NCBI RefSeq assembly: GCF_027943725.1
Contig: NZ_AP025696.1
Span: 721,501-785,500 of the forward strand
Direction: 5' to 3'
Source of the DNA: Nitrosophilus kaiyonis
Lineage (GTDB): Bacteria > Campylobacterota > Campylobacteria > Campylobacterales > Nitratiruptoraceae
Length of the DNA: 64,000 nt
Of the stretch, positions 1 through 64,000 are shown in pieces. The notes under the pieces are model-generated. The model did no database searches. It worked only from the letters and a program-made list of their open reading frames with translations, and was not told the origin of the DNA. The position numbers and the translations under genes are program-made. Every line of letters starts with the position of its first letter. The first letter of the stretch is position 1.

Positions 1-206
1 GCCATATTTTTTGATGGCTCAATTCCATATTTTATACCAAGAGGAGCAGCAAATCTTCCTGTACCTACTCCAACTTCAAGACCATCTTTAAAAGGTGGTA
101 AAAGCTTTTTTATTGCATTTAGCTCTATTTCATAAATTTTATAATGTTCATCAAACCATTTATCATAATATTCGAAATTTTGATCAAAAATTGCCTCTTT
201 TGACAT
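1..206 (-). CDS. SAM-dependent methyltransferase, 3' part missing
   Basis: This gene runs off the left edge, so only about 68 N-terminal residues are visible. The start is the ATG at 204-206 on the minus strand, with a GAGGAGAGG ribosome site just upstream. Near the truncated end the protein reads LEVGVGTGRFAAPLG followed by YGIEPS. This is the class I methyltransferase motif I glycine loop and the acidic residue that binds the SAM ribose. Small class I enzymes of this kind methylate unidentified substrates, and nothing here points to one. It is divergent from the multihaem cytochrome gene; an 80-bp spacer contains the inverted arms CTATTAT (227-233) and ATAATAG (257-263). Confidence 0.75.
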   Translation of the reverse strand, partial: MSKEAIFDQNFEYYDKWFDEHYKIYEIELNAIKKLLPPFKDGLEVGVGTGRFAAPLGIKYGIEPSKNM

Positions 207-286
207 AACCTCTCCTCTTTATATAACTATTATACGATTTTAAGCTTCAAGGCGCAATAATAGAAAAAATAGTATAAGGATTTTTT

Positions 287-2629
287 ATGAAAAAGCTTTT
301 TACCTTTCTTTTTATAATACCGTTTATTTGGGCAAACAACTGTATTAAATGCCACAAAGGAATAGAAGATATTCGTAATCCTAATAGTGGTATGGCAAAA
401 GCGATAGCAAAAAAGGCTAAAGAAGCTGGTTTTGCTGATAATAGTTGTATTGTCTGTCACGGAGGAAATCCTAAAGCAACTACAAAAGAGGATGCCCATA
501 AAGAAACGATAGATTACTTTTTAAAAAATAGTGGTCCAAAAGAGTTCTATCCAGATCCTGGAAGCGCATGGATAAATAAAAATACATGTGGAATGTGTCA
601 TAAAGAGCAGGTTGCTGCACAGATGAACAATCTTATGAATACAGAGCAAGGAAAGATTCAAGGAGCGCTTTGGGGATTTGGATGGAATATAAGAGAGCAT
701 AAATATGCAAACTATAATCTAACAAATCTTCATAAAAGATTTGGAACAAAAACTTATCAAAATTATATGAAACAGCTATCACAGAAAGAGCCCCAAGTTT
801 TTGTGAAAAAAACTATCGAGCTACCTCCAGCACCAACTGCTGATGAGGTTGAAAAAGATCCAAAATTGGCAGCTATTACATATCTGCGCCAAGAGTGTTT
901 AAGATGTCATACAGCAAGTAAAGGAAGAAGTAGAAGAGGAGACTATAGAGGGATGGGGTGCAGTAGCTGTCACATTCCATACTCAAATAACGGCTTTTAT
1001 GAAGGAAATGATCCAACCATACCAAAAAATGAGCCTGGACATATGTTAACTCATCAAATCCAAGCCTCAAGAGATGCAAAAGTTCATATTAGCACTCTCA
1101 CATATAGCGGTATTCCAGTGGAAACATGTACAACTTGCCACAATAGAGGAAAAAGAATAGGTGTAAGCTATCAAGGGCTTATGGAAACAGCATATAATCC
1201 AACATTTGATGAACATGGAAATCCTCAGCCAAAACTACATACAAAACACTATCTACATATGAGTGAAGACGTACACTATAAAAAGGGGATGCTATGTCAG
1301 GACTGCCATACAAGTATTGATGTACATGGTGATGGGGCAATTGCAGGCTCCACTTTAGCTCCTGTAGAGATAGAGTGTCAAGATTGCCATGGAACTATAA
1401 AGCGATATCCTTGGGAGCTTCCTTTAGGATATTCAGATGAGTTTGGACAAAAACTTTCTAATAAGCCAAGAGGTATTACAAAAACATTAGCTGAATATCT
1501 CAAAAAAGGAACATATTATAAACCAAAAGATGGATATTTACTAAGTGCAAGAGGAAATCCGCTACCAAATGTTGTAAAAAGTGGTGATGAGGTGATTGTT
1601 CATCTTGCTAGTGGGAAAGATTTAAAATTAGAGCCACTTAAAAAGTTATCAAAAGAGCGTAAGCTATCTCAAGCAGCTCAAGTTGCAATGGGGCAGATAG
1701 AAAAACATCTTGAAAAGATGGAGTGTTATAGTTGTCATGATACTTGGGCGCCTCAATGTTATGGATGTCATGTTAAAGTTGATTATAGCAAAGGCAAAAA
1801 ACATATAGATTGGTTAGCAGTTGCACATGACCATGATGTTCATGGAGCAGATGCAGCTAAAAGAAAAACTCTAAAAGAGCATTTAATAGATGGAGAGGCG
1901 ACAGAAACAAGAAGCTATCTTAGATGGGAAGATCCGATTTTAGTACAAAATGGGGAAGGGCGAATTGCACCAGCAATTCCAGGTTGTCAAACAACGGTGA
2001 CTGTTATAGGAAAAGATGGCAAAACGATTATACAAAATCATATTTTCATAGGTCATGATAACGACAAAGAGGTACTTGCTATTGATATGGCGCCTGTACA
2101 CTCTCATACTGTGCAAAAAGAGGCAAGAAGTTGTGAAAGCTGCCATACAAATCCAAAATCTATGGGATTTGGTATAGGAGGCGGAAAGCTTTTTTCAACT
2201 CCTGGTGATACACTTATTGTTGATCTTATGACTGCAGATGGTAAAGTAATTCCAAAAAAAGTAACGATTCAAAAACCAAAAGTTGAAGGACTTAGCTTTG
2301 ATTGGAGCAAAATCATTGATGAAAATGCCACTCAGCTTGTTACTGTAGGACATCACTGGAATCTCTCAAGAGCATTAAATAAAGAGGAGCTTTCTAAACT
2401 TGATAGAAGAGAGGTATGTATGAGTTGTCATAAAACTATGCCAGATCATGACTTAGCAGTGAGTTTAATGGTACATGTGGCAAACATGTCAAATATTAAA
2501 ATAGATAACGATATGCATAAAAATATTTTGAATAAAAATCTGTTGCTAAGTGCATGGGTACAAATTGGAGGAGTAGCTCTTATATTTTTAGGTTTATTAT
2601 ATTGGTTTGTTCGTATAAGAAGGAGATAA
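287..2629 (+). CDS. Twelve-haem membrane-anchored cytochrome c
   Basis: Periplasmic electron-transfer or redox enzyme of 780 aa. An N-terminal signal peptide ends near residue 16. Twelve CxxCH haem motifs start near residues 19, 54, 101, 204, 225, 281, 337, 364, 480, 491, 616 and 711. One transmembrane helix (about 752-775) followed by RIRRR anchors the C-terminus with most of the protein outside. The last haem segment lies close to the membrane, suggesting exchange with the quinone pool or a partner cytochrome. Start supported by an AAGGA ribosome site. I cannot assign it to NrfA, octahaem hydroxylamine oxidoreductase or tetrathionate reductase: haem count and anchor differ, and no CxxCK is seen. 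It is a single gene with its own short hairpin at the end. Confidence 0.85.
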   Translation: MKKLFTFLFIIPFIWANNCIKCHKGIEDIRNPNSGMAKAIAKKAKEAGFADNSCIVCHGGNPKATTKEDAHKETIDYFLKNSGPKEFYPDPGSAWINKNTCGMCHKEQVAAQMNNLMNTEQGKIQGALWGFGWNIREHKYANYNLTNLHKRFGTKTYQNYMKQLSQKEPQVFVKKTIELPPAPTADEVEKDPKLAAITYLRQECLRCHTASKGRSRRGDYRGMGCSSCHIPYSNNGFYEGNDPTIPKNEPGHMLTHQIQASRDAKVHISTLTYSGIPVETCTTCHNRGKRIGVSYQGLMETAYNPTFDEHGNPQPKLHTKHYLHMSEDVHYKKGMLCQDCHTSIDVHGDGAIAGSTLAPVEIECQDCHGTIKRYPWELPLGYSDEFGQKLSNKPRGITKTLAEYLKKGTYYKPKDGYLLSARGNPLPNVVKSGDEVIVHLASGKDLKLEPLKKLSKERKLSQAAQVAMGQIEKHLEKMECYSCHDTWAPQCYGCHVKVDYSKGKKHIDWLAVAHDHDVHGADAAKRKTLKEHLIDGEATETRSYLRWEDPILVQNGEGRIAPAIPGCQTTVTVIGKDGKTIIQNHIFIGHDNDKEVLAIDMAPVHSHTVQKEARSCESCHTNPKSMGFGIGGGKLFSTPGDTLIVDLMTADGKVIPKKVTIQKPKVEGLSFDWSKIIDENATQLVTVGHHWNLSRALNKEELSKLDRREVCMSCHKTMPDHDLAVSLMVHVANMSNIKIDNDMHKNILNKNLLLSAWVQIGGVALIFLGLLYWFVRIRRR

Positions 2630-2640
2630 AAATCCTTTTT
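2620..2640 (+). terminator. Short hairpin with T tail after the 12-haem cytochrome gene
   Basis: AAGGA (2620-2624) and TCCTT (2633-2637) form a 5-bp stem that overlaps the stop codon and runs into a T stretch. This weak intrinsic terminator is plausible but not certain. Confidence 0.4.
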
Positions 2641-2912
2641 ATACAAGTTTATCTAACTTTTTTCAAAATTTAATAATGTGTTTGATAGATAATAAATTTT
2701 ACTATTTTTTCATATATTCAGTAAGAATTTTTGTTTAATTAAATAAAAGGGTTTATCTGATTGGATATTTAAATATTTTTATTTTCTATTTGCTCAGAAT
2801 AGTTTTATATAAATAGTTATTTTTTAAGAAAAGCATCAAAAAATAAGGTGAGTTTAATTTTTAAAGTAATATACTTAATTAAAGAATATTTTATTTTTAA
2901 CAAGGATAAATT

Positions 2913-5900
2913 ATGAGAAAAATATTTTTGATGCTTTTTACTCTCATTTTATCTGTCGCAAATGGTACTGTGTTGACTCATGTTGTATCTTCCCCAGATA
3001 ATAAACCAGATTTATCAATTGTTGATGTAAAAATCAAAAAAAATATAAAATCTGGTGACATTATTGGTAAAAATAGAGAAATTTTAATCATTATAAAAAA
3101 TATAGGCAAAAAAACTGCACCAAAAAGTATTTTAAAATTGGTTTGTAAATCAAGAAATGGTTGTCCAAAAATTTTAAATGGAACAGTTAATATATCCTCA
3201 TTAAGGCCAAATCAAACAAAGAAAATATACTGGCCACTTAAATATAGCAATAAATATAGATGGAAAGAGGGAGAATATAGATTTAGAGCAACTGTTCATA
3301 TACTACAAACAAATTTTACTGCAGCCCAGGTTTCATCAATCGAGAAAAATATAAATAACAATAAAAAAGATTTTATTGTAAAAGTATTAGGTGAAGATAA
3401 GAGTGATTTAACAATAAGTAATATAAAACTTTCAAAAAAGATATGCTCTGGTGATTTAATAAGAAAAAGTGGAAAAATTTTAGTAACTATAAAAAATATA
3501 GGTAAAAAAGATGCTCCTGCTACTACATTAAAAGTTTCTTGTATTAATTTAGCTTCAAGTGGAGCCGTAACAAGTTTAAGTGCAAACTTTTCTGGGATTT
3601 GTCCAGACTTTTTAAAAGGAATGGCAAAAATACCTTCTATTAAATCTGGACATAGTTATATTTTAAAATGGCCTTATAATAAGAATAAAAAATGGAGAAA
3701 GGGTAAATATAAACTAGAGTTTTTTGTTGATGATAGAAATAGAATCAAAGAATCTAAAGAAGACAATAATAAAAAATATTTTATTTTAGAAGTAAAAGAG
3801 TGTAAACCAAAACTATCTATGGTGACAAAACCTACTTTAAAAGTTCCTAAATTTAAGAAAAAGATTATATTTGACAAAATTTTTCCATCATATTGGTATT
3901 CAGGCAAAAAATATGAAATTATAGTCAGAGGAAAAGGATTTAGTAAAAATTTAGATTTTAAATTTGATAAAAAATTTATAAAAATCATTTCAAAAAAATA
4001 TATAAATAGTAATATGTATAAATTAACAATAAATATATCTGAGAAAATAAAACCTTCAAAAACAAGACTCTATTATAAAGAGATTGCAAAAAATTCAAAA
4101 TATTTATATACCGGACTTTATGGTTGGTTAAAAGAGAAGAAAAAGCATAAAAAAATAGTTGTACCAAAAATAAAATTGCCGAAAATTTCATATAAAGTTC
4201 CCTTTATTAAAGGAAAAATTATATTAGAAAGGCCAAGATTTGGTAAAAGTGGAAGTGGGGATGTGTATCAGGATTTGGGGATACCTAAACTCAATGATAA
4301 AACAGTATTTTCATTTAGAGAGCAAAATCCAGGATTAGCTGATTGGTTTGAGCTTCAAATATTAGATAAAAGTGGGAAAGTTTTAGTAAAAAGAGATCTC
4401 GGAAAAAATCTATATTATAGAGCCGATCCTGATTTTGTATATGAGGTTTTATCTTTATTGAAACAAAAAGGATTGTTAAAAATTTCTAATATTTTGAAAA
4501 AAAGTTCAAAAATCAATACTTCTGCTTTGAAAAATATAAAAAATAATAGTAAAAAGACAAAAATTTCTAAAAAAGAGATAAACTATTTTAAATTAACTCC
4601 TCAAAAAAAGAGAAAAAGCTATATAGAAGAGCATAATGATGAGATAAGTTTATATTGGGCAGTAATTGGTAAAAAAAGATTTCCAAAAGATGGAATTGTA
4701 AAAATTGGTGATCATGAAAGAAAAATTGTCAGTTATGAAACTGTTTTAGTGGAAGAGTCTGAAAAATGGCCATTAAAAGTTAATGATTTTACAACTGGAT
4801 TTAGTTGTAGATCAACTAGTAAAGGAAACATAAATATTCAAAATTTAGATCTTGGGCAAGAAGAGCCCGGAAAAGTTTCCACAGTTAATTATGTTGGAGA
4901 TAGATTTGAACTTTCTGGCGTTTTTGATATATCAGATTCTCCATGGGGTTTTTCAAGACCAAATCAAATATTTACCAATGGTGGAATGATTGATGCAAGT
5001 CCTGTCCCAAGAAATATTTTTATTAGCTGGGGGGATGGTACAGTTGAATCATTAGATATGGTGCCATTGGAAAGTTTTGGTACAAGATTTAGGATAAATA
5101 ATATGATACATCAATATGCAAGTACTGGCAAGAAAAAGATAAAAATTTTTATGTTACCAGAATCAGAAATACAAAATATCAACGTATCAAGTATGGTTTT
5201 TGCATACGACTTTTATGAAGGCTCAAAAACAGCCTCATTAAATGCAGTTTCTATGAATAGTAGTTTTGATAATCCTTATTATCAAGTTTTGGGATTAAGC
5301 GGAGATTTACCAAAACCAAATGCAGATTTATTAAATATAGCAAAGCATGCCTATATTATATATTGTAATCAAATTGCAATTGAACCACGAAAAGACCTAG
5401 TTGCTTCAGGGCCTTTACATTTAGATGATATTTTTATTTATGATTATAACGGTGGAAAGGTAGAAAATGAGAAAAAATATGGTCTTAATATTCAGGAAAA
5501 TTTAAAAAATACACAAGTAAATATTGAAAAATATGGAACAAAAAACATTAAAATAGAGAAAAAATCTATACAGAAAAAAGTTGATAATAAAAATAACAAA
5601 AAAGAGTTTTTATTTAAAACTTCAACTGAAAAAATCAAAAATATTCAAGAATTTGCAAAAGGTATAGAATTAAGTGAATGTGATATATTGCAAGCAAATG
5701 CTAAATTAAGATATTATGGAAAAGGAAGTGTTCTTTTTAAATGGAAACTTATTGGTCCAGATGGAAATGAACTTATTTTAGAGAGTAAAAGAGAAGATAT
5801 AGGGCCATCAAGATTTAGAGAAAATCTAACAAAAGATAATTATAAGATTCCAACACAAGATTCTTATAGCTATTATCCTTTATTATCAAAAGTTTTATAT

Positions 5901-8660
5901 CTTGAAGAGTTTACCAAAAATAGCCAGTATGAATTGGTAGTTGATGCTATTGTTGATCCAATAACAGCTCTTGCTTTATCACAAGAAGAGATGATAAATA
6001 CTATAAAAGCAATTATTGAAAATATAAATTTGGGTGTAAAATATGCATCAAATAAAATTACTCCAAAAATCTATCTTGCAAAAAAAAGCAAAATATCAAA
6101 TCCATATATAGCACAAATTAAGCAAAGTGGTGCAAAATTTGGAGTACTTTCACCAAATAAAATTGCTTCGAAAAATATGCCAGTTGTAGCGAGTATTAAT
6201 AAGGTTTTAGATAAGAGCAATATAGGAAAAGCTCTTGCAAAAATTAAAATACCAAAAAGAAAGCCTTATTATGTAAAATCTGAGCCTTTTAGATTTAGTG
6301 TTGTTCCAAATTCAGGGAATAAACCTTGTAAATTAAAGCTAGTAACCAAATCTAATGATATTTTTTGGATAAGAAATATAAGTAATAGTGTAACAGTGTC
6401 TCAAGGAAATATTTATAATGGATCAGGAAACCTTATATTAAAAATCAATAGTTCTATTCCTCAAGAGGTGGCTGTTCCGGTTCTTATAAATAATTGGCAT
6501 GTTGGTGGATCTGATGGTATTACTGTTCAAAGTGGCAAAATAGATACCTCTTTAGATAGTAATTTTGTTGCAGACGGTGTTGAATTTGGATTGAAAAATC
6601 TATATTGTGAAGCCAAAAATAGTGATATGCTTTTAACTACAGATATAAAGCTGCAAAATGGGCTTTTGAGAAATATAGGAAGTAGTGATTCTCTTGAATG
6701 GAAAAAATTAACTTCACGAGTGGATGAGAATGGGAACTGGCATTATGAATTATCACAAAATAGAGAATTTAGTATAGGCTGGAGTGGATTTAGACTTAAA
6801 ACTTCAAAAATATATCTTGATTTTGATAAAAATTGGGGAAGAGGTGTATCAAATGAGTGTAGCCAATTTATTGAAAAAGAGTGGACAGGTGTTCATTTAA
6901 CTGATGCGACAATTTTCCCAAATACTTTTGACCTTGTACAAAGTGGATATACAAAAAATGTTAATAATTGGGGAATATCTGGAAATGGATTATGTGGTAA
7001 AGTCCAATTTGGACATTTTAGTACAAATATTAAAAAAGGAAGTATCTCATTTCAATCAATAGAAGCTGAAGCAAAAAATGGTAATTTTTATGCCACATAT
7101 AAAAATATGGATGTATATGTACCATGGCTTGATACTCATTTAAAAGGTGATGCTAAATTAGTAGATGGAGCAAACAGTAATGAGCCATCTATTGATTTTA
7201 AAGGTTTAAGTTCTTCAGATATTGAAAAAGATTATGGAGTTATACATCTAAAAGCTAGCGATCTTGTATTTGGAAGCTATAAAGATATTGGCTGGGGTGT
7301 GTGGAGCAATACATATTTTTCACTTTCAACAAAAACTAAAAAAATAGTTAATGAAGCTCCGGTAAATGGACTTGTTTATGGATTTGACGCAAGAGCATAT
7401 ATAACTGGAGAATCAAACACTAAAACTGTATCAATAAGCGGCAAAGCTGAATTTGGTGGTACTGAAGTTGATCTGATTTCTATGGAGATAACATCAAATA
7501 AAAGCGGCAAATCTCTTATAGATTTTGTTTTAAATACCAATTTTAATGTATCTGAAGTTTTATCTACAGTTCCTGTTACAGTTAGATACTCTATAAATAA
7601 TGAAAATGAAAATATTTTCGCGGTAGGTCCAAATGTTGATCCATTTGTAGTTCCAGCAGTTTTCCCAGAAGCAAATCCAAATATGGAATCAAGGATAGCT
7701 TTTAATTATGAAAAAGATAGTGGTGAAACATCACAAAATAATCCAGCTAAATATGACCAATATAGTGGAGATGTTGAGTTTGAACTATTTGAAGGTCAGA
7801 CTATAAGAGCTGCTTTTAGACTGGGATATATAAATCATCGAGATTACTGGATGATAAAAGCAAGTATGCCTTTTGAAGATGGCATAGAGCTAATGAGTCC
7901 AGGGCTTATGCTTTATGAAATAAGAGGAGGCCTTGCACACAATTTTCCATTAGATTCATTTAAAAAAGATGGAAGTATTTTTGATATAACACCAAAGATG
8001 GATGGAACATATATGTTTTTTGCAGGTGTTGATGTGGGGCATGAACAAAAAAATTTATATTATGCAAAGGGCGATCTTGTAATAAAAATAAATTGGCAGG
8101 CAAGATTAGATGCTAGAGCATGGCTGTTAGATTATAAGAGAAAAGGAGATGGAACTTTTCAAGGATATTTGCAATATGCAAATGGAAGCATAGATGGTTC
8201 TATTTGGGGAAAACTATCCCTTTTAAAAGGTGCAATTGTAGCTGAAATACCACAAAATGCAGCTGTACTTCATATAAGTCGAGGAGATTGGTACTTTTAT
8301 TTTGGAAGAAAAGAGGGTCCAAGAGTTAGGATGAAAGTACTAATATCTGAAGCGGACAGCTATCTTGAATTAGAACCTGGTAGATATGCTGTAGGGGCTA
8401 GAAATTTTTGGGGATTAAAAGGAAAATATGGAAGAATATATGGAGAATTAGAATCGGGATATGAGATTAGATTTCCTCCACATGTATCTGGATATGGAGA
8501 AGGTACACTTTCAGCTCAGATTTGTTGTTGTGAGATATGTATTGGTCCATCATTATCTGCTAGAGTAGAGGCAAGTGCACTTCCAATTCATGCAAAGGCA
8601 AGAGCATGTTTTGATTTTGGATGGCCAATAGGTGATATTTGTGGAACATTTAAATTCTAG
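2913..8660 (+). CDS. Giant secreted CARDB-domain protein
   Basis: A 1915-aa exported protein with a signal peptide (residues 1 to about 18). The N-terminal part has two related repeats, about residues 30-125 and 165-290. Each reads as a CARDB (cell-adhesion-related) beta-sandwich: DLSIxxVKIKK, then IIIKNIGKKxAP, then a W-K-x-G-x-Y/F strand. The centre is lysine-rich. Roughly the last 700 residues are beta-rich with many aromatic and glycine residues, and a CCCEIC cluster lies near the C-terminus. No membrane anchor is seen at the end. It is followed after 9 bp by a second secreted protein, so the pair are probably co-transcribed. A 283-bp AT-rich spacer upstream probably holds the promoter. 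Adhesion or an extracellular structural role is only an inference; I recognise no enzyme domain. Confidence 0.75.
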   Translation: MRKIFLMLFTLILSVANGTVLTHVVSSPDNKPDLSIVDVKIKKNIKSGDIIGKNREILIIIKNIGKKTAPKSILKLVCKSRNGCPKILNGTVNISSLRPNQTKKIYWPLKYSNKYRWKEGEYRFRATVHILQTNFTAAQVSSIEKNINNNKKDFIVKVLGEDKSDLTISNIKLSKKICSGDLIRKSGKILVTIKNIGKKDAPATTLKVSCINLASSGAVTSLSANFSGICPDFLKGMAKIPSIKSGHSYILKWPYNKNKKWRKGKYKLEFFVDDRNRIKESKEDNNKKYFILEVKECKPKLSMVTKPTLKVPKFKKKIIFDKIFPSYWYSGKKYEIIVRGKGFSKNLDFKFDKKFIKIISKKYINSNMYKLTINISEKIKPSKTRLYYKEIAKNSKYLYTGLYGWLKEKKKHKKIVVPKIKLPKISYKVPFIKGKIILERPRFGKSGSGDVYQDLGIPKLNDKTVFSFREQNPGLADWFELQILDKSGKVLVKRDLGKNLYYRADPDFVYEVLSLLKQKGLLKISNILKKSSKINTSALKNIKNNSKKTKISKKEINYFKLTPQKKRKSYIEEHNDEISLYWAVIGKKRFPKDGIVKIGDHERKIVSYETVLVEESEKWPLKVNDFTTGFSCRSTSKGNINIQNLDLGQEEPGKVSTVNYVGDRFELSGVFDISDSPWGFSRPNQIFTNGGMIDASPVPRNIFISWGDGTVESLDMVPLESFGTRFRINNMIHQYASTGKKKIKIFMLPESEIQNINVSSMVFAYDFYEGSKTASLNAVSMNSSFDNPYYQVLGLSGDLPKPNADLLNIAKHAYIIYCNQIAIEPRKDLVASGPLHLDDIFIYDYNGGKVENEKKYGLNIQENLKNTQVNIEKYGTKNIKIEKKSIQKKVDNKNNKKEFLFKTSTEKIKNIQEFAKGIELSECDILQANAKLRYYGKGSVLFKWKLIGPDGNELILESKREDIGPSRFRENLTKDNYKIPTQDSYSYYPLLSKVLYLEEFTKNSQYELVVDAIVDPITALALSQEEMINTIKAIIENINLGVKYASNKITPKIYLAKKSKISNPYIAQIKQSGAKFGVLSPNKIASKNMPVVASINKVLDKSNIGKALAKIKIPKRKPYYVKSEPFRFSVVPNSGNKPCKLKLVTKSNDIFWIRNISNSVTVSQGNIYNGSGNLILKINSSIPQEVAVPVLINNWHVGGSDGITVQSGKIDTSLDSNFVADGVEFGLKNLYCEAKNSDMLLTTDIKLQNGLLRNIGSSDSLEWKKLTSRVDENGNWHYELSQNREFSIGWSGFRLKTSKIYLDFDKNWGRGVSNECSQFIEKEWTGVHLTDATIFPNTFDLVQSGYTKNVNNWGISGNGLCGKVQFGHFSTNIKKGSISFQSIEAEAKNGNFYATYKNMDVYVPWLDTHLKGDAKLVDGANSNEPSIDFKGLSSSDIEKDYGVIHLKASDLVFGSYKDIGWGVWSNTYFSLSTKTKKIVNEAPVNGLVYGFDARAYITGESNTKTVSISGKAEFGGTEVDLISMEITSNKSGKSLIDFVLNTNFNVSEVLSTVPVTVRYSINNENENIFAVGPNVDPFVVPAVFPEANPNMESRIAFNYEKDSGETSQNNPAKYDQYSGDVEFELFEGQTIRAAFRLGYINHRDYWMIKASMPFEDGIELMSPGLMLYEIRGGLAHNFPLDSFKKDGSIFDITPKMDGTYMFFAGVDVGHEQKNLYYAKGDLVIKINWQARLDARAWLLDYKRKGDGTFQGYLQYANGSIDGSIWGKLSLLKGAIVAEIPQNAAVLHISRGDWYFYFGRKEGPRVRMKVLISEADSYLELEPGRYAVGARNFWGLKGKYGRIYGELESGYEIRFPPHVSGYGEGTLSAQICCCEICIGPSLSARVEASALPIHAKARACFDFGWPIGDICGTFKF

Positions 8661-8669
8661 GAGTTTTTT

Positions 8670-10640
8670 ATGAAAAAAATATTTATAATTTTTATTTTTG
8701 CTTTATGTACAACTTTATTGGCTGGGAAAAGTCCATATATATGGGTTTATAGCAATGGATCAGGTAAAATAGATATATTTTGGCTACCTTCAGATATTTG
8801 GCCATCTGGTGGATGGAAGCTTGTTAGAGTTACTGATGGAAATAAAAAAATTTTAAAAAATCAATTAAAGCCTTTAACGCTTAAAAAATATATTAATAAT
8901 ATTAGTAAAAATGAGTATGAAAAAATTAAAAAATTTGCAAAAGAGCTTGAAAAAAGAAATTTAAAAAAAGATGAGTTGCAAATTGCAAAAGTTGTAATGG
9001 GTGTTAAAGCCGCATCAAATAAATATTTTGGTTATCTTTTGGGACTGAGATATGAAGATATATTAAATACTAAAAAAAGTGTATATTATATAATTTATGC
9101 TCTTGATAAAAATGGAAAAGCTATCTCATCTGCTAAGTCAATTAAAGTATCTCCTTTTAAAAAATCTTTACCACCAAAAAGTGTAGAAAATGCAGCTGCT
9201 AAAAGTACCCCAAATGGAGTAGAAATCTATTTTAGTAAACCAAAATTGAATAAACAAAATCCAATAATAGGTTATAAAATAAAAAGAATAGATAATGATG
9301 GGTCAAGTGAATGGATAACAAAAAATACAAAAATATTATCAAATGATATTTTTTTAAAAAAGCTTCCAGCAGTTTTAGATAAAAACCCTCCTATAGAGAC
9401 AAAAGTTAAATATGAGATATATAGTGTTGGATTTTTTGAAAATATGAGTAAGCCAGTAGAAATTTCTGTTTATGTAAAAGATTTTACTGCTTTAATGCCG
9501 CCTTTGAATTTTTCAGCAGAAGGTAAAAAGGGAAAAGTCATATTGAAGTGGAATAAAAAAGAGAGTGAAAACTGTTTTGGATATCTTATTGAAAGATCAA
9601 ATATGCAAAAAGGTCCTTTTTTGATTCTTACACCAAAAGGGATAACGAAAGAGAAAAATATTTTTGAAGATAAAAATGTCATAGGAGGAGTATCATATTT
9701 TTATAGAATAAGAAGTGTAAATAAAAATGGAGAGATAGGTAATCCTTCAGTTATAAGAGCAGCAACACCTATCTCAAAATCTCCTCCATCTCCTCCAAGA
9801 AATTTAAAAGCAAAAGTTGGAAAAACTCTTATTATGTTAAGTTGGGAAAAGCCAAAAAAAGGAGATATTGCAGGATATAAAGTTTATAGAAAATCAAAAG
9901 ATGCAAAAAAATGGATGCAACTTAATAGTTATTTAATTAAAGATAGATATTTTGAGGATCCTTATGATGTAAATGTATATGGTGAATTTCAATATATGGT
10001 TAAATCTGCTGGATATGATTCACAAGAGAGTAAGAAAAGTAATATTATAAAAGTATATATACCAGACCAAGTTCCGCCAAATCCTCCAATTATTACAGAT
10101 ATAAAATCGCAAAATGGAATAATTAAAATATCTTTTAAACCTTCTCCTCCATATGAAGATATAGAAAAGTTTTATCTTATTAGATCAATTGATCCAAATG
10201 ATCCAGGGTTAGTTATAGGTGATGCAATTGATAAAAAAAGCAGATCCATTGAAGATAAATTTATAAAATATGGACAAAGATATTGGTACTCTATGATTGC
10301 AGTGGATAAAGCTGGAAATAGAAGTGATTTAAGTAGAAAATTTAGCATTGTAGCTGAAAATCCACCATTACCAAAACCAGATAAACCAAAATTATCATAT
10401 AAAGATAAACCTGTTAAACATGTAATTATTTCTATAAAAAAAGTGCCAAGAAGAGCATTTGCTATTATTTTTAAAAGTTTAGATAAGAAAAAATGGGAAT
10501 ATGTAGCTACAACTGATGAAGCTGGAGATATAGTAGATACTAAAGTGATTGGTAATAAAATATATTATAAGATCTATTTTAAATCAGAAAATAATAGTTT
10601 AAGTGAGCCATCAAAGATTGCGAAGATAAAAATAGAGTAG
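8670..10640 (+). CDS. Secreted fibronectin type III repeat protein
   Basis: A 656-aa exported protein with a signal peptide (about residues 1-19). Several tandem fibronectin type III-like beta-sandwiches are visible: regions beginning PPLNFSAEGKKGKVILKW (about 273), PPRNLKAKVG (about 374), PPNPPIITDIKSQNG (about 471), and an earlier one near 170. They carry the usual W, the G-Y-x-I/V-x-R strand and the Y-x-Y/V ending. No catalytic domain or anchor is visible. It starts 9 bp after the giant CARDB gene with a GGAG ribosome site. It most likely acts with that protein outside the cell, as a partner or scaffold. A strong hairpin ends the pair. Confidence 0.8.
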   Translation: MKKIFIIFIFALCTTLLAGKSPYIWVYSNGSGKIDIFWLPSDIWPSGGWKLVRVTDGNKKILKNQLKPLTLKKYINNISKNEYEKIKKFAKELEKRNLKKDELQIAKVVMGVKAASNKYFGYLLGLRYEDILNTKKSVYYIIYALDKNGKAISSAKSIKVSPFKKSLPPKSVENAAAKSTPNGVEIYFSKPKLNKQNPIIGYKIKRIDNDGSSEWITKNTKILSNDIFLKKLPAVLDKNPPIETKVKYEIYSVGFFENMSKPVEISVYVKDFTALMPPLNFSAEGKKGKVILKWNKKESENCFGYLIERSNMQKGPFLILTPKGITKEKNIFEDKNVIGGVSYFYRIRSVNKNGEIGNPSVIRAATPISKSPPSPPRNLKAKVGKTLIMLSWEKPKKGDIAGYKVYRKSKDAKKWMQLNSYLIKDRYFEDPYDVNVYGEFQYMVKSAGYDSQESKKSNIIKVYIPDQVPPNPPIITDIKSQNGIIKISFKPSPPYEDIEKFYLIRSIDPNDPGLVIGDAIDKKSRSIEDKFIKYGQRYWYSMIAVDKAGNRSDLSRKFSIVAENPPLPKPDKPKLSYKDKPVKHVIISIKKVPRRAFAIIFKSLDKKKWEYVATTDEAGDIVDTKVIGNKIYYKIYFKSENNSLSEPSKIAKIKIE

Positions 10641-10663
10641 ATATCGGGATTATCCCGATATCT
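10639..10663. terminator. Bidirectional hairpin between the FN3 gene and rpsU
   Basis: AGATATCGGGA (10639-10649) and TCCCGATATCT (10653-10663) are perfect 11-bp arms around a 3-base loop. The hairpin lies between two convergent genes and can serve both. The right arm plus following bases (CCCGATATCTATTA) recurs beyond the second rpsU gene at 62314-62327. Confidence 0.75.
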
Positions 10664-10664
10664 A

Positions 10665-10877
10665 TTACAGACGAGCTTCGTATCGTCTGAGCATATATAG
10701 TCGCTTGAGCATCTTTTTTCTTGCAGCGATTTTTTCCTTTTTTCGTCTTTCAGTTGGCTTTTCGTAAAATCTTCTAGCCCTTGCTTCAGTGACGATTAGG
10801 TTTCTATCAACCTGCTTTTTGAAAAGTCTATAAGCTTCCTCAAACGACTGATTTGGTTTAACGAGGATGCCAGGCAC
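10665..10877 (-). CDS. rpsU: 30S ribosomal protein S21 (copy 1)
   Basis: S21 is a small basic protein of the 30S platform near the anti-Shine-Dalgarno end of 16S rRNA. This 70-aa copy has the family features: a [15 protein letters not shown] segment, then [16 protein letters not shown], and an arginine-lysine-rich tail [12 protein letters not shown]. The start is GTG at 10875-10877, preceded by a strong GGGGGTGA ribosome site. A TATAAT-like box reads leftward at 10914-10919. A second S21 gene lies at 62325-62537; the two proteins differ mainly in the C-terminal half. Having two S21 genes is unusual for this group as far as I know. Confidence 0.95.
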
Positions 10878-11024
10878 CTGACATCACCCCCTTTCTTAAT
10901 TAAAATGACTGAAATTATAACATAAAAATAAACAAAACAAATCATTAATGGAAAAAAATTATTAATAAAAATTTAATATTTATATAGCTATAATTTCACT
11001 AAATAAAATATATAAGGAGGAAGT

Positions 11025-12050
11025 ATGAAAATATTTAAGAGTGCAGCAATTTTAACAATAGGTTTAGCTGTTAGTCTTAGTGCAAGTGATGCTTTAATAA
11101 AAAAGGCAAATGAAGCTGGATTGAAACCTATTCCAAAAGAGGTAAATAAGCTTATTAAACTTATTGATAATCCAAAAAATCCATTGACAAAAGAGAAGGT
11201 AGAGCTTGGTAGAAAGCTATATTTTGATCCAAGATTATCTAAAAGCGGACTTATTAGTTGTAATACTTGTCACAATTTATCCATTGGTGGAGATGACAAT
11301 GTGCCAGTGGCAACTGGACATAAATGGAGACACAATCCTCATCATTTAAACTCTCCAACTGTTTATAATGCTGTATTTAATCAAAAACAGTTTTGGGATG
11401 GAAGAAGCCCAGATTTAGAAGACCAAGCTACAGGTCCTATTCAAGCAGCACCTGAGATGGATATGCCAAAAGAAGTTGTTGTAAAAGTAGTAAAAAGCAT
11501 ACCAGAATATAAAGAAGCTTTTGAGAAAATTTTTCCAAATGAAGAGATAACAATTAAGACTATCGGAAAAGCAATTGGTGCATTTGAGAGAACTTTAGTT
11601 ACTCCAAGTAGATATGATGACTTTTTAAATGGAGATGAAAAGGCTCTTAGCAAAGCTGAAAAAGAAGGATTAAAAACTTTTATAGATGTTGGATGTGCAA
11701 GTTGCCATAATGGTGTTGGTCTTGGTGGAAGTATGCAGCCATTCCCTGTTGCAGGAAAATATAAATACGCTAATTTAGGTGATTTTAAAGGGGATAAAAA
11801 TGGTATGGTTAAGGTTCCAACTTTAAGAAATATTCTTGAAACTGCACCATATTTTCATAATGGCGCGACATACGATATTAAAGAGGCAATTGAAATAATG
11901 GCTGAAACTCAGCTTGGAAGAAAATTAAGCAAGAAAGAGATAGATTCTATTGCAACATTTTTCAAAGCACTTACTGGTAAAAAACCTGAAATTGAACTTC
12001 CAGTATTACCAGTTGAATCTTCAAATACTCCAAAACCAAATTTAGACTAA
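11025..12050 (+). CDS. Di-haem cytochrome c peroxidase
   Basis: Periplasmic enzyme reducing hydrogen peroxide to water with electrons from small cytochromes. 341 aa with a signal peptide (about 1-21). Two haem sites: CNTCH at 79-83 in the peroxidatic domain, following the family sequence LGRKLYFDPRLSKSG, and CASCH at 224-228 in the electron-transfer domain. The segment VPTLRNILETAPYFHNG is typical of the bacterial CCP/MauG family. Length matches the family. Start supported by AAGGAGG. A TATAAT box lies shortly upstream. The gene is monocistronic, ending in a GC hairpin. A role in microaerobic peroxide defence fits the ccoG gene nearby. Confidence 0.93.
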   Translation: MKIFKSAAILTIGLAVSLSASDALIKKANEAGLKPIPKEVNKLIKLIDNPKNPLTKEKVELGRKLYFDPRLSKSGLISCNTCHNLSIGGDDNVPVATGHKWRHNPHHLNSPTVYNAVFNQKQFWDGRSPDLEDQATGPIQAAPEMDMPKEVVVKVVKSIPEYKEAFEKIFPNEEITIKTIGKAIGAFERTLVTPSRYDDFLNGDEKALSKAEKEGLKTFIDVGCASCHNGVGLGGSMQPFPVAGKYKYANLGDFKGDKNGMVKVPTLRNILETAPYFHNGATYDIKEAIEIMAETQLGRKLSKKEIDSIATFFKALTGKKPEIELPVLPVESSNTPKPNLD

Positions 12051-12054
12051 ATTT

Positions 12055-12073
12055 AGGGGCTTTGCCCCTTTTA
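12055..12073 (+). terminator. Terminator after cytochrome c peroxidase
   Basis: AGGGGC (12055-12060), a TTT loop and GCCCCT (12064-12069), followed by a T run. A GC stem in AT-rich surroundings just after the stop codon. Confidence 0.7.
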
Positions 12074-12130
12074 CCTTCTTTTAATCTTTTATAAGAGAAA
12101 ATATAAAAAGCAAAAAATTTAAGGCTTTTT

Positions 12131-13150
12131 ATGGAATATCGATATATTGGTAAATCCGGGCTTCGTGTTACTTCTATGGCTCTTGGGACAATGACATTTG
12201 GCTCAACAACATCAAAAGATGAAGCTTTTAAAATACTCAATAAAGCATATGACTTTGGTATAAATTTTTATGATACAGCTGAGCTATATCCTGTACCTCC
12301 AGATAGCAGATATGCAGGAGTTACAGAAGAGATAGTAGGAGAGTGGTTAAAGACAAAACCAAGAGATAGTATTATACTTGCGACAAAAGTTGCTGGGGCT
12401 GCAAGTGGATGGTATGTACCACCAATTAGACATGGACTTACAGCAATTGATAGATTTCATATAAAAAGAGCGATAGAGGGAAGTTTAAAAAGATTAAAAA
12501 CTGATTATATTGATCTATATCAGATGCATTGGCCAGATGAGGTTGTTCCAATTGAGGAGAGCTTAAGAGCATTTGATGAATTAATAAAAGAGGGAAAAGT
12601 TAGATATATAGGTACATCAAATGACACTGCTTATGGACTTACCAAAGCTTTAATGATATCAAAGTATGAAAATTTAGCAAGATTTGAATCGATTCAAAAC
12701 AATTTTAGTGTGCTTAATCCTAGATTTTTTGATGAGCTTGAAAAGGTTTGCAAAAGAGAAAATGTATCGCTTCTTCCATACTCTCCAATTGCTGGAGGAA
12801 TTTTAAGCGGAAAATATAATCAAAAATATATTCCAGAAGACGCAAGATTTAGTGATTATATAAAACATCCAAACAGAAGAGTTAGAGTTCATGCAAAAAG
12901 ATTTTATAATGAAAAAACCTTATCCGCAACGGCTGAGTTTTTAGAGATTGCAAAAAAGTATGATATCCATCCTGTAACCTTAGCGGTAGCTTATTCAAAA
13001 CATTTTGATTTTGTTGCTTCTACGATAATTGGAGCAAGAAAAGCTGAGCAGTTAGATGATAGTTTGGCTGCAATGGATGTTAAACTAAATCGTGAAATTT
13101 TAAAAGATATAGCAAAACTCCAAGAAAAATATCTCTATCCAATGGGGTAA
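12131..13150 (+). CDS. Aldo/keto reductase
   Basis: NADPH-dependent reductase of aldehydes or ketones, 339 aa, cytoplasmic TIM barrel. Evidence: N-terminal YRYIGKSGLRVTSMALGTMTFG; FYDTAELY with the catalytic Asp-Tyr; catalytic Lys in ATKV; QMHWPD with the catalytic His; YIGTSN; and a C-terminal STIIGARKAEQLDDSL region that binds the nicotinamide cofactor phosphate. It belongs to the Tas/YajO-like branch, whose physiological substrates are poorly known. The next gene starts 3 bp later, so they are probably co-transcribed, although no functional link is apparent. Confidence 0.9.
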   Translation: MEYRYIGKSGLRVTSMALGTMTFGSTTSKDEAFKILNKAYDFGINFYDTAELYPVPPDSRYAGVTEEIVGEWLKTKPRDSIILATKVAGAASGWYVPPIRHGLTAIDRFHIKRAIEGSLKRLKTDYIDLYQMHWPDEVVPIEESLRAFDELIKEGKVRYIGTSNDTAYGLTKALMISKYENLARFESIQNNFSVLNPRFFDELEKVCKRENVSLLPYSPIAGGILSGKYNQKYIPEDARFSDYIKHPNRRVRVHAKRFYNEKTLSATAEFLEIAKKYDIHPVTLAVAYSKHFDFVASTIIGARKAEQLDDSLAAMDVKLNREILKDIAKLQEKYLYPMG

Positions 13151-13153
13151 ATT

Positions 13154-14203
13154 ATGAAAAAATTTATTTTATTTTTTATATCAGTGTTACTTTTTGCAGA
13201 TACAAAAATATTTATTTATCCAAAAAATGTTGCATTTATAAAACAAGATAAAAATATTGCATTAGAAGATGGTGTCGGATATATTGAGAATATTCCAAGA
13301 AATATAATTTTAGACTCAATCTATTTTGATAAAAATGTTAATTCATTCTATTTCAAAAATGGAAGATTGTATATTAAAACTGAAAAAAGCGATTTTTTGA
13401 AAACAAAAATATCTTATTTAACAAAAGGAATTAGCTATAAAATAAGCTATGTAGGAAAATTGGATAAAAAATTACAATTGATTGGATATTGCCAAATATC
13501 TAATAATAGTAAAATTTTTTATAATAATGCAGATATTAGCTTTATTGCAGGCGAATTCAATATAAACTTTAAGCTTCCAATTTATATCTATAAAAGAGCA
13601 AAAGCTTTAACATATGAAAATATGCCAAATAGAATAGAGGGATATTATAGATATGATTTTCCATTTAAAATAGATTTAGAGCCAAACTCAATAAGAATAA
13701 ATAAGTTTTTAAATAAAAAAGTAGATTATAAAAAGATATATAGCTTAGAAGTTTTTGATTCTTTATCAAGATTTGGTCAAAAAGTTTTTAAATTTGATCA
13801 AATTATATCATTTAATACACCTTTATCTTTACCTGCAGGCGTAATAAGATTTTATAAAGATACTTTTTTGGGAGAAAATTTTATAAAAAATAGTCCAAAA
13901 AATAGTTATTTGAATTTAAAAATAGGAAAAGATTTTGATATAAGTTTAAAAAGAGTACAAAAGGAATATAATAAAACAAAAAAATTTGTTTATACTAAGA
14001 TTAAATTTATCATAAAAAATCCAAAAGACAAAGATATTAATCTACAAATAAAAGATTTTTTTCCAAATTCTAATGCAAAAATAAGAGCCGATATTAAATA
14101 TAAAAAACTAGATGCAAATACAATAATATATAATGTAAAAGTTCCTAAAAAATCAAAAATAGAATTTACTGCTTCATATAAAGTACTTCAACAAAACATT
14201 TGA
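13154..14203 (+). CDS. Exported DUF4139-like protein
   Basis: A 349-aa protein with a signal peptide (about 1-17). The middle and C-terminal parts follow the pattern of DUF4139 (mucoidy-inhibitor-like) proteins: a segment like SYLTKGISYKISYVGKLD (compare the family's YLxxxxxWxxxY), a following N-N-x-x-x-x-x-x-A-x-I-x-x-x-A-G-E motif, and a late KFIIKNPKDKDINLQIKDFFP strand pair. Family function is unknown; members are envelope-associated. It is shorter than typical members, which carry an N-terminal coiled coil, and no coiled coil is evident here. It lies 3 bp after the aldo/keto reductase gene. Confidence 0.6.
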   Translation: MKKFILFFISVLLFADTKIFIYPKNVAFIKQDKNIALEDGVGYIENIPRNIILDSIYFDKNVNSFYFKNGRLYIKTEKSDFLKTKISYLTKGISYKISYVGKLDKKLQLIGYCQISNNSKIFYNNADISFIAGEFNINFKLPIYIYKRAKALTYENMPNRIEGYYRYDFPFKIDLEPNSIRINKFLNKKVDYKKIYSLEVFDSLSRFGQKVFKFDQIISFNTPLSLPAGVIRFYKDTFLGENFIKNSPKNSYLNLKIGKDFDISLKRVQKEYNKTKKFVYTKIKFIIKNPKDKDINLQIKDFFPNSNAKIRADIKYKKLDANTIIYNVKVPKKSKIEFTASYKVLQQNI

Positions 14204-14236
14204 CGATAAAATTCAAAAATATATTGACTTTTATCG
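14204..14236 (+). terminator. Inverted repeat after the DUF4139-like gene
   Basis: CGATAAAA (14204-14211) and TTTTATCG (14229-14236) form 8-bp arms around a 17-base loop directly after the stop codon, with a T run nearby. Probably a weak terminator. Confidence 0.4.
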
Positions 14237-14260
14237 CCACTTTTTTGTATACTTCTGTAA

Positions 14261-14279
14261 TAATTATGTGACATAATTA
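14261..14279. promoter_or_regulatory. 19-bp palindrome upstream of the recombinase-like gene
   Basis: TAATTATGTGACATAATTA is an 8-bp inverted repeat around a 3-base centre, ending 31 bp before the ATG of the recombinase-like gene. It is a candidate operator, perhaps for self-regulation or a Crp/Fnr-type regulator. Which protein binds it is unknown. Confidence 0.4.
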
Positions 14280-14310
14280 AAATTATTATAAATTATTATA
14301 AAGAAGTTAT

Positions 14311-14964
14311 ATGGTGTATGCATATTTAAGAGCTCAAAATATTAGATATTCAATTGCTTCTCAAGAAAAAAGTATAGAAGATTTTGCCGCAAAAAAGGGA
14401 TATAGTATTGAAGAAAAAGAGGTTGAAATCTCTTCATATAATAAACCTCTTGAAGAGAGAGATGATTTTAGAGCTTTTTTGCATTCATTAAATAGTGGTG
14501 ATAAACTTTTTATTTATGACTTTTCTATTTTTAGTAATCGAGTAGGTGAAATTGTAAAAATATTAAATTGCCTTTTTAAAAGAGGAATTGATATCTATAT
14601 TAGTAAATATTCTATAAAAATAAATGAAAATACACCTGCAAAAGTTGTAGTTTCTCTTTTAAATGAATTAAGAGAAAGTTTTAAAGAGTATAAAAAGAAA
14701 GGTTTAGGAAGACCAAAAGGAAGTATTTCAAAATCAAAATATGATGTTTATAGAAATAAAATTTTGCAACTGCTAAAGGAGGGTAAAAGTGTAAATGAGA
14801 TATCAAAGCTTTTAAATGTTAGTAGAACTTCACTTAGAGATTATATAATTTCAAGAAATCTAAAAGAGCTTGCTGCTACAGAGGGGAATATTGATAGTGT
14901 GGGAGAAATATTTATTATCCCAACTTCAGAATGTAAAATAGAAAAAAATTCAAAAAAAGGATAA
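14311..14964 (+). CDS. Serine-recombinase-like protein with lost catalytic residues, likely regulator
   Basis: 217 aa. The N-terminal 130 residues follow the resolvase/invertase fold: YAYLRAQN replaces YxRVST, later GDKLFIYDFSIFSN replaces GDxLxVxxLDRLxR. The nucleophilic serine is replaced (RAQ instead of RVS) and the arginines of the DRLxR motif are missing, so DNA cleavage is unlikely. The C-terminal part keeps GLGRPKGS, as in resolvases, and a helix-turn-helix (GKSVNEISKLLNVSRTSLRDYI, split here as GKSVNEISKLL and NVSRTSLRDYI), so DNA binding is probably kept. It ends 3 bp before ccoG and is probably co-transcribed. Inference: a transcription factor derived from a recombinase, possibly controlling respiratory genes. 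Confidence 0.75.
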   Translation: MVYAYLRAQNIRYSIASQEKSIEDFAAKKGYSIEEKEVEISSYNKPLEERDDFRAFLHSLNSGDKLFIYDFSIFSNRVGEIVKILNCLFKRGIDIYISKYSIKINENTPAKVVVSLLNELRESFKEYKKKGLGRPKGSISKSKYDVYRNKILQLLKEGKSVNEISKLLNVSRTSLRDYIISRNLKELAATEGNIDSVGEIFIIPTSECKIEKNSKKG

Positions 14965-14967
14965 ATA

Positions 14968-16413
14968 ATGGCAACTGCGACTGCAACTGCTGCGCCTAAA
15001 AAAAATAGGGCAAAAGAGTATCTTAAAAACTGGATACCATATAGGTATAAACGTTATGTTTTTTTTGCAATAGTTACTATTGTGGCTTTGGTTCTTCCAT
15101 GGATAAAGATAAATGGAAATCACTTTTTCTTATTAAATTTTGACCATAAACAGCTTCATCTTTTCTTTGTTAGATTTGATATGCAAGAGCTATATTTAAT
15201 GCCATTCTTGCTTTGGATTTTGTTTTTTGGGATATTTTTTATTACTACTCTTGGTGGACGTGTTTGGTGTGGATGGAGTTGTCCGCAAACAATTTTTAGA
15301 GTAATTTATAGAGATCTATTTGAAACAAAACTTTTACACTTAAGAAAAAGAATATCAAATAAACAGATTGAACCAGATATGAGCAAGCCTGAAAATAAGG
15401 CTAAAAAAGTAATTGCAATTTTACTTTGGTCTGTTTTAGCATTTGTTGCTGCAGCTGATTTTATCTGGTATTTTGTTCCACCTGAAGACTTTTTTGCATA
15501 TATTCAAAATCCTGGCGAACACACAATATTAATGGGATTTTGGATTGGTATAGCTCTATTTTTAATAGCCGATATTGTTTTTATTAAAGAGAATTTTTGT
15601 ATATATATCTGTCCATATGCAAGAGTTCAGTCAGTTTTATATGATGAAGATACTTTTCAAACAGTATATGATTATAAAAGAGGCGGTAAGATCTATGATG
15701 AGCATGGCCATTTAATAGTACATAATAAAAAAGAGTTAAAAGAGCAAAATGAAAATGCTGAATGTACCCTTTGTGAATCCTGTGTTAAGGTTTGTCCAAC
15801 CCATATAGATATACGAAAAGGTATGCAGCTTGAGTGTATTAACTGTCTTGAATGTGCTGATGCTTGTACAAAAGTTATGGGAGCTTTGGGAAAAGAGTCT
15901 TTAGTTAGATGGACAAGTTATCATGCGTTGGAGAGTGGTGAAAAAACAAGGGTATTTAGATTTAGAATAATTGCATATATTGTAATGCTAACAATTGCAT
16001 TTGTAGCGCTTTTTTATATGGGAAGCAAAAAAGAGCATATGCTACTTAATATAAATAGAACAAGTCAGCTATATAAAATTGAGCCAAATGGTGTTGTTAA
16101 AAACTCTTATATATTCTTATTTCAAAATACAGAAAATGAAAAACATAAATACTATTTTGAAATTGTTGATAATAAAGATATAAAAATTGCAAGACCTAAA
16201 AAGCCATTTGATGTAATTCCAGGTAAAAAAGTTAAAAAAGTTGTAATTTTATATACAGATAAGGTGTTAGTAAAAGATACACATAAAGATACGCCAATTC
16301 CTATAACAATTAAAGCATATGCAGTTGATGATCCTAAAAAGATTGTTGTTACAAGAAAAACTATATTTGTTTATCCAAGATGGGATATTTATCAAAAAAA
16401 GATTAAAAAATAG
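14968..16413 (+). CDS. ccoG: Cytochrome c oxidase accessory protein CcoG
   Basis: Membrane iron-sulfur protein used in maturation of cbb3-type oxidase, thought to reduce copper for the CuB site. 481 aa, about five transmembrane helices. Polyferredoxin-type signatures: WCGWSCPQT and FCIYICPYARVQS in the membrane domain, then a 2x[4Fe-4S] domain with C266xxC269xxC272xxxC276P and C290xxC293xxC296xxxC300. The C-terminal periplasmic Ig-like FixG domain covers about 370-481. Length is normal. It implies that a cbb3 oxidase is encoded elsewhere in the genome. The dead-recombinase gene lies 3 bp upstream; a hairpin follows. Confidence 0.95.
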   Translation: MATATATAAPKKNRAKEYLKNWIPYRYKRYVFFAIVTIVALVLPWIKINGNHFFLLNFDHKQLHLFFVRFDMQELYLMPFLLWILFFGIFFITTLGGRVWCGWSCPQTIFRVIYRDLFETKLLHLRKRISNKQIEPDMSKPENKAKKVIAILLWSVLAFVAAADFIWYFVPPEDFFAYIQNPGEHTILMGFWIGIALFLIADIVFIKENFCIYICPYARVQSVLYDEDTFQTVYDYKRGGKIYDEHGHLIVHNKKELKEQNENAECTLCESCVKVCPTHIDIRKGMQLECINCLECADACTKVMGALGKESLVRWTSYHALESGEKTRVFRFRIIAYIVMLTIAFVALFYMGSKKEHMLLNINRTSQLYKIEPNGVVKNSYIFLFQNTENEKHKYYFEIVDNKDIKIARPKKPFDVIPGKKVKKVVILYTDKVLVKDTHKDTPIPITIKAYAVDDPKKIVVTRKTIFVYPRWDIYQKKIKK

Positions 16414-16416
16414 GCT

Positions 16417-16437
16417 AAAAGGCTTTTGCCTTTTGCC
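16417..16437 (+). terminator. Hairpin after ccoG
   Basis: AAAAGGC (16417-16423), TTTT, then GCCTTTT (16428-16434). It lies between the ccoG stop and the ribosome site of the next gene, so read-through may still occur. Confidence 0.6.
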
Positions 16438-16452
16438 ATAAAAGGGGGAGTA

Positions 16453-16812
16453 ATGCTTATAGCAATACCAGTTAAATTTAATAAAGAAAACCCTCCAATA
16501 TCTCCGCTTTTTGGCCATGCTAAATATTTTGCTTTTATAAAAGATAATGAAATTAAAATAGAAGAGAATCCATATGATGGTGGAGTGCAAGTAGTAAATT
16601 GGCTTTTGGAAAAGGAAGTTGATGTAATTATCACTCAACATATCGGCTTAAAGCCTTTTGTACTACTTCATAATGAGGGAGTTAAATGCTATTTCGGCGG
16701 AGATGGAAGGATTTTATTAAAAGATGCAATAGAAAATTTTAAAAAAGGAAATTTAGAAGAGATAAATGAAGAAAATATTGAAAAATTTGCAAGACATCAG
16801 CATAGGCATTAA
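16453..16812 (+). CDS. NifX/NafY-like iron-molybdenum cofactor binding domain protein
   Basis: 119 aa from the ATG at 16453, chosen over an ATG 27 bp upstream because AGGGGGAG lies just before it. It matches the dinitrogenase iron-molybdenum cofactor fold (PF02579 type): IAIPVKF at the N-terminus, SPLFGHAKYFAFI, a central WLLEKEVDVIITQHIG, then LHNEGVKCYFGGDGRIL and a histidine-rich tail HQHRH. Such small proteins bind metal clusters; many occur outside nitrogen fixation with unknown roles. There are no nif structural genes here. It lies between ccoG and a small membrane protein. Confidence 0.75.
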   Translation: MLIAIPVKFNKENPPISPLFGHAKYFAFIKDNEIKIEENPYDGGVQVVNWLLEKEVDVIITQHIGLKPFVLLHNEGVKCYFGGDGRILLKDAIENFKKGNLEEINEENIEKFARHQHRH

Positions 16813-16820
16813 GGGGAAAA

Positions 16821-17036
16821 ATGAGAGAAGGGTTTGATGAGTTTGGTGAACCAACATTAAGAGAAATGGATGATTATAAAGGTACTCATTCCGAAGAGAA
16901 AAGAAAAATTATTAAATGGGTAATCATAAGCGGCATTATCGTGGGTGCACTTTTTGCTCTTGCTAGATGGTATTTTTGGGATAAGGGTGAACCAGATTTA
17001 AATAAAAATGACAAAATTATTATAAAGCACTATTAA
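16821..17036 (+). CDS. Small single-pass membrane protein
   Basis: 71 aa with a charged N-terminal half, one transmembrane helix (about 32-51, IIKWVIISGIIVGALFALA) and a short C-terminal tail. It starts 8 bp after the NifX-like gene with an AAGGGGAAAA ribosome site, so they probably share a transcript. No family recognised. Confidence 0.65.
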   Translation: MREGFDEFGEPTLREMDDYKGTHSEEKRKIIKWVIISGIIVGALFALARWYFWDKGEPDLNKNDKIIIKHY

Positions 17037-17106
17037 ATTTAAAAAATGAATTTATAATATTTTATAATTATGATAATATTTCCTAATAAAAATTAAAGGA
17101 ATTGTT

Positions 17107-18276
17107 ATGAAAAAAGTATTGGTTTTAGGTGGAGGATTTGCGGGAGTTGAAGCTGCTATCTTTTTAAGAAAAGAGGGTTTTGAAGTTGATCTTGTTTCGC
17201 CAAGACCATATATGTATATATATCCAACTTCTATTTGGGTTCCTGTATATGATGCTGAATTTGCAGATGTATGTATTCCAATGGAAGATTTATCAAAAGT
17301 TCATGGATTTAATTGGATAAAAGATGAAGTAGTAAAAATAGAGGCAAAAAATAAAAAAGCAATCTGTAAAAATGGTGAATATAGTGGTGATTATTTAGTT
17401 ATTGCTATTGGAGCTGGAAAAGTCAAAGTTGAGGGAAGCGAAAATTATCTCTCAATATGTGGTGATCCTGAAGATGCAATAAAAATGAGAGATAAAATAG
17501 ATGAGCTTGTTACTGAAAAAAGAGGCGGAAAAATTGCAATGGGATTTGGTGGAAATCCAAAAGATAGCTCAGCAGTTAGAGGTGGGCCTGCTTTTGAAAT
17601 GATGTTTAATGTTCATAACTATTTAAAGAAAAAAGGACTTCGAGATAGATTTGAGTTAACCTTTTTTGCAACAATGGCAGAGCCTGGAAAAAGACTTGGT
17701 CCACAAGCACTTAAAATGATGGATATATTTTTCAATAAATTAAATATAAAAAAACATTTTGGAAAAAAGATAAAAAGATTTGAAAAAGATAGAATAGTTT
17801 TTGAAGATGATTCTATTTTAGAGAGTGATTTTACTATGTTTATTCCTGCAAATGCGGGACATCCTGTATTTAAAGAGAGTGATCTTCCTTTAAGTGAAGC
17901 TGGATTTGTTTTGGTTGATGAGTATTGTGAAGTAAAAGATATTCCTGGTGTTTATGCAGTAGGTGATAGTGCATATATCGAAGGTCCACAATGGAGAGCA
18001 AAACAGGGCCATATTGCTGAAGTTATGGCAAGAAATACAGCAAATAATATTGCAGTATCAAGTGGTGTTAAAGTTGGTAAATTGGAAAGTTATATAGAAC
18101 ATCTAAATATTATCTGTGTTATGGATAGCGGTGATGGAGCAGCATTTGTTTATAGAGATGATAAACGAGGAATCATGCTTCCTATGCCATTAGTTGGTCA
18201 TTGGCTTAAAAAGGGATGGGGATGGTATTGTAAAAATTCAAAACTAAATAAAATACCAAGGCTTCCAGGTTTATAA
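17107..18276 (+). CDS. FAD-dependent oxidoreductase of the SQR/NDH-2 superfamily
   Basis: 389 aa. N-terminal Rossmann dinucleotide fold VLVLGGGFAGVEAA, second nucleotide loop around FGGNPKDSSAVRGG, and the FAD-binding C-terminal signature DIPGVYAVGDSA. Overall it matches the sulfide:quinone reductase/flavocytochrome c/NDH-2 superfamily. I do not see the paired redox cysteines of true SQR (only single Cys near 57, 119 and others in non-family positions), so sulfide oxidation is not assured. It may be a quinone or NAD(P)H oxidoreductase. The next gene is a rhodanese, which supports a role in sulfane-sulfur metabolism. Confidence 0.75.
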   Translation: MKKVLVLGGGFAGVEAAIFLRKEGFEVDLVSPRPYMYIYPTSIWVPVYDAEFADVCIPMEDLSKVHGFNWIKDEVVKIEAKNKKAICKNGEYSGDYLVIAIGAGKVKVEGSENYLSICGDPEDAIKMRDKIDELVTEKRGGKIAMGFGGNPKDSSAVRGGPAFEMMFNVHNYLKKKGLRDRFELTFFATMAEPGKRLGPQALKMMDIFFNKLNIKKHFGKKIKRFEKDRIVFEDDSILESDFTMFIPANAGHPVFKESDLPLSEAGFVLVDEYCEVKDIPGVYAVGDSAYIEGPQWRAKQGHIAEVMARNTANNIAVSSGVKVGKLESYIEHLNIICVMDSGDGAAFVYRDDKRGIMLPMPLVGHWLKKGWGWYCKNSKLNKIPRLPGL

Positions 18277-18350
18277 GCAACAAAAGTAGCAGAAAATTTA
18301 AGTTTATTGATATATAATTATAAATGAAATAAAAATATTAGGAGGCCATA

Positions 18351-18767
18351 ATGGGAAAATTAACAGAATTTGAACAAACAGTAGCTCAAAGAATCAAAGA
18401 GCAAATAGAGTTAAATAAACAAAAAGATGAACTTGGAAATGTTGATCTACAAAAAGCAATGGAGCTTGTTAAAGAAGCAGGAGCAATTTTGCTTGATGTT
18501 AGACCACCTGCAAAAGTAACTGGAGAAAATGCGGAAGAAGCTGATATTCCAGATGCATATTATACTCCATATAATGAATTTACAGAGTATCTTGATATAT
18601 TGCCAGAAGATAAAACAACCGTTATTGTAACTGCTTGTTTAAAAGGTCTATTTGCAAGCAGAGTAAAAGCATATTTAGAAGTTTTAGGCTATGAAAATGT
18701 TTTTGTATTTACTGGAAATATAGAAGATTGGATAGCTTCACACAAAGCTCATAAAGGTGAGATATAA
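18351..18767 (+). CDS. Rhodanese-domain sulfurtransferase
   Basis: 138 aa, one rhodanese domain with no signal peptide: cytoplasmic sulfur transfer via a persulfide on the active cysteine in TACLKGLFASRV (about residue 96). The opening ILLDVRPPAKVTGENAEEADIPDA is the CH2A-like region; the C-terminal LEVLGYENVFVFTGNIEDW is typical. Strong AGGAGG ribosome site. It lies 74 bp downstream of the SQR-family gene, suggesting it receives sulfur from flavoprotein-generated persulfide. Confidence 0.88.
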   Translation: MGKLTEFEQTVAQRIKEQIELNKQKDELGNVDLQKAMELVKEAGAILLDVRPPAKVTGENAEEADIPDAYYTPYNEFTEYLDILPEDKTTVIVTACLKGLFASRVKAYLEVLGYENVFVFTGNIEDWIASHKAHKGEI

Positions 18768-19173
18768 AATTTTAGGGCTGCTTTTTGCAGCTCTATCTAT
18801 TTTAGGATGTGAAAAAAAGATATACACAAAAATATACGATAAAAATTTAGCAAAAGAGAAAATTAACTGCTTAAAAATATCTTCAGACAATATTCTTATT
18901 GAATATATTGTTAGAAAAAATCCTTTTATAAAGAAATTATCAAAAAAAGAGTGCCCATATAGTTTAAAAATCTCCTCAAATTATGTAACCTACTGCAAAT
19001 CTCCTGCAGCAAAGTCTCTAGCTAGTGATTTTGATGGATATGTAAGATTTGAGATATATAAAGATAAAAAACTTTTTTATCGCTCTCAAAGAGATTTTAA
19101 AGGAAAATTTGATAAAAGTGTTGCAGATAGTTTGATAGATAAAATGAAAAGGGATTTAAATTTTGGATATTAA
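18757..19173 (+). CDS. Putative lipoprotein
   Basis: 138 aa from a GTG start that overlaps the rhodanese gene by 11 bp. The signal peptide ends in LSILGC, a lipobox with the lipidated Cys near residue 18. The mature part is basic with four more cysteines (about 38, 65, 80 and others) and no family I recognise. The overlap on both sides (next gene overlaps by 11 bp) suggests translational coupling. Confidence 0.6.
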   Translation: MRYKILGLLFAALSILGCEKKIYTKIYDKNLAKEKINCLKISSDNILIEYIVRKNPFIKKLSKKECPYSLKISSNYVTYCKSPAAKSLASDFDGYVRFEIYKDKKLFYRSQRDFKGKFDKSVADSLIDKMKRDLNFGY

Positions 19174-19804
19174 ATACAAAATTATAAAAGAGAGAAGAAA
19201 AAGTTTAAAACTATTTATAAAAGATGGAGCTGTTATTATTAAAGCTCCATCTTTTATAAATAGAGAAACTATCGACAATTTTGTTAAAAAGCATCTTTTT
19301 TGGATAAAAATCAATTTAGAAAATTATGAAAAAAATAGAAAAATATTTAAAGAGGGAGAGAAATTTTTATTTTTTGGAAAAGAGTACCCTCTATTAATAA
19401 AAAAAGGTGTTAAAAAAGTAGTTTTTGATAATGCATTTTATATTGATAATGAAAATTTTGATAAAGAAAACCTAATAGATTTTTATAAAAAAGAGGCAAA
19501 AGAATATATTGAAAAAAGAGTTATATATTTTGCTAAAAATTTTAATCTCTCTTTTAATAATATAAAAATAAATTCTGCTCAAAAAAGATGGGGAAGCTGT
19601 AGCAGTAAAAATAATCTTAACTTTTCTTATCGTCTTATAATGTGTCCAAAAGAGGTAATTGATTATGTCATTATTCATGAGCTTTCCCATTTGACACATT
19701 TTAACCATTCAAAGGATTTTTGGACATTGGTGTCTAAAAGGTGTCCAAATTATAAATATTGTGAAAAATGGCTTTTTGAAAACTATCTAAAAACTATTTT
19801 TTGA
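19163..19804 (+). CDS. YgjP-type zinc metalloprotease
   Basis: 213 aa. The HELSH motif in YVIIHELSHLTHFNHSKDFW is the zinc-binding site (His-Glu-x-x-His, with a third ligand in NHSKDFW). The preceding KRWGSCSSKNNLNFSYRLIM is a hallmark of the YgjP/WLM (DUF45) family. Proteins of this kind act on ubiquitin-like or DNA-protein substrates in eukaryotes; the bacterial role is unknown. The start is TTG, overlapping the lipoprotein gene by 11 bp. Confidence 0.88.
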   Translation: MDIKYKIIKERRKSLKLFIKDGAVIIKAPSFINRETIDNFVKKHLFWIKINLENYEKNRKIFKEGEKFLFFGKEYPLLIKKGVKKVVFDNAFYIDNENFDKENLIDFYKKEAKEYIEKRVIYFAKNFNLSFNNIKINSAQKRWGSCSSKNNLNFSYRLIMCPKEVIDYVIIHELSHLTHFNHSKDFWTLVSKRCPNYKYCEKWLFENYLKTIF

Positions 19805-19888
19805 TATATCTTTATTTATATTTAAAATTATTCATTCTAAAGCTTCTATTAGATAAAATCTATCTTAAAAAGTATCAAGGATATTTTC

Positions 19889-21520
19889 ATGACAAAATAT
19901 ATTTTTGTAACAGGTGGTGTATTAAGTTCTCTTGGGAAAGGAATATCAAGTGCTAGTATAGGAACTCTTTTAAAACATTCAGGGCTTAGTGTTTCAATAC
20001 TCAAAATTGATCCATATATAAATGTTGACCCAGGAACTATGAGCCCACTTGAGCATGGGGAAGTTTTTGTTACAGCAGATGGCGCAGAAACAGACCTTGA
20101 TATTGGGCATTATGAGAGATTTTTAAATGTGAAACTTTCAAAAAAGAATAATTTTACAACAGGTCAAGTTTATCTATCTGTTATAAAAAGAGAGAGAAAA
20201 GGTGATTATCTTGGAAAAACTATCCAAGTTGTTCCTCATATAGTAGATGAGATAAAAAACAGAATAAAAAAAGCTGGAAAAGGCCACGATGTTTTAATCG
20301 TAGAATTGGGTGGTACTGTTGGCGATATTGAAGGACTTCCTTTTTTAGAGGCGATAAGAGAATTGACTCATGATTTAGGGCCTCATAAAGCATATAATAT
20401 TCATGTAACACTTGTTCCTTATATAAAAGCAGCAGGTGAATTAAAAACTAAACCAACTCAGCATAGTGTTCAGGAGTTAAGAAGAATAGGTATAACTCCA
20501 GATATGATAATTGCAAGATGTGAAAAGCCTCTTCCAAAAGAGCTTAAAGAAAAGATTGCAAGAAGTTGCGGTATTGATATACATGCGGTAATTGAGGCAA
20601 GAGATGCTGAAACTATTTATAAAGTTCCACTAAATTTCTTAAGAGAAAATATCTTATATCCTATTTCAAAACAGTTTAGGCTAGGAGAACTTCATCCAAA
20701 TATGGATGAGTGGGATATTTTGGTTAAAAAGATTATTGCTCCTAAAGATGAGGTAAATATTGCTTTTGTAGGAAAATATTTAGGTCTTAAAGAGTCATAT
20801 AAATCTTTAACAGAGGCTTTGGTACATGCTGGGGCTAATCTTGATACAAGAGTAAATATAAATTGGGTTGATAGCGAATTAATTGAAGCTGAGGGTAGTA
20901 AAGAGTTACTAAAAAATGCAGATGGTATTTTGGTAGCTGGAGGATTTGGAGAAAGAGGTGTTGAAGGAAAAATAGAGGCAATTAAATATGCAAGAGAAAA
21001 TAAAATTCCATATCTTGGAATATGTCTTGGAATGCAGCTTTCAATCATAGAGTTTGCTAGAAATGTACTTGGTATAAAAGAGGCAAATTCTATGGAATTT
21101 GATCCAAATACTGAGTATCCATTTATATATTTAATAGATGAATTTATTGATCAATCTGGGCAAAAGCAGATAAGAACTCACACTTCACCAATGGGTGGAA
21201 CTATGAGACTTGGAGAGTATGCTTGTATAGTTAAACCAAATACTAAACTTTGGGAAGCTTATAATCATCAAGAGATAATTTATGAAAGACATAGACACAG
21301 ATATGAAGCCAATCCAAAATATAGACAAATTTTAGAAGATGCAGGTATGGTAGTAAGTGGTGAGAGTAAAGAAGGGCTTATTGAAGCTGTTGAAATTGAA
21401 AAGCATCCATGGTTTGTAGGAGTACAGTTTCATCCTGAATTTACTTCGCATTTACAAAATCCAAATCCACTAATAAAAGCATTTATCGAAAACTCTTTAA
21501 AAAATAGAGAAACTATTTAA
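19889..21520 (+). CDS. pyrG: CTP synthase
   Basis: Makes CTP from UTP, ATP and glutamine, 543 aa. N-terminal synthase domain begins [17 protein letters not shown] with [14 protein letters not shown]-terminal class I glutamine amidotransferase domain has the nucleophile in YLGICLGMQ and the catalytic His-Glu in FHPEF. Length and both active sites are intact. The stop codon overlaps the start of recJ by one base (TAATG), so the two are co-translated. Confidence 0.98.
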
Positions 21521-23082
21521 TGATTAAATTAACAAAAAAGAAAATTTATGAGATTCTTTTAAAAAGATTTGAAGAGGGATTTGTAAAACTCTCTTCTCTT
21601 CCATCTCCACACAGTTTAAAAGATGCTAAAAAAGCCTCTTTAAGAGTGAAAAAAGCGATAGAAAATAGAGAAAAAATAGCTATTGTTGGTGATTATGATG
21701 TTGATGGTGTTGTCTCTACATCTATAATGAAAGAGTTCTTTGAGATTATAGATTATCCAGTGACTATAAAAATTCCAAATAGATTTAAAGATGGATATGG
21801 AATAAGCAGATCAATTATAGAAAAGCTTGATTGTGATTTAATAATCACTGTAGATAATGGAATTAGTGCCATTGATGCAGCTAATTATTGTAAAGAAAAA
21901 GGAATTGATCTTATCATTACAGACCATCATACACCTTCAAAAAATCTACCTGATGCTTACGCAATAATTAATCCAAAACAAGACTCTTGTAATTTTGAAT
22001 ATCCAGATATTTGTGGAGCCCAAGTTGCTTGGTTTTTTATTGCTCAATTAAAAAAAGAGCTAAATATTAATATTGATATGAAAAGATTTTTAGATATTTT
22101 AGCAATAGCAATAATTGCTGATGTAATGCCTCTAAAGCATATAAATAGATCTTTAGTTCAAGCTGGAATTAAATATTTTCAAAAAAGCCAAAGGCCCTCT
22201 ATTGAGTTTTTAAGAAAAACCTTGAAAAAAAATGAATTTAATGCTGAAGATTTTGGTTTTGTAATAGCTCCGATTTTAAATAGTGCTGGAAGAATGGATG
22301 ATGCATCAATTGCTTTAAAATTTTTAACAAGTAAAAATAGTTTAGAAAGCTCAGTCTATTATGGTAGGCTTCTTGCATTAAATAGTCAAAGAAAAATGGA
22401 AGAAAAAAGAGTTTTTCAGGAAGCTATAAGTCAAATTGATGATAAAAATTTTATATGTGCAGTTGGGGAAGATTGGAATGAAGGAGTAGTAGGGATAGTA
22501 GCAGCAAGACTTGTTTCAAAATATAAAAAACCCTCTTTTGTTTTAACTAAAAGTGAAGAGTTTTATAAAGGAAGTGGTAGGAGCTTTGCTAATGTAGATC
22601 TTTTTTCACTACTTGATAAAAATAGAGAATATTTAGAAAAATTTGGTGGTCATAAAAAAGCTGCTGGACTAACTATAAAACCAGAAAATTTAGATATTTT
22701 TAAAAGAGAGTTTGAAAATTCAATAAAAAAATTAAAAAAAGAGGATTGGATAGAGAGTGATGAAGTTATGGGTGAGCTTGAATTTAGCGAAGTTGACTGG
22801 GAACTTTTAAAAATTTTAGAAAGCTTTGCACCATATGGCGAGAGTAATCCAATGCCTAAATTTGCTGCATACAATGTAGAAGTAATAGAATCAAGAATGG
22901 TAGGAGAAAATGGTGACCATTTACTTATGACACTAAGACAAGAAGATAGATTTTTTAAAGCAATAAAATTTAGACAAATAGAAAATATAAATAAAAATTA
23001 TATTGATATTATCTATTATCCTATTAAAAATATATTTAATGATAATATTTATATTCAATTAAATATACTAAAAATTCTGTGA
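21520..23082 (+). CDS. recJ: Single-stranded-DNA exonuclease RecJ
   Basis: 5'-3' exonuclease for recombination and mismatch repair, 520 aa. DHH-family motifs: VGDYDVDGVVS, TVDNGIS, TDHHTPS and the DHHA1 domain sequence GSGRSFANVDLF with GGHKKAAGL. It is shorter than E. coli RecJ (577 aa) but similar to other Campylobacterota proteins. ATG overlaps the pyrG stop codon. Confidence 0.95.
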   Translation: MIKLTKKKIYEILLKRFEEGFVKLSSLPSPHSLKDAKKASLRVKKAIENREKIAIVGDYDVDGVVSTSIMKEFFEIIDYPVTIKIPNRFKDGYGISRSIIEKLDCDLIITVDNGISAIDAANYCKEKGIDLIITDHHTPSKNLPDAYAIINPKQDSCNFEYPDICGAQVAWFFIAQLKKELNINIDMKRFLDILAIAIIADVMPLKHINRSLVQAGIKYFQKSQRPSIEFLRKTLKKNEFNAEDFGFVIAPILNSAGRMDDASIALKFLTSKNSLESSVYYGRLLALNSQRKMEEKRVFQEAISQIDDKNFICAVGEDWNEGVVGIVAARLVSKYKKPSFVLTKSEEFYKGSGRSFANVDLFSLLDKNREYLEKFGGHKKAAGLTIKPENLDIFKREFENSIKKLKKEDWIESDEVMGELEFSEVDWELLKILESFAPYGESNPMPKFAAYNVEVIESRMVGENGDHLLMTLRQEDRFFKAIKFRQIENINKNYIDIIYYPIKNIFNDNIYIQLNILKIL

Positions 23083-23217
23083 AATAACAAAATAGTGACA
23101 AAATATTTTATAATATTTATTTATATTAATATTAAAATCTAATTATTATTTGTTTAAGATTTTTATTACATTTTTTTTTATATAATCTATCGATATTATT
23201 TATAATAGGAGTAAAAA

Positions 23218-24723
23218 ATGGACAAAAAAGATATCAAAAAGCTTCAAGAGGTTCAAGAAGTTATTGAAGAGACTCTTAAAAGTGAAGGACTCTCAAGAAG
23301 AGATGCATTAAAGTTAATGGGTTTAAGTACAGCTGGAGTTATGGTTGGAGGCTCTTCAAAACTGCATGCTGAAGAACAGGGTAAAAAAACAGATGCAAAA
23401 GCTCACATTGTTATAGTAGGTGGTGGAGCTGGTGGAATAATGGCTGCTGCAAGATTGAGACGTGCAGCTGGAAATGCAAAAATTACTATTATTGCTCCTA
23501 ATGATCTTCATCTTTATCAACCTGGACAAGTTTTTATGGCTGCTGGTCTTTATAAAGCAGATGATATAAAAAAACCAAATGCAGATCTTATGCCAAGTGG
23601 TGTAAAATGGATAAAAGATAAAGTTATGGAGTTTGATCCAGACAATAATCAAGTTATAACTGCAAAAAATGGAAAAATAAAATATGACTTTTTAGTTGTA
23701 GCTGTTGGAATTTCATATCAATATGAGCAAATTGAAGGCTTAACGAAAGATATGCTTGGTAAAAATGGTATTGCAAGTGTATATCTTAACGATCCTGAAA
23801 CTGGAAGCGTTAAAGGTGGAGAGATAACTTGGGCTTGGTTTAATCAAATGAGAGATGCTGCTAAAAAGGCAAGTAAAGAAAAACCTATAAATGTTATCTG
23901 TACTCAGCCAAATACTCCAATTAAATGTGGTGGTGCTCCTCAAAAAATTCTTTATTTAAGTAACGATTTCTTAAGAGGAAATGGCCCAGTTGGCGGCGAA
24001 GATGTTCATATGAATGCGAAATTTTATTTTACAAAAGGAAAAGGCAGTAAACTATTTGGAATTAAAGAATATAATGAAACTTTGACAAATATTGTTCAAC
24101 CAATGTATGGAAATATTGAAAACAAATGGAATCATAATCTTGTTAAAATTGATGCAAATAAAAAAATAGCTACTTTTCATCATACATATCAAGTAAAAGG
24201 TGAATGGGATCCAGATCTTGAAGAGTATGAGATGATTACAAAAGAAGAGATGGTAGAAATGCCTTACGATTTTATACATATCGTTCCTCCAATGAGTGCA
24301 TCAAATGAATTTAAAACATCTCCTCTTGCATGGCAAAAAGGAACTGGTAAGGGTTGGATGGAAGCAGATATGTATACATTGCAACATAGAAGATATAAAA
24401 ATGTTTTTGGAATAGGTGATGTTCTTGGTATTCCTAAAGGAAAAACTGGTGGTAGTGCAAGACACCATGGACCAATATTGCAAGAAAACCTTATATCTGT
24501 AATGGAAGGAAAAGAGCCAACAGCTAAATTTGATGGTTATACTGTTTGTCCATTAAAAACTCAATATGGAAAAATTATGCTTGCTGAATTTAACTATGGA
24601 ACAAAACCAGCTCCATCTTTTCCTATCTTAGATCCAGCAAAACCAAGATGGATTTGGTGGGCATTTGACTTATATATGTTAAAACCTATGTATTGGCACC
24701 TAATGATGAGAGGATTAATGTAA
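23218..24723 (+). CDS. sqr: Sulfide:quinone oxidoreductase, Tat-exported
   Basis: Oxidises sulfide and reduces quinone at the periplasmic face of the membrane, 501 aa. A twin-arginine-type signal is visible (SRRDALKLMG, then a hydrophobic run to HAEEQ). The mature part starts HIVIVGGGAGGIMAAARL (FAD). Redox cysteines match SQR: C237 in TPIKCGGAPQK and C444 in GYTVCPLKTQYGKIMLAEF, as in eukaryote-type SQR. The C-terminal YMLKPMYWHLMMRG helix suits monotopic membrane insertion. AGGAG ribosome site; a strong hairpin follows. Confidence 0.9.
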   Translation: MDKKDIKKLQEVQEVIEETLKSEGLSRRDALKLMGLSTAGVMVGGSSKLHAEEQGKKTDAKAHIVIVGGGAGGIMAAARLRRAAGNAKITIIAPNDLHLYQPGQVFMAAGLYKADDIKKPNADLMPSGVKWIKDKVMEFDPDNNQVITAKNGKIKYDFLVVAVGISYQYEQIEGLTKDMLGKNGIASVYLNDPETGSVKGGEITWAWFNQMRDAAKKASKEKPINVICTQPNTPIKCGGAPQKILYLSNDFLRGNGPVGGEDVHMNAKFYFTKGKGSKLFGIKEYNETLTNIVQPMYGNIENKWNHNLVKIDANKKIATFHHTYQVKGEWDPDLEEYEMITKEEMVEMPYDFIHIVPPMSASNEFKTSPLAWQKGTGKGWMEADMYTLQHRRYKNVFGIGDVLGIPKGKTGGSARHHGPILQENLISVMEGKEPTAKFDGYTVCPLKTQYGKIMLAEFNYGTKPAPSFPILDPAKPRWIWWAFDLYMLKPMYWHLMMRGLM

Positions 24724-24724
24724 A

Positions 24725-24756
24725 ATTGCAAAGCCTTTTGGCTTTGCAATAAAAGG
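24725..24756 (+). terminator. Terminator after sqr
   Basis: ATTGCAAAGCC (24725-24735), TTTT, GGCTTTGCAAT (24740-24750): an 11-bp perfect stem directly after the sqr stop codon. Confidence 0.8.
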
Positions 24757-24765
24757 TTTTCTTTA

Positions 24766-25014
24766 ATGAAAAAAGTCTTAATAAGAGAGGTTTTTTTATA
24801 TGTTTTAATATTCATTCTTCTATCATTAATAATGCATTTTCAAGCTTGGATATCTCATCCTATAGAACATATAAAAGCTTTGCCTACTAGCCCTTTTGGA
24901 CCATTTCATCCTTTTGTTTTTAGTTTTGGAGTATATTTTTTTATTTTAATTATTAGGCTTTTTATAAAAGTTGTAAAAAAAGCGATAGATAAGGGAAGTA
25001 AAACAAAAATTTAA
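24766..25014 (+). CDS. Small two-helix membrane protein
   Basis: 82 aa with two hydrophobic segments (about 8-26 and 50-67) joined by a loop rich in proline and histidine (SHPIEHIKALPTSPFGPFHPF). No family recognised. It follows sqr after the hairpin and converges with bpt, overlapping its stop by 4 bases. Whether it is expressed with sqr depends on read-through. Confidence 0.6.
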   Translation: MKKVLIREVFLYVLIFILLSLIMHFQAWISHPIEHIKALPTSPFGPFHPFVFSFGVYFFILIIRLFIKVVKKAIDKGSKTKI

Positions 25015-25754
25015 TCTCTTTTTTCCCAATTTGGAATTTCGCAACTTTTAGGAAATCCATCAAGAAGTTCATATGGTTTAAATTGAGTTTTATATGCAAA
25101 AGATTTACATCCATTAACCCAATATCCTAAATATATCCAATCAAGATTTAATTTTTTAGCTATATCAATCTGAATAAGTAAAGAGTAAATTCCTAAAGAT
25201 AGTTTTTCAAAATCTGGGTCATAAAAAAAGTAGATGGAACTTATTCCATCATCTACAATATCAATTAAATCAACACCAATTAATTTTTTATCATAAAAAT
25301 ATAGAACCTCTTTTCCAAAATTGTGAGCTCCTACTACAAACTCTTCATAATATGTTTGCAGATCAATTTCTGTATATTTCCAACCACTCTTTTTTGCTTT
25401 AAACTTATGATATTTATTATAAAGTTCAATATGTTCAAAAGAGATAGTTGGTGTTCTAATAATAATCTGAGTATCTCTGTTTTTTTTAATAGCTCTTCTT
25501 TGACTACGTGAAGGTTTAAAGTTTTTAACATCTATTCTTAAGCTTTTACACTCATTACAATCTTTACAAATAGGATGAAAATAGGAAAATCCAAATCTTC
25601 TCCATCCTCTTTGAATTAGATTGGTAACAAGATCTTTAGTAGCCTTTGGGATAAATCTATAATACATTCTTGTCTTTTTATCTGGCAAATAGGGACACTC
25701 ATAATCAAGAACGCAATAATCTATAGATTCATTTTCTTTAAACTCTCTCTTCAT
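25011..25754 (-). CDS. bpt: Aspartate/glutamate leucyltransferase
   Basis: Adds leucine from Leu-tRNA to N-terminal Asp or Glu of proteins, feeding N-degron proteolysis. 247 aa. Family marks: early CPYLPDKKTRMYYRFIP, GWRRFGFSYFHPICKDCNECKSLRIDV with the CxxC-rich region, SRSQRRAIKKN, and the C-terminal WIYLGYWVNGCKSFAYK. Length normal. It heads a minus-strand block with nifU/nifS upstream in transcription, separated by a degenerate repeat. Confidence 0.93.
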   Translation of the reverse strand: MKREFKENESIDYCVLDYECPYLPDKKTRMYYRFIPKATKDLVTNLIQRGWRRFGFSYFHPICKDCNECKSLRIDVKNFKPSRSQRRAIKKNRDTQIIIRTPTISFEHIELYNKYHKFKAKKSGWKYTEIDLQTYYEEFVVGAHNFGKEVLYFYDKKLIGVDLIDIVDDGISSIYFFYDPDFEKLSLGIYSLLIQIDIAKKLNLDWIYLGYWVNGCKSFAYKTQFKPYELLDGFPKSCEIPNWEKRD

Positions 25755-25770
25755 ACTCTATCTTTTAAAT

Positions 25771-25922
25771 TAGTCATTAGACATTGGTCATTAGTCATTG
25801 GAAATTAATGTCATTAAATTTATACTATTAATGACCAATTACTTAATGACTAATGACTTTCTAACTTTCTTACTCTCTCACTCTCTCACTCTCTCACCAT
25901 CTAACTATTCTAACTATTCTAA
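25771..25922. repeat. Degenerate short-repeat spacer between nifU and bpt
   Basis: The spacer holds repeats of the TCATTAG/TCATTGG type (25771-25801) facing AATGACCAATT and TAATGACTAATGACT (25830-25858), giving a long imperfect hairpin. Then come three exact 8-mers CTCTCTCA (25873-25896) and two CTAACTATT units (25901-25918). Similar spacers occur at 26948-27063 and 28331-28492. Confidence 0.75.
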
Positions 25923-26906
25923 TTATATAGGCAATACTCTAATATTTTCATCAAGTTTTTCTTTTAATGTATTTTCAATTGCAAAAAGAGTACCTGTTGT
26001 AGAGCTTGCACATCCTGCACACGCTCCCATATATCTTATATAAACATCAGTATAAGCTCCATTTTCTTTAACATCTATAATTTCCATATTTCCACCATCC
26101 ATTACTAAAAATTGGCGGATATTTTCATCTATCACTTTTTCTATGGCTTTTAGTTTTTGTACAGTAGTCATTTCATTAAAAGATATATCTTTTCCTTCAT
26201 TTTGAGCATTTGCAGCTTCTTTCATCTTCTCCTCCTCCATCTCTTTTCTTGTTTCAGCTAATATATCAACAAGATAATACTCTCTTTCCTCATGACCACC
26301 TGGTTTTATACAGCTTTTACAAAATGCACCAGCTTTTGTATAATCTGTGATCTCTTCAACAGTTTTTAAATCATTTAATTTAATAACCTCTTTTATTGTA
26401 CCAAGGCTAACTCTTGCACATTCACAAACAATTATCTCATCTTCAAAGCTATCCATATCAACGCCTTTATAAAGACTCGCAGCTTTTTTTATAACATCAT
26501 ATGCCATAACTGAGCAGTGCATTTTTTGAGGTGGAACAGCTGGAACATCAGGATGATCTCTCATCGCTTTTTCAACATCAATATTTGTAATTTTTACTGC
26601 CTCATCTACAGTTTTTCCTTTACATAACTCAACCATAGTATCTGAGCTCGCAATAGCTGTTCCACATCCAAAAGATTTGAATTTTGCATCTAAAATTTTA
26701 TCTGTTTTTGGATCAACTATCCAGTATAATCTAACCGCATCCCCACAGCTCTCAGCACCATAATCAGCTACAATTAACTCTCCGCCTAATCTTTTTGCAT
26801 CCTCTTCAGTTAGTTCGCCTTTATTTCTTGGATTGTTCATTAAGTCTTGTACTTTTTGGCTATACTCTTCCCAGATATTTCCACTTATTAAATCATTTTT
26901 TGCCAT
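25923..26906 (-). CDS. nifU: Fe-S cluster scaffold NifU
   Basis: Builds Fe-S clusters with sulfur from NifS, 327 aa, cytoplasmic. Three domains: IscU-like N-terminus with cysteines in GAESCGDAV, SFGCGTA and MHCSVMA; a central BFD-like [2Fe-2S] domain with CECARV and FCKSC; and a C-terminal NifU domain ending in ACAGCASSTTGT (CxxC). In Campylobacterota the NIF-type NifU/NifS pair is the housekeeping system. Transcribed after nifS, separated by a repeat-filled spacer of 156 bp. AGGAG ribosome site. Confidence 0.96.
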   Translation of the reverse strand: MAKNDLISGNIWEEYSQKVQDLMNNPRNKGELTEEDAKRLGGELIVADYGAESCGDAVRLYWIVDPKTDKILDAKFKSFGCGTAIASSDTMVELCKGKTVDEAVKITNIDVEKAMRDHPDVPAVPPQKMHCSVMAYDVIKKAASLYKGVDMDSFEDEIIVCECARVSLGTIKEVIKLNDLKTVEEITDYTKAGAFCKSCIKPGGHEEREYYLVDILAETRKEMEEEKMKEAANAQNEGKDISFNEMTTVQKLKAIEKVIDENIRQFLVMDGGNMEIIDVKENGAYTDVYIRYMGACAGCASSTTGTLFAIENTLKEKLDENIRVLPI

Positions 26907-26947
26907 TTCTTTTCTCCTAAATCTTTGTATATATGTTAAAAAGGTTA

Positions 26948-27062
26948 AAAAAGTTGAGCAGTTTAATTAGTTGTGTTGTTAAACTTATTAAGTAGTTAAA
27001 ATATTTAGATTAAAATAATTATTCAACCACTCAACTACTCAGCCACTTAACTACTTAACCAC

Positions 27063-27063
<1 letters not shown>
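26948..27063. repeat. Octamer-repeat spacer between nifS and nifU
   Basis: Five tandem degenerate 8-mers of consensus YARCYACT: CAACCACT, CAACTACT, CAGCCACT, TAACTACT, TAACCACT (27024-27063). They run into the nifS stop codon. The left part (26948-26999) has complementary AGTTGAG and AAGTAGTTAA segments, so a long imperfect hairpin can form. Confidence 0.75.
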
Positions 27064-28277
<1,214 letters not shown>

Positions 28278-28330
28278 TTAATTTGCTCAAATGTTACAGC
28301 AATATTTCTTAAATATTTATTATATAGTTA

Positions 28331-28492
28331 AGTTAGTTGAGTAAGGTGAGTATGGTGAGTGAGAAAATTATTATTGACAAAAAGCTGTGAAGGAGTGAAG
28401 TAGTGAAGCTGCTAATATCATAAAAGTTTCAAGTTTGAAGTGACTAATTCCAAATTCCCAATTCCTAATGTCCAATGACTGATGACTAATGT
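28331..28492. repeat. Degenerate 7-9-mer repeat spacer between folE and nifS
   Basis: Successive families: AGTTAGTTG, AGTAAGGTG, AGTATGGTG (28331-28358); GAAGGAGT, GAAGTAGT, GAAGCTGC (28389-28412); and heptamers like AATTCCC, AATTCCT, AATGTCC, ATGACTA (28447-28492) that reach the folE stop. It is the third such spacer in four consecutive minus-strand genes. Confidence 0.7.
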
Positions 28493-29071
28493 CTAAAACC
28501 TTATATTTTGCGGGGCGTTTACAATACTAAAAAACTCTTCTCTTGTTTTCAAGTTTTCTTTGAAAACTCCTCTTAAAGCTGAACTTACAGTTGTTGAGCA
28601 TATTTTTTCTACTCCTCTCATCTCCATACACATATGTCTTGCATGAACTACCACAGCAACACCTTTTGGTTTTACACACTCCATTAATGCATCAGCAATC
28701 TGTTCGGTCATCTGCTCTTGTATTTGAAGTCTTCTAGCGTAAACTTCCACCATTCTAGGTATTTTTGATAATCCTACAACTTTTCCATCTGGAATATATG
28801 CAACATGAGCTCTTCCAATAATAGGTAAAAGATGATGCTCGCATAAAGAGTAAAATTCTATATCTCTAACAATAACCATTTCATCATTAGTCGAAGTAAA
28901 AAGAGCCTCATTTAAAATCTCTTTTGGATCTTGACTATATCCTTTTGTTAAATGCAAAAAAGCTTTATAAACACGTTCCGGAGTTTTTATCAGTCCTTCT
29001 CTGTTTGGATCTTCTCCAATAATTTTAAGCATTGTTTTTACAGCGTTTTCAAACTCTTTTTGCCTGTTCAT
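28493..29071 (-). CDS. folE: GTP cyclohydrolase I
   Basis: First step of tetrahydrofolate synthesis, converting GTP to dihydroneopterin triphosphate. 192 aa. Motifs: [14 protein letters not shown], then [22 protein letters not shown] with zinc and active-site Cys-His-His, then [19 protein letters not shown] and MCMEMRGV. Length is typical. Divergent from tig across a 90-bp spacer. Upstream ribosome site AAAGGA. Confidence 0.97.
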
Positions 29072-29161
29072 AAAAAAAATCCTTTTTAATTAAAACTTTT
29101 TTACAAAAGTAAAGCATAATTTTGCTAAAATTGCAACTAAAATTTTTAAAAAAGGGTAAAA

Positions 29162-30463
29162 ATGGAAATAGTAGCAAAGAAAGTTGATAATGCAAATGCA
29201 GAAGTTAATGCAAAAATTGCAAAAAGCGATATCGAATCAAAAACTCAAAAAATAGCTAAAGAGCTAAGTAAAACTTTAAACCTTCCTGGTTTTAGAAAAG
29301 GCAAAGTTCCTATAGCAATTGTTAAAAAAAGATATGGCGAAAAGATAGAAAAAGATGCTGAAGCTGAAGCTTTACAAGAAGTTTATGCTAAAGCTTTAGA
29401 AGAGCTTGGATTAAATAAAGAGGATATTTTAGGTGAACCTGCAGTAACAAAATTTGATAAAAAAGATGAAGTGATTGAAACAGAGATAAAAATATCTTTT
29501 AGACCAGAAATTGATCTTGAAGGATATGAAGAGGCAATTCCAGAATTTAAAGAGCCTGAAGTTAGCGATGAAGAGGTTGAGAAAAGATTAAAAGAGTTGG
29601 CTGAAGCGATGACTCCTCCAAAAAAATTAGAAGAAGATAGACCTTTACAAGAGGGTGATATAGCTATTATTGATTTTAAAGGGTATGTAGATGATAAAGA
29701 GATTGAAGGCGGTAGTGCTGAAAATTTTCAATTAAAAATAGGAAGTGGACAATTTATACCTGGTTTTGAAGAGCAGCTTGTTGGAATGAAAGCAGGAGAG
29801 AGTAAAACAATTGAGGTAACTTTTCCAGAGGATTATCACAACAAAGAACTTGCAGGTAAAAAAGCAAAATTTGATGTTACATTAAAAGAGATTCAAGTAA
29901 AAGAAGAACCAAAAATAGATGATGAGCTTGCAAAAAAGATGCTTCCAAATGAAGAAAATCCAACAGTTGATCTTTTAAAAGAGAAAATTAAAGAGCAGAT
30001 AAAAAGTGAAAAACTTTCAAAACTATATAATGAAGAGTTAAAACCAAAACTTATTGAAAATCTTGTAGAAAAGTTTGATTTTGATTTACCAGAAAATATT
30101 GTAGAGCAAGAGATTGATATAAAACTTAATGAGAAACTAAGAGGCATGAGCGAAGATGAGTTAAAAGAGCTTAGAGAAAATCCAGATAAAGTTAAAGAAT
30201 TAAGAGAGTCTTTAAAAGATGAAGCAAAGAAAAGTGTGAAAGCTACATTTATTGTTGATGCTTTGGCAAAAAAAGAGGGAATAAAAGTTGATGATCAAGA
30301 GGTGATTCAAACAATTTATTATGAAGCAATGCAGATGGGACAAAATCCGCAAGAGGTATTAGAAGCTTATAAAAAACAGGGCTTGCTTCCTGCTATAAAA
30401 ATGGCTATGATAGAAGATAAATTGTTGACACATCTATTAAATAAAAAATTGGAGGCTAAATGA
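29162..30463 (+). CDS. tig: Trigger factor chaperone
   Basis: Ribosome-bound peptidyl-prolyl isomerase chaperone, 433 aa. The ribosome-binding signature GFRKGKVP (about 41-48) is present, followed by the FKBP-type domain (about 155-240, [27 protein letters not shown]) and a long helical C-terminal domain. Heads the operon tig-clpP-def-comM, overlapping clpP by 4 bases (ATGA). Confidence 0.96.
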
Positions 30464-31050
30464 GTTATTACATACCATATGTAATTGAGCGCACAGGAAG
30501 AGGTGAGAGAAGTTATGATATATATTCAAGACTATTAAAAGATAGAATAATTATGTTAAGTGGAGAGATAAATGATGCAGTAGCCTCTTCTATTGTTGCT
30601 CAACTTCTATTTTTAGAAGCAGAAGATCCAGATAAAGATATCTATCTTTATATAAATTCTCCTGGTGGAGTAATAACTAGTGGAATGAGTATATATGATA
30701 CTATGAACTATATAAAGCCAGATGTTTCAACTATATGTATAGGACAAGCTGCATCAATGGGAGCGTTTTTATTAAGTAGTGGTGCAAAAGGTAAAAGATA
30801 CGCTCTTCCACATGCAAGAATTATGATTCATCAACCTTTAGGTGGTGCTCAAGGGCAAGCAACAGATATTGAGATTCAAGCAAAAGAGATTTTGAGATTA
30901 AAACATATGTTAAATGATATATTGGCTAAAAATACAGGCCAACCTTTGAGAAAAATAGCAAAAGATACAGATAGAGACTTTTTTATGAGTAGTGAAGAAG
31001 CAAAAGATTATGGACTTATAGATCAAGTTTTGGAAAGAAGTATGAAATAA
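30460..31050 (+). CDS. clpP: ATP-dependent Clp protease proteolytic subunit
   Basis: Serine protease chamber subunit, 196 aa. Catalytic Ser in [11 protein letters not shown], His in [10 protein letters not shown] and Asp in KDTDRDFFM. Normal length. GGAGG ribosome site lies within the end of tig, and the ATG overlaps tig's stop. Confidence 0.98.
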
Positions 31051-31051
31051 A

Positions 31052-31588
31052 ATGATTAGAGAGATTGTTGTTTATCCAGATAAAAGATTAAAACAGATTT
31101 CAAAACCAGTTGAAAAATTTGATGAGGAACTCCATAAACTTTTAGATGATATGTATGAAACTATGATAGCTAAAAATGGTATAGGCCTTGCAGCTATCCA
31201 AGTAGGAGTTCCTCTAAGAGCTTTGATTATAAATCTTCCAAATGAAGAGGGTGAACAAAAAAAAGAGGATCTCATTGAAGTAATAAATCCTAAAATTTTA
31301 GAGACTAAAGGAAATACTACATATACCGAAGGTTGCCTTAGTGTTCCAGAATATTATGATGATGTTGAAAGGGCTGAGTGGATAAAAGTTGAATTTTTTG
31401 ATAGATTTGGGAACAAAAAAGTTGTAGAGAGTGATGGACTTTTAGCAATAGCCTTTCAACATGAGATTGATCATTTAAATGGACATCTTTTCATAGAAAA
31501 ACTATCTTTTTTAAAAAGAAAAAAATTTGAAAAAGAGTGGAAAAAAAGAAGAAAAGAGAGAGGTAGCAAAAAAGGAAAAGTCAAATAA
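31052..31588 (+). CDS. def: Peptide deformylase
   Basis: Removes the formyl group from nascent N-terminal methionine, 178 aa. Three family motifs: [19 protein letters not shown] (metal Cys) and [12 protein letters not shown] (HExxH metal site). Normal length with a basic C-terminal extension ([13 protein letters not shown]). One base after clpP. Confidence 0.98.
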
Positions 31589-31597
31589 AGGTAAAGA

Positions 31598-33100
31598 TTG
31601 AAAAAACTATTTTGTGCAACTTTTACAGATGGAAAAGCTTTTACAGTAGAGGTTGAAAGCTCATTTGTAAGAGCTCTTCCATCTTTTAGTGTTGTAGGTC
31701 TTGCTTCAAATTCAATCCAAGAATCAAAAGATAGAGTTAAATCAGCTTTAAATTTTATCGATTTTAAATTTCCCCCCTTAAAAATAACTATCAATCTATC
31801 TCCAAGTGATCTTAAAAAGAGTGGAAGCCATTTTGACTTAGCAATAGCATTAAGCATTGCGCTGCAAAAAGAGAATGTAGATTTTAAAGACTATTATATA
31901 TTTGGAGAGTTAGGACTTGATGGAAAATTAAAAGATACAAATACAATTTTTCCACTTATTTTATCTTTGAGAAAAAGTGTAAATAACTTAAAAGTTGTTA
32001 TTCCAAAAGATTCAGCAAAAAAAGTTTCAAAAATACCAGATATTAAAATATATCCAGTAGATAATCTCCAAGAGGCTATCGATTTTTTTAAAGAGGAAAA
32101 TATAAAAGAGATTGAAAGCAGTGAAATTGATAGTGATTATCTTGTAAAAGATAATAAAAAATATTATTATCTAAATAGTTTTGAAATGGATATTTTAGAT
32201 GTTAAAGGACAAGAATTTGCAAAAAGAGCCGCATTAATAGCTGCAACAGGAATGCATAATATACTTTTTGAAGGTAGTCCTGGTTGTGGTAAAAGTATGA
32301 TAAGCAAAAGATTAAGATACATACTTCCTCCTCTATCTTTAGAGGAAATTTTAGAAATTGCAAAAAATGAGGCAATGGATTCTAAAGAGCCACAATTTAT
32401 ACCTCTTAGACCATTTAGAGCACCGCACCATTCATCTACAAAAGCCAGCATTTTTGGTGGTGGTACAAATAGTGCAAAAATTGGTGAAGTTGCATTAGCA
32501 AACAAGGGGATTTTATTTTTTGATGAACTTCCGCATTTTTCAAAAAATGTTCTCGAAGCATTAAGAGAGCCCTTAGAAGATAGAAAGATTTTAATATCAA
32601 GAGTAAATAATAAAATAGAGTATCAAACAGATTTTATGTTTATTGGCGCAATGAATCCCTGTCCATGTGGGAATCTTTTAAGTACTACAAAAGAGTGTAG
32701 ATGTAGTGATGTAGAGATACAAAGATACAAAAATAGACTATCTGAGCCATTTTTGGACAGAATTGATATCTATGTACAAATGAGTGAAATTAAAAAAGAG
32801 GACAAAAGTACAATTTCATCTTCTGAGATGTATAAAAATATTTTAAAAGCATTTATATTTCAAAAAGAGAGAAAACAAAATGAGTTTAATGGAAAACTTA
32901 ATGAAAAAGAGATTGAAAAATATTGTATCTTATCAAAAGATGCAGAAAATATTTTAGAAAATGCAATTGAAAGATTTTCTCTTACATTTAGAAGTATAAA
33001 TAAAATTAAAAAGGTTTCACGAACTATTGCAGATTTGGATGGGAGCGAAAAGATAGAGAAAAAACATATTTTAGAGGCATTGAGCTATAGAAAAAGATAG
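31598..33100 (+). CDS. comM: ComM/YifB-family AAA+ ATPase
   Basis: Mg-chelatase-like AAA+ helicase; ComM promotes branch migration during natural transformation. 500 aa. N-terminal ChlI-like domain with GLASNSIQESKDRVKSAL and KSGSHFDLAIAL; Walker A in FEGSPGCGKSM; Walker B in GILFFDELPHF; and the zinc motif MNPCPCGN with KECRC. The start is TTG, with AAAGG before it. Last gene of the tig operon; a nested hairpin overlaps its end. Confidence 0.93.
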   Translation: MKKLFCATFTDGKAFTVEVESSFVRALPSFSVVGLASNSIQESKDRVKSALNFIDFKFPPLKITINLSPSDLKKSGSHFDLAIALSIALQKENVDFKDYYIFGELGLDGKLKDTNTIFPLILSLRKSVNNLKVVIPKDSAKKVSKIPDIKIYPVDNLQEAIDFFKEENIKEIESSEIDSDYLVKDNKKYYYLNSFEMDILDVKGQEFAKRAALIAATGMHNILFEGSPGCGKSMISKRLRYILPPLSLEEILEIAKNEAMDSKEPQFIPLRPFRAPHHSSTKASIFGGGTNSAKIGEVALANKGILFFDELPHFSKNVLEALREPLEDRKILISRVNNKIEYQTDFMFIGAMNPCPCGNLLSTTKECRCSDVEIQRYKNRLSEPFLDRIDIYVQMSEIKKEDKSTISSSEMYKNILKAFIFQKERKQNEFNGKLNEKEIEKYCILSKDAENILENAIERFSLTFRSINKIKKVSRTIADLDGSEKIEKKHILEALSYRKR

Positions 33101-33114
33101 CTTTTGCCTCTAAA
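33070..33114. terminator. Nested hairpin between convergent comM and yeiH
   Basis: Outer arms TTTAGAGGCA (33070-33079) and TGCCTCTAAA (33105-33114), inner arms AGCTAT (33083-33088) and ATAGCT (33097-33102). It begins inside the comM coding end and stops 2 bases before the yeiH stop codon, so it could terminate both. Confidence 0.65.
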
Positions 33115-33116
33115 GA

Positions 33117-34172
33117 TTATGCTCCAAAAATTGAAACAACTGCTTTTGTGATAAAATATCCTCCAACCATAAGCCAAATAGCCATTATAAGTGCCAGCAT
33201 TACTGGTTTAATTCCAGCTTGCTTAAATTTTTCAACACTAGTTTCCATTCCTAAAGCAGTCATTGCCATAGTTAGTAAAAATGTATCTACTTGATTTATA
33301 CCAGTAAGAACTGGTTTTAATGATTCAATCCCAACTAAAAATGAGTTTATTCCAGCCATTACAATAAACCATACTGCAAACCAAGGAATTGAAATTTTAA
33401 ATTTTGTTTTTTCTCCTGCTACATTTTCTACACTACTTTTAGAAACAATAATTCCTAAAATAATTAATAACGGAGCAATCATCATAACTCTTGTCATTTT
33501 AACTATTACAGCATTATCCGCAGCTGCTCCTCCTATTGCTCCACCAGCTGCAACAACTTGGGCAACTTCATGTACAGTTCCTCCAACATATATTCCATAA
33601 ACAGAAGGATCCATATTAAAAATCCCTGCTTTATATAGTGCAGGATAGGTAAACATTGCAATTGTTCCAAAAAGTACAACTGTTCCAACAGCAACTGCGC
33701 TTTTATAAGGTTCAGCTTTTAAAACCGGTTCTGTTGCTAAGACAGCTGCAGCACCACATACACTTGATCCACTTGCACAAAGAACAGCAGTATCACGATC
33801 AAGTTTAAAAATTTTTACGCCAAGCCACCATCCAAGAATAAAAGTAGTTGTAAGCATTATAGTTGAAACTGTAAGTCCTGCTAAGCCAACTTCAGCAATT
33901 TGTTGAAAAGTTATCCTAAATCCATAAAGAATAATTGCAAAACGAAGTAGCTGTTTTGAGCTAAATACAATTCCAGGAACCCACTCTTTTGGGATATGAG
34001 TTCTTAATGTGTTAGCATAAAACATACCAATAACTATACCTATTATTAAAGGACTTATTGCAAGAGATTTAATAAATCCAACTTGAGAAATCTGTATAGC
34101 AGCAATCGTAAAAAGAGCTACAAATAAAATACCATTTAATGTATATTTGATATTTTCTTTAGAAAAAGCCAT
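33117..34172 (-). CDS. YeiH-family membrane transporter (putative sulfate exporter family)
   Basis: 351 aa, about ten transmembrane helices, UPF0324/YeiH type. I use the ATG at 34172, with AAAGGAG just upstream; an earlier ATG would add 13 residues and lacks a good ribosome site. Signatures: KQLLRFAIILYGFRIT, ASGSSVCGAAAV, YVGGTVHEVAQV. The family is implicated in anion (sulfate/sulfite-like) export, but substrates are poorly proven. The divergent LysR gene 152 bp away probably regulates it. Confidence 0.88.
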   Translation of the reverse strand: MAFSKENIKYTLNGILFVALFTIAAIQISQVGFIKSLAISPLIIGIVIGMFYANTLRTHIPKEWVPGIVFSSKQLLRFAIILYGFRITFQQIAEVGLAGLTVSTIMLTTTFILGWWLGVKIFKLDRDTAVLCASGSSVCGAAAVLATEPVLKAEPYKSAVAVGTVVLFGTIAMFTYPALYKAGIFNMDPSVYGIYVGGTVHEVAQVVAAGGAIGGAAADNAVIVKMTRVMMIAPLLIILGIIVSKSSVENVAGEKTKFKISIPWFAVWFIVMAGINSFLVGIESLKPVLTGINQVDTFLLTMAMTALGMETSVEKFKQAGIKPVMLALIMAIWLMVGGYFITKAVVSIFGA

Positions 34173-34324
34173 ATTACTCCTTTTATCTATTTTTATGATA
34201 AATTTAATCAAAAAATTTTATAATAAATAAAAATTTCCTTAAATTGGATTATAATATTTTTATTAAAATAAGTAAAATAAATAAATTTGATATATTATCA
34301 TCAAGAATTTTGAAAAGGTAGGAG

Positions 34325-35224
34325 ATGAGAATAACATTAAGACAGATGGAAATATTTTTAGAAGTTGCAAAAATAGGACATTTAACTCAAGTTGCAAAGG
34401 ATTTAGGATTAAGTCAGTCTGCAGTATCAATGTCGTTGAAAGAGTTAGAAAGTACTCTTGGGTGTAAACTTTTTGATAGGATTCAAAAAAAACTTGTTCT
34501 TAATGAAAAAGGAAGAGCTTTTAAACATGCAATAGAGCCTCTTGTTAAAAAATTGAGAGATATCGAAGAGGAGTTTATGTCCCAAGAGAATAAAGGAGAG
34601 CTAAGTATTGGTGCAAGCACTACCATAGCAGATTATATAATGCCTCATATTGTTTGTGAATATATGGAAAAATATCCAGAAGTAAAAATAAAGATGAAAA
34701 TTGGAAATACCTCAGAAATTACAAAAATGGTTGAAGAAGGTGATATAGATATAGGTTACATTGAAGGAGAGATTGAAAGTTTAAATACAGTTTTTTCACC
34801 CATTGGAGTAGATGAGCTTGTTATTGTAACAGGTGATAAAAGTCTTGTTAAAAAGAAAGAGTATTTTATAGATAATCTTTTGGATTATAAATGGGTTTTA
34901 AGAGAAGAGGGCTCAGGGACAAGAAGTGTTTTTTTTAATAAAATAAAAAATTATATAACTGGACTGAATCTATTTTTAGAATTAAGACACACAGAAGCTA
35001 TAAAAAGTGTGCTTAAAGAAGCAGAAGGAACAATAAGTTGTATTTCAAAAATTGCAGTAAATAAAGAGTTAGAAAACAAAGAGCTTTACGAGATAAAAGT
35101 AAAAGGCTTTGATTTTACAAGAGAGTTTTATCAAATTCATCATAAAGATAAATATAAAAGTGATCTTTTTAAAAAGTTTTCTATTTTTGCAAGATATAGA
35201 TTTAGCGAAATATTAAAAAGATAA
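34325..35224 (+). CDS. LysR-family transcription regulator
   Basis: 299 aa. N-terminal winged helix (residues 1-60: RQMEIFLEVAKIGHLTQVAKDLGLSQSAVSMS split over 2-20 and 21-33) and a periplasmic-binding-protein-like effector domain (about 90-290). Divergent from the YeiH-family transporter, which matches the E. coli yeiE-yeiH layout, so sulfur-anion control is likely. The spacer 34173-34324 probably holds both promoters and the binding site. GGAG ribosome site. Confidence 0.92.
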   Translation: MRITLRQMEIFLEVAKIGHLTQVAKDLGLSQSAVSMSLKELESTLGCKLFDRIQKKLVLNEKGRAFKHAIEPLVKKLRDIEEEFMSQENKGELSIGASTTIADYIMPHIVCEYMEKYPEVKIKMKIGNTSEITKMVEEGDIDIGYIEGEIESLNTVFSPIGVDELVIVTGDKSLVKKKEYFIDNLLDYKWVLREEGSGTRSVFFNKIKNYITGLNLFLELRHTEAIKSVLKEAEGTISCISKIAVNKELENKELYEIKVKGFDFTREFYQIHHKDKYKSDLFKKFSIFARYRFSEILKR

Positions 35225-35243
35225 TTGGTATATAGGAGATATT

Positions 35244-36638
35244 ATGAAAAATCTTTATAAAAGCGTATCTTATTTGGATAAAAGATGTTATGAAATATAT
35301 AATCTACCTGAAGATATATTGATGGAGCATGCTGCAGATGGAATAAATAGATATATAAGAGAAAATTTTCAAAAAGGAAGTTCTATTTTAATAGTAGCTG
35401 GCCCTGGGAATAATGGTGGTGATGGGGTGGCTCTTGCAAGATTGTTACTTGGTGATTTTGATGTAAAACTTTACATGCCATATGGTGCAAAGTCTGATAT
35501 GTGTAAAATTCAAGTTGATAGATTTTTAGCTTTAGGTGGAGAATTTTGTGATGATATAAAAGTGTGTGATATTGTTGTAGATGCACTTTTTGGCTCAGGT
35601 CTTAGCAAACCTCTAAAAGAGGATATAGTTGAGTTACTTGGCTGTTTAAATAGAATGGATGCATTTAAAATAGCTGTTGATATTCCAACTGGAATAAATA
35701 TAGATGGATATCCAAATCCATATGCTTTTATTGCTGATATTACATTTACTATGGGAGGAATAAAAACTTCTCTTGTTATGGATCTTGCTAAAGATTATGT
35801 TGGAGAGATAAAAGTAGTTGACCTTGGAGTATCAAAAAAATTTTATGAAGATGAATCAAATATAAAGCTTTTAGAAGAGAAGGATTTAAAACTTCCTGTT
35901 AGAGAGAAAAAAAGTTCACATAAGGGAGATTATGGACATTTAGCAGTAATTGCTGGAGAAAAAGAGGGAGCTGCAATTATGGCAGCTCTTAGTGCTTTAA
36001 ATTTTGGAGCAGGACTTGTAACTGTTGTAACAAATGAGAAAATTTCTATTCCTTATGAATTAATGCATTCAAATACACTTCCAAAAAACACTTCTGCAAT
36101 TGCTGTTGGAATGGGACTCGGAATGGAATATAGTGATGAAGATTTTAATGAGCTTGTTTTAAAGCATGAAATTCCTTTGGTTATTGATGCAGACCTTTTT
36201 TATAGCTCTAAAATAAAAGAGTTAATAAAAAAGAAAAATATTGTATTAACACCCCATCCAAAAGAGTTTTCATCATTGCTAAAAATTTTAAATATTGATG
36301 ATGTAGAGGTTGAAACGATTCAAAAAAATAGACTTTTATTTGTTGAAAAATTTATAGAAAAATATCCAGATGTAACCTTGGTATTAAAAGGAGCAAATCC
36401 AATAATTGCAAAAGGAGAAAAAATTTTTATAAATACTCTTGGCTCACCAGCATTAAGTAAAGGTGGAAGTGGTGATGTGTTAACTGGGCTTATTGGAGCT
36501 TTGCTTGCTCAAGGATATAAGACATTAGATGCAGCGATAAATGGCTCATTAGCTCATACAATCGCAGCAAACAAAGTTAAAAAAACAAACTTTTCTTTAA
36601 CACCAGATGATTTGATAAAGGCTTTAGGGTGTTTATAA
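35244..36638 (+). CDS. nnr: Bifunctional NAD(P)HX epimerase/dehydratase
   Basis: Repairs hydrated NAD(P)H. 464 aa with two domains. The epimerase domain (about 1-205) has AGPGNNGGDGVALAR. The ADP-dependent dehydratase domain (about 215-464) has SHKGDYGHLAVIAGEKEGAA, VLTPHPKEFSSLL and SKGGSGDVLTGLIGALLAQG. Normal length. It overlaps purN by 10 bases. Confidence 0.96.
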   Translation: MKNLYKSVSYLDKRCYEIYNLPEDILMEHAADGINRYIRENFQKGSSILIVAGPGNNGGDGVALARLLLGDFDVKLYMPYGAKSDMCKIQVDRFLALGGEFCDDIKVCDIVVDALFGSGLSKPLKEDIVELLGCLNRMDAFKIAVDIPTGINIDGYPNPYAFIADITFTMGGIKTSLVMDLAKDYVGEIKVVDLGVSKKFYEDESNIKLLEEKDLKLPVREKKSSHKGDYGHLAVIAGEKEGAAIMAALSALNFGAGLVTVVTNEKISIPYELMHSNTLPKNTSAIAVGMGLGMEYSDEDFNELVLKHEIPLVIDADLFYSSKIKELIKKKNIVLTPHPKEFSSLLKILNIDDVEVETIQKNRLLFVEKFIEKYPDVTLVLKGANPIIAKGEKIFINTLGSPALSKGGSGDVLTGLIGALLAQGYKTLDAAINGSLAHTIAANKVKKTNFSLTPDDLIKALGCL

Positions 36639-37210
36639 AAAAAATTGTTATTCTTTTTAGCGGAGAGGGAACAAATCTTGAAAATATTATCAAAAAACTT
36701 CATAATAAAGAGTTTAACGATACAAAAATAGTTGTTAGCAAAGCTATTACAAATAATCCATTGGCAAATGGTATAAAAAGAGCAAAAAGGGAAGGTGTTG
36801 AGGTTGAGATAATAGACCATAAAAAATATACTTCAAGAGAAGAGTTTGATAAAGAACTTGTAAAAGCTATTAAAAAAGAGAGTCCCGATTTAGTTGTACT
36901 TGCAGGATTTATGAGAATATTGACACCTATTTTTACAGAGAATATAAAAAATGCTATAAATATACACCCTTCAATTTTACCGCTTTTTAAAGGAGCAAAT
37001 GCATTAAAAAGAAGTTTTGAAAGCGATATGAAAGTAGCAGGAGTTACTGTTCATAAAGTATCATCAGAGCTTGATAGTGGGGAGATTTTAGAACAGGATT
37101 GTTTTAAAAAAGATAGACTTAGTTTTGAGGAATTTGAAAAAAGAATTCATGAATTAGAATATGAAATATATCCAAAAGTAATTGTTGATATTTTAATTAA
37201 AAAAAAGTAA
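36629..37210 (+). CDS. purN: Phosphoribosylglycinamide formyltransferase
   Basis: Third step of purine synthesis, adding a formyl group from 10-formyl-THF to GAR. 193 aa. Motifs: FSGEGTNLENII near the N-terminus, VVLAGFMRILTP, NIHPSILPLFKGANA (catalytic Asn-His) and the catalytic Asp in SSELDSGEIL. The start is GTG, overlapping nnr by 10 bases. Length matches the family. Confidence 0.95.
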   Translation: MFIKKIVILFSGEGTNLENIIKKLHNKEFNDTKIVVSKAITNNPLANGIKRAKREGVEVEIIDHKKYTSREEFDKELVKAIKKESPDLVVLAGFMRILTPIFTENIKNAINIHPSILPLFKGANALKRSFESDMKVAGVTVHKVSSELDSGEILEQDCFKKDRLSFEEFEKRIHELEYEIYPKVIVDILIKKK

Positions 37211-37250
37211 AATAAAATAAGATATTTTTTATCTGATTTAAGGAGAGTAG

Positions 37251-38030
37251 ATGAGCGATATTTTAAAAATAGGAAAATATGAATTTACAAGCAGACTGAT
37301 TGTTGGAAGCGGTAAATATCCAGATTTTAAAACAACATATGATGCAACTATTGCAAGTGGTGCTGAGATGATAACAGTAGCTGTTAGAAGAGTAAATATA
37401 ACTGACCCAAATAAAGAGAATCTAATGGACTATTTTAAAGATAGCAATGTTCAGTTTTTGCCAAATAGTGCAGGGTGTACAACTGCAGAAGAGGCAATTA
37501 CTCTTTTTAGACTTGTAAGAGAAGCAACAGGTATTGATATTATTAAACTTGAAATAATTGGAGATACTGAAAAGACTCTATATCCTGATGTAATTGAAAC
37601 AGTAAAAGCCTGCGAAGTTTTAGCAAAAGAGGGATTTACTGTTATGGCTTATACAAATGATGACCCAATTGTTGCAAGAAGACTTGAAAATGCAGGAGCC
37701 GCTGCAGTTATGCCTCTTGCAGCTCCAATTGGTAGTGGTCTTGGAATTCAAAATAGATATAATGTTGTTTTTGTAAAAGAGGCAGTAAATGTTCCAGTTA
37801 TTGTTGATGCTGGAGTTGGATGTGCAAGCGATGCAGCTATTGCTATGGAGCTTGGAGCTGATGGAGTTTTAACAAATACTGCAATTGCTCAAGCAAAAAA
37901 TCCTATTTTGATGGCAGAAGCTATGAAAAATGCTGTGATAGCTGGAAGATTAAGCTATTTGGCTGGAAGAATTCCTAAAAAGCCTTATGCAACAGCATCA
38001 AGTCCAACAGAGGGAATGATACAGTTTTAA
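37251..38030 (+). CDS. thiG: Thiazole synthase
   Basis: Makes the thiazole phosphate of thiamine, using sulfur from ThiS-thiocarboxylate. 259 aa TIM barrel. Motifs: [43 protein letters not shown]-like segment with the catalytic lysine, [14 protein letters not shown] and [12 protein letters not shown]. Strong AAGGAG. Sulfur supply could come from NifS here. Confidence 0.97.
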
Positions 38031-38070
38031 GGATAATGATTAATTATTAATATAGGTTTCAACAAAATCT

Positions 38071-38114
38071 TGCCATAATATTTCTTTATCTTAACAATAA
38101 GGAATATTATGGCA
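38071..38114 (+). promoter_or_regulatory. Inverted repeat enclosing the thioredoxin start codon
   Basis: TGCCATAATATT (38071-38082) and AATATTATGGCA (38103-38114) are perfect 12-bp arms around a 20-base loop. The right arm contains the start codon at 38109-38111, and the AAGG ribosome site lies in the loop. If transcribed in full, the stem would hide the start codon. Alternatively CATAAT is the -10 box and the repeat acts as a DNA operator. Confidence 0.5.
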
Positions 38115-38480
38115 TTAGAAAATTTAACTTCCCAAAACTTTAATGATAAAGTAGCATCACATGATATTATAATTCTTGATTTTTGGGCACCATGGTGTGG
38201 GCCGTGTAAAGAGTTTGGCCCAATTTTTGAAAAAGTCTCTCAAAACCATCCAGATATTCTTTTTGGGAAAATTAATACAGAAGAAGAGCGTGAACTTGCA
38301 GCTCATTTTAATATTAGTTCTATTCCTACTGTTGCTATTATAAGAGAAGGGATAGTGCTTTTTATGCAGCCTGGACTTTTACCAGAAGAGGCTCTAGAAG
38401 ATCTTATCCGTCAAGTTAAAGAGCTTGATATGGAAAAAGTACGTGAAGATATAGCAAAACAAAACCAAACTCAACAATAA
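38109..38480 (+). CDS. Thioredoxin-like protein
   Basis: 123 aa, one thioredoxin fold with the active site WAPWCGPCKEF (about residues 27-37), cis-proline segment SSIPTVAI, and no signal peptide, so a cytoplasmic disulfide reductase. A C-terminal acidic and glutamine-rich tail extends the usual length of 105 by about 15. It could be the main thioredoxin or an accessory one. The start lies in the arm of a 12-bp inverted repeat; a hairpin follows. Confidence 0.92.
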   Translation: MALENLTSQNFNDKVASHDIIILDFWAPWCGPCKEFGPIFEKVSQNHPDILFGKINTEEERELAAHFNISSIPTVAIIREGIVLFMQPGLLPEEALEDLIRQVKELDMEKVREDIAKQNQTQQ

Positions 38481-38489
38481 ATAGGATTT

Positions 38490-38516
38490 AAGAGGCATTT
38501 GCCTCTTTGGCTTTTA
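38490..38516 (+). terminator. Terminator after thioredoxin gene
   Basis: AAGAGGC (38490-38496), ATTT, GCCTCTT (38501-38507), then a T-rich stretch. Confidence 0.75.
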
Positions 38517-38560
38517 TAAATATAATATAAGAAAGACGAAATTTGAATATAATATTTTAT

Positions 38561-38660
38561 GAGGTCATATATCGATATGGTGGTTCTCTAGCCATGTAGT
38601 ATCGTATTGATGGACGGGCAAAAGAGGATGAGGAAGACCTCTCATTAATTACATATGATC
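38561..38660 (+). ncRNA. Candidate structured small RNA upstream of the cas operon
   Basis: A patch of about 41% G+C in much more AT-rich intergenic DNA. It starts 7 bases after a TATAAT box (38548-38553). GAGGTC (38561-38566) pairs with GACCTC (38636-38641). Inside, CGATA (38573-38577) pairs with TATCG (38600-38604), enclosing a TGGT/GCCA hairpin. After a U-rich tail the G+C drops again. No ORF is present. It does not match tRNA, SRP, tmRNA or a riboswitch I know. This is a structural prediction by eye only. Confidence 0.35.
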
Positions 38661-39106
38661 TTTATTCTATTCTTAAATATAATCAATATTTTTCTAATTT
38701 TTATACCTATTTTGTATTCTTTAAAAGTTCTTCTAAATTTTTCATACACTTTTCCTTATTGCAATTATCAATAATTTCAAGATCTTATTTACGAAATAAA
38801 ATCTTGATTTATATATCATTTTCATTTTCGTCGATAATCTATTTTAGCTTAACATCAGTTTTTCATACTTTACTTTATTGTCTTTCCTTTGGCAGTAGGT
38901 GATGAATATTTTTGATTGTAGCTTCAAAAGCTGCTTGATGCAGTGAAATTTAACTACTTGGAAGTAAAATAGTAAACGTATCTTAATATTGTCTCTTATT
39001 ATCAAGTTTTATTTTTAATGAAAAATAAATGATTGGAAAAAAGTTTTTTATATAAGTTTTATTTTGGAAATGGTACTCTTTTATAAGATCAATATAAAGG
39101 TGTGCC
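38661..39106. other. Non-coding stretch before cas6
   Basis: I see no convincing gene here. A minus-strand frame (about 39000 to 38707) reads as passable protein at both ends but has seven in-frame stops, about what chance would give at this base composition. The last 100 bp probably hold the cas operon promoter. Confidence 0.5.
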
Positions 39107-39823
39107 ATGCGTTTTGGTATAAATTTTTTGTATTCTGATAAAGTTCTCATTCCTACAAAATACAGAAAATTTTTTCTTGCTTTTATAAAAGAGGCTTTAA
39201 AGCATACAGAAGAGGGAAAGAGACTTTACGATTATTATTTTAATAAAAGAAAAAATCTCTCAAAACCATTTACATTTTCTATACATATCAATCCTAAACA
39301 GAAAATAACAAATAGATTCCTTACTAATAATATTAAATTTTATTTTTCTACAAATAATCTCATTTTAACGACACTTATTTATAATGGAATAAAAAAATTA
39401 GAAAAATATGATCCTTTTGATACAAATATAAAATTTACAATTGATATTTTTCCTATCTATCAAAAGAATATTAGATTAGATAAAGCAATATTTAAATCAC
39501 TCTCTCCGATTTTAGTTAGAAATATAAAAAACAAAAAAGGAAAAGGATATCTAACTTTTGATCATGAAAATTTCATTCAAAATCTAAAATATAACCTAAA
39601 CAATTTGTCAAAAAACTTTTTAGATAAAGAAATTATGATAAAAGATATAGATATACAGATTTTTGAAGCAAAACGTGTAATAGTTCCAACTTATGGAGGA
39701 GAAATAGGAAATAATCTTGTTTTTCAACTCAAAGCTCCTAATGAATTATTAAAACTTATTTATGATATAGGTATAGGAGCAAAAAGAAGCCAAGGATATG
39801 GTATGGTTGAGGTATTGCGATGA
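39107..39823 (+). CDS. cas6: CRISPR endoribonuclease Cas6
   Basis: Cleaves repeats in pre-crRNA and stays on the hairpin. 238 aa, with paired RAMP folds and the C-terminal glycine-rich loop GIGAKRSQGYGMVEV. A basic tail-proximal region suits RNA binding. It is the first gene of the type I-B operon and overlaps cas8 by 4 bases. Ribosome site AAAGG. Confidence 0.92.
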   Translation: MRFGINFLYSDKVLIPTKYRKFFLAFIKEALKHTEEGKRLYDYYFNKRKNLSKPFTFSIHINPKQKITNRFLTNNIKFYFSTNNLILTTLIYNGIKKLEKYDPFDTNIKFTIDIFPIYQKNIRLDKAIFKSLSPILVRNIKNKKGKGYLTFDHENFIQNLKYNLNNLSKNFLDKEIMIKDIDIQIFEAKRVIVPTYGGEIGNNLVFQLKAPNELLKLIYDIGIGAKRSQGYGMVEVLR

Positions 39824-41520
39824 TGCTAAAAGTCTATTTAGGTGACTGGCTTTATAATGCAGGTATTCTTGGGTTTTTAAATATAAATTCTAATTTATGG
39901 AAATTAGAAACTGTTGGAGATAGACAAAAGTTTGTTTCAAAAGATGAAAAATTACTTAAGTTTGGGAATAATTATATTGAATTTGATAGAAAAATTTTTT
40001 ATGAATTTTCTAGAAGATTTTTTGATTATGCTTTTAACCAGTATGGAAGATATGAAAATTTAATAAAGCTTTTTAAAGAATATATTGATGATTTAGAATC
40101 ATTAAAAAATGATTTAGATTATATAAATAAAAAATATTTTCATGGTAAAGAAGAGAGCGATAAAATTTTACAGAAACTTCCCATAGAAATTTTTGACAGA
40201 TTTAAAAAAATACTTCAAGGATTTAAGCTATTAAAAGACAAACTGGGCAAAATTCCTTCTAAAAATGAAATCAAAAAAGATGTAAATCTTTTAATAAATC
40301 TTTTCCAAAATGCTATAGAAATTATGAAAAAAGATAAAGAAGAATTTTGGGAAAGTGATGTTCAAATTTATCTAAGAAATATTTACGGACAAAAAAGTTT
40401 TTTAAATAAATCTGTAAATAAAGATAGATTCAAAAAATTTTATGAAGACTTTGAATTACCAATATTAGAAAAGAAAATAGAAAAAGAAAAAATTTATCCA
40501 TGCATTGCTTGCAGTGAAAGATTAGCCCGTAAAAAAACTATATTTGATACAGGAATATCCAAATTCTACGGACTTAATAAAGATTCTATAAATTTTGTAT
40601 GGAATTTTAATCCAAAACTACCTTTATGCGAAATTTGTGAAATTATTTATTTTTCCTATTTCGCAGGTTTAAACCCTGTTCAAAAAGATGGCAAAAAAGT
40701 TTTTTATTTTGTTAATTCTGATAGCTCTATTGTTGATTTAGTAAGTAAAAATAATTTATTAAAAGAAGTTTTAAATCCAGATTTGACTCAGAACCTTCTT
40801 TTAGATTTCTTTACTCAGCTTATTTTAGAAGCATCTTATGAAAAAGCATTTTTTACTCTTCAAAATATAGCTGTCTTAGAACTAGATCTAAATAATGAAA
40901 CAATGCCAAAGGTTTATTCTTTTAATCTATCGAGAGAAAAAGCAAAATTTTTAAAAGAATCACAAACTAAAGAAAATTTAAAAGAGTTTTCCAAAAATTA
41001 TTACAAAATAAAAGATACAAAAATTTCAATACTTCCAGAAATCATTTCTTTAATCTTAGAAAATAAACTTTATTTTAATTACTTAAACAAACTTCTAAAA
41101 ATGTTTATAGCTTATCAAAATGGCTCAAAAAATTATGAAACTAATATAAACCCATATAAAGTTCAAACTTTAAATCTACTTGTTTCAAAATTTATTAAAG
41201 ATGTAGGAGGCAAAACAATGAATATGTCAGAAAATGAAATGTGGAAGGTTTATTATAAAGGTAAAGAACTTGCAAATATTTTAAGAGATAAGAAAGCGGA
41301 AAATAAAATACAGTCACTTTCTTATAAACTTTTAAATTCACTTAGAATAGGAAACAGTTCACAATTTATGGATATTTTACTTCGAACTTATATGGCTTAT
41401 GGGGAAGGAATCCCTTCTTCTTTTATAAAGGCTTTGCAAAATAAGGAAGATTTTTATTCTATTGGTTATAGCTTTTTAAATGGATTTCTTGGAAACGAAA
41501 AAGAGGAGGTAAAAAAATAA
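39820..41520 (+). CDS. cas8b1: Type I-B large subunit Cas8b1 (Cst1-like)
   Basis: Large subunit of Cascade, expected to read the PAM. 566 aa. A split zinc-ribbon is visible: CIACSERLARKK at about 228 and LPLCEICEIIYFSYFAGL at about 268, as in the Cst1 subfamily. No nuclease motif is seen. Assigned mainly from position between cas6 and cas7 and from the zinc-ribbon; sequence in this family is highly diverged. It overlaps cas7 by one base. Confidence 0.85.
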   Translation: MMLKVYLGDWLYNAGILGFLNINSNLWKLETVGDRQKFVSKDEKLLKFGNNYIEFDRKIFYEFSRRFFDYAFNQYGRYENLIKLFKEYIDDLESLKNDLDYINKKYFHGKEESDKILQKLPIEIFDRFKKILQGFKLLKDKLGKIPSKNEIKKDVNLLINLFQNAIEIMKKDKEEFWESDVQIYLRNIYGQKSFLNKSVNKDRFKKFYEDFELPILEKKIEKEKIYPCIACSERLARKKTIFDTGISKFYGLNKDSINFVWNFNPKLPLCEICEIIYFSYFAGLNPVQKDGKKVFYFVNSDSSIVDLVSKNNLLKEVLNPDLTQNLLLDFFTQLILEASYEKAFFTLQNIAVLELDLNNETMPKVYSFNLSREKAKFLKESQTKENLKEFSKNYYKIKDTKISILPEIISLILENKLYFNYLNKLLKMFIAYQNGSKNYETNINPYKVQTLNLLVSKFIKDVGGKTMNMSENEMWKVYYKGKELANILRDKKAENKIQSLSYKLLNSLRIGNSSQFMDILLRTYMAYGEGIPSSFIKALQNKEDFYSIGYSFLNGFLGNEKEEVKK

Positions 41521-42446
41521 TGGCTAATTTACAACCAAAAGGATTAACAGTTTCAGTAATTTTTGATGCAATGAGTTTGAACTATGGAGAAGGAGTTGGA
41601 AATATTTCAGAACTTAAGAAAATTTCTCGTTCAGGTGAACTGTTATCTTATGAATCTAGACAGGCTATTAGATATGATATCTATAGGATGTTAAAGGAAT
41701 TATTTTTTATAGATAATAAAAAAGAAGAACCTTTAACAGCAGATCAAGATGTTGTCCAGTTTAAACCTGAAGCTACTATAAAAGATTATATAGAGGCTGA
41801 TTTATTTGGATATATGAAAACAGAAAAAGACAAAGGAGCTCTAACCCGTTCTGCAATTGTAAGAATAACTCCTGCTATATCTCTTGAGCCCATGTTTTTA
41901 GATGTAGAATTTGGAACCAATCTAAACTTTGCCCAAAGAGCAGGAACAGATCCAAATCCATTCCAATTTGAACATCATTTATCTTTATACTCTTATACAA
42001 TTACAATTGAGTTAGACAGAGTAGGAGAAGATTTAAACGATAACATCTCACTTGAACCTTCTGAAAAAGCAAGAAGAGTCAATATGGTTCTAGATGTATT
42101 AAAAGTATTAAATAGAAACATTAAAGGTAGGATGGAAAATTTAAATCCTCTTTTTTCTATTGGTGGAGTTTATGATGTTAAAAATCCGTTTTTCTTAGGA
42201 AGATTGAAAATAAAATACAATCGTGAAACAAGAAAATTTCTCTTAGATACCCCAATTATTTCATCTGTTTTGGAAATAGACTTTAACGGAAAAAAGGCTA
42301 AAGATAATTCTTATATTGGAATTGTAGGTGGATACTGGGAAAATGAGAAGGAAATTAAAAATCTTTTACCTGAAGAGAAAATTCATAATGTTAATGATTT
42401 CTTCGAAGCTTTAAAAGAACAAGTAAATGAGTATTATGGGGTTTAA
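41520..42446 (+). CDS. cas7: Cascade backbone subunit Cas7 (Cst2/DevR type)
   Basis: Binds the crRNA spacer and forms the Cascade backbone. 308 aa with the DevR/Cst2 pattern GLTVSVIFDAMSLNYGEGVGNISELKK at the start (residues 8-34), ESRQAIRYDIYRML, and FGTNLNFAQRAG. The ATG follows the cas8b1 stop directly (TAATGG) with a strong GGAGG upstream. Confidence 0.93.
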   Translation: MANLQPKGLTVSVIFDAMSLNYGEGVGNISELKKISRSGELLSYESRQAIRYDIYRMLKELFFIDNKKEEPLTADQDVVQFKPEATIKDYIEADLFGYMKTEKDKGALTRSAIVRITPAISLEPMFLDVEFGTNLNFAQRAGTDPNPFQFEHHLSLYSYTITIELDRVGEDLNDNISLEPSEKARRVNMVLDVLKVLNRNIKGRMENLNPLFSIGGVYDVKNPFFLGRLKIKYNRETRKFLLDTPIISSVLEIDFNGKKAKDNSYIGIVGGYWENEKEIKNLLPEEKIHNVNDFFEALKEQVNEYYGV

Positions 42447-42448
42447 AA

Positions 42449-43156
42449 GTGAAGCTTCTTAAAATAAAAGCTTATCAAATTTTTGCAAATTATAGAAAAC
42501 CTATGAGTTTTAATTTTTGGGACAGTTATCCTTTGCCGCCTTTATCTGCAGTTAGAGGATGGTTTCATACTGTAGTTGAAGCTAAAGAATATATACCTAT
42601 GTCAATGAGTATCCAGGGAAAATTTTCGTCTGTTGTTCATGATTTGCAAACACTTATAAAATTTGATAGAAAAAGAAACAAAGAAGGGGAAATAGTTTTA
42701 AAAAGTTTCAAAAATAAAGTTTTTTCAAAATCTCCCACTTTTGTAACAAATATTTACGATATCCATTTGAATATATATATTAAAGCAGAAGAAGAATATC
42801 TAAAACTATTTAAAGAAAATCTTCTAAAAAACGAATATCCTTCCCTTGGAAGAAAAGAAGATTTAATAAGGATTGATTATATTGATTTTATAGAACCTAT
42901 AAATAAAGACTTTTCAGAAGAAGAACATATAATAGATTATGGCATTTATTTAAATAAGGAAACAGCTGTTAATTTAGGAATTGCAGGTATAAATTATAGA
43001 ATGAATTTTAAATATGATAAAAAGCTTTTGGATAAAACAGGACTTAGATATTTTGAAAAGAAAAATGTTGTATATATAGATAACGATTATATAGAAAATG
43101 GAGAGCTCCTTTTTGATGAAGAAGATAAAAGAGTTATTGACTTAATCGGATATTAA
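42449..43156 (+). CDS. cas5: Cascade subunit Cas5 (I-B/Tneap type)
   Basis: Binds the 5' handle of crRNA. 235 aa. RAMP N-terminus MKLLKIKAYQIFANYRKP and SYPLPPLSAVRGWFHTVVEA follow the Cas5t pattern. Start is GTG, 2 bp after cas7. Confidence 0.9.
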   Translation: MKLLKIKAYQIFANYRKPMSFNFWDSYPLPPLSAVRGWFHTVVEAKEYIPMSMSIQGKFSSVVHDLQTLIKFDRKRNKEGEIVLKSFKNKVFSKSPTFVTNIYDIHLNIYIKAEEEYLKLFKENLLKNEYPSLGRKEDLIRIDYIDFIEPINKDFSEEEHIIDYGIYLNKETAVNLGIAGINYRMNFKYDKKLLDKTGLRYFEKKNVVYIDNDYIENGELLFDEEDKRVIDLIGY

Positions 43157-43158
43157 AT

Positions 43159-45420
43159 ATGGAAAAGGTATATGCAAAGCTTTACTATCAAAATGGTAAG
43201 CTTGTTCCTGAAACTTTAGAAAGGCATACAGAAAATCTTTTAAAAGAATTAGAAAGAATAAAAAGACTGTATGGTAAGGAATTAAAAGATATTGGAACTA
43301 CTGATAACTTTTGGAATGCTTTGAAAATCGCTTGTTTATTTCACGATTTAGGTAAAGTTTCTTCTCATTTTCAAAAAAAGATAAAAAAATACTTAAATGA
43401 ACCAGTAAAAATCCCATCAGATTTAGATAAAGAAATTCCACATAACTATCTTTCAGGAATATTCTTATATGTTCCTGAAATAAAAGGGACTATTATCAAG
43501 GGATATTTTAATTACATCCTTTTTTCTGTTTTGTTTCACCATCATCGAAAAATAGATTTTTCACAAGAATATTTCCTAAAAGTCATTGAAAAAGATATAA
43601 AAAATAAAATAGATACTTTAAAGTGGTTAAAAAAATATAGGTTTTTTATATCAGATATTCCCTCAGATAAAGTTGATATTCTATATAAAAAAATAGAAAG
43701 TTTTTACTTTAACTCTCCTAAGGTAAAAAATATCAAAAAAGATAAAATTTTTATTCTATTAAAAGGACTTCTTCACAGATTAGACCATTCAGCTTCTGCA
43801 CATTTACCTATAGAGGAAAATAGAATTTCCAATGTAGAAGAAAAATTAATATCTTATCTTTCTAAAAAGGAAAATTTTAAAGGTCTAAAATCTTTCCAAA
43901 AAAAAGCAAAAGAACTGAGAAATAAGAATGTATTACTTACTGCTTCAACAGGCATAGGAAAAACAGAATTTGCTATTAATTGGATGGGAGAAGATAAAGC
44001 TTTCTATACTCTGCCTGTTCGAGTTTCTGTTAATGCTATGTATGAAAGATTTATCAATATTTTCAAAGAAGATAAACAATGTATAGGACTTTTACATAGT
44101 GATGCTTTATTTTATGGAATAAGAGAGAATGAAAAAATAGATGATTTACTTTCTATAAAAGAACACGTCATAAAAACACAAGCTACAAGACAGTTCTCTA
44201 TGCCAATTACTATAACCACAGCAGACCAGATATTTACATCTGTTTTTAAGTATCCTGGGTATGAGAAAATTTATGCCACTTTGATATATTCAAAAATAGT
44301 ATTAGATGAACCACAAAGCTATTCACCAGATACACTTGCAGTTATAATAAAGGGACTTCAAGAAATAACCTATTATGGAGGAAAATTTTGTTTTATGAGT
44401 GCAACAATTCATCCTTTTATCAATGAATATTTAAAAAATTATGCAGAAGAATTAGATCCTGTTTTTAGTGACGAGAAAAAGCATAAGATCAAATTAGAAG
44501 ATAAAACCATTAATGAATTTTCAAATTATATGATTTCTCAATTTAATCAAGATAAAAAAGTTTTAGTTATTACAAATACAGTAAAGAAAGCACAGGAACT
44601 GTTTAAATTTTTGAAAGAAAATAAAAATCTAAATGTTAAACTTCTACACTCGCTTTTTATTCAAAGAGATAAAAAAGAAAAAGAAGAACAAATAAAAAAT
44701 CCTTGTGAACCAGTTATTTGGATTTCAACTCAATTAGTAGAAGCTTCTTTGGATATAGATTATGACATTCTGTTTACAGAAATTTCCACTTTAGACTCTT
44801 TAATTCAAAGAATGGGAAGGATTTATAGAAAATCAGGAAGAATAATTGATAAAAATGACAACCCTAATATTATAATTGCTACACAAGAACCATCAGATAA
44901 AGGAAAAATTTATAGCAAAGAGATTGTAAAACTTACATTAGAAGCTTTAAAAAGATACAATTTAAAAATATTAACTGAAAGTATGAAACAAAAGCTTATG
45001 AAAGAAGTTTATAGCGAGGAAAAAATAAAAGAAACTAAATTTTATCTAGATTTTAAAAAATACATGAAACTTTTAGACGCAGGTTTTGAGGCTGATACCA
45101 AAGGAGAAGCTCAACAGCTTTTCAGAGAAATTTTAAATATAAATGTTATTCCAGAAAAAGTTTATCAAAAAAATATAGATGAGATAGAAAAAGCAATTGA
45201 AGTTGCTTTAGATAAATCAAAAAAATATTCTGAAAAAATACAAGCATTTTACACTTTGAATAAGTTTACAGTAAGTTTACCTCTTTATAAACTTAAAAAT
45301 ATTATTCCAACTCAAATAACTCCAGAAAAATTTAGAAAAAAATTTTTTACTATAAATTTTCCTTATGATGCTAATTTGGGCTTAATAATTGAAAATAAAA
45401 AAATTGAAAATATATTATGA
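43159..45420 (+). CDS. cas3: CRISPR helicase-nuclease Cas3
   Basis: Degrades target DNA recruited by Cascade. 753 aa. An N-terminal HD nuclease domain (FHDLGKVSSHF about 63, and FHHHRK about 127) is fused to an SF2 helicase: Walker A TASTGIGKTEF about 260, DEPQ box about 387, SATIHP about 418 and motif VI IQRMGRIYRKSG about 558. All key residues present. Overlaps cas4 by 4 bases. Confidence 0.96.
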   Translation: MEKVYAKLYYQNGKLVPETLERHTENLLKELERIKRLYGKELKDIGTTDNFWNALKIACLFHDLGKVSSHFQKKIKKYLNEPVKIPSDLDKEIPHNYLSGIFLYVPEIKGTIIKGYFNYILFSVLFHHHRKIDFSQEYFLKVIEKDIKNKIDTLKWLKKYRFFISDIPSDKVDILYKKIESFYFNSPKVKNIKKDKIFILLKGLLHRLDHSASAHLPIEENRISNVEEKLISYLSKKENFKGLKSFQKKAKELRNKNVLLTASTGIGKTEFAINWMGEDKAFYTLPVRVSVNAMYERFINIFKEDKQCIGLLHSDALFYGIRENEKIDDLLSIKEHVIKTQATRQFSMPITITTADQIFTSVFKYPGYEKIYATLIYSKIVLDEPQSYSPDTLAVIIKGLQEITYYGGKFCFMSATIHPFINEYLKNYAEELDPVFSDEKKHKIKLEDKTINEFSNYMISQFNQDKKVLVITNTVKKAQELFKFLKENKNLNVKLLHSLFIQRDKKEKEEQIKNPCEPVIWISTQLVEASLDIDYDILFTEISTLDSLIQRMGRIYRKSGRIIDKNDNPNIIIATQEPSDKGKIYSKEIVKLTLEALKRYNLKILTESMKQKLMKEVYSEEKIKETKFYLDFKKYMKLLDAGFEADTKGEAQQLFREILNINVIPEKVYQKNIDEIEKAIEVALDKSKKYSEKIQAFYTLNKFTVSLPLYKLKNIIPTQITPEKFRKKFFTINFPYDANLGLIIENKKIENIL

Positions 45421-45911
45421 AAAAATTATATATTACTGGAAATGAAATAGCTTATTATTTTATTTGTAAAAGAAAGTTATGGTTTTTTTCTAAAGATATA
45501 ACAATGGAACAAAATAATCAATTAGTAGAATTAGGAAAAATTATTCATGAAATAACTTATAAAAATAAAAGAAAAGAGATAGAATTTGAAGGAATAAAAA
45601 TCGATTTTTTTGAAAAGAAAAATGCTTTGATTCACGAAGTAAAAAAAGGTAAAACAATGGAAAAAGCTCATGTTTGGCAGATGAAATATTATCTTTATAG
45701 ATTAAAACTTTTAGGTATAAATTGTAAAGGAATGATCGATTATCCATTATTAAGGCAAAGAGTTACTGTCATTTTGGAGAAAGGAGATATTGAAAAATTA
45801 GAAGATTTAATAAATAAAATTGAAAAAATTAAGAGCTTGAAAATCCCTCCTAAGGTTATAGATAAAATGTTTTGTAAAAAATGTAGTTATTATGAGTTGT
45901 GTTATGCGTGA
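45417..45911 (+). CDS. cas4: CRISPR adaptation nuclease Cas4
   Basis: RecB-like Fe-S nuclease that trims pre-spacers and defines the PAM. 164 aa. First cysteine in ICKRKLWFFS (about 17), three more at the C-terminus CKKCSYYELC. The RecB-type motif FEGIKIDFF is followed by HEVKKGK (catalytic Glu-Lys region). Overlaps the start of cas1 by 8 bases. Confidence 0.92.
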   Translation: MKKLYITGNEIAYYFICKRKLWFFSKDITMEQNNQLVELGKIIHEITYKNKRKEIEFEGIKIDFFEKKNALIHEVKKGKTMEKAHVWQMKYYLYRLKLLGINCKGMIDYPLLRQRVTVILEKGDIEKLEDLINKIEKIKSLKIPPKVIDKMFCKKCSYYELCYA

Positions 45912-46892
45912 ATATTATATATTTAAATCTGGAAGAATAAAAAGAAAAGATAATACACTATTTTTAGAGTATTTTGAAAATGAAAAGGTATCAAAAGTTC
46001 CTATACCTATAAATGATATTGATTCCTTATATCTTTTTGGAGAAGTTGACTTTAATACAAAACTCTTAAATTATTTTACACAACATCAAATTATGATGCA
46101 TATTTTTAACTATTATGGTTTTTATAGTGGAACATATTATCCTAGAGAATTTTTATTGTCTGGTGATTTATTAGTTAAACAAGTAAAATATTTTACTTCA
46201 AGGAAAAAGAGACTCTATATTGCTAAAGAATTTGTAAAAGGTGCTGTTTATGGGGCTATTGCAAATATTAAAAGATATAAAGAAAAAATTGATAATGAAA
46301 TAGAAATTTTAAAATCATTATATAAAAGTATTGATGAACAACATGGAATTAGAGCTTTAATGGGAGTTGAAGGTAATGCGAAAGATATATATTATAGCTG
46401 TTTTGAAAAAATTATTAATCAAGATATTGATTTTAAAAAAAGAGTAAAAAATCCTCCAGACAATATGATAAATGCTCTACTTTCTTTTGTTAATAGCCTT
46501 ATTTATACTTTTGTTTTAAAAGAGATATATAAACACAATTAAATCCAACAATAAGCTATCTTCATGAGCCAAGCACAAGAAGATTTTCTTTATCATTAGA
46601 TATTGCAGAAATATTTAAACCTATTTTTGGAGATAGATTAATTTTTGAAATGTTAAATGATAGAAAATTGTCCAAAAGAGATTTTGATAAATCATTAAAT
46701 TTTGCCTATTTAAAAGAAGAAGGAAGAAAAAAAGTCATAACTGCTTTTGAAGAAAGAATGAATAGGACAATTTTGCATAAAAAGCTTAGAAAAAGAATTA
46801 AATATAAAAGATTAATAAGATTAGAACTTTATAAGCTTATTAAACATTTGTTAGGAGAAAATGAATATAAACACTTTAAAATTTGGTGGTAA
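45904..46892 (+). pseudogene. cas1: cas1 integrase gene broken by one-base frameshift
   Basis: Cas1 is the spacer-integrating nuclease. From ATG 45904 the first frame runs to a stop at 46540-46542 after 212 residues, ending EIYKHN. One base lower, the frame continues without a stop as TQLNPTISYLHEPSTRRF and then LDIAEIF (46533 onward) to 46892. The whole span, 989 nt, becomes 990 nt (329 aa, the usual length) with one added A in the AAA at 46531-46533. The N-part keeps the catalytic Glu in GVEGNAKD; the His (YLHEP) and acidic residue (DIAEIF) lie only in the shifted part. An inner ATG at 46650 is a remnant. Sequencing error is possible. Confidence 0.9.
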
Positions 46893-46894
46893 TA

Positions 46895-47176
46895 ATGTAT
46901 ATAATATTGGTTTATGATATTTGTACAATAGAAAAAGAAGGTCAAAAAAGACTTAATAAAGTAATGAAATTATGTAGACAATATCTTCATCATACTCAAA
47001 AAAGTGTTTTTGAGGGTGAATTAAGTGAAGCAAAATTTATAAAATTACAAAATAGTATTAAAAATATTATAGATTTTAATAACGATTATGTAATTTTTTA
47101 TAGAATTGATAACAAAAATAATGTAAAAAAATACAATTTAGGAATATCTTTTGATCCTACAACAAATATATTTTAG
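46895..47176 (+). CDS. cas2: CRISPR endonuclease Cas2
   Basis: Structural partner of Cas1 in spacer capture. 93 aa from ATG 46895, because MYIILVYDI matches the family start; an upstream TTG would add four residues. Motifs: LVYDI with the conserved Asp, QYLHHTQKSVFEGEL and VIFYRID. It follows the cas1 stop by 2 bases. Complete and in frame. Confidence 0.93.
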   Translation: MYIILVYDICTIEKEGQKRLNKVMKLCRQYLHHTQKSVFEGELSEAKFIKLQNSIKNIIDFNNDYVIFYRIDNKNNVKKYNLGISFDPTTNIF

Positions 47177-47279
47177 CGGAATTTTCGGAAAGCTAAATAT
47201 TGTTGATTCGAGAAAAAACTTTTATAAATAAAGACAAAAAATGCCTTAAAATCGGAATTATGTTATAATTTTTTTATGG
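47177..47279 (+). promoter_or_regulatory. CRISPR leader
   Basis: 103-bp AT-rich stretch between cas2 and the first repeat. A TATAAT box is at 47264-47269, with a T run and the first repeat directly after. The array is transcribed rightward from here. Confidence 0.75.
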
Positions 47280-49207
47280 ATATTAGTATCCAATTATGGG
47301 ATATAAAGTTTACTATTATTGTAGCTGCTTCAGATATAAAAAAATATTAGTATCCAATTATGGGATATAAAGTGTTCTGGATCTAATTTATTTTCCTTAA
47401 AATACTCATATTAGTATCCAATTATGGGATATAAAGTGAGTTGTGCTTTCGACTGTATGTTCACCTCTGTCATATTAGTATCCAATTATGGGATATAAAG
47501 ATTATTACTAAAACTGAGCCTATGCCCATTAATGTATATATTAGTATCCAATTATGGGATATAAAGTATTATTTTCAAAATAGCTACATAGAAAAGATAC
47601 ATATATTAGTATCCAATTATGGGATATAAAGTCATCTGGTTTTATAGCTGGTGGCTCTTTATCTGGATATTAGTATCCAATTATGGGATATAAAGAATTC
47701 TCTTTGAGCAATCATTAATTTATCTAATATTATATTAGTATCCAATTATGGGATATAAAGTGATGAGATAAAAAATCTTGATAAAGTATATCTTGAAGAT
47801 ATTAGTATCCAATTATGGGATATAAAGAATAACCAATCATATCGGTTATATTGTCAATATATAATATTAGTATCCAATTATGGGATATAAAGGTATAGGC
47901 AGCACACTTTAGACGCTGAAAGTGTTCTATATTAGTATCCAATTATGGGATATAAAGAAAATTCGCCTTCTTGTGCTATTCTTTCGGTACAAGGATATTA
48001 GTATCCAATTATGGGATATAAAGCCATTTAATAGCGTTAAGAGAGCTGCTCATATCATATACAAATATTAGTATCCAATTATGGGATATAAAGATTAAAA
48101 GCTGAATTGTATTTTCTGTACTATATGAAATATTAGTATCCAATTATGGGATATAAAGTTTTTAGCTGAAGGATTGGAGATGATTATGCACAAAATATTA
48201 GTATCCAATTATGGGATATAAAGAGTTAATAGCTTGGATTTTCGATTGAGGTAATTATGAATATTAGTATCCAATTATGGGATATAAAGATGAGATAGAT
48301 GGAAAACTTGTAAAACTTGGAACGATATTAGTATCCAATTATGGGATATAAAGTTAGAGTATGACAGTCCTGTGATGAATTTAGATGAAAAATATTAGTA
48401 TCCAATTATGGGATATAAAGTGCCATACTAAATTTGAACTATCATCACAAGCAAATCATATTAGTATCCAATTATGGGATATAAAGTTTTGAAAGAGGCT
48501 ATGCATCTTGGACCGCTTACAAAAATATTAGTATCCAATTATGGGATATAAAGAAAATAAAATCTATAAACTTCATAAAAATACAAGCATATTAGTATCC
48601 AATTATGGGATATAAAGATGAGATAGATGGAAAACTTGTAAAACTTGGAACGATATTAGTATCCAATTATGGGATATAAAGTCTCATCTTCATAGTTTTT
48701 ATCATCAGGATGCATCAATATTAGTATCCAATTATGGGATATAAAGTAATTAAAGCATACGGGCTTAGTTGCAACCCAATATCATATTAGTATCCAATTA
48801 TGGGATATAAAGTTTATTCTAAATTTTTTACTAAGCTAATTTTTTCTTCATATATTAGTATCCAATTATGGGATATAAAGTGTTTTTGCTACAAATGAAT
48901 ATCTTTTATTAAGTCTCAATATTAGTATCCAATTATGGGATATAAAGTAATAATGATACAATATATAACTCTTTTTACATATTAATATTAGTATCCAATT
49001 ATGGGATATAAAGTTGTTAATTGAAAAGGGTTATACAATTGAATTTGAGATATTAGTATCCAATTATGGGATATAAAGGAAGATTTTACATCTTATAAGC
49101 TACCTCATCACTATATATTAGTATCCAATTATGGGATATAAAGGATAATAAAGCCCCCATCTATCACCTCTTTTATTTATATTAGTATCCAATTATGGGA
49201 TATAAAA
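47280..49207 (+). CRISPR. Type I-B CRISPR array, 30 repeats and 29 spacers
   Basis: The repeat is 29 nt, begins ATATTAGTATCC and ends GGGATATAAAG; a TATCC/GGATA stem surrounds a 7-base loop. Repeats are identical as read, except the last (49179-49207), which ends in AAAA instead of AAAG and marks the leader-distal end. Spacers are 35-39 nt except one of 41 nt (48024-48064). Spacers 16 (48290-48324) and 21 (48618-48652) are identical. crRNA 5' handles would end in ATATAAAG. Confidence 0.98.
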
Positions 49208-49238
49208 TTATAATATAAAGATTTATTTTTTAATAATG

Positions 49239-50585
49239 TTATATTTTTATAATTCCCATGAGATTTAACATCATAAAAATTAGTGCAATTGGGGCTATAT
49301 ATCTTATTGAAAATCTCCAAATATGAAATATTGTATCTCCCATACTGTTTTCTAAAGCTGCTTTTACTCTATCTTTATGAAGCTCATAACCTACAAAGAT
49401 TGCTATTAAAAGTCCTCCAAGAGGAAGTAAAATAGAATCTGTTGTATATTCTAATATATCAAATAGTGGTTTTCCACCAAGACTGAAAATTTTTCCCCAA
49501 GAATTTGTATAAGATAAAAGTGCGCCTATTCCAATAACCCAATATATTAAACTTGTTAAAAATACAGCTTTTGTTCTTGTTTGATTAAATCTATCGATTA
49601 GATATTGAACAACAGGTTCTACTAAACTTATAGCAGAAGTTATTCCTGCAAATGCTAAAGCTAAGAAAAACAGAAGTGCAAAAAATATGCCTAAAGTTCC
49701 GAAATTATTTAAAATTGTTGGTAGCGAAATAAAAACAAGACCAGGTCCTTGTCCAGGTTTTGCGCCAAACTGGAAAAGAAAACTAAATATAACAAGTCCA
49801 GCTACAAGGGCTATCAAAGTATCCATGAAAGTAACTATAAAAGCTGTTTTTGGAATACTTGCCTCTTTAGGAAGTGAAGCAGCATATGTTAAAATCGCTC
49901 CCATTCCAAGAGAGAGTGTAAAAAATGAGTGTCCAACTGCTCTAACTATAGCTTCAGAATTTAGTTTTTCCCATTTTGGTTCAAACATAAAAGCAAAAGC
50001 TTTTGAAAATCCATCCAAACTGAATGCATATATTAAAAGACCAAAAAGTATAATCATCAAAGATGGCATTAAAATAAGATTTATTTTTTCTATACCGCTT
50101 TTTATACCTTTATTAACAATCCATGCAACGATTATAACTGATATAGTATGACAGACTATTGCTATTATTTCGTTATCTCCAACTAAAGTGTTAAATATCT
50201 GTTTTGCTTCATCAGTTGTAGATGGTAATCCAAAAAGCAGTTTTACTAAATAATAGAAAATCCAGCCTATTACAACTGAATAAAATGTCATAATAATAAT
50301 TCCATTAAATCCCATAAAACCTGCATATTTCCAATATTTTCTATTTGGTGGAGCAAGCTCTTCAAAACTTCCTACTGTATCTTTTCTTCCAAGAGCTCCA
50401 ATTAGCATCTCTGCTACCATAACAGAAAATCCTATAAAAGCTATGGTTATAAGATATACTAAAACAAATGCTCCTCCTCCATATTCTCCAGTCATATATG
50501 GAAATTTCCATATATTTCCAAGCCCAACTGCACTACCTGCTGCAGCCATAATAAAACCTATTCGTGAAAAGCGTTGAATTTTCAC
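49239..50585 (-). CDS. Sodium-dependent transporter (NSS/SNF family)
   Basis: Na+-coupled uptake of amino acids or related solutes, 448 aa, about 11 transmembrane helices. N-terminal signature GFIMAAAGSAVGLGNIWKFPY with unwound TM1 glycines, and GGGAFVLVYL. Other TM pieces SFFTLSLGMGAILTYAAS (TM6) match. Length is typical of bacterial members such as MhsT. The 3' end lies 31 bp from the last CRISPR repeat. Ribosome site GGAG. Confidence 0.93.
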   Translation of the reverse strand: MKIQRFSRIGFIMAAAGSAVGLGNIWKFPYMTGEYGGGAFVLVYLITIAFIGFSVMVAEMLIGALGRKDTVGSFEELAPPNRKYWKYAGFMGFNGIIIMTFYSVVIGWIFYYLVKLLFGLPSTTDEAKQIFNTLVGDNEIIAIVCHTISVIIVAWIVNKGIKSGIEKINLILMPSLMIILFGLLIYAFSLDGFSKAFAFMFEPKWEKLNSEAIVRAVGHSFFTLSLGMGAILTYAASLPKEASIPKTAFIVTFMDTLIALVAGLVIFSFLFQFGAKPGQGPGLVFISLPTILNNFGTLGIFFALLFFLALAFAGITSAISLVEPVVQYLIDRFNQTRTKAVFLTSLIYWVIGIGALLSYTNSWGKIFSLGGKPLFDILEYTTDSILLPLGGLLIAIFVGYELHKDRVKAALENSMGDTIFHIWRFSIRYIAPIALIFMMLNLMGIIKI

Positions 50586-50702
50586 TTGGTCTCCTTAGTT
50601 AATATATTGATTAAATTATATTTAAAAGAGTTTATAATCTTATAAAAAATAGCCTATTTTATAAAATGTAAAAAATTATGTAACAAAGTTTTATATAAAT
50701 TA

Positions 50703-50731
50703 TTGACAAATAAAACATTTTTAAATATAAT
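50703..50731 (+). promoter_or_regulatory. Consensus sigma-70 promoter for tRNA-Pro/His
   Basis: TTGACA (50703-50708), 17-bp spacer, TATAAT (50726-50731), 18 bp before the tRNA-Pro start. Both boxes match the consensus exactly. Confidence 0.85.
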
Positions 50732-50749
50732 TTCAATCCAAATTGAGTT

Positions 50750-50827
50750 CGGGGTGTAGCGCAGTCTGGTTAGCGCACCTGGTTTGGGACCAGGGGGTCG
50801 GGGGTTCGAATCCCTCCACCCCGACCA
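50750..50827 (+). tRNA. tRNA-Pro(TGG)
   Basis: Acceptor stem CGGGGTG/CACCCCG, anticodon TGG at 50785-50787 in the loop TTTGGGA, T-loop TTCGAAT, encoded CCA at 50825-50827. Confidence 0.98.
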
Positions 50828-50844
50828 TTTTCCACTAAAAATAT

Positions 50845-50922
50845 GGTGGGTGTAGCTCAGTTGGTTAGAGCACCAGATTGTGGCTCTGGGGGTCGCCGGT
50901 TCGAATCCGGTCATCCACCCCA
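50845..50922 (+). tRNA. tRNA-His(GTG)
   Basis: Encoded extra 5' G (50845) opposite C at 50919, as required for HisRS. Anticodon GTG at 50880-50882. Encoded CCA. Confidence 0.98.
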
Positions 50923-50937
50923 TTAGTTTGAGAGCCT

Positions 50938-50967
50938 TTGAAAAGTAAATAAAAGAATTGATATAAT
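50938..50967 (+). promoter_or_regulatory. Promoter for tRNA Arg-Arg-Leu
   Basis: TTGAAA (50938-50943), 18 bp, TATAAT (50962-50967). A leader hairpin GGTCTT (50979-50984)/AAGACC (51002-51007) follows before the first tRNA-Arg. Confidence 0.65.
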
Positions 50968-51015
50968 TTTAACCTATGGGTCTTTTGCTAGGGCGTGGCT
51001 GAAGACCTAATCAGT

Positions 51016-51092
51016 GCGCCCGTAGCTCAATTGGATAGAGCAACGGACTTCGGATCCGTAGGTTAGAGGTTCGACTCCTCTCGGGCGTGCCA
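51016..51092 (+). tRNA. tRNA-Arg(TCG)
   Basis: Acceptor GCGCCCG pairs with CGGGCGT, anticodon stem ACGGA/TCCGT with loop CTTCGGA (TCG). Encoded CCA at 51090-51092. Confidence 0.97.
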
Positions 51093-51104
51093 AAGAGAGA
51101 GTAT

Positions 51105-51181
51105 GCGCTCGTAGCTCAGCTGGATAGAGCAACGGCCTTCTAAGCCGTAGGTCCCAGGTTCGAATCCTGGCGGGCGTACCA
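51105..51181 (+). tRNA. tRNA-Arg(TCT)
   Basis: Acceptor GCGCTCG pairs with CGGGCGT, anticodon loop CTTCTAA (TCT), T-loop TTCGAAT, encoded CCA. A tandem relative of the preceding tRNA-Arg. Confidence 0.97.
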
Positions 51182-51208
51182 CTTTATTTTTCTTCTGTTT
51201 TACAAAAT

Positions 51209-51293
51209 GCGGGAGTGGCGGAATTGGCAGACGCGCCAGACTTAGGATCTGGTACCGCAAGGTGTGGAGGTTCAAGTCCTCTCTCCCGCACCA
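51209..51293 (+). tRNA. tRNA-Leu(TAG), integration site
   Basis: 85-nt tRNA with a long variable arm (GGTACCGCAAGGTGTGG), anticodon TAG in loop CTTAGGA, acceptor GCGGGAG/CTCCCGC, encoded CCA. Its last 14 bases are repeated at 59890-59903, so the gene stays intact after insertion of the element that follows. Confidence 0.98.
51280..51293 (+). repeat. Attachment site, left (tRNA end)
   Basis: TCTCTCCCGCACCA at the 3' end of tRNA-Leu. The identical sequence occurs at the right boundary. Confidence 0.9.
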
Positions 51294-51350
51294 TGTAAAC
51301 CTTCGGAAGCCCCATAAAATCGAACTTTAAGAAAACTCAAAAGCCGTTTG

Positions 51351-51369
51351 TACCGCAAAATATACCGCA
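51351..51369. repeat. Left TACCGCA arm repeats
   Basis: TACCGCA at 51351-51357 and 51363-51369, spaced 12 bp. The same 7-mer is in the tRNA-Leu variable arm (51253-51259). Candidate arm-binding sites for integrase. Confidence 0.6.
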
Positions 51370-52394
51370 AAAAATAATCAACATAAATATACTTTTATAG
51401 ACGAAAATGCTATAATGATTTTGATAGATTTTATTAATTTATTAAAGTATTTAGAAGTTTATTATAATATATTGAAGTTAATTAAAACTTTTAAGTTTTA
51501 GCCAAAAAATATATAATTTTTCTAATTTTCTTAAGTGTATAAAGTAAAAAATAGGCTCTTTAAGGTTACAAAACTTAAACTACATTATTTTAGCTCCTAT
51601 AAGATAAAAAACAGCGGTTTTTAGTATTGAAAACTCTGATTTTCAATACAATTAATTTTTTAAAACTTAAACTATTTACACTTTGATTATTGAGCTTTAA
51701 ATAAATGCTCTATAAGCCTAGCAGCTTTTTTATTTATAGGGAGATGGGGCAGTATTGCAGCTTTTTTATGATAAAAGCTATTTATAAGCAGTTTGGCTGG
51801 ATTGAAGTTATTATGATATTGCCCCCACTCCCCCTGGATTTAATAACTCCTTTAAGATGAGGTTGTTATTGGATCTTCTGAACCTCAAAATTTATTTAGT
51901 TTTTAGGGCGCCAACATGGTTGACACTTATATTTTTGTATGGATTTACACTCATGCTAAGTATTGATTAAGCGAAGATTGTATCAATAAATCAAATTACA
52001 TCTTGAAAGATTTGTATACCTAATAAAAGGTAAAAGTGATAATTTATATATGGAGACTGGGGCAGTGTTAAAATTTTTTACTTTTAACATCTTCACCGAG
52101 CGGGCAGTCAACTTTTCAAAAAATCCATTTTTGAGGGGGTAGGGTATCATAGATTTTATAGTAATGAGTTATTTTTGTATGTTTATATAAAAGCTATCTT
52201 TTTATGCGTTATTGAGTTAGCTACTTTACTTTTTTAATGGATTTCTTTTTCAAAAGCAAAAGAGTGCTTTTTAGCAATAGCGTTTAAATATATGCAAGTT
52301 TCCAAAATCGAAGTGGTTATAAATTAAGATTATATTAAGAAAAACTGCAAAAAAAAAGAAAAAATATGAGAAAAAAAATAAAAGTACTTTTTTG
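51370..52394. other. Gene-free part of the element's left end
   Basis: About 1 kb without a supportable gene. It contains two related words, GGGAGATGGGGCAGTATT near 51739 and TGGAGACTGGGGCAGTGTT near 52051, and T-rich stretches. It may be decayed cargo or regulatory DNA. Confidence 0.6.
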
Positions 52395-52772
52395 AAAAAA
52401 GCCCTGTTTTTTTGCCCTTTTCAAGATAACTTTCCCATAAATATGGAGTTTTAGCAGGGCTTTTTTTTTCTGATTAGCAGGGCTTTTTTTTTGAAAAATG
52501 CCCTTTTTATGCCCTAAAATATCTTAAAATACTATTATCTTAAGTAAATATTATAAATTTAATATAATTATGAATAAATTCCTATAAAGTTAAAAAGGGC
52601 AAAACTATATAAAAATAAGGGCAAAATTTATTTTAAAAAAGCCCTTTGTAAATATCGGTAAAATAGGGATTTTAAAAATATAAAGGGCAAAATTAAAAAA
52701 TAAAAAGCCCTGTTATATATACCATAAAATAGGGCTTTTAAATCAAAAAGGGCAAAAATTAGCCCATTTTTG
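52395..52772. repeat. Cluster of AGGGCAAAA/AAAAGCCCT motifs
   Basis: About fourteen GGGC or GCCC cores flanked by A or T runs, in both orientations, in 380 bp. Examples: AAAAAAGCCCT (52395), AGCAGGGCTTTT (52454 and 52477), AAAAAGGGCAAAAC (52592), AAAATAGGGCTTTT (52724) and AAAAAGGGCAAAA (52745). Neighbours in opposite orientation can pair as hairpins. It lies just downstream of the helicase gene. Iterons of a replication origin, or a terminator array, are both possible. Confidence 0.75.
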
Positions 52773-52787
52773 TAATAAATGAAAAAT

Positions 52788-54218
52788 TTATGAAATTATA
52801 TAGAAGCGTTGCCCATTACTTTTTATAGGAGTTTGATTAAAAATTTGAGGATAGCGCAGCTTGAGTTCTTTCATAATTTGCTGGGTGCTTTTATTCTCAT
52901 CAAATACTGTATTAAAATATAGTTTGATATTTTCTTTGCGTATTCTATTTTTTTCAAAATCTGCTTTCAATTCAAGATAAAGAATAGGTTTATCATCTTC
53001 TATTTTTTCAAAAAATTTAAGATTTTTTTGTATAAGTGATGTTACAAATAGTGTGTATTTATCATTAGTGGCTTCTATAAGTGCTTGTTTCTCTGGTGTT
53101 ATAATAGCTGTATTTGCTTTGATTGGATCTACTGGATAGTAATATAAATATTTTGCAAAATCTGCCAATTCTTGCTCTATTTGATATTTAAAATTATCAA
53201 ATGTTCCAAAACCTAAAAAACCTTTTTGCATTATTTTAATTTTTGAAGGAAAAACATTAAAGCGCCTATCTCCTATTTCAATTTCAAGTGGTATATGTTC
53301 GTTAGAAGTGATAAGTGTTGCTCCTTTAATCAGTATAGATTTATTAAGCGAGACAAATTTTTCATCAAGGGTAATAGATTGATTTGTAATAAGTGGCTTA
53401 ATGAAGTTTTTTATCTTTTTGTTTTCCTTGAATGTTCCTTGTGATATTTCATCAAGGTTATAAAAAAGTTTATTTTTGAAAAATGGGGCAATATATGTAT
53501 TTCTTAAAATACTATTGTTTATTTGGATTGTTTGTTCTTCTCCAAAAAGTGGGCGTATAATGTAGTCAAAAAAAATTCCTTTGCCTGTTCCTTGCTCTCC
53601 TATTAATACTATAGCAGTATTTGGTTTTTCCATCGTTTGCCAAAAATAGGCTAACCAATTTATGAAGTGTTCAAAATATTTCTCATTATCACTAACAAGA
53701 TGTTTTATAAGTCTTAAAATAGTTAGAGGTTCTTTTGTAGGCTCTTGAGTCATTTTCATAAATTCTGTAGGTTTAAATACATTGCGATACCATATTCCAT
53801 TTTTTTTAAAAAATTCTTGATTAATTTGCGGGTCAAATACCTCCTCACTTATCAATAATAAATCTAACTCGGATATATCAGGTTCACTTGCTCTCATTAG
53901 TCGCAAGCGTTTATTAATGATATTACTTAATACCTTTTCGGCTTTGCTTGGCTCTTTTTTAACTGGTTTGATGTGTGGAGAAGTTCGGAAATAAATATCT
54001 CCATCATTGCTAAGCCATAATGCTCCGCCTTTTTCATCTATAAGATTTATATATTCATTAGAGTTTAATTTTTTCCAATTGTTTGCCTTGAAAAGCTGGT
54101 AATTTGGGCGTTTTTTCGGTATAATATTATTAGTTACCTCGCATGTCTCACTTACTGGCTCAAGGGTTTTTTCTTGAGCCTCTAACTCTTTCAATGTATC
54201 TTTAATAATATTTGCCAT
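52788..54218 (-). CDS. SF3-type replicative helicase (D5/DUF5906-like)
   Basis: 476 aa. Walker A IGEQGTGKGIFFDYII (about 207), followed by a hydrophobic strand and acidic FYNLDEISQG (Walker B region), then a sensor segment LITSNEHIPLE (compare TSN of SF3). It belongs to the primase-helicase/D5-like group of plasmid and phage replication. The N-terminal 150 aa are unlike a known primase. It is the last gene of a block transcribed leftward and starts one base from the end of the Toprim gene. Confidence 0.85.
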   Translation of the reverse strand: MANIIKDTLKELEAQEKTLEPVSETCEVTNNIIPKKRPNYQLFKANNWKKLNSNEYINLIDEKGGALWLSNDGDIYFRTSPHIKPVKKEPSKAEKVLSNIINKRLRLMRASEPDISELDLLLISEEVFDPQINQEFFKKNGIWYRNVFKPTEFMKMTQEPTKEPLTILRLIKHLVSDNEKYFEHFINWLAYFWQTMEKPNTAIVLIGEQGTGKGIFFDYIIRPLFGEEQTIQINNSILRNTYIAPFFKNKLFYNLDEISQGTFKENKKIKNFIKPLITNQSITLDEKFVSLNKSILIKGATLITSNEHIPLEIEIGDRRFNVFPSKIKIMQKGFLGFGTFDNFKYQIEQELADFAKYLYYYPVDPIKANTAIITPEKQALIEATNDKYTLFVTSLIQKNLKFFEKIEDDKPILYLELKADFEKNRIRKENIKLYFNTVFDENKSTQQIMKELKLRYPQIFNQTPIKSNGQRFYIIS

Positions 54219-55063
54219 TATTTACCCCCTATAACTAATTTAATCTCATTTGATAGATAGTTTAAAATTCTCTCTTTTACCTTTAAAGAATTAGCCATAG
54301 ATTTATCACTTCTAACTTTCTTTGCTACATCATTGCAAAAGTCCCTAAAATCATAACCTTTTGGCAACTCTTTATCTAAAATATTTTCAAAATCTATTGG
54401 ATACACTTTGCAGCTTTTAAAATGCTCTTTTAAATGATTTATTGTTTTCTTGCAACTCTCATCATTATCAAGCAAAGCAAATATGTATCTATCTTTAATA
54501 TCTGGTGTATATGGATTATTAGCAAGATTTAAAGCTATGCTATCGCTTTGAAGTATCATATAGTTTAGCTCTAATAACTCCAGCAATAAAAATTCTCCTA
54601 TTCCATAACCTACAAATATGCTTGGATCATCTTCATCAAAAATCCTATAAGGGATAAACCTTTTGCTTCCGTATGTTTTCCACTTAATAGGATTTCCTTC
54701 TTTATCTGTTGCTTCTCTTATACAGATTGTCTTAACCTCATCATCTTTAAATAGTGAGATAGTCAAGCTTTTATATTTGCTGCTATATCCCAAATATCTA
54801 TCCTTAACTTCTTTTCCTTTTGCTAATCTCCAAATATCTCTATCTATTAGCTCATACATTAAAGTTGTTGTATTTATAAATCCATCTGGCAACTCAATAG
54901 ATGTTATTGCTGTCTCTTCTTGTTTTTTCAATACTTTTTTAAAGTTGATATGCCACTCATTCAAATTAAAGCTTTGCTTTTCCTCTTTATTGGTATAATT
55001 TTGTCTTGGTAATGTGTTGTGCAGTGGTTGGGATAGGTTGATAGGCTGAGGTAAATTATTCAT
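54218..55063 (-). CDS. Toprim-domain primase-like protein
   Basis: 281 aa. Toprim signatures: the GYGIGEFLLLELL segment with the catalytic Glu, and IFALLDNDESCKKTI with the DxD acidic pair, preceded by an RNAP-basic-like region with YKSLTISLF. Overlaps the helicase gene by one base and the zinc-finger-like gene by 8. Inferred role: primase catalytic part or DNA-end processing in a split replication complex. Confidence 0.8.
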   Translation of the reverse strand: MNNLPQPINLSQPLHNTLPRQNYTNKEEKQSFNLNEWHINFKKVLKKQEETAITSIELPDGFINTTTLMYELIDRDIWRLAKGKEVKDRYLGYSSKYKSLTISLFKDDEVKTICIREATDKEGNPIKWKTYGSKRFIPYRIFDEDDPSIFVGYGIGEFLLLELLELNYMILQSDSIALNLANNPYTPDIKDRYIFALLDNDESCKKTINHLKEHFKSCKVYPIDFENILDKELPKGYDFRDFCNDVAKKVRSDKSMANSLKVKERILNYLSNEIKLVIGGK

Positions 55064-55337
55064 ATCTTATCCCTAAACACTCAGCTACCCAAAGGGTAGC
55101 TTCTTTTAATGGTGTGTTATGGTGTTCGTGAATAAAAGCTACAATATCGCCTCCCCATCCGCTGCCAAAATCTTTAATATAGCCATCTCTTCTAATAGAA
55201 GTTGATGGCGTTCTCTCATCTCTTATTTTAAATTTGTAATCTCTGTTAATCTCATATCCTAAAGCTTCTAACATTGCTCTAACTTTTTCCCTATCTAAAC
55301 TTTGCTTTATCTGGTTTCTAATATCTTTTAGGTTCAT
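55056..55337 (-). CDS. DnaG zinc-finger-like domain protein without zinc ligands
   Basis: 93 aa. It follows the CHC2 primase domain: FKIRDERTPSTSIRRDGYIKDFGSGWGGDIVAFI is the counterpart of FHxEKTPSFxVxxxxxFxxFGxGxGGDxxxF, but the zinc Cys/His residues are absent. The end TLWVAECLGI also matches. Probably the nucleic-acid-recognition part of a primase split over neighbouring genes. Confidence 0.75.
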   Translation of the reverse strand: MNLKDIRNQIKQSLDREKVRAMLEALGYEINRDYKFKIRDERTPSTSIRRDGYIKDFGSGWGGDIVAFIHEHHNTPLKEATLWVAECLGIRYE

Positions 55338-55590
55338 TTTTGCTCTCTATTTTTTTAAGTTTGTTATACAACTCTTCTATTCTCTCAGCACTCATCCATA
55401 GATCCGCTTGCATTAATGATAATGCATCAATCAACATATCATCATCTAAAGATTGAATTACATACCATAGTTGAGAAGCAACTTTTCTAACTGTTGCTAT
55501 ATCTGCCTCATAATCTTGGATGGATATTTTTTGTTCGTTGCTTTTATTTATATTTTGTTCTGTTTGTTTTCTAATATCTTTTAGTGTCAT
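55318..55590 (-). CDS. Small protein of replication block, unknown
   Basis: 90 aa, mostly helical, no family recognised. Starts MTLKDIRKQTEQN and overlaps both neighbours (20 bases and 4 bases), implying translational coupling. Its N-terminus resembles that of the next protein (MNLKDIRNQIKQS), so the two may have duplicated a leader segment. Confidence 0.7.
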   Translation of the reverse strand: MTLKDIRKQTEQNINKSNEQKISIQDYEADIATVRKVASQLWYVIQSLDDDMLIDALSLMQADLWMSAERIEELYNKLKKIESKNEPKRY

Positions 55591-55826
55591 TTTTGCCCCC
55601 TTTTGATGTTGTTAAGAATTTTTGTTATCTCTTCTTTGTCTAAGGTTTTGATAGTTCCAACTTTTGCATTTTTTAGTATCTCTTCTAAGCTGGAGTCATC
55701 ACACTCTTTATTGGACAAGACATCCACAAATTCCAAAAACTCATCTACTCCTAATAAAAGATAAACACTCTTTGCCTTGCTCTCTCTGGCTCTTAAAGCC
55801 TCTCTTAATAGTTGGGATAGTGTCAT
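55587..55826 (-). CDS. Small first protein of replication block, unknown
   Basis: 79 aa, helical, with MTLSQLLREALRARES at the N-terminus. No family recognised. It is the first gene of the leftward block, with AAGGAGACC before the start, facing the divergent HTH gene across a 164-bp control region. Confidence 0.7.
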   Translation of the reverse strand: MTLSQLLREALRARESKAKSVYLLLGVDEFLEFVDVLSNKECDDSSLEEILKNAKVGTIKTLDKEEITKILNNIKRGQK

Positions 55827-55990
55827 TTGGTCTCCTTTTTGGTGTAGTGAAAATTATTTATAAACTCTAAATTGTTGAGTTTATTGAGAAAATAATACAA
55901 TAATATTTTAGAATATGTCAACAATAAAACAAAGAAATATTTAGTTTTTATGTTATAATTTTCAATAATTCTGAGTTCAAAGGTTTTGCT
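55827..55990. promoter_or_regulatory. Divergent control region of the element
   Basis: Contains TAAACTC (55861-55867) and GAGTTTA (55877-55883) as inverted arms, a likely operator, and a TATAAT box for the rightward HTH gene at 55954-55959. This is the expected place for a repressor switch. Confidence 0.6.
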
Positions 55991-56257
55991 ATGGATTTTC
56001 AATCTTTTAAAAAAACTCTTAAAAAATGCAATCTCACCATAAAAGAGTTTGCTAAAATATGTGGCCTTAATCCTAATTCTATTTCTACATCTTGGAAGTC
56101 TAAAAATGAAGTTCCTCAATGGGTGGATAGCTGGCTTCAAAACTACATCAAAGCTAAAACTCTTGATAATGTTAAAGATGTTGTATGTGATGATGAAGAT
56201 AAAGCTTCTAATACTTCTACTGATAAAAGCTCTCCAGCAAATAAAAATGATAAATAA
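55991..56257 (+). CDS. Cro/C1-type HTH protein, candidate element repressor
   Basis: 88 aa. Helix-turn-helix TIKEFAKICGLNPNSISTSW (about 16-35) near the N-terminus and an acidic, serine-rich tail. It is the only rightward gene of the element and is divergent from the replication block, as phage repressors usually are. Inference: it controls the switch in 55827-55990. Confidence 0.65.
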   Translation: MDFQSFKKTLKKCNLTIKEFAKICGLNPNSISTSWKSKNEVPQWVDSWLQNYIKAKTLDNVKDVVCDDEDKASNTSTDKSSPANKNDK

Positions 56258-56377
56258 TTCATTTCTATTTAGCCCTCTATTGTTTTCTTTAACATCATCT
56301 AATATAAATATACTTCCCATTCAAAACCTCGCTTAAAATCAAAATATGAGCTTTATTAAAAACTTGTTATAATGTAA

Positions 56378-56647
56378 CTATTTATTAAAAATGGCTTCTA
56401 TGTTCATTGGCTCTTTTGTCTCTTGCCATTTTCTAAGCTCTTGTTTAAAGTTGTTTTTCCTGCTAAAGATAAAAGCTCTTAAAAGTTCGCTAATCGTTAA
56501 GCCTGTCACTTTTTTAACCTCATCATTGCTTACATTCAATCTATTTTTAAAAATCTCTTTGCCTAATATATTATTAATATTGTCTGCCTTGTAAAAATCC
56601 ATCAAAATCCTTTCAAATTTAGTTATATTTGAATTTTTTAATTTCAA
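56378..56647 (-). CDS. Small protein, possible DNA-binding
   Basis: 89 aa, basic and helical, with KKVTGLTISELLRAF as a possible HTH. No family recognised. The sequence CTTAAAATCAAAATATGA at 56333 recurs nearly unchanged at 56681, beside this gene and the AlpA gene, as a possible shared control site. Confidence 0.55.
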   Translation of the reverse strand: MKLKNSNITKFERILMDFYKADNINNILGKEIFKNRLNVSNDEVKKVTGLTISELLRAFIFSRKNNFKQELRKWQETKEPMNIEAIFNK

Positions 56648-56702
56648 TTGAGTTATTTATCCTTTTAAAGAAAAAAGCTCTTAAAATCAAAGTATGAAAT
56701 TT

Positions 56703-56897
56703 TTATCTCTTTTGCTCTTCTATCCAGTTCATAACATCATTAAAACTCCAGCGCGAAGCTCTAACTCCTATTTTTATAGGTTTAGGAAACTTGCCATCTC
56801 GGATGTATTTATAGATAGTTGGTTTTTTCATACCAATAAGAGATGAAACCTCTTTGATTGTGATTAGCTTGTCCTGTGTAGTAGATGGTAGTATCAT
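56703..56897 (-). CDS. alpA: AlpA-family regulator
   Basis: 64 aa. MerR-like winged helix: LITIKEVSSLIGMKKPTIYKYI, then DGKFPKPIKIG and WSFNDVMNWIEEQ, matching the AlpA/excisionase pattern. In satellites AlpA proteins activate integrase or excision genes. It reads toward the unknown and replication genes. Confidence 0.88.
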   Translation of the reverse strand: MILPSTTQDKLITIKEVSSLIGMKKPTIYKYIRDGKFPKPIKIGVRASRWSFNDVMNWIEEQKR

Positions 56898-57069
56898 AAT
56901 TGCTCCTTATGGATTTTTTTGTTTATTGGAGTAATTATGAAATAAATATAGAGCAAAATAAAAATATTAAAATGTCAATTTTATGGTGTTTTTTATCTGT
57001 AGTTTAAAAGGCATTAATGTTTTACCTTGATAGTGGCAACAAATAGTTACCAAAAATTTGGTAGTGTAA

Positions 57070-57750
57070 TTATTTTTGTATAAGTGGAGTAGTAAAGAGT
57101 GCGTCTTGTATATTATAAGCCTTGAATATTACATTATTAAAATCTTTATTTATATTAATGACACTATCTAAAGTAATAGTTAAAAAAGCATCTATATCTT
57201 TTTTTAATGGTGCTGGCTGTAAATCTAAAAGATTTTCTTTTAAAAATTTTTTTGTAATTGGGCTATATTTAGTATGAACAAAATTTTCTGGGTTTTCTAT
57301 CATAAAATCTAAAAAGTCTTTAATTTCAAATAAATGGTAAAGCTTATTTTTTGAAAACATATCAAAATCAAACAATGATAAAAATTCTTTAAAATCTTTT
57401 GCTTTGTTTCTAATCCATTCTATTTGTTCTTTTTTTGATTTATTAATATAAGAAATTTTTTTTGCTTTTTTTCTTATATTAATATTTCTAAACTCTTCTA
57501 AGATATATAAAGAGCTATGGTTCAAAAAACGATAAAGGGTATTTTGATTTTTTCTATTTATCTCTTTTCCAATAAAAAAGCTTTTAACCTCATTAAGATA
57601 ATAATTTGCACTTTCTTCATCGCTGCTAACATATATAATAAAATTTCTATAATATGTTCTATCAAAAAAATCATCTAAAATTTTATGAGTGAAAATTTTA
57701 TTCATTGTTTCATATATTGCTTTTTCTTTTTCATTTTTGTTTTTATTCAT
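57070..57750 (-). CDS. Unknown 226-aa protein
   Basis: Very lysine and asparagine rich, predicted helical, no cysteines, signal or transmembrane helix seen, no family recognised. It lies between AlpA and the RelE toxin, where satellites often carry cargo. An ATTTCTTACCTCGC segment before the gene resembles that before the integrase gene (ribosome site GCGAGGTAA). Could be a phage-interference or structural cargo gene; this is a guess. Confidence 0.6.
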   Translation of the reverse strand: MNKNKNEKEKAIYETMNKIFTHKILDDFFDRTYYRNFIIYVSSDEESANYYLNEVKSFFIGKEINRKNQNTLYRFLNHSSLYILEEFRNINIRKKAKKISYINKSKKEQIEWIRNKAKDFKEFLSLFDFDMFSKNKLYHLFEIKDFLDFMIENPENFVHTKYSPITKKFLKENLLDLQPAPLKKDIDAFLTITLDSVININKDFNNVIFKAYNIQDALFTTPLIQK

Positions 57751-57904
57751 TTCTTACCTCGCTTGTTAATTTTGTTGCTATTAAATAAAATTTACATCTA
57801 AAATCTTCTCTATCTCGTTATATGCTTCTTTGCTTGATTTATAAGTGTTGTTTGAATATAGAGGTTTTCACATATAAAAATAAAATCACTATATTTTATA
57901 ACCA

Positions 57905-58180
57905 TCAATAAACCTCATCATGACTTCCAATATCAAGCAAAATTATCTCCTTATCGGTGATAATTAAATCTATAATAATTCTATAGCTCATAGATATTGA
58001 TATTGAATAGTATCTGCTTAATTTGCCTTGTAATTTGTGCAGTCTAAGGCTGGGATGGTAGGGATTATCCTCTAATAAGTGGAGAGTTTTATTAATTCTA
58101 TCCTTCATAGAGGGATTTTTCTTTATAATTTTTGCAGCCTTTTTAACAAATGTATCATCATAGATTAGCTTATAGCTCAT
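57905..58180 (-). CDS. RelE/ParE-family toxin
   Basis: 91 aa, RelE-like mRNA-cleaving fold: MSYKLIYDDTFVKKAAKIIKKNP, LHKLQGKLSRYYSISISMSYRIIID and a GSHDEVY tail. Active-site-type Arg and Tyr residues are kept. It overlaps the antitoxin gene by 11 bases. Confidence 0.87.
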   Translation of the reverse strand: MSYKLIYDDTFVKKAAKIIKKNPSMKDRINKTLHLLEDNPYHPSLRLHKLQGKLSRYYSISISMSYRIIIDLIITDKEIILLDIGSHDEVY

Positions 58181-58421
58181 TCTCTATTCTTTTCATTAAT
58201 TCATCTGCATTGCTTACATGTACTTTTCCAGCTCTTTTTTTCTCCATTAGATCTTGGTATGCAGCATCAAGCTCAGCTGCTCTAATCTGTTCATATCTTT
58301 CAAAATCTAAAACAATATACTTTGGCTTTCCTCTAAAGGTAATAACCGCTTCATCTTTAGCTTGTAATTCACTCTCAATAGCTTTTATTCCTTTTACCTT
58401 TAAATCGTTTGCAGTAATCAT
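58170..58421 (-). CDS. Phd/YefM-type antitoxin
   Basis: 83 aa: MITANDLKVKGIKAIESEL with the VITFRGKPKYIVLDFERYEQIR beta-hairpin region of Phd/YefM proteins. It precedes and overlaps the RelE gene, the usual order. It probably keeps the element in the population. Confidence 0.85.
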   Translation of the reverse strand: MITANDLKVKGIKAIESELQAKDEAVITFRGKPKYIVLDFERYEQIRAAELDAAYQDLMEKKRAGKVHVSNADELMKRIENEL

Positions 58422-58477
58422 TATCTATCCTTTTAATCGTATTGTTTATAATATTATATCAAAGTATATAATAGTAT

Positions 58478-59710
58478 TTAACCTTTTAAATATTCTTCCC
58501 ACCATTTTAAAAGTTTTCTTCTTTCCTCTAAAAAATCGCTTCTTAAATAGCTTTGTGTAACTTTATTTCCTATGTTATGGTGCAGTTGTGCCTCTATTGC
58601 TTCAAAGCTAAATTTATGCTCTTTTTGCCTTTCTAATGCAATAGTTTCAAAGCTGCTTCTAAAGCCATGTAAGTCCTGCTGAGGTTCGTTTAAATCTATT
58701 TTTAGGGTTTTTCTTAAAGTATTACTTGAAATTGGCTTGTAAATACTGATAGGGCTGCAAAAAACAATATCGCTATAATTATTTAATTTCGCAGCTTCTT
58801 TTAGTACCTTTTTTATTTCATCAGTTATAGGAATACGAAAAGGCTCTTTTTTCGTTTTCATTGCTTCAGCTGGATATATTATTACCTTCTTATCAAAATC
58901 AATATAGCTCCATTTTAAATTGGATACATTCCCAAATCTAACCGCAGTTAGTGCCAAATATTGAAGAGGCAAAGATATATAAGGATTTTTCAAAGAGATT
59001 ATCTTTTTATAAATCGTTTTTATCCTGTCATCGGTTATAGCTTTTAATTTAATTGGCTTGTGCTTTGGTATTACTTTATCAATATCTATCTTGCTGGCTG
59101 GATTGCTTTGTATAAAATCGTTATGGATAGCAAAATCAAAAAGATTGTTAATAATCCTAAAAACTTCTCTTGCTTTATAGGTTTTATCATTGCTTCTATA
59201 ATCATTTGGAAGTTTTGTTTTATATGTATTTTTGACTATTTTTAAAATATCCTCTTTATTAATTTCATCTATTGGTAAATTTCCTATAAAAGGGATGATG
59301 TAGTTATTAAATGTACCAATATAATTTTTCTTTAATCTTGCTTCACTTACCTCTTTTGCTTTATGCTCAATGAATTTATCTATTACATATTTGCAGCTCT
59401 TTTTATTGGCTTGCAATTGCTGTTTTATTCTTTGCTCTTTTTTATGTCTGTTTGGATCTATTCCTTGTCTTATCATCTCTTTTAGTTCATATTTTATTTT
59501 TCTTGCTTGTGATAGAGTTATTTGGGGATATTCTCCAATAGTGTAGGTATTTCTTTTTCCTAAGTAACTATAATCTAATCTAAAAATTTTTTTGCCATTA
59601 CTTTTTATAAGGATATAGAGGTTTTCACCATCAATTAATTTATAATTTTTTTCTTTTGGCTTTGCATTCTTAATCTGCAAATCATTAAGAGCATTTATCT
59701 TTTTTGGCAT
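58478..59710 (-). CDS. int: P4-type tyrosine integrase
   Basis: 410 aa. N-terminal DUF4102 arm-binding domain (LNDLQIKNAKPKEKNYKLIDGENLYILIK, about 5-33), core-binding domain, and catalytic domain with Arg in TAVRFGNVSNLKW, H-x-x-R in LHGFRSSFETIA, and the catalytic Tyr in TQSYLRSDFLEE. Reads toward the element and lies next to the right attachment site. It should catalyse exchange at the tRNA-Leu end. Confidence 0.96.
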   Translation of the reverse strand: MPKKINALNDLQIKNAKPKEKNYKLIDGENLYILIKSNGKKIFRLDYSYLGKRNTYTIGEYPQITLSQARKIKYELKEMIRQGIDPNRHKKEQRIKQQLQANKKSCKYVIDKFIEHKAKEVSEARLKKNYIGTFNNYIIPFIGNLPIDEINKEDILKIVKNTYKTKLPNDYRSNDKTYKAREVFRIINNLFDFAIHNDFIQSNPASKIDIDKVIPKHKPIKLKAITDDRIKTIYKKIISLKNPYISLPLQYLALTAVRFGNVSNLKWSYIDFDKKVIIYPAEAMKTKKEPFRIPITDEIKKVLKEAAKLNNYSDIVFCSPISIYKPISSNTLRKTLKIDLNEPQQDLHGFRSSFETIALERQKEHKFSFEAIEAQLHHNIGNKVTQSYLRSDFLEERRKLLKWWEEYLKG

Positions 59711-59737
59711 TAGTTACCTCGCTTATTTTTTATCGCG

Positions 59738-59769
59738 TACCGAAATTTTGTACCGCATAATGTACCGCA
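59738..59769. repeat. Right TACCGCA arm repeats
   Basis: TACCGAA at 59738, TACCGCA at 59751 and 59763, spaced 13 and 12 bp. They mirror the left pair at 51351 and 51363. Confidence 0.6.
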
Positions 59770-60156
59770 TAAAAATTTTACTTATAATAAACTTAAATAA
59801 ACCACAATAGTTTAAAAGTACCATAAAATAGGAATTATAAAGGGGTAAAATATCCTTAAGGAAACTTAGATAAACCTTAATTCGGTGCGTCTCTCCCGCA
59901 CCACTGAAATTTTAAATTTATCCTCTCTTTATTAGTTATAAGCTTGTAAAATATTTTAATCTTCAAAAAATATAGCAATAGCATAAAAATAATTTCTTTT
60001 AGTTTATATATCTTTAATTTAATGTGTATTAATTATTTCTTTCAAAACCGCAATATTTTTCAATCAATAAAGTTTTTATATAATAAAAAGCTTATAAAAA
60101 TTTTTCATAAATATCATCAATTTATATTATGGTAGAATATTTTTAAAGGAAAATAT
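59770..60156. other. Right end of element and spacer before MBL gene
   Basis: The rest of the element's right end runs to the attachment site, then an AT-rich spacer. No gene is supported. The MBL gene promoter probably lies in the last 100 bp. Confidence 0.6.
59890..59903 (+). repeat. Attachment site, right
   Basis: TCTCTCCCGCACCA, identical to the end of tRNA-Leu. The base before differs (G here, C in the tRNA). Confidence 0.9.
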
Positions 60157-60885
60157 ATGAAACTTTCTGCAATAAAATTTTATATTCCCTTTGACAATTA
60201 TAGTTATAAAGATGATTTTCAATCATTATGGGGCTTTTCATGCTTTATAAATATTTTGAAAAAAAATATACTTTTTGATACAGGAAGCAATGGTAGAGTT
60301 TTATTAAAAAACATTAAAAAATTAGGACTCAATTTAAAAGATGTATCATTGCTGTTTTTATCTCATCCTCATTGGGACCATATTGGTGGATTGGATACAG
60401 TTTTGGAAGAAAATAGTGATTTAACAATAGTGCTTCCGGAGTCGTTTTCTAAAAAATTGATAGATGATTTAAAATCAATGGCTAAAGAGGTAATAGTTGT
60501 TGGAAGTCACCCTTTACAGATAGAAAATGGAATATATTCAACTGGCTCAATGGGAGAAATTGGTGAAGAGTCTATGATAATTGATACTATTGATGGAGGT
60601 GTTTTGGTAGTTGGATGTTCTCATCCTGGTATTGTTAATATTGTAAAAAGAGCAATAAATATTATCAATAAAGAGATTGTTTATGTAATAGGTGGCTTTC
60701 ATTTATATAATGAGAGTTTGGCTCATATTGAAAAAATAGCTGAAGAGCTAAAAAGTTTAGGAGTTAAGTATATTACTCCAACACACTGCAGTGGTGAAAC
60801 AGCTATAAAAATATTTGAGAAAAAGTTTGGAAAAAATTTTATTTTAGGTGGAGCAGGAAGATATATAGAGTTAGGGCACCTTTAA
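60157..60885 (+). CDS. MBL-fold metallohydrolase
   Basis: 242 aa. The HxHxDH motif LSHPHWDHIGG is present, preceded by LFDTGSNGRVL; CSHPGIVN and GGFHLYNES supply further metal histidines, and THCSGETAI a later one. The pattern resembles the family that includes 7,8-dihydropterin synthase-like proteins. Substrate unknown. Ribosome site AAAGGA. Overlaps the CYTH-CHAD gene end by 4 bases. Confidence 0.85.
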   Translation: MKLSAIKFYIPFDNYSYKDDFQSLWGFSCFINILKKNILFDTGSNGRVLLKNIKKLGLNLKDVSLLFLSHPHWDHIGGLDTVLEENSDLTIVLPESFSKKLIDDLKSMAKEVIVVGSHPLQIENGIYSTGSMGEIGEESMIIDTIDGGVLVVGCSHPGIVNIVKRAINIINKEIVYVIGGFHLYNESLAHIEKIAEELKSLGVKYITPTHCSGETAIKIFEKKFGKNFILGGAGRYIELGHL

Positions 60886-62261
60886 AATATGATAGAGTTT
60901 TTTAGATATTTTTTTAAATTTTTATACTTTTTGAAAAAAAGTTTTTTATTTATGATTTTTTCATCTTCTAATCTAATTGTAATATCTTCAATAATTTTAT
61001 TTTCATTTTGAAAAGCTGTATTGGCTATTTCATTTAGAAGTTTTATTCCTGTTTCGATATCTTGAAGAGAGCCCAATATATCTTGTATATTTTTTGTCTT
61101 TTTTATAAGATTTTCAATCTCTTTTATATTGTAAAAATGGCTAAAAGCTTCTAAAAGGTATCTAAATTTTTTAAATTCAATTCTTAGTTTATGAAATTCA
61201 TCTGCTGGACTATTTTGATTTAATTTTTTTGTAATATCAAATATTTTAGAAATCTTTTTTTCTATAATATTATAAGATGAAATTATTATTGGGACATTAC
61301 TATTTTGATTATAAAAAGACTCTTTTTGCATGTTAGAATAGATCTCTTTTAATTTTTCAAATTCATCACTTTTTAATAGATTTTTAATTTTATTGGTTTC
61401 TTCTAATAGTAGATTTTCTAAATATTTTTTTAAATCTTTTGGAATTGATATTTTATATTTAAAAAAGTTTTCTTTTAAAACATCAATATCTCTTTTTTTA
61501 TTGCTTTTTTGCATAAAATTTTTGAAAAAACTTGAAAAGTTTTTATTTTCTTCTTCATTTAAATATTTTTTATACTCTTTTAGAAATACTCTTGTTTTTC
61601 TTAAATTAACTCTTATCTTATGAATATGTTCTGGATCATTATCTTCTAAAAATTTTTTTTGATAATAGATAATATTCCTATTAAATGAATGAAACAGAGT
61701 TTTTAAAGAGTCTTTTGTTGAACAAAGAGGATCAATTAATTCCACTTCTAATATATTATTACAATTTTTTGATGGAATTTTTTTATTTTTTGCTAATGAA
61801 AAATTTGAAAATTCTCTATTTTCTGTAACATCTTCAATTAGAAAATCTTTAAATCTTTTATCAATTCTAAATTTATTTGCACTTTTTTTATTTTTAAATT
61901 CAACCTCTAAAAAAAAGAGTCCCTTTAAATCTTTTTTAAAAATATCTAATTCGTAAGTAAAATTTTTTATTTTAAAAATATATCTAATTTTTTTTAGTTC
62001 TCCTATTTTTTTATAATTTTTTAGATATTGCAAAAACTCTTTTTTGTTTATATTTTTTTCATACTCTTTTCTAATAAGTCCAGATCCCTTTTTTGTTGTT
62101 AAAATATACTTTTTCCCATATTTTCTGATTCTAATAGGGGGATTTTTTGCAAGATAAATTTGCTTTATTTTGATTTTTTTATAAGGAATTTTATATTTTT
62201 TTAGAAAGTTTTTAATATTGAAAGGTTTTAGGAGAAATTTTTTTTCAATTTCTAAAGACAT
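60882..62261 (-). CDS. CYTH and CHAD domain protein
   Basis: 459 aa. N-terminal CYTH (triphosphate-tunnel) domain with MSLEIEKKFLL (ExExK motif) and a later FYELDIF-type segment. C-terminal CHAD domain with repeated helices HIHKIRVNLRKTRVFLKEYKK and DEFHKLRIEFKKFRYLLEAF, the His-Lys/Arg patches that bind polyphosphate. Role inferred: inorganic polyphosphate binding or hydrolysis. It follows rpsU copy 2, with a hairpin between. Confidence 0.88.
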   Translation of the reverse strand: MSLEIEKKFLLKPFNIKNFLKKYKIPYKKIKIKQIYLAKNPPIRIRKYGKKYILTTKKGSGLIRKEYEKNINKKEFLQYLKNYKKIGELKKIRYIFKIKNFTYELDIFKKDLKGLFFLEVEFKNKKSANKFRIDKRFKDFLIEDVTENREFSNFSLAKNKKIPSKNCNNILEVELIDPLCSTKDSLKTLFHSFNRNIIYYQKKFLEDNDPEHIHKIRVNLRKTRVFLKEYKKYLNEEENKNFSSFFKNFMQKSNKKRDIDVLKENFFKYKISIPKDLKKYLENLLLEETNKIKNLLKSDEFEKLKEIYSNMQKESFYNQNSNVPIIISSYNIIEKKISKIFDITKKLNQNSPADEFHKLRIEFKKFRYLLEAFSHFYNIKEIENLIKKTKNIQDILGSLQDIETGIKLLNEIANTAFQNENKIIEDITIRLEDEKIINKKLFFKKYKNLKKYLKNSIIF

Positions 62262-62268
62262 AAAGACC

Positions 62269-62318
62269 TCGGGCTTTTATGAATTCTAAGGCTAAATAAT
62301 TATAACATAAAAGCCCGA
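62269..62318. terminator. Hairpin between rpsU copy 2 and CYTH-CHAD gene
   Basis: TCGGGCTTTTATG (62269-62281) and CATAAAAGCCCGA (62306-62318), 13-bp arms with a 24-base loop. It could terminate rpsU; its right part reaches the GAGG ribosome site of the CHAD gene (62267-62270). Confidence 0.6.
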
Positions 62319-62324
62319 TATCTA

Positions 62325-62537
62325 TTAAAGTTTTGCTTCGTATCTTCTTAGCATCCAAAGTCTTCTTAAAGCTTTTTTTCTTGCTTTAATTTTTTCTTCT
62401 TTTCTTATCTCTGTAGGAGGTTTATAAAATCTTCTTGCTCTTGCCTCAGTAACTATTAGGTTTCTATCAACCTGTTTTTTAAATCTTCTATATGCTTCTT
62501 CAAAACTCTCATTAGGATTTACTACAATGCCTGGCAT
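62325..62537 (-). CDS. rpsU: 30S ribosomal protein S21 (copy 2)
   Basis: 70 aa with the same pattern as the copy at 10665-10877, including [20 protein letters not shown]. It differs in the first ten residues and in the C-terminal half ([27 protein letters not shown]). Ribosome site AAGGAGAC with an ATG start, rather than GTG. The bases after the stop (CCCGATATCTATTA) match those of the first copy. Confidence 0.93.
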
Positions 62538-62631
62538 TTTAGTCTCCTTGTGAAAATTTGGATGAAATTATATCAAATTTAGTTAATTTATAAAAATATT
62601 GTTATAATTTTTAAAAAAATAGGGGAGGCTT

Positions 62632-63066
62632 ATGGAGTATTACAATTGGATTTTAGCATTTCATGTTATGAGTTTTATTAGTTGGATGGCTATGCTTTTT
62701 TATCTGCCAAGATTGTATGTTTATCATACAGAATTTAAAGATAATTATGATTTTGTAGAGGTTGTAAAAATTCAAGAAGAAAAGCTTTATAAATTTATAG
62801 GTATTCCAGCTTTTTGGGCTACAATATTAAGTGGAGGGGCTTTAATAGTTTTAAATCCTGCTCTTTTTAAAAGTGGAATATGGCTTCATATAAAACTTAC
62901 TGCAGTTATTTTTTTGATTTTATACCATTTAAGTTTGGGATATTTTAGAAAAAAACTTTTAAATGATGAATGTACAAAAAGCGGGAAATTTTTTAGAGTT
63001 TATAATGAAGTACCTACAATTTTAATGATAATAATAGTGATAATGGTTGTAATAAAACCTATATGA
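62632..63066 (+). CDS. hemJ: Protoporphyrinogen oxidase HemJ
   Basis: Oxidises protoporphyrinogen IX to protoporphyrin IX in the haem pathway. 144 aa, four transmembrane helices. The N-terminal WILAFHVMSFISWMAMLFYLPRL (His and aromatic-rich) and RVYNEVPTILM C-terminal segment match the HemJ family. A TATAAT box at 62603-62608 and AGGGGAGG ribosome site precede it. Stop overlaps the patatin start (ATGA). Confidence 0.93.
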   Translation: MEYYNWILAFHVMSFISWMAMLFYLPRLYVYHTEFKDNYDFVEVVKIQEEKLYKFIGIPAFWATILSGGALIVLNPALFKSGIWLHIKLTAVIFLILYHLSLGYFRKKLLNDECTKSGKFFRVYNEVPTILMIIIVIMVVIKPI

Positions 63067-63812
63067 AAAAAGCTTTGGTTTTAAGTGGGGGAGGGGCAAG
63101 ATGTATTGCTCAACTTGGATTTATTGAAGTTTTATATGAAAATGGAATTTTTTTTGATATTTTTAGTGGTTCTAGTGGTGGAGCAATAATTGCTGCATTT
63201 TTGGCAAAAGGATATAGACCAAAAGAGATATTTGAAATTTTAAAAGATATAGATTTTAAAAAATTTATAAAGTTTAACTTTTTTAAAAGATCAATTTTTT
63301 CTTTTAAAAATGCAGATAAACTTTTAGACTCATTTAATTTAGATGATTTTTCAAATCTTGAGAAAAAACTATATATTTGTGTAACTGATTATGATACTTA
63401 TGAAACTTTATATATAGATGGCGGAAAACTATCTCATTTTTTGCTTGCATCTTCTTCATTAATTCCAATCTTCGAGCCATATAATATAGATGGGAAATAT
63501 TATATAGATGGAGGATTTACAGATAATCTTCCAACAGCACCATGTCTAGATGCAGATTTTATATGTGCTATAAATGTTAACCCACCTATAAAAGTCAAAA
63601 ATAGTTTTTTTGGTAATTTTTATAAAGCCGGATATATAATGTTAAATAACAATATAAAATATTCAAAACAAAAAGCACATAAATATTTAGAATTTAAAGA
63701 GTGTGGCAATTTTAGTATTTTTGATATGAAAAATTTTGATAAGATATATGATATAGGTTTGAAAGAGGGCAAAAAAGAGATAGATTATTTTAAAAGGCTA
63801 TACAATGATTAA
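63063..63812 (+). CDS. Patatin-like phospholipase
   Basis: 249 aa. Oxyanion motif LSGGGARC, nucleophile GSSGG, and catalytic DGG in YYIDGGFTDN. Single-domain lipid acyl hydrolase, cytoplasmic by lack of signal. Overlaps hemJ by 4 bases and the next gene by 8. Confidence 0.92.
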   Translation: MKKALVLSGGGARCIAQLGFIEVLYENGIFFDIFSGSSGGAIIAAFLAKGYRPKEIFEILKDIDFKKFIKFNFFKRSIFSFKNADKLLDSFNLDDFSNLEKKLYICVTDYDTYETLYIDGGKLSHFLLASSSLIPIFEPYNIDGKYYIDGGFTDNLPTAPCLDADFICAINVNPPIKVKNSFFGNFYKAGYIMLNNNIKYSKQKAHKYLEFKECGNFSIFDMKNFDKIYDIGLKEGKKEIDYFKRLYND

Positions 63813-64000
63813 AAAAATGTGGGAGAAGTTTGTAGATAAGAAAATAATTCCTTATGTATTTACATGCTCTTCTCATCCAATGAGATTTCTAGAATTGTTA
63901 AAGGCAAATAAGGCTTTTGTTGATGGTCTTGACCCATCATATACAATACCAGGTTTTAAACTCTCAATTATTAGATTATATATTGTATATTTTGTGTTAT
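63805..64000 (+). CDS. Unknown protein, 3' part beyond window
   Basis: Open frame from the ATG at 63805, overlapping the patatin gene by 8 bases. About 65 residues are visible (MIKKMWEKFVDKKIIPYVFTCSSHPMRF at the start is split at residues 1-15 and 16-28), the last ones hydrophobic. Function not recognised. Confidence 0.55.
   Translation, partial: MIKKMWEKFVDKKIIPYVFTCSSHPMRFLELLKANKAFVDGLDPSYTIPGFKLSIIRLYIVYFVL

Follow-up and report, generated by a model that had tools for sequence, protein, structure and literature searches.

A catalytically dead serine recombinase as the probable dedicated autoregulator of the cbb3 oxidase assembly gene ccoG in Campylobacterota

A gene that reads as a small serine recombinase sits directly ahead of ccoG in Nitrosophilus kaiyonis, which raises the question of what such a protein does beside an assembly factor of the cbb3 oxidase. 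We addressed this question in a 64,000-nucleotide stretch of DNA (the window) and by comparison with related genomes. The recombinase-like open reading frame (14311 to 14964, forward strand; 217 aa) is present in one copy in the 1.77-Mb genome, and ccoG starts 3 bp past its end (14964 versus 14968), as the preliminary description of this locus had stated. The downstream gene (14968 to 16413, forward strand) matched the CcoG model TIGR02745 with 503.6 bits against a cut-off of 316.7 (E 4.7e-151), and it belongs to the same protein family as CcoG of C. jejuni (Cj0369c) and Rhodobacter capsulatus. In the available part of the literature on these two proteins, CcoG is a cupric reductase whose deletion cuts C. 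jejuni Cco activity by about half, and no regulator of ccoG is named there (PMC8267372).

A resolvase fold with its DNA-binding part kept had been recognised before, and our searches bear this out. The window protein matched Pfam Resolvase (PF00239) at E 2.8e-10, above the gathering score, and matched HTH_7 and related resolvase helix-turn-helix models weakly (E 1e-5 to 1e-3, below gathering); PF00239 was matched by 71 of the 72 members of set A2, and HTH_7, at 0.001, by 51 of the 72. Two AlphaFold models of the protein (pLDDT 85.4 and 87.9) both gave serine recombinases as top rows in Foldseek and VIA-align, including a Foldseek match to Tn3 resolvase at E 5.9e-9 and a VIA-align match to a Streptomyces phage serine recombinase at Z 14.0 (2.6 Å over 125 residues). 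Fold and domain order are the same as in gamma-delta/Tn3 resolvase, Sin, Hin and the Mpi invertase. The protein nevertheless falls outside the Mpi-type DNA invertases as curated, since this best NCBIfam match (NF009949) reached 66.3 bits, far under the cut-off of 272. Neither the known copper-sensor families (MerR/CueR, CsoR, CopY) nor that of OxyR appeared among the 19 Pfam families matched at E <= 1.

The DNA-binding part consists of a C-terminal helix-turn-helix (residues 145-181; 14743 to 14853, forward strand) and an AT-hook-like GRPKG arm (residues 133-137; 14707 to 14721, forward strand), which would likely contact the A-tract of a half-site. We compared 110 distinct family proteins, which comprise 107 distinct proteins from 128 ccoG-linked loci plus those of L008, L040 and L077, with identical ones counted once. 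G133, R134, P135 and G137 were invariant in all 110, and helix-turn-helix residues ranked among the most conserved, a ranking that is conditioned for loci L031-L110 because these were found via a motif inside the helix-turn-helix (the best 80 of 170 matches).

We numbered the active-site residues by alignment, with a gamma-delta resolvase profile and two intact recombinases from the same order (L029 and L030) as references. At S10, D67, R68 and R71 the window protein carries Gln, Ser, Ile and Asn, respectively. Across the 110 distinct proteins, the S10 position was Ser in two and the D67 position Asp in one, and neither arginine of the DRLGR motif was found in any (R68, 0/110; R71, 0/110). The R8 position was Arg in 87 and Lys in 21 (R or K in 108/110), and the equivalent of R45 (R50) was Arg in 108/110. 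The earlier claim that the serine and the arginines had been lost is therefore right for S10, R68 and R71, and can be extended to D67, but does not apply to R8 and R45, which are mostly kept. Relatives with an intact active site had been named as evidence that would overturn the reading, and, with R68 and R71 absent from all 110 proteins, no such family member was found. Compared with small serine recombinases, the window protein lacks S10, D67, R68 and R71, has a distal E helix shortened by about 14 residues that intact relatives carry ahead of the GRPKG arm, and adds a C-terminal tail with an invariant cysteine.

The preliminary description had proposed conservation of the gene pair in Campylobacterota as a check and the lack of a ccoG link elsewhere as grounds for abandoning the idea, and both were examined. 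A profile from 22 members, searched against 397 Campylobacterota genomes that were at least 90% complete, found an orthologue in 98 genomes at E <= 4.2e-52, with the next-best match anywhere at 4.2e-25. These fall in nine families (f17, 33; f6, 23; f20, 20; f1, 11; f11, 4; f4, 3; f7, 2; f5, 1; f14, 1; counted by hand from the search listing). The link held, with same-strand ccoG directly downstream of 95 of the 98 orthologues (44 and 51 from two surveys). Two of the three unlinked orthologues (G395 and G300) lie at contig ends, the former (locus L121) with a ccoG start present in the final 261 bp of its contig, and the third (G040) precedes a decayed ccoG copy in a genome that has an intact ccoG elsewhere. 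As ccoG itself was present in 381/397 genomes, about three quarters of the ccoG-bearing genomes are without the regulator, and it is therefore dispensable.

A second set, the best 80 of 170 matches, came from Nitratiruptor, Hydrogenimonas, Sulfurovum, Sulfurospirillum, Sulfuricurvum, Sulfurimonas, other Campylobacterales and similar. Altogether, ccoG (>50% identity) lay downstream in 128 of the 140 loci examined; the gap between the two genes had a median of 1 bp and was at most 50 bp in 105/107 distinct loci. Distances between regulators correlated with those between their ccoG partners (Mantel Spearman 0.68, reached in 0/500 permutations), a comparison for which 99 of the 107 loci were usable once eight with incomplete ccoG had been dropped. 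The gene is under purifying selection as judged by dN/dS (median 0.076, range 0.03-0.27, from 59 close and non-independent pairs).

The promoter of the pair consists of a TTGACT -35 box (14224 to 14229) and a TATACT -10 box (14248 to 14253), both on the forward strand with an 18-bp spacer. Over the -35 box lies a 39-bp dyad, TGACGATAAAA-N17-TTTTATCGCCA (14201 to 14239, matched with 0 mismatches), which we propose as the operator. Its left half-site, TGACGATAAAA (14201 to 14211, forward strand), includes the TGA stop of the preceding gene, and its right half-site is TGGCGATAAAA (14229 to 14239, reverse strand). The dyad emerged without having been sought, and it sits just outside the interval reported in the preliminary description (14261-16413). 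The family-wide form is an inverted repeat, TGACGA(A/T)AAA(A) ... TTTT(A/T)TCGYCA, which spans 39 bp and has its right arm over the TTGACT box. Resolvase half-sites place the part read by the helix-turn-helix outside and an A/T-rich part inside, and this layout would be common to resolvases and the regulator's dyad.

We defined an exact dyad as half-sites TGRYGW and WCRYCA with a span of 38-40 within 160 bp, and scored 108 family promoters, that is, the 110 less L072 and L084, which have under 120 bp upstream. An exact dyad was found in 89/108 and was without a match in 19/108, and 100 dinucleotide-shuffled sets gave a mean of 0.1 and a maximum of 1. A looser count found the right arm at <=3 mismatches in 94/108, and the 14 promoters without it were left out of the counts based on these 94. 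The left half-site stood at a span of 38-40 in 88/94, and a -10-like hexamer (<=2 mismatches) followed at 16-18 bp in 94/94. Without correction for kinship, the dyad arms co-varied at position 3 (Fisher p 0.001) and at position 6 (p 0.010). Extra half-sites peaked at 58-59 and 79 bp, and at 13 bp downstream; the upstream ones are spaced about two DNA turns apart.

Two loci from one genus, L023 and L024, encode dead recombinases, and the 1.2-1.5 kb that follow them contain no ccoG. Each has a 39-bp dyad before its own start, with 2 mismatches at L023 (0/2000 shuffles as good) and 5 mismatches at L024 (9/2000 shuffles as good). The dyad thus goes with the recombinase gene rather than with ccoG, as autoregulation predicts. 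A search for more such ccoG-free relatives covered the three genomes of that family, and two of them gave a match. The dyad is most likely the binding site of the regulator, a prediction made from its position over the promoter and its conservation.

The family also has two invariant cysteines, a feature beyond the claims of the preliminary description. C87 (codon 14569 to 14571, forward strand) ends the helix after the dead active site, and C208 (codon 14932 to 14934, forward strand) lies in an otherwise variable C-terminal tail; both lie outside the motif by which L031-L110 were found, and both were present in 110/110 distinct proteins. Of these, 61 have no further Cys and 109 have a single tail Cys. 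The tail hardly aligns apart from C208 and holds no other conserved residue. Among eight more distant relatives (L023-L030) neither cysteine was found, and the C87 position holds K, K, Y, F, F, N, D and L, respectively. The context of the tail cysteine is mostly C-x-hydrophobic, which suggests that the tail may dock on the dead catalytic domain, although its confidence is low in each of the two models (mean pLDDT of the block about 41 and 60). The invariant pair suggests a thiol or metal signal. Because CcoG is a cupric reductase and the cysteine pair resides in its proposed dedicated regulator, Cu(I) or redox state would be the candidate signal. In sensors of copper or thiol state, among them CueR, CsoR, CopY and OxyR, cysteines are the signal site and copper or redox genes are the targets; both would be part of a shared principle, and the scaffold of the putative sensor described here differs from theirs.

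Taken together, the family compared here has kept the resolvase fold, has lost the active site, has been strictly linked to ccoG for a long time under purifying selection, and has a dyad that tracks the regulator, as far as sequence comparison goes. We think it probable that a domesticated dead serine recombinase is the dedicated autoregulator of the regulator-ccoG operon, acting as a thiol-responsive, perhaps copper-sensing repressor; its binding, the sign of its effect and its signal are inferred. In this model, the C-terminal helix-turn-helix would read TGACGA and the GRPKG arm would rest on the A-tract of the half-site. An oligomer on both half-sites would cover the -35 region and repress transcription, much as Tn3 resolvase does at res. 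We favor repression because the dyad overlaps the -35 box in a promoter close to consensus. A less certain step is that C87 and C208 would meet, either in a disulfide or through a thiol-seeking metal, for instance Cu(I); DNA binding would then change with copper or redox state and thereby set the level of CcoG. The geometry, a 39-bp span combined with a shortened helix E, is left without explanation by this model, and to our knowledge this span exceeds known small-recombinase sites.

A fuller version is more tentative, and we rate it at somewhat below an even chance. The C87-C208 pair would act as a clasp that Cu(I) or oxidation closes, linking the former catalytic domain with the DNA-binding domain and so tuning CcoG to copper or redox state; a cysteine-free autoregulatory ancestor, as in L023 and L024, would have gained the clasp on joining ccoG; and the extra half-sites, phased at 20 bp, would reflect cooperative assembly, all of which would amount to a new family of sensory transcription factors. 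The two ccoG-free loci give a hint, and only that, that autoregulation may predate linkage to ccoG and that the cysteines may have arrived together with that gene.

Elements of this proposal have precedents in known systems. In the available part of one source, Tn3 resolvase autoregulates tnpR and tnpA from promoters inside res (PMC7157771), as is likewise proposed for the window protein. MrpR (YopR) of prophage SPbeta, as described in the available part of PMC10516654, is a dead tyrosine recombinase that serves as a DNA-binding phage repressor; the likeness lies in a recombinase without catalytic activity acting as a DNA-binding repressor (proposed here). MrpR differs in being a tyrosine and not a serine recombinase, and in controlling phage lysogeny at a repeated element, and no cysteine sensor is described for it in that part of the source, in contrast to the cysteine pair of the window protein. 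A review of recruited mobile-element genes, in its available portion, describes DNA inversion by serine recombinases and traces transcription factors to helix-turn-helix proteins; a dead serine recombinase as a regulator was not found there (PMC8987985). In open-licence PubMed Central, judged by title and the start of the abstract, we recognised no report of a ccoG regulator in this phylum and none of a chromosomal regulator derived from a dead serine recombinase. If our reading is right, the gene beside ccoG in many Campylobacterota, to which automatic annotation would give the label resolvase or recombinase, is the dedicated regulator of a copper-assembly factor for the cbb3 oxidase, and it would be a serine-recombinase counterpart of MrpR that is chromosomal and probably a signal-responsive transcription factor. 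Its defined operator and two defined cysteines would make it directly testable, and ccoG-linked genes of this type should not be counted as mobile-element recombinases.

The cysteines could instead be structural, as a fixed disulfide or an inter-subunit zinc site, in a dead-recombinase autoregulator without a sensory switch that holds expression at a constant low level. Autorepression by itself accounts for the dyad, and L023 and L024 keep the dyad without both cysteines. We nevertheless consider this explanation rather unlikely, because two cysteines are invariant, one of them in an otherwise unconserved tail, and they occur only in the ccoG-linked clade. A fixed disulfide in particular is unlikely, because the cytoplasm is a reducing environment.

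We assign a smaller chance to the dyad being the site of another transcription factor, with the dead recombinase serving ccoG in some other way, e.g., as a CcoG partner or chaperone. A recombinase N-terminal domain could make protein contacts, and C87 and C208 could pass copper. Against this, the exact dyad was found in 0/30 ccoG promoters where the genome lacks an intact regulator. Near these ccoG genes, the right arm (<=3 mismatches) was found in 0/30 within 250 bp, and widening the stretch to 900 bp gave 1/30, at -791. In G220 (locus L148), which is among these 30 genomes, the regulator has decayed, seen as split matches with stops, and the dyad site is absent. The dyads before the ccoG-free L023 and L024, and the high conservation of the helix-turn-helix (with the search condition on L031-L110 given above), argue in the same direction for the dead recombinase as the protein that would bind its own promoter.

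A sensor of heme or another ligand acting via a tail Cys-Pro appears improbable. The tail Cys-Pro of many members resembles a heme regulatory motif (e.g., LICPF in 30/110 and IRCPI in 7/110), and heme is also needed by the cbb3 oxidase. Cys-Pro is not universal, however (KECSL in 15/110, SECKI or TECKI in 6/110), the window protein itself has Cys-Lys, and there is no invariant His in the 110 distinct proteins.

Sequence largely refutes an active recombinase that would invert or resolve DNA and carry ccoG along as a passenger, a reading with next to no likelihood: the sub-threshold invertase match and the presence of inverted repeats speak for it, but S10, D67, R68 and R71 are lost throughout, for which an active recombinase or inversion system was rejected, the gene is single-copy, and the dyad occurs once in the genome. 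Equally negligible is a decaying remnant that came to lie before ccoG by chance; the gene is absent from many relatives and decayed in G220, but the low dN/dS, the spread over 98 genomes in nine families and the invariant residues refute this for most lineages.

A mobile element was likewise rejected. No phage match to the regulator was found, and among 72,556 plasmid records 88 matched, all under 60% identity, with the best rows at about 32%. A PADLOC scan returned weak matches only (best E 1.7e-4). With its 39-bp dyad, its tie to ccoG and no sign of a mobile element, the regulator stands apart from small serine recombinases in its setting as well.

The preliminary description had seen a recombinase recruited as a transcription factor for respiration. 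The regulator reading agrees with the dead active site and the ccoG link, but 'respiration' is too wide, because the dyad occurs only before the regulator's own operon (once at <=3 mismatches in the 1.77-Mb window genome, control 0), ccoN lies at a distance of about 303 kb, and a search of limited power showed no wider regulon. The distance to ccoN also rules out the regulator as part of the cco structural operon. Across genomes, a loose dyad pattern (<=3 mismatches) matched in 81 of 120 with similar numbers in backwards controls, and was in excess in G034 (11 versus 1) and G037 (6 versus 0). A strict pattern gave matches in 4 of the 66 orthologue genomes, at the operon in three and elsewhere in one, and is too strict to exclude a regulon.

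The preliminary description had also pointed to a 19-bp palindrome, TAATTATGTGACATAATTA (14261 to 14279), as the DNA that the protein might bind. The palindrome is present, in the presumed 5' leader, and has no second match in the genome at <=3 mismatches (a backwards control gives 2), yet it was rejected as the operator, since conservation across families falls on the 39-bp dyad over the promoter (14201-14239) and the palindrome lies outside it. Comparable AT-rich palindromes were seen by eye in the two closest relatives, L031 and L032, only. Genes further upstream in the window are shared by close relatives only, with an aldo/keto reductase in 5 of 78 loci.

Five genomes (G003, G018, G036, G075, and G093) each carry a pair of ccoG copies that score the same or almost the same, and in these genomes only one of the two follows the regulator, the catalytically dead serine recombinase. 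At the G040 locus (L008, C1:39814-41420), an intact regulator and the right arm of the 39-bp dyad, the proposed operator, lie beside a decayed ccoG copy, and a second, intact ccoG is located elsewhere in that genome. At the G220 locus (L148, C20:88927-89554), a decayed regulator, whose matches are split and contain stops, precedes an intact ccoG, and the promoter of this ccoG lacks the dyad.

Sulfurovum-like loci (e.g., L041-L046) and Sulfuricurvum-like loci (e.g., L071, L099, and L108) contain additional TGACGA half-sites, which lie either upstream of the dyad, at 58-59 and 79 bp and thus in steps of ∼20 bp, or on its downstream side at a distance of 13 bp. These extra half-sites around the dyad suggest that the regulator assembles cooperatively on DNA. 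When searched with a loose dyad pattern, G034 gave 11 matches versus 1 in the backwards control and G037 gave 6 versus 0; the regulon is possibly wider in these two genomes.

By eye, AT-rich palindromes occupy a similar leader position in the two closest relatives (L031 and L032), as counterparts of the 19-bp palindrome at window 14261-14279. The leader palindrome is perhaps the site of a second regulator or an mRNA hairpin. Downstream of ccoG lies an oxidoreductase gene (window 17107-18276) which by eye resembles sulfide:quinone oxidoreductase-like flavoproteins, and its relatives occur near the regulator–ccoG pair in 32 of the 78 loci having flanks.

In L024 (1468-2016 and 2127-3516), a recombinase relative without ccoG nearby is convergent with genes resembling, by eye, the copper chaperones Sco and PCuAC, neighbors which represent a possible second copper link. 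Degenerate serine recombinases of a second type (L025-L028) form a family of their own in another Campylobacterota family (f9); in them DRLGR has become NVFGR and the active-site S10 is missing in three of the four proteins; we looked for the 39-bp dyad at these four loci and did not find it. In L025, L026, and L027, the recombinase (around 1486-2127, oriented) precedes genes which by eye resemble rplI, hslV, and hslU.

Follow-up and report, generated by a model that had tools for sequence, protein, structure and literature searches.

Which kind of mobile element occupies the tRNA-Leu(UAG) gene of Nitrosophilus kaiyonis, and by what route would it move between cells? The host genome is complete (1.77 Mb) and belongs to the deep-sea-vent family of Nitratiruptor, in the Campylobacterota. 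The window, which is the whole stretch of 64,000 nucleotides analysed here, contains an 8,624-bp island (51280–59903) inserted in this tRNA gene and flanked by exact 14-bp repeats. A first-pass annotation had read it as a helper-dependent satellite. The evidence described below indicates that the island is probably a cos-type phage satellite, which would excise, replicate itself and be packaged by a phage having HNH, TerS and TerL proteins.

Borders, Target Site and Gene Content

The target is the last of a run of five tRNA genes, and the integrase gene lies at the island end distal to it (Table 1). Both copies of the 14-bp att repeat noted in the first-pass annotation are present. Repeats of the TACCGCA type near each end are candidate integrase arm sites; at the left position, related elements have another repeat pair. 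An empty site is found in a sister species of the same genus (G020), in which tRNA-Leu lacks the island and a homologue of the CYTH gene of the window's right flank lies within ~300 bp. The MBL-fold gene at 60157 in the window is absent between tRNA-Leu and the CYTH homologue in that genome, and it is thus the outer flank that matches. At the sequence level, the island is identified as a site-specific insertion into tRNA-Leu. The same gene, tRNA-Leu(UAG), holds satellite-like islands in several genomes.

Twelve plausible genes lie between the att copies, 11 of them on the minus strand and the HTH gene alone on the plus strand. From the integrase end, they encode the integrase, a toxin–antitoxin pair, a 226-aa protein, AlpA, an 89-aa protein, the divergent HTH protein, two small proteins, a Zn-ribbon protein, a TOPRIM-like protein and an SF3 helicase. 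Profile searches bear out the earlier assignments of a P4-type integrase, of AlpA and of an HTH gene divergent from the replication operon. The HTH protein, for which generic Pfam HTH matches are weak, is kept in five related elements (54–77% identical). In the proposed toxin–antitoxin pair, the toxin stands, scoring above the RelE/StbE cut-off, and its partner is assigned by position only; the toxin gene has 74% DNA identity over 185 bp with a copy in the element of genome G013. The 226-aa gene is a candidate cargo gene with a broken relative in G001, a member of the host's family, and neither PADLOC nor NCBIfam assigned a defence function to it.

Searches with Pfam and PHROG profiles matched none of the island genes to a capsid, terminase, portal or relaxase family, in agreement with the earlier statement that packaging and conjugation genes are lacking. 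The ~1.5 kb between the helicase gene and tRNA-Leu holds no convincing genes. Two features in this region had been overlooked in the first-pass annotation: an iteron-type candidate origin behind the helicase gene and a ~90-bp candidate packaging (cos) site at 52056–52147.

Table 1. Features of the island and its target, in window coordinates.
Feature	Position	Strand	Basis
tRNA-Leu (TAG), integration target, intact at left junction	51209..51293	+	ARAGORN; Rfam RF00005 1e-10
attL, 14-bp core TCTCTCCCGCACCA, inside 3' end of tRNA-Leu	51280..51293	+	repeat comparison
Candidate left integrase arm sites, two direct TACCGCA repeats 12 bp apart	51351..51369	+	putative function
Candidate cos (packaging) site	52056..52147	+	G-box, CACCGAGCGGGC core, AT-rich spacer, second G-box GAGGGGGTAGGG
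Iteron cluster, candidate replication origin, 13 GGGCA/TGCCC/AGGGCT/AGCCCT matches	52400..52755	.	repeat count versus shuffles
SF3-type helicase (DUF5906/VapE-like), 476 aa	52788..54218	-	SF3/DUF5906 4e-12
TOPRIM-like putative primase subunit, 281 aa	54218..55063	-	window copy without Pfam match
CHC2-like Zn-ribbon protein, putative primase subunit, 93 aa	55056..55337	-	4e-4, under Pfam cut-off
Uncharacterised 90-aa ORF, replication operon	55318..55590	-	ORF list
Uncharacterised 79-aa ORF, replication operon	55587..55826	-	ORF list
Divergent HTH protein, probable regulator	55991..56257	+	phrog_8898 7e-16
Uncharacterised 89-aa protein	56378..56647	-	homologues in two other cos-bearing elements, 38% and 30%
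AlpA-type excisionase/activator	56703..56897	-	PF05930 1e-13; phrog_66 5e-12
Uncharacterised 226-aa accessory gene, candidate cargo	57070..57750	-	profile searches
RelE/StbE-family toxin	57905..58180	-	TIGR02385 above cut-off
Antitoxin partner	58170..58421	-	position and overlap with toxin gene; no family match
P4-type tyrosine integrase, 410 aa	58478..59710	-	Arm-DNA-bind_3 5e-23; Phage_integrase 1e-12; phrog_1 1e-57
Candidate right integrase arm sites, three TACCG(C/A)A repeats	59738..59769	+	putative function
attR, exact 14-bp copy of attL core	59890..59903	+	repeat comparison

Replication Module and Candidate Origin

The helicase resembles the C-terminal part of the primase of phage NrS-1 (31.6% identity), which is its nearest phage match, and has no match among 72,556 plasmids. 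The Toprim–SF3 operon proposed earlier stands for the helicase; its partner is labelled TOPRIM-like, since the window copy has no Pfam match and its homologue in G013 (L012:10194-11036) matches Toprim_3 at 1e-5, just under the cut-off. An AlphaFold model of this protein has a pLDDT of 40 and was left out of the evidence. The Zn-ribbon protein is 77–90% identical in relatives.

The repeat count of the iteron cluster, which lies directly behind the helicase gene, was reached in none of 300 shuffles. Each element has its own repeat at this position: GGGCA/AGCCCT in the window, GGGTGGA in L011, ACTCACCC in L012, GATACAC in L043, GGTGACA in L044 and GGTGCA in L046. In each of these six elements, the top repeat is above all or nearly all of 300 shuffles. 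By analogy with P4, the helicase–primase of each element would recognise its own cluster as an iteron origin.

Related Elements and Gene Exchange

Five elements have the HTH/Zn-ribbon/TOPRIM-like/SF3 core. L011, from the same genus, targets tmRNA with a 17-bp att and is 10.5 kb long including an IS21-type insertion (~8.4 kb without it); L012 (8.38 kb) targets tRNA-Leu with a 30-bp att, and L043, L044 and L046 are all at tRNA-Leu. The organisation of integrase, replication module and master regulator is conserved in L011, L012, L043 and L046. L011 and the window element are 80% identical in DNA across the replication genes and differ in target and integrase, indicating that modules have been exchanged.

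No capsid, terminase or relaxase gene is present among the ORFs examined in the close relatives. Structural genes occur only in L045, a phage-like contig from the same MAG as L043, and the only relaxase is near the L051 helicase, a distant relative (23% identity). L045 has part of a capsid gene, terS and the same Zn-ribbon gene; with a frameshift in its HNH gene and about one-third of its capsid gene missing at the N-terminal end, it looks like a phage remnant. It has ~980 bp at 88% DNA identity in common with L043, and 419 and 212 bp at 93–95% identity in common with L012, in both cases spanning the unk143 and Zn-ribbon genes.

The presence of the same Zn-ribbon gene in this phage-like sequence, like the resemblance of the helicase to the NrS-1 primase, would also fit a decayed prophage that has kept its integrase, replication genes and own cos and has lost its head and tail genes. 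The island ORFs are intact, however, and the window cos site is not flanked by any HNH or terS remnant. Moreover, compact elements of 8.2–8.6 kb that differ in integrase and att site are found repeatedly, in several genomes, which is unexpected from random decay, and an origin by decay is therefore considered improbable.

At L051, a MobA/VirD2 relaxase (2.8e-34) lies within 8 kb of the helicase gene and a tet(M)-like ORF is nearby; element borders were searched for there and not found. SF3/VapE-type helicases and AlpA are known on non-phage islands too. Both points favour an integrative mobilisable element or integrated plasmid, conjugating with help in trans and using the G-rich site as an oriT or a regulatory sequence. 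Against this, the window element and the close relatives examined have no relaxase, the helicase is unmatched in the plasmid set, and the G-rich site is found again at phage HNH–terS junctions (see below), which would not be expected for an oriT. Conjugative transfer is thus judged very unlikely as the route of this island.

The Candidate cos Site

Comparison of non-coding blocks revealed that the ~90-bp site is common to the window, L043, L044, L046 and L045. It is conserved within the otherwise diverged non-coding DNA of the window, L043, L044, L046 and L135. Elements of satellite type outside the host's genus are among those that have it. A model built from L043, L044, L046 and L045, or from any three of these, locates the window site at ~52059 (E 2.5e-8 to 2e-7). 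A known RNA was rejected as an explanation of the conserved site, because the non-coding block matches no Rfam RNA besides tRNAs. A second, inverted G-box at 51823 was likewise rejected as a second cos, as it matches neither the satellite nor the HNH-junction models.

With a sequence-only model of the five sites (window, L043, L044, L046 and L045), 397 genomes from the phylum were searched. The inspected matches outside known elements fall into two classes. One consists of HNH–terS junctions in five prophages (L139, L140, L144, L145 and L148), with terL downstream (fragmented in L145) and, except in one of the five, also a portal gene; the gene families were confirmed in L139, L144 and L145 and assigned by likeness in L140 and L148. 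The HNH–terS junction is the usual cos position in HNH cos phages. The other class consists of islands without recognised head genes (L135, L136, L142, L143 and L146), located near tRNA-Leu, tRNA-Met, tRNA-SeC or tmRNA; the L135 element is 8.2 kb long with a 36-bp att.

A phage-only model from four prophage junctions finds the window site with an E-value of 8.6e-9, a partly circular result because its phage sites came from the search model that included the window. As a control, the HNH protein alone was searched in the same genomes, 14 of which were positive, and the eight HNH–terS junctions that the site model had missed and that share a AATCTCTA block were used as the control set. These junctions have the same plan, namely a G-box, AATCTCTA and a CACCGA core. 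In the 64-kb window, the eight-junction model has a single match below E 5. It falls within the site, at 52087–52124 (9.6 bits; E 0.059 for both strands, 128 kb), and is weaker than the match in the four-junction test. In a search of 48 kb, the same model also picks out the HNH–terS junction of Campylobacter phage CJIE4-4 (6.5e-14). A strong score that is partly circular and a weak but unbiased score at exactly the right place suggest a link between the window site and the phage sites, and the independent location of the phage matches at HNH–terS is a third point consistent with it.

The models detect no recognisable copy of the site in L011 or L012, and hence the site is not universal in this lineage. 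This absence from two related elements, together with a TTTGATATAAT-like box after the G-box in L046 and L011, would be compatible with a satellite packaged headful or by another helper class, the cos-like site then serving as a conserved regulatory element of phages, for instance a late promoter. The satellites, however, have no consistent gene downstream of the site, and its core lines up with the gap between HNH and TerS, the position of cos in HNH cos phages. In addition, headful SaPIs carry terS (PMC5052747), which the window lacks. Little probability is accordingly assigned to such a packaging mode.

Comparison With Known Satellites

A P4-type integrase, an AlpA/Vis-type regulator, primase–helicase replication and a tRNA target are familiar traits of P4-like satellites. 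The island has all four in common with them (PMC8628076). In P4, a single alpha primase–helicase is accompanied by psu, sid and delta, whereas in the island the primase parts are on separate ORFs and no such genes, nor any match to phage morphogenesis families, are present. As in PICIs (PMC6092414), integrase, replication and regulator genes are organised together with no structural or lytic phage genes, but the island, at 8,624 bp, falls below the typical PICI size of 12–15 kb. The first-pass annotation had held that this gene order defines PICI and P4-like satellites; this was too strong, as order alone is not diagnostic and the size, like some of the features of P4, is at odds with such membership. 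The island also lacks the own capsid and packaging genes of capsid-forming PICIs and the relaxase of integrative mobilisable elements. Its combination of integration, regulation and replication genes without structural genes is that of satellites in general.

PICMIs of Vibrionaceae are likewise small elements of marine hosts, with an int-alpA-primase core and no capsid remodelling gene; unlike the island in tRNA-Leu, they integrate beside fis, form an 8-copy concatemer of ~49 kb and use a virulent helper (PMC10803314). EcCICFT073, a Gram-negative PICI, resembles the island in having int, alpA and primase/replication genes and in the cos packaging by a temperate helper that is proposed for the island, and differs in its lambda/phi80-type cos, its integrase site, and induction and transfer observed at the bench (PMC6092414). 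SaPIbov5 and SaPIbov4 are satellites with a helper-type cos, packaged by phages having HNH beside terS (PMC5052747), as is proposed for the island. Between the Campylobacterota prophage L139 and staphylococcal phage phiPVL108, the HNH proteins are 42% identical, and the HNH of phiPVL108 likewise adjoins terS. Unlike the island, which is known from its sequence, these SaPIs are ~14 kb long, carry the capsid-size gene ccm (PMC8569155), virulence cargo and other replication genes, reside in Firmicutes and have demonstrated transfer. Cos-type satellites are thus already known (SaPIbov4/5, EcCICFT073), and the best reading is that the mode of the island resembles that of SaPIbov5 or EcCICFT073, with the island itself not placed in P4, PICI or PICMI.

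Helper Dependence and Proposed Mechanism

The cos-like site, the island's own replication module, relatives without structural genes, the empty site and DNA-level gene sharing between relatives and the phage-like contig all point to helper dependence, as the first-pass annotation had proposed. Searches of the host genome for an HNH of the site-associated type, for Terminase_6N and for a capsid gene like that of L045 were all negative, and no such HNH was found among the members of the Nitratiruptor family in the sampled genomes of the phylum. Scans of 2.9 million viral contigs returned nothing with the Zn-ribbon protein, the helicase, the L045 capsid protein or the cos pattern, and thus no packaged copy is documented.

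The Nitratiruptor phages NrS-1 to NrS-5, from the same bacterial family as the host, are complete siphophages of 37–43 kb (PMC9723563), and G001 carries NrS-1 at 100% identity, which makes it Nitratiruptor sp. SB155-2 or a very close relative. NrS-type phages were rejected as helpers, as the site was not found in NrS-1-type terminase regions, with no G-box in NrS-1, or in NrS-4, where the cos models give no significant match.

For a cos-type satellite, the following cycle may be proposed. A helper phage, not resident as far as searched, would relieve the HTH repressor or induce AlpA, by analogy with known satellites (PMC6092414; PMC10803314). The integrase would then excise the island at the 14-bp core by using the TACCGCA arm repeats, and the helicase–primase would replicate it from the iterons into concatemers. 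The HNH, TerS and TerL proteins of the helper would cut the satellite cos and fill helper capsids, either with cos-to-cos units in small heads or with multimers in full-size heads (four copies, ~34 kb). Concatemers are slightly favoured, as in PICMI, because no capsid-remodelling gene is recognised. The toxin–antitoxin pair would stabilise the island; for the 226-aa gene, a role as cargo or in anti-phage activity is possible.

Implications

Well-described satellites are from Enterobacterales, Vibrionaceae and Firmicutes. According to the first-pass annotation, few have been described in the Campylobacterota; none from this phylum was found in the open-access literature searched. With somewhat less assurance than for the island itself, it appears more likely than not that a satellite guild extends across the phylum, from bacteria of deep-sea vents to those related to gut pathogens, in which several unrelated replication types would have converged on one cos signal, that of HNH phages, among them the CJIE4-type prophages of Campylobacter, and would exchange modules with those phages.

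If true, a cos-type satellite lineage in Campylobacterota would mean that helper-dependent transfer reaches vent chemolithoautotrophs and a phylum with major human pathogens. The HNH–terS cos would be a searchable DNA signature, by which satellites with unrelated genes could be found and their helper phages matched to them. Together with its element-specific iterons, the split Zn-ribbon/TOPRIM-like/SF3 replicase would provide a natural series for the co-evolution of origins and initiators.

Islands carrying the cos-like site

Three islands of the integrase/AlpA type (L142, L143 and L146), at tRNA-SeC and tmRNA, carry the same cos-like candidate packaging site as the window's island; their replication genes differ, that of L146 being an O-like initiator. 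At tRNA-Met, a further island (L138) bears at its adjoining end terS, with no terL after it, and the cos-like site, and is possibly a terS-bearing satellite. In L136, two cos-like sites spaced 9.4 kb apart are placed around a 10.6-kb islet at tRNA-Met with a 26-bp att; the second lies immediately beyond att, as if left over from a tandem or older element.

The phage-like contig L045 and the satellite L043 belong to the same Helicobacteraceae MAG. L045 carries satellite-type genes (HTH, unk143 and Zn-ribbon) together with a decayed HNH, the cos-like site, terS and a partial capsid gene. There is also a second stretch of non-coding sequence common to L043 and L045, with GTTGAC/GTCAAC inverted repeats and a match of 64% over 236 bp.

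Relatives of the island genes

In the tmRNA-borne relative L011, the integrase ORF is shortened and an IS21-type pair is inserted directly behind it. The SB155-2-type genome G001 contains a broken gene related to the 226-aa unknown of the window. In L051, ORFs for a MobA/VirD2 relaxase and one tet(M)-like protein lie close to tRNA-Leu(UAG) and the distant SF3 helicase; L051 may be a mobilisable island with this same target tRNA.

Coordinates of features in the related loci
Feature	Locus	Position
Relaxase and tet(M)-like ORFs	L051	59-4860
IS21-type pair	L011	3767-5720
Phage-like contig	L045	475-10620
Second non-coding stretch	L043	7829-8052
Second non-coding stretch	L045	8601-8826
Broken 226-aa-gene relative	L164, L165	G001:C1:1338680-1339290
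Island end at tRNA-Met	L138	8091-10126
First cos-like site	L136	6961-7049
Second cos-like site	L136	16396-16475
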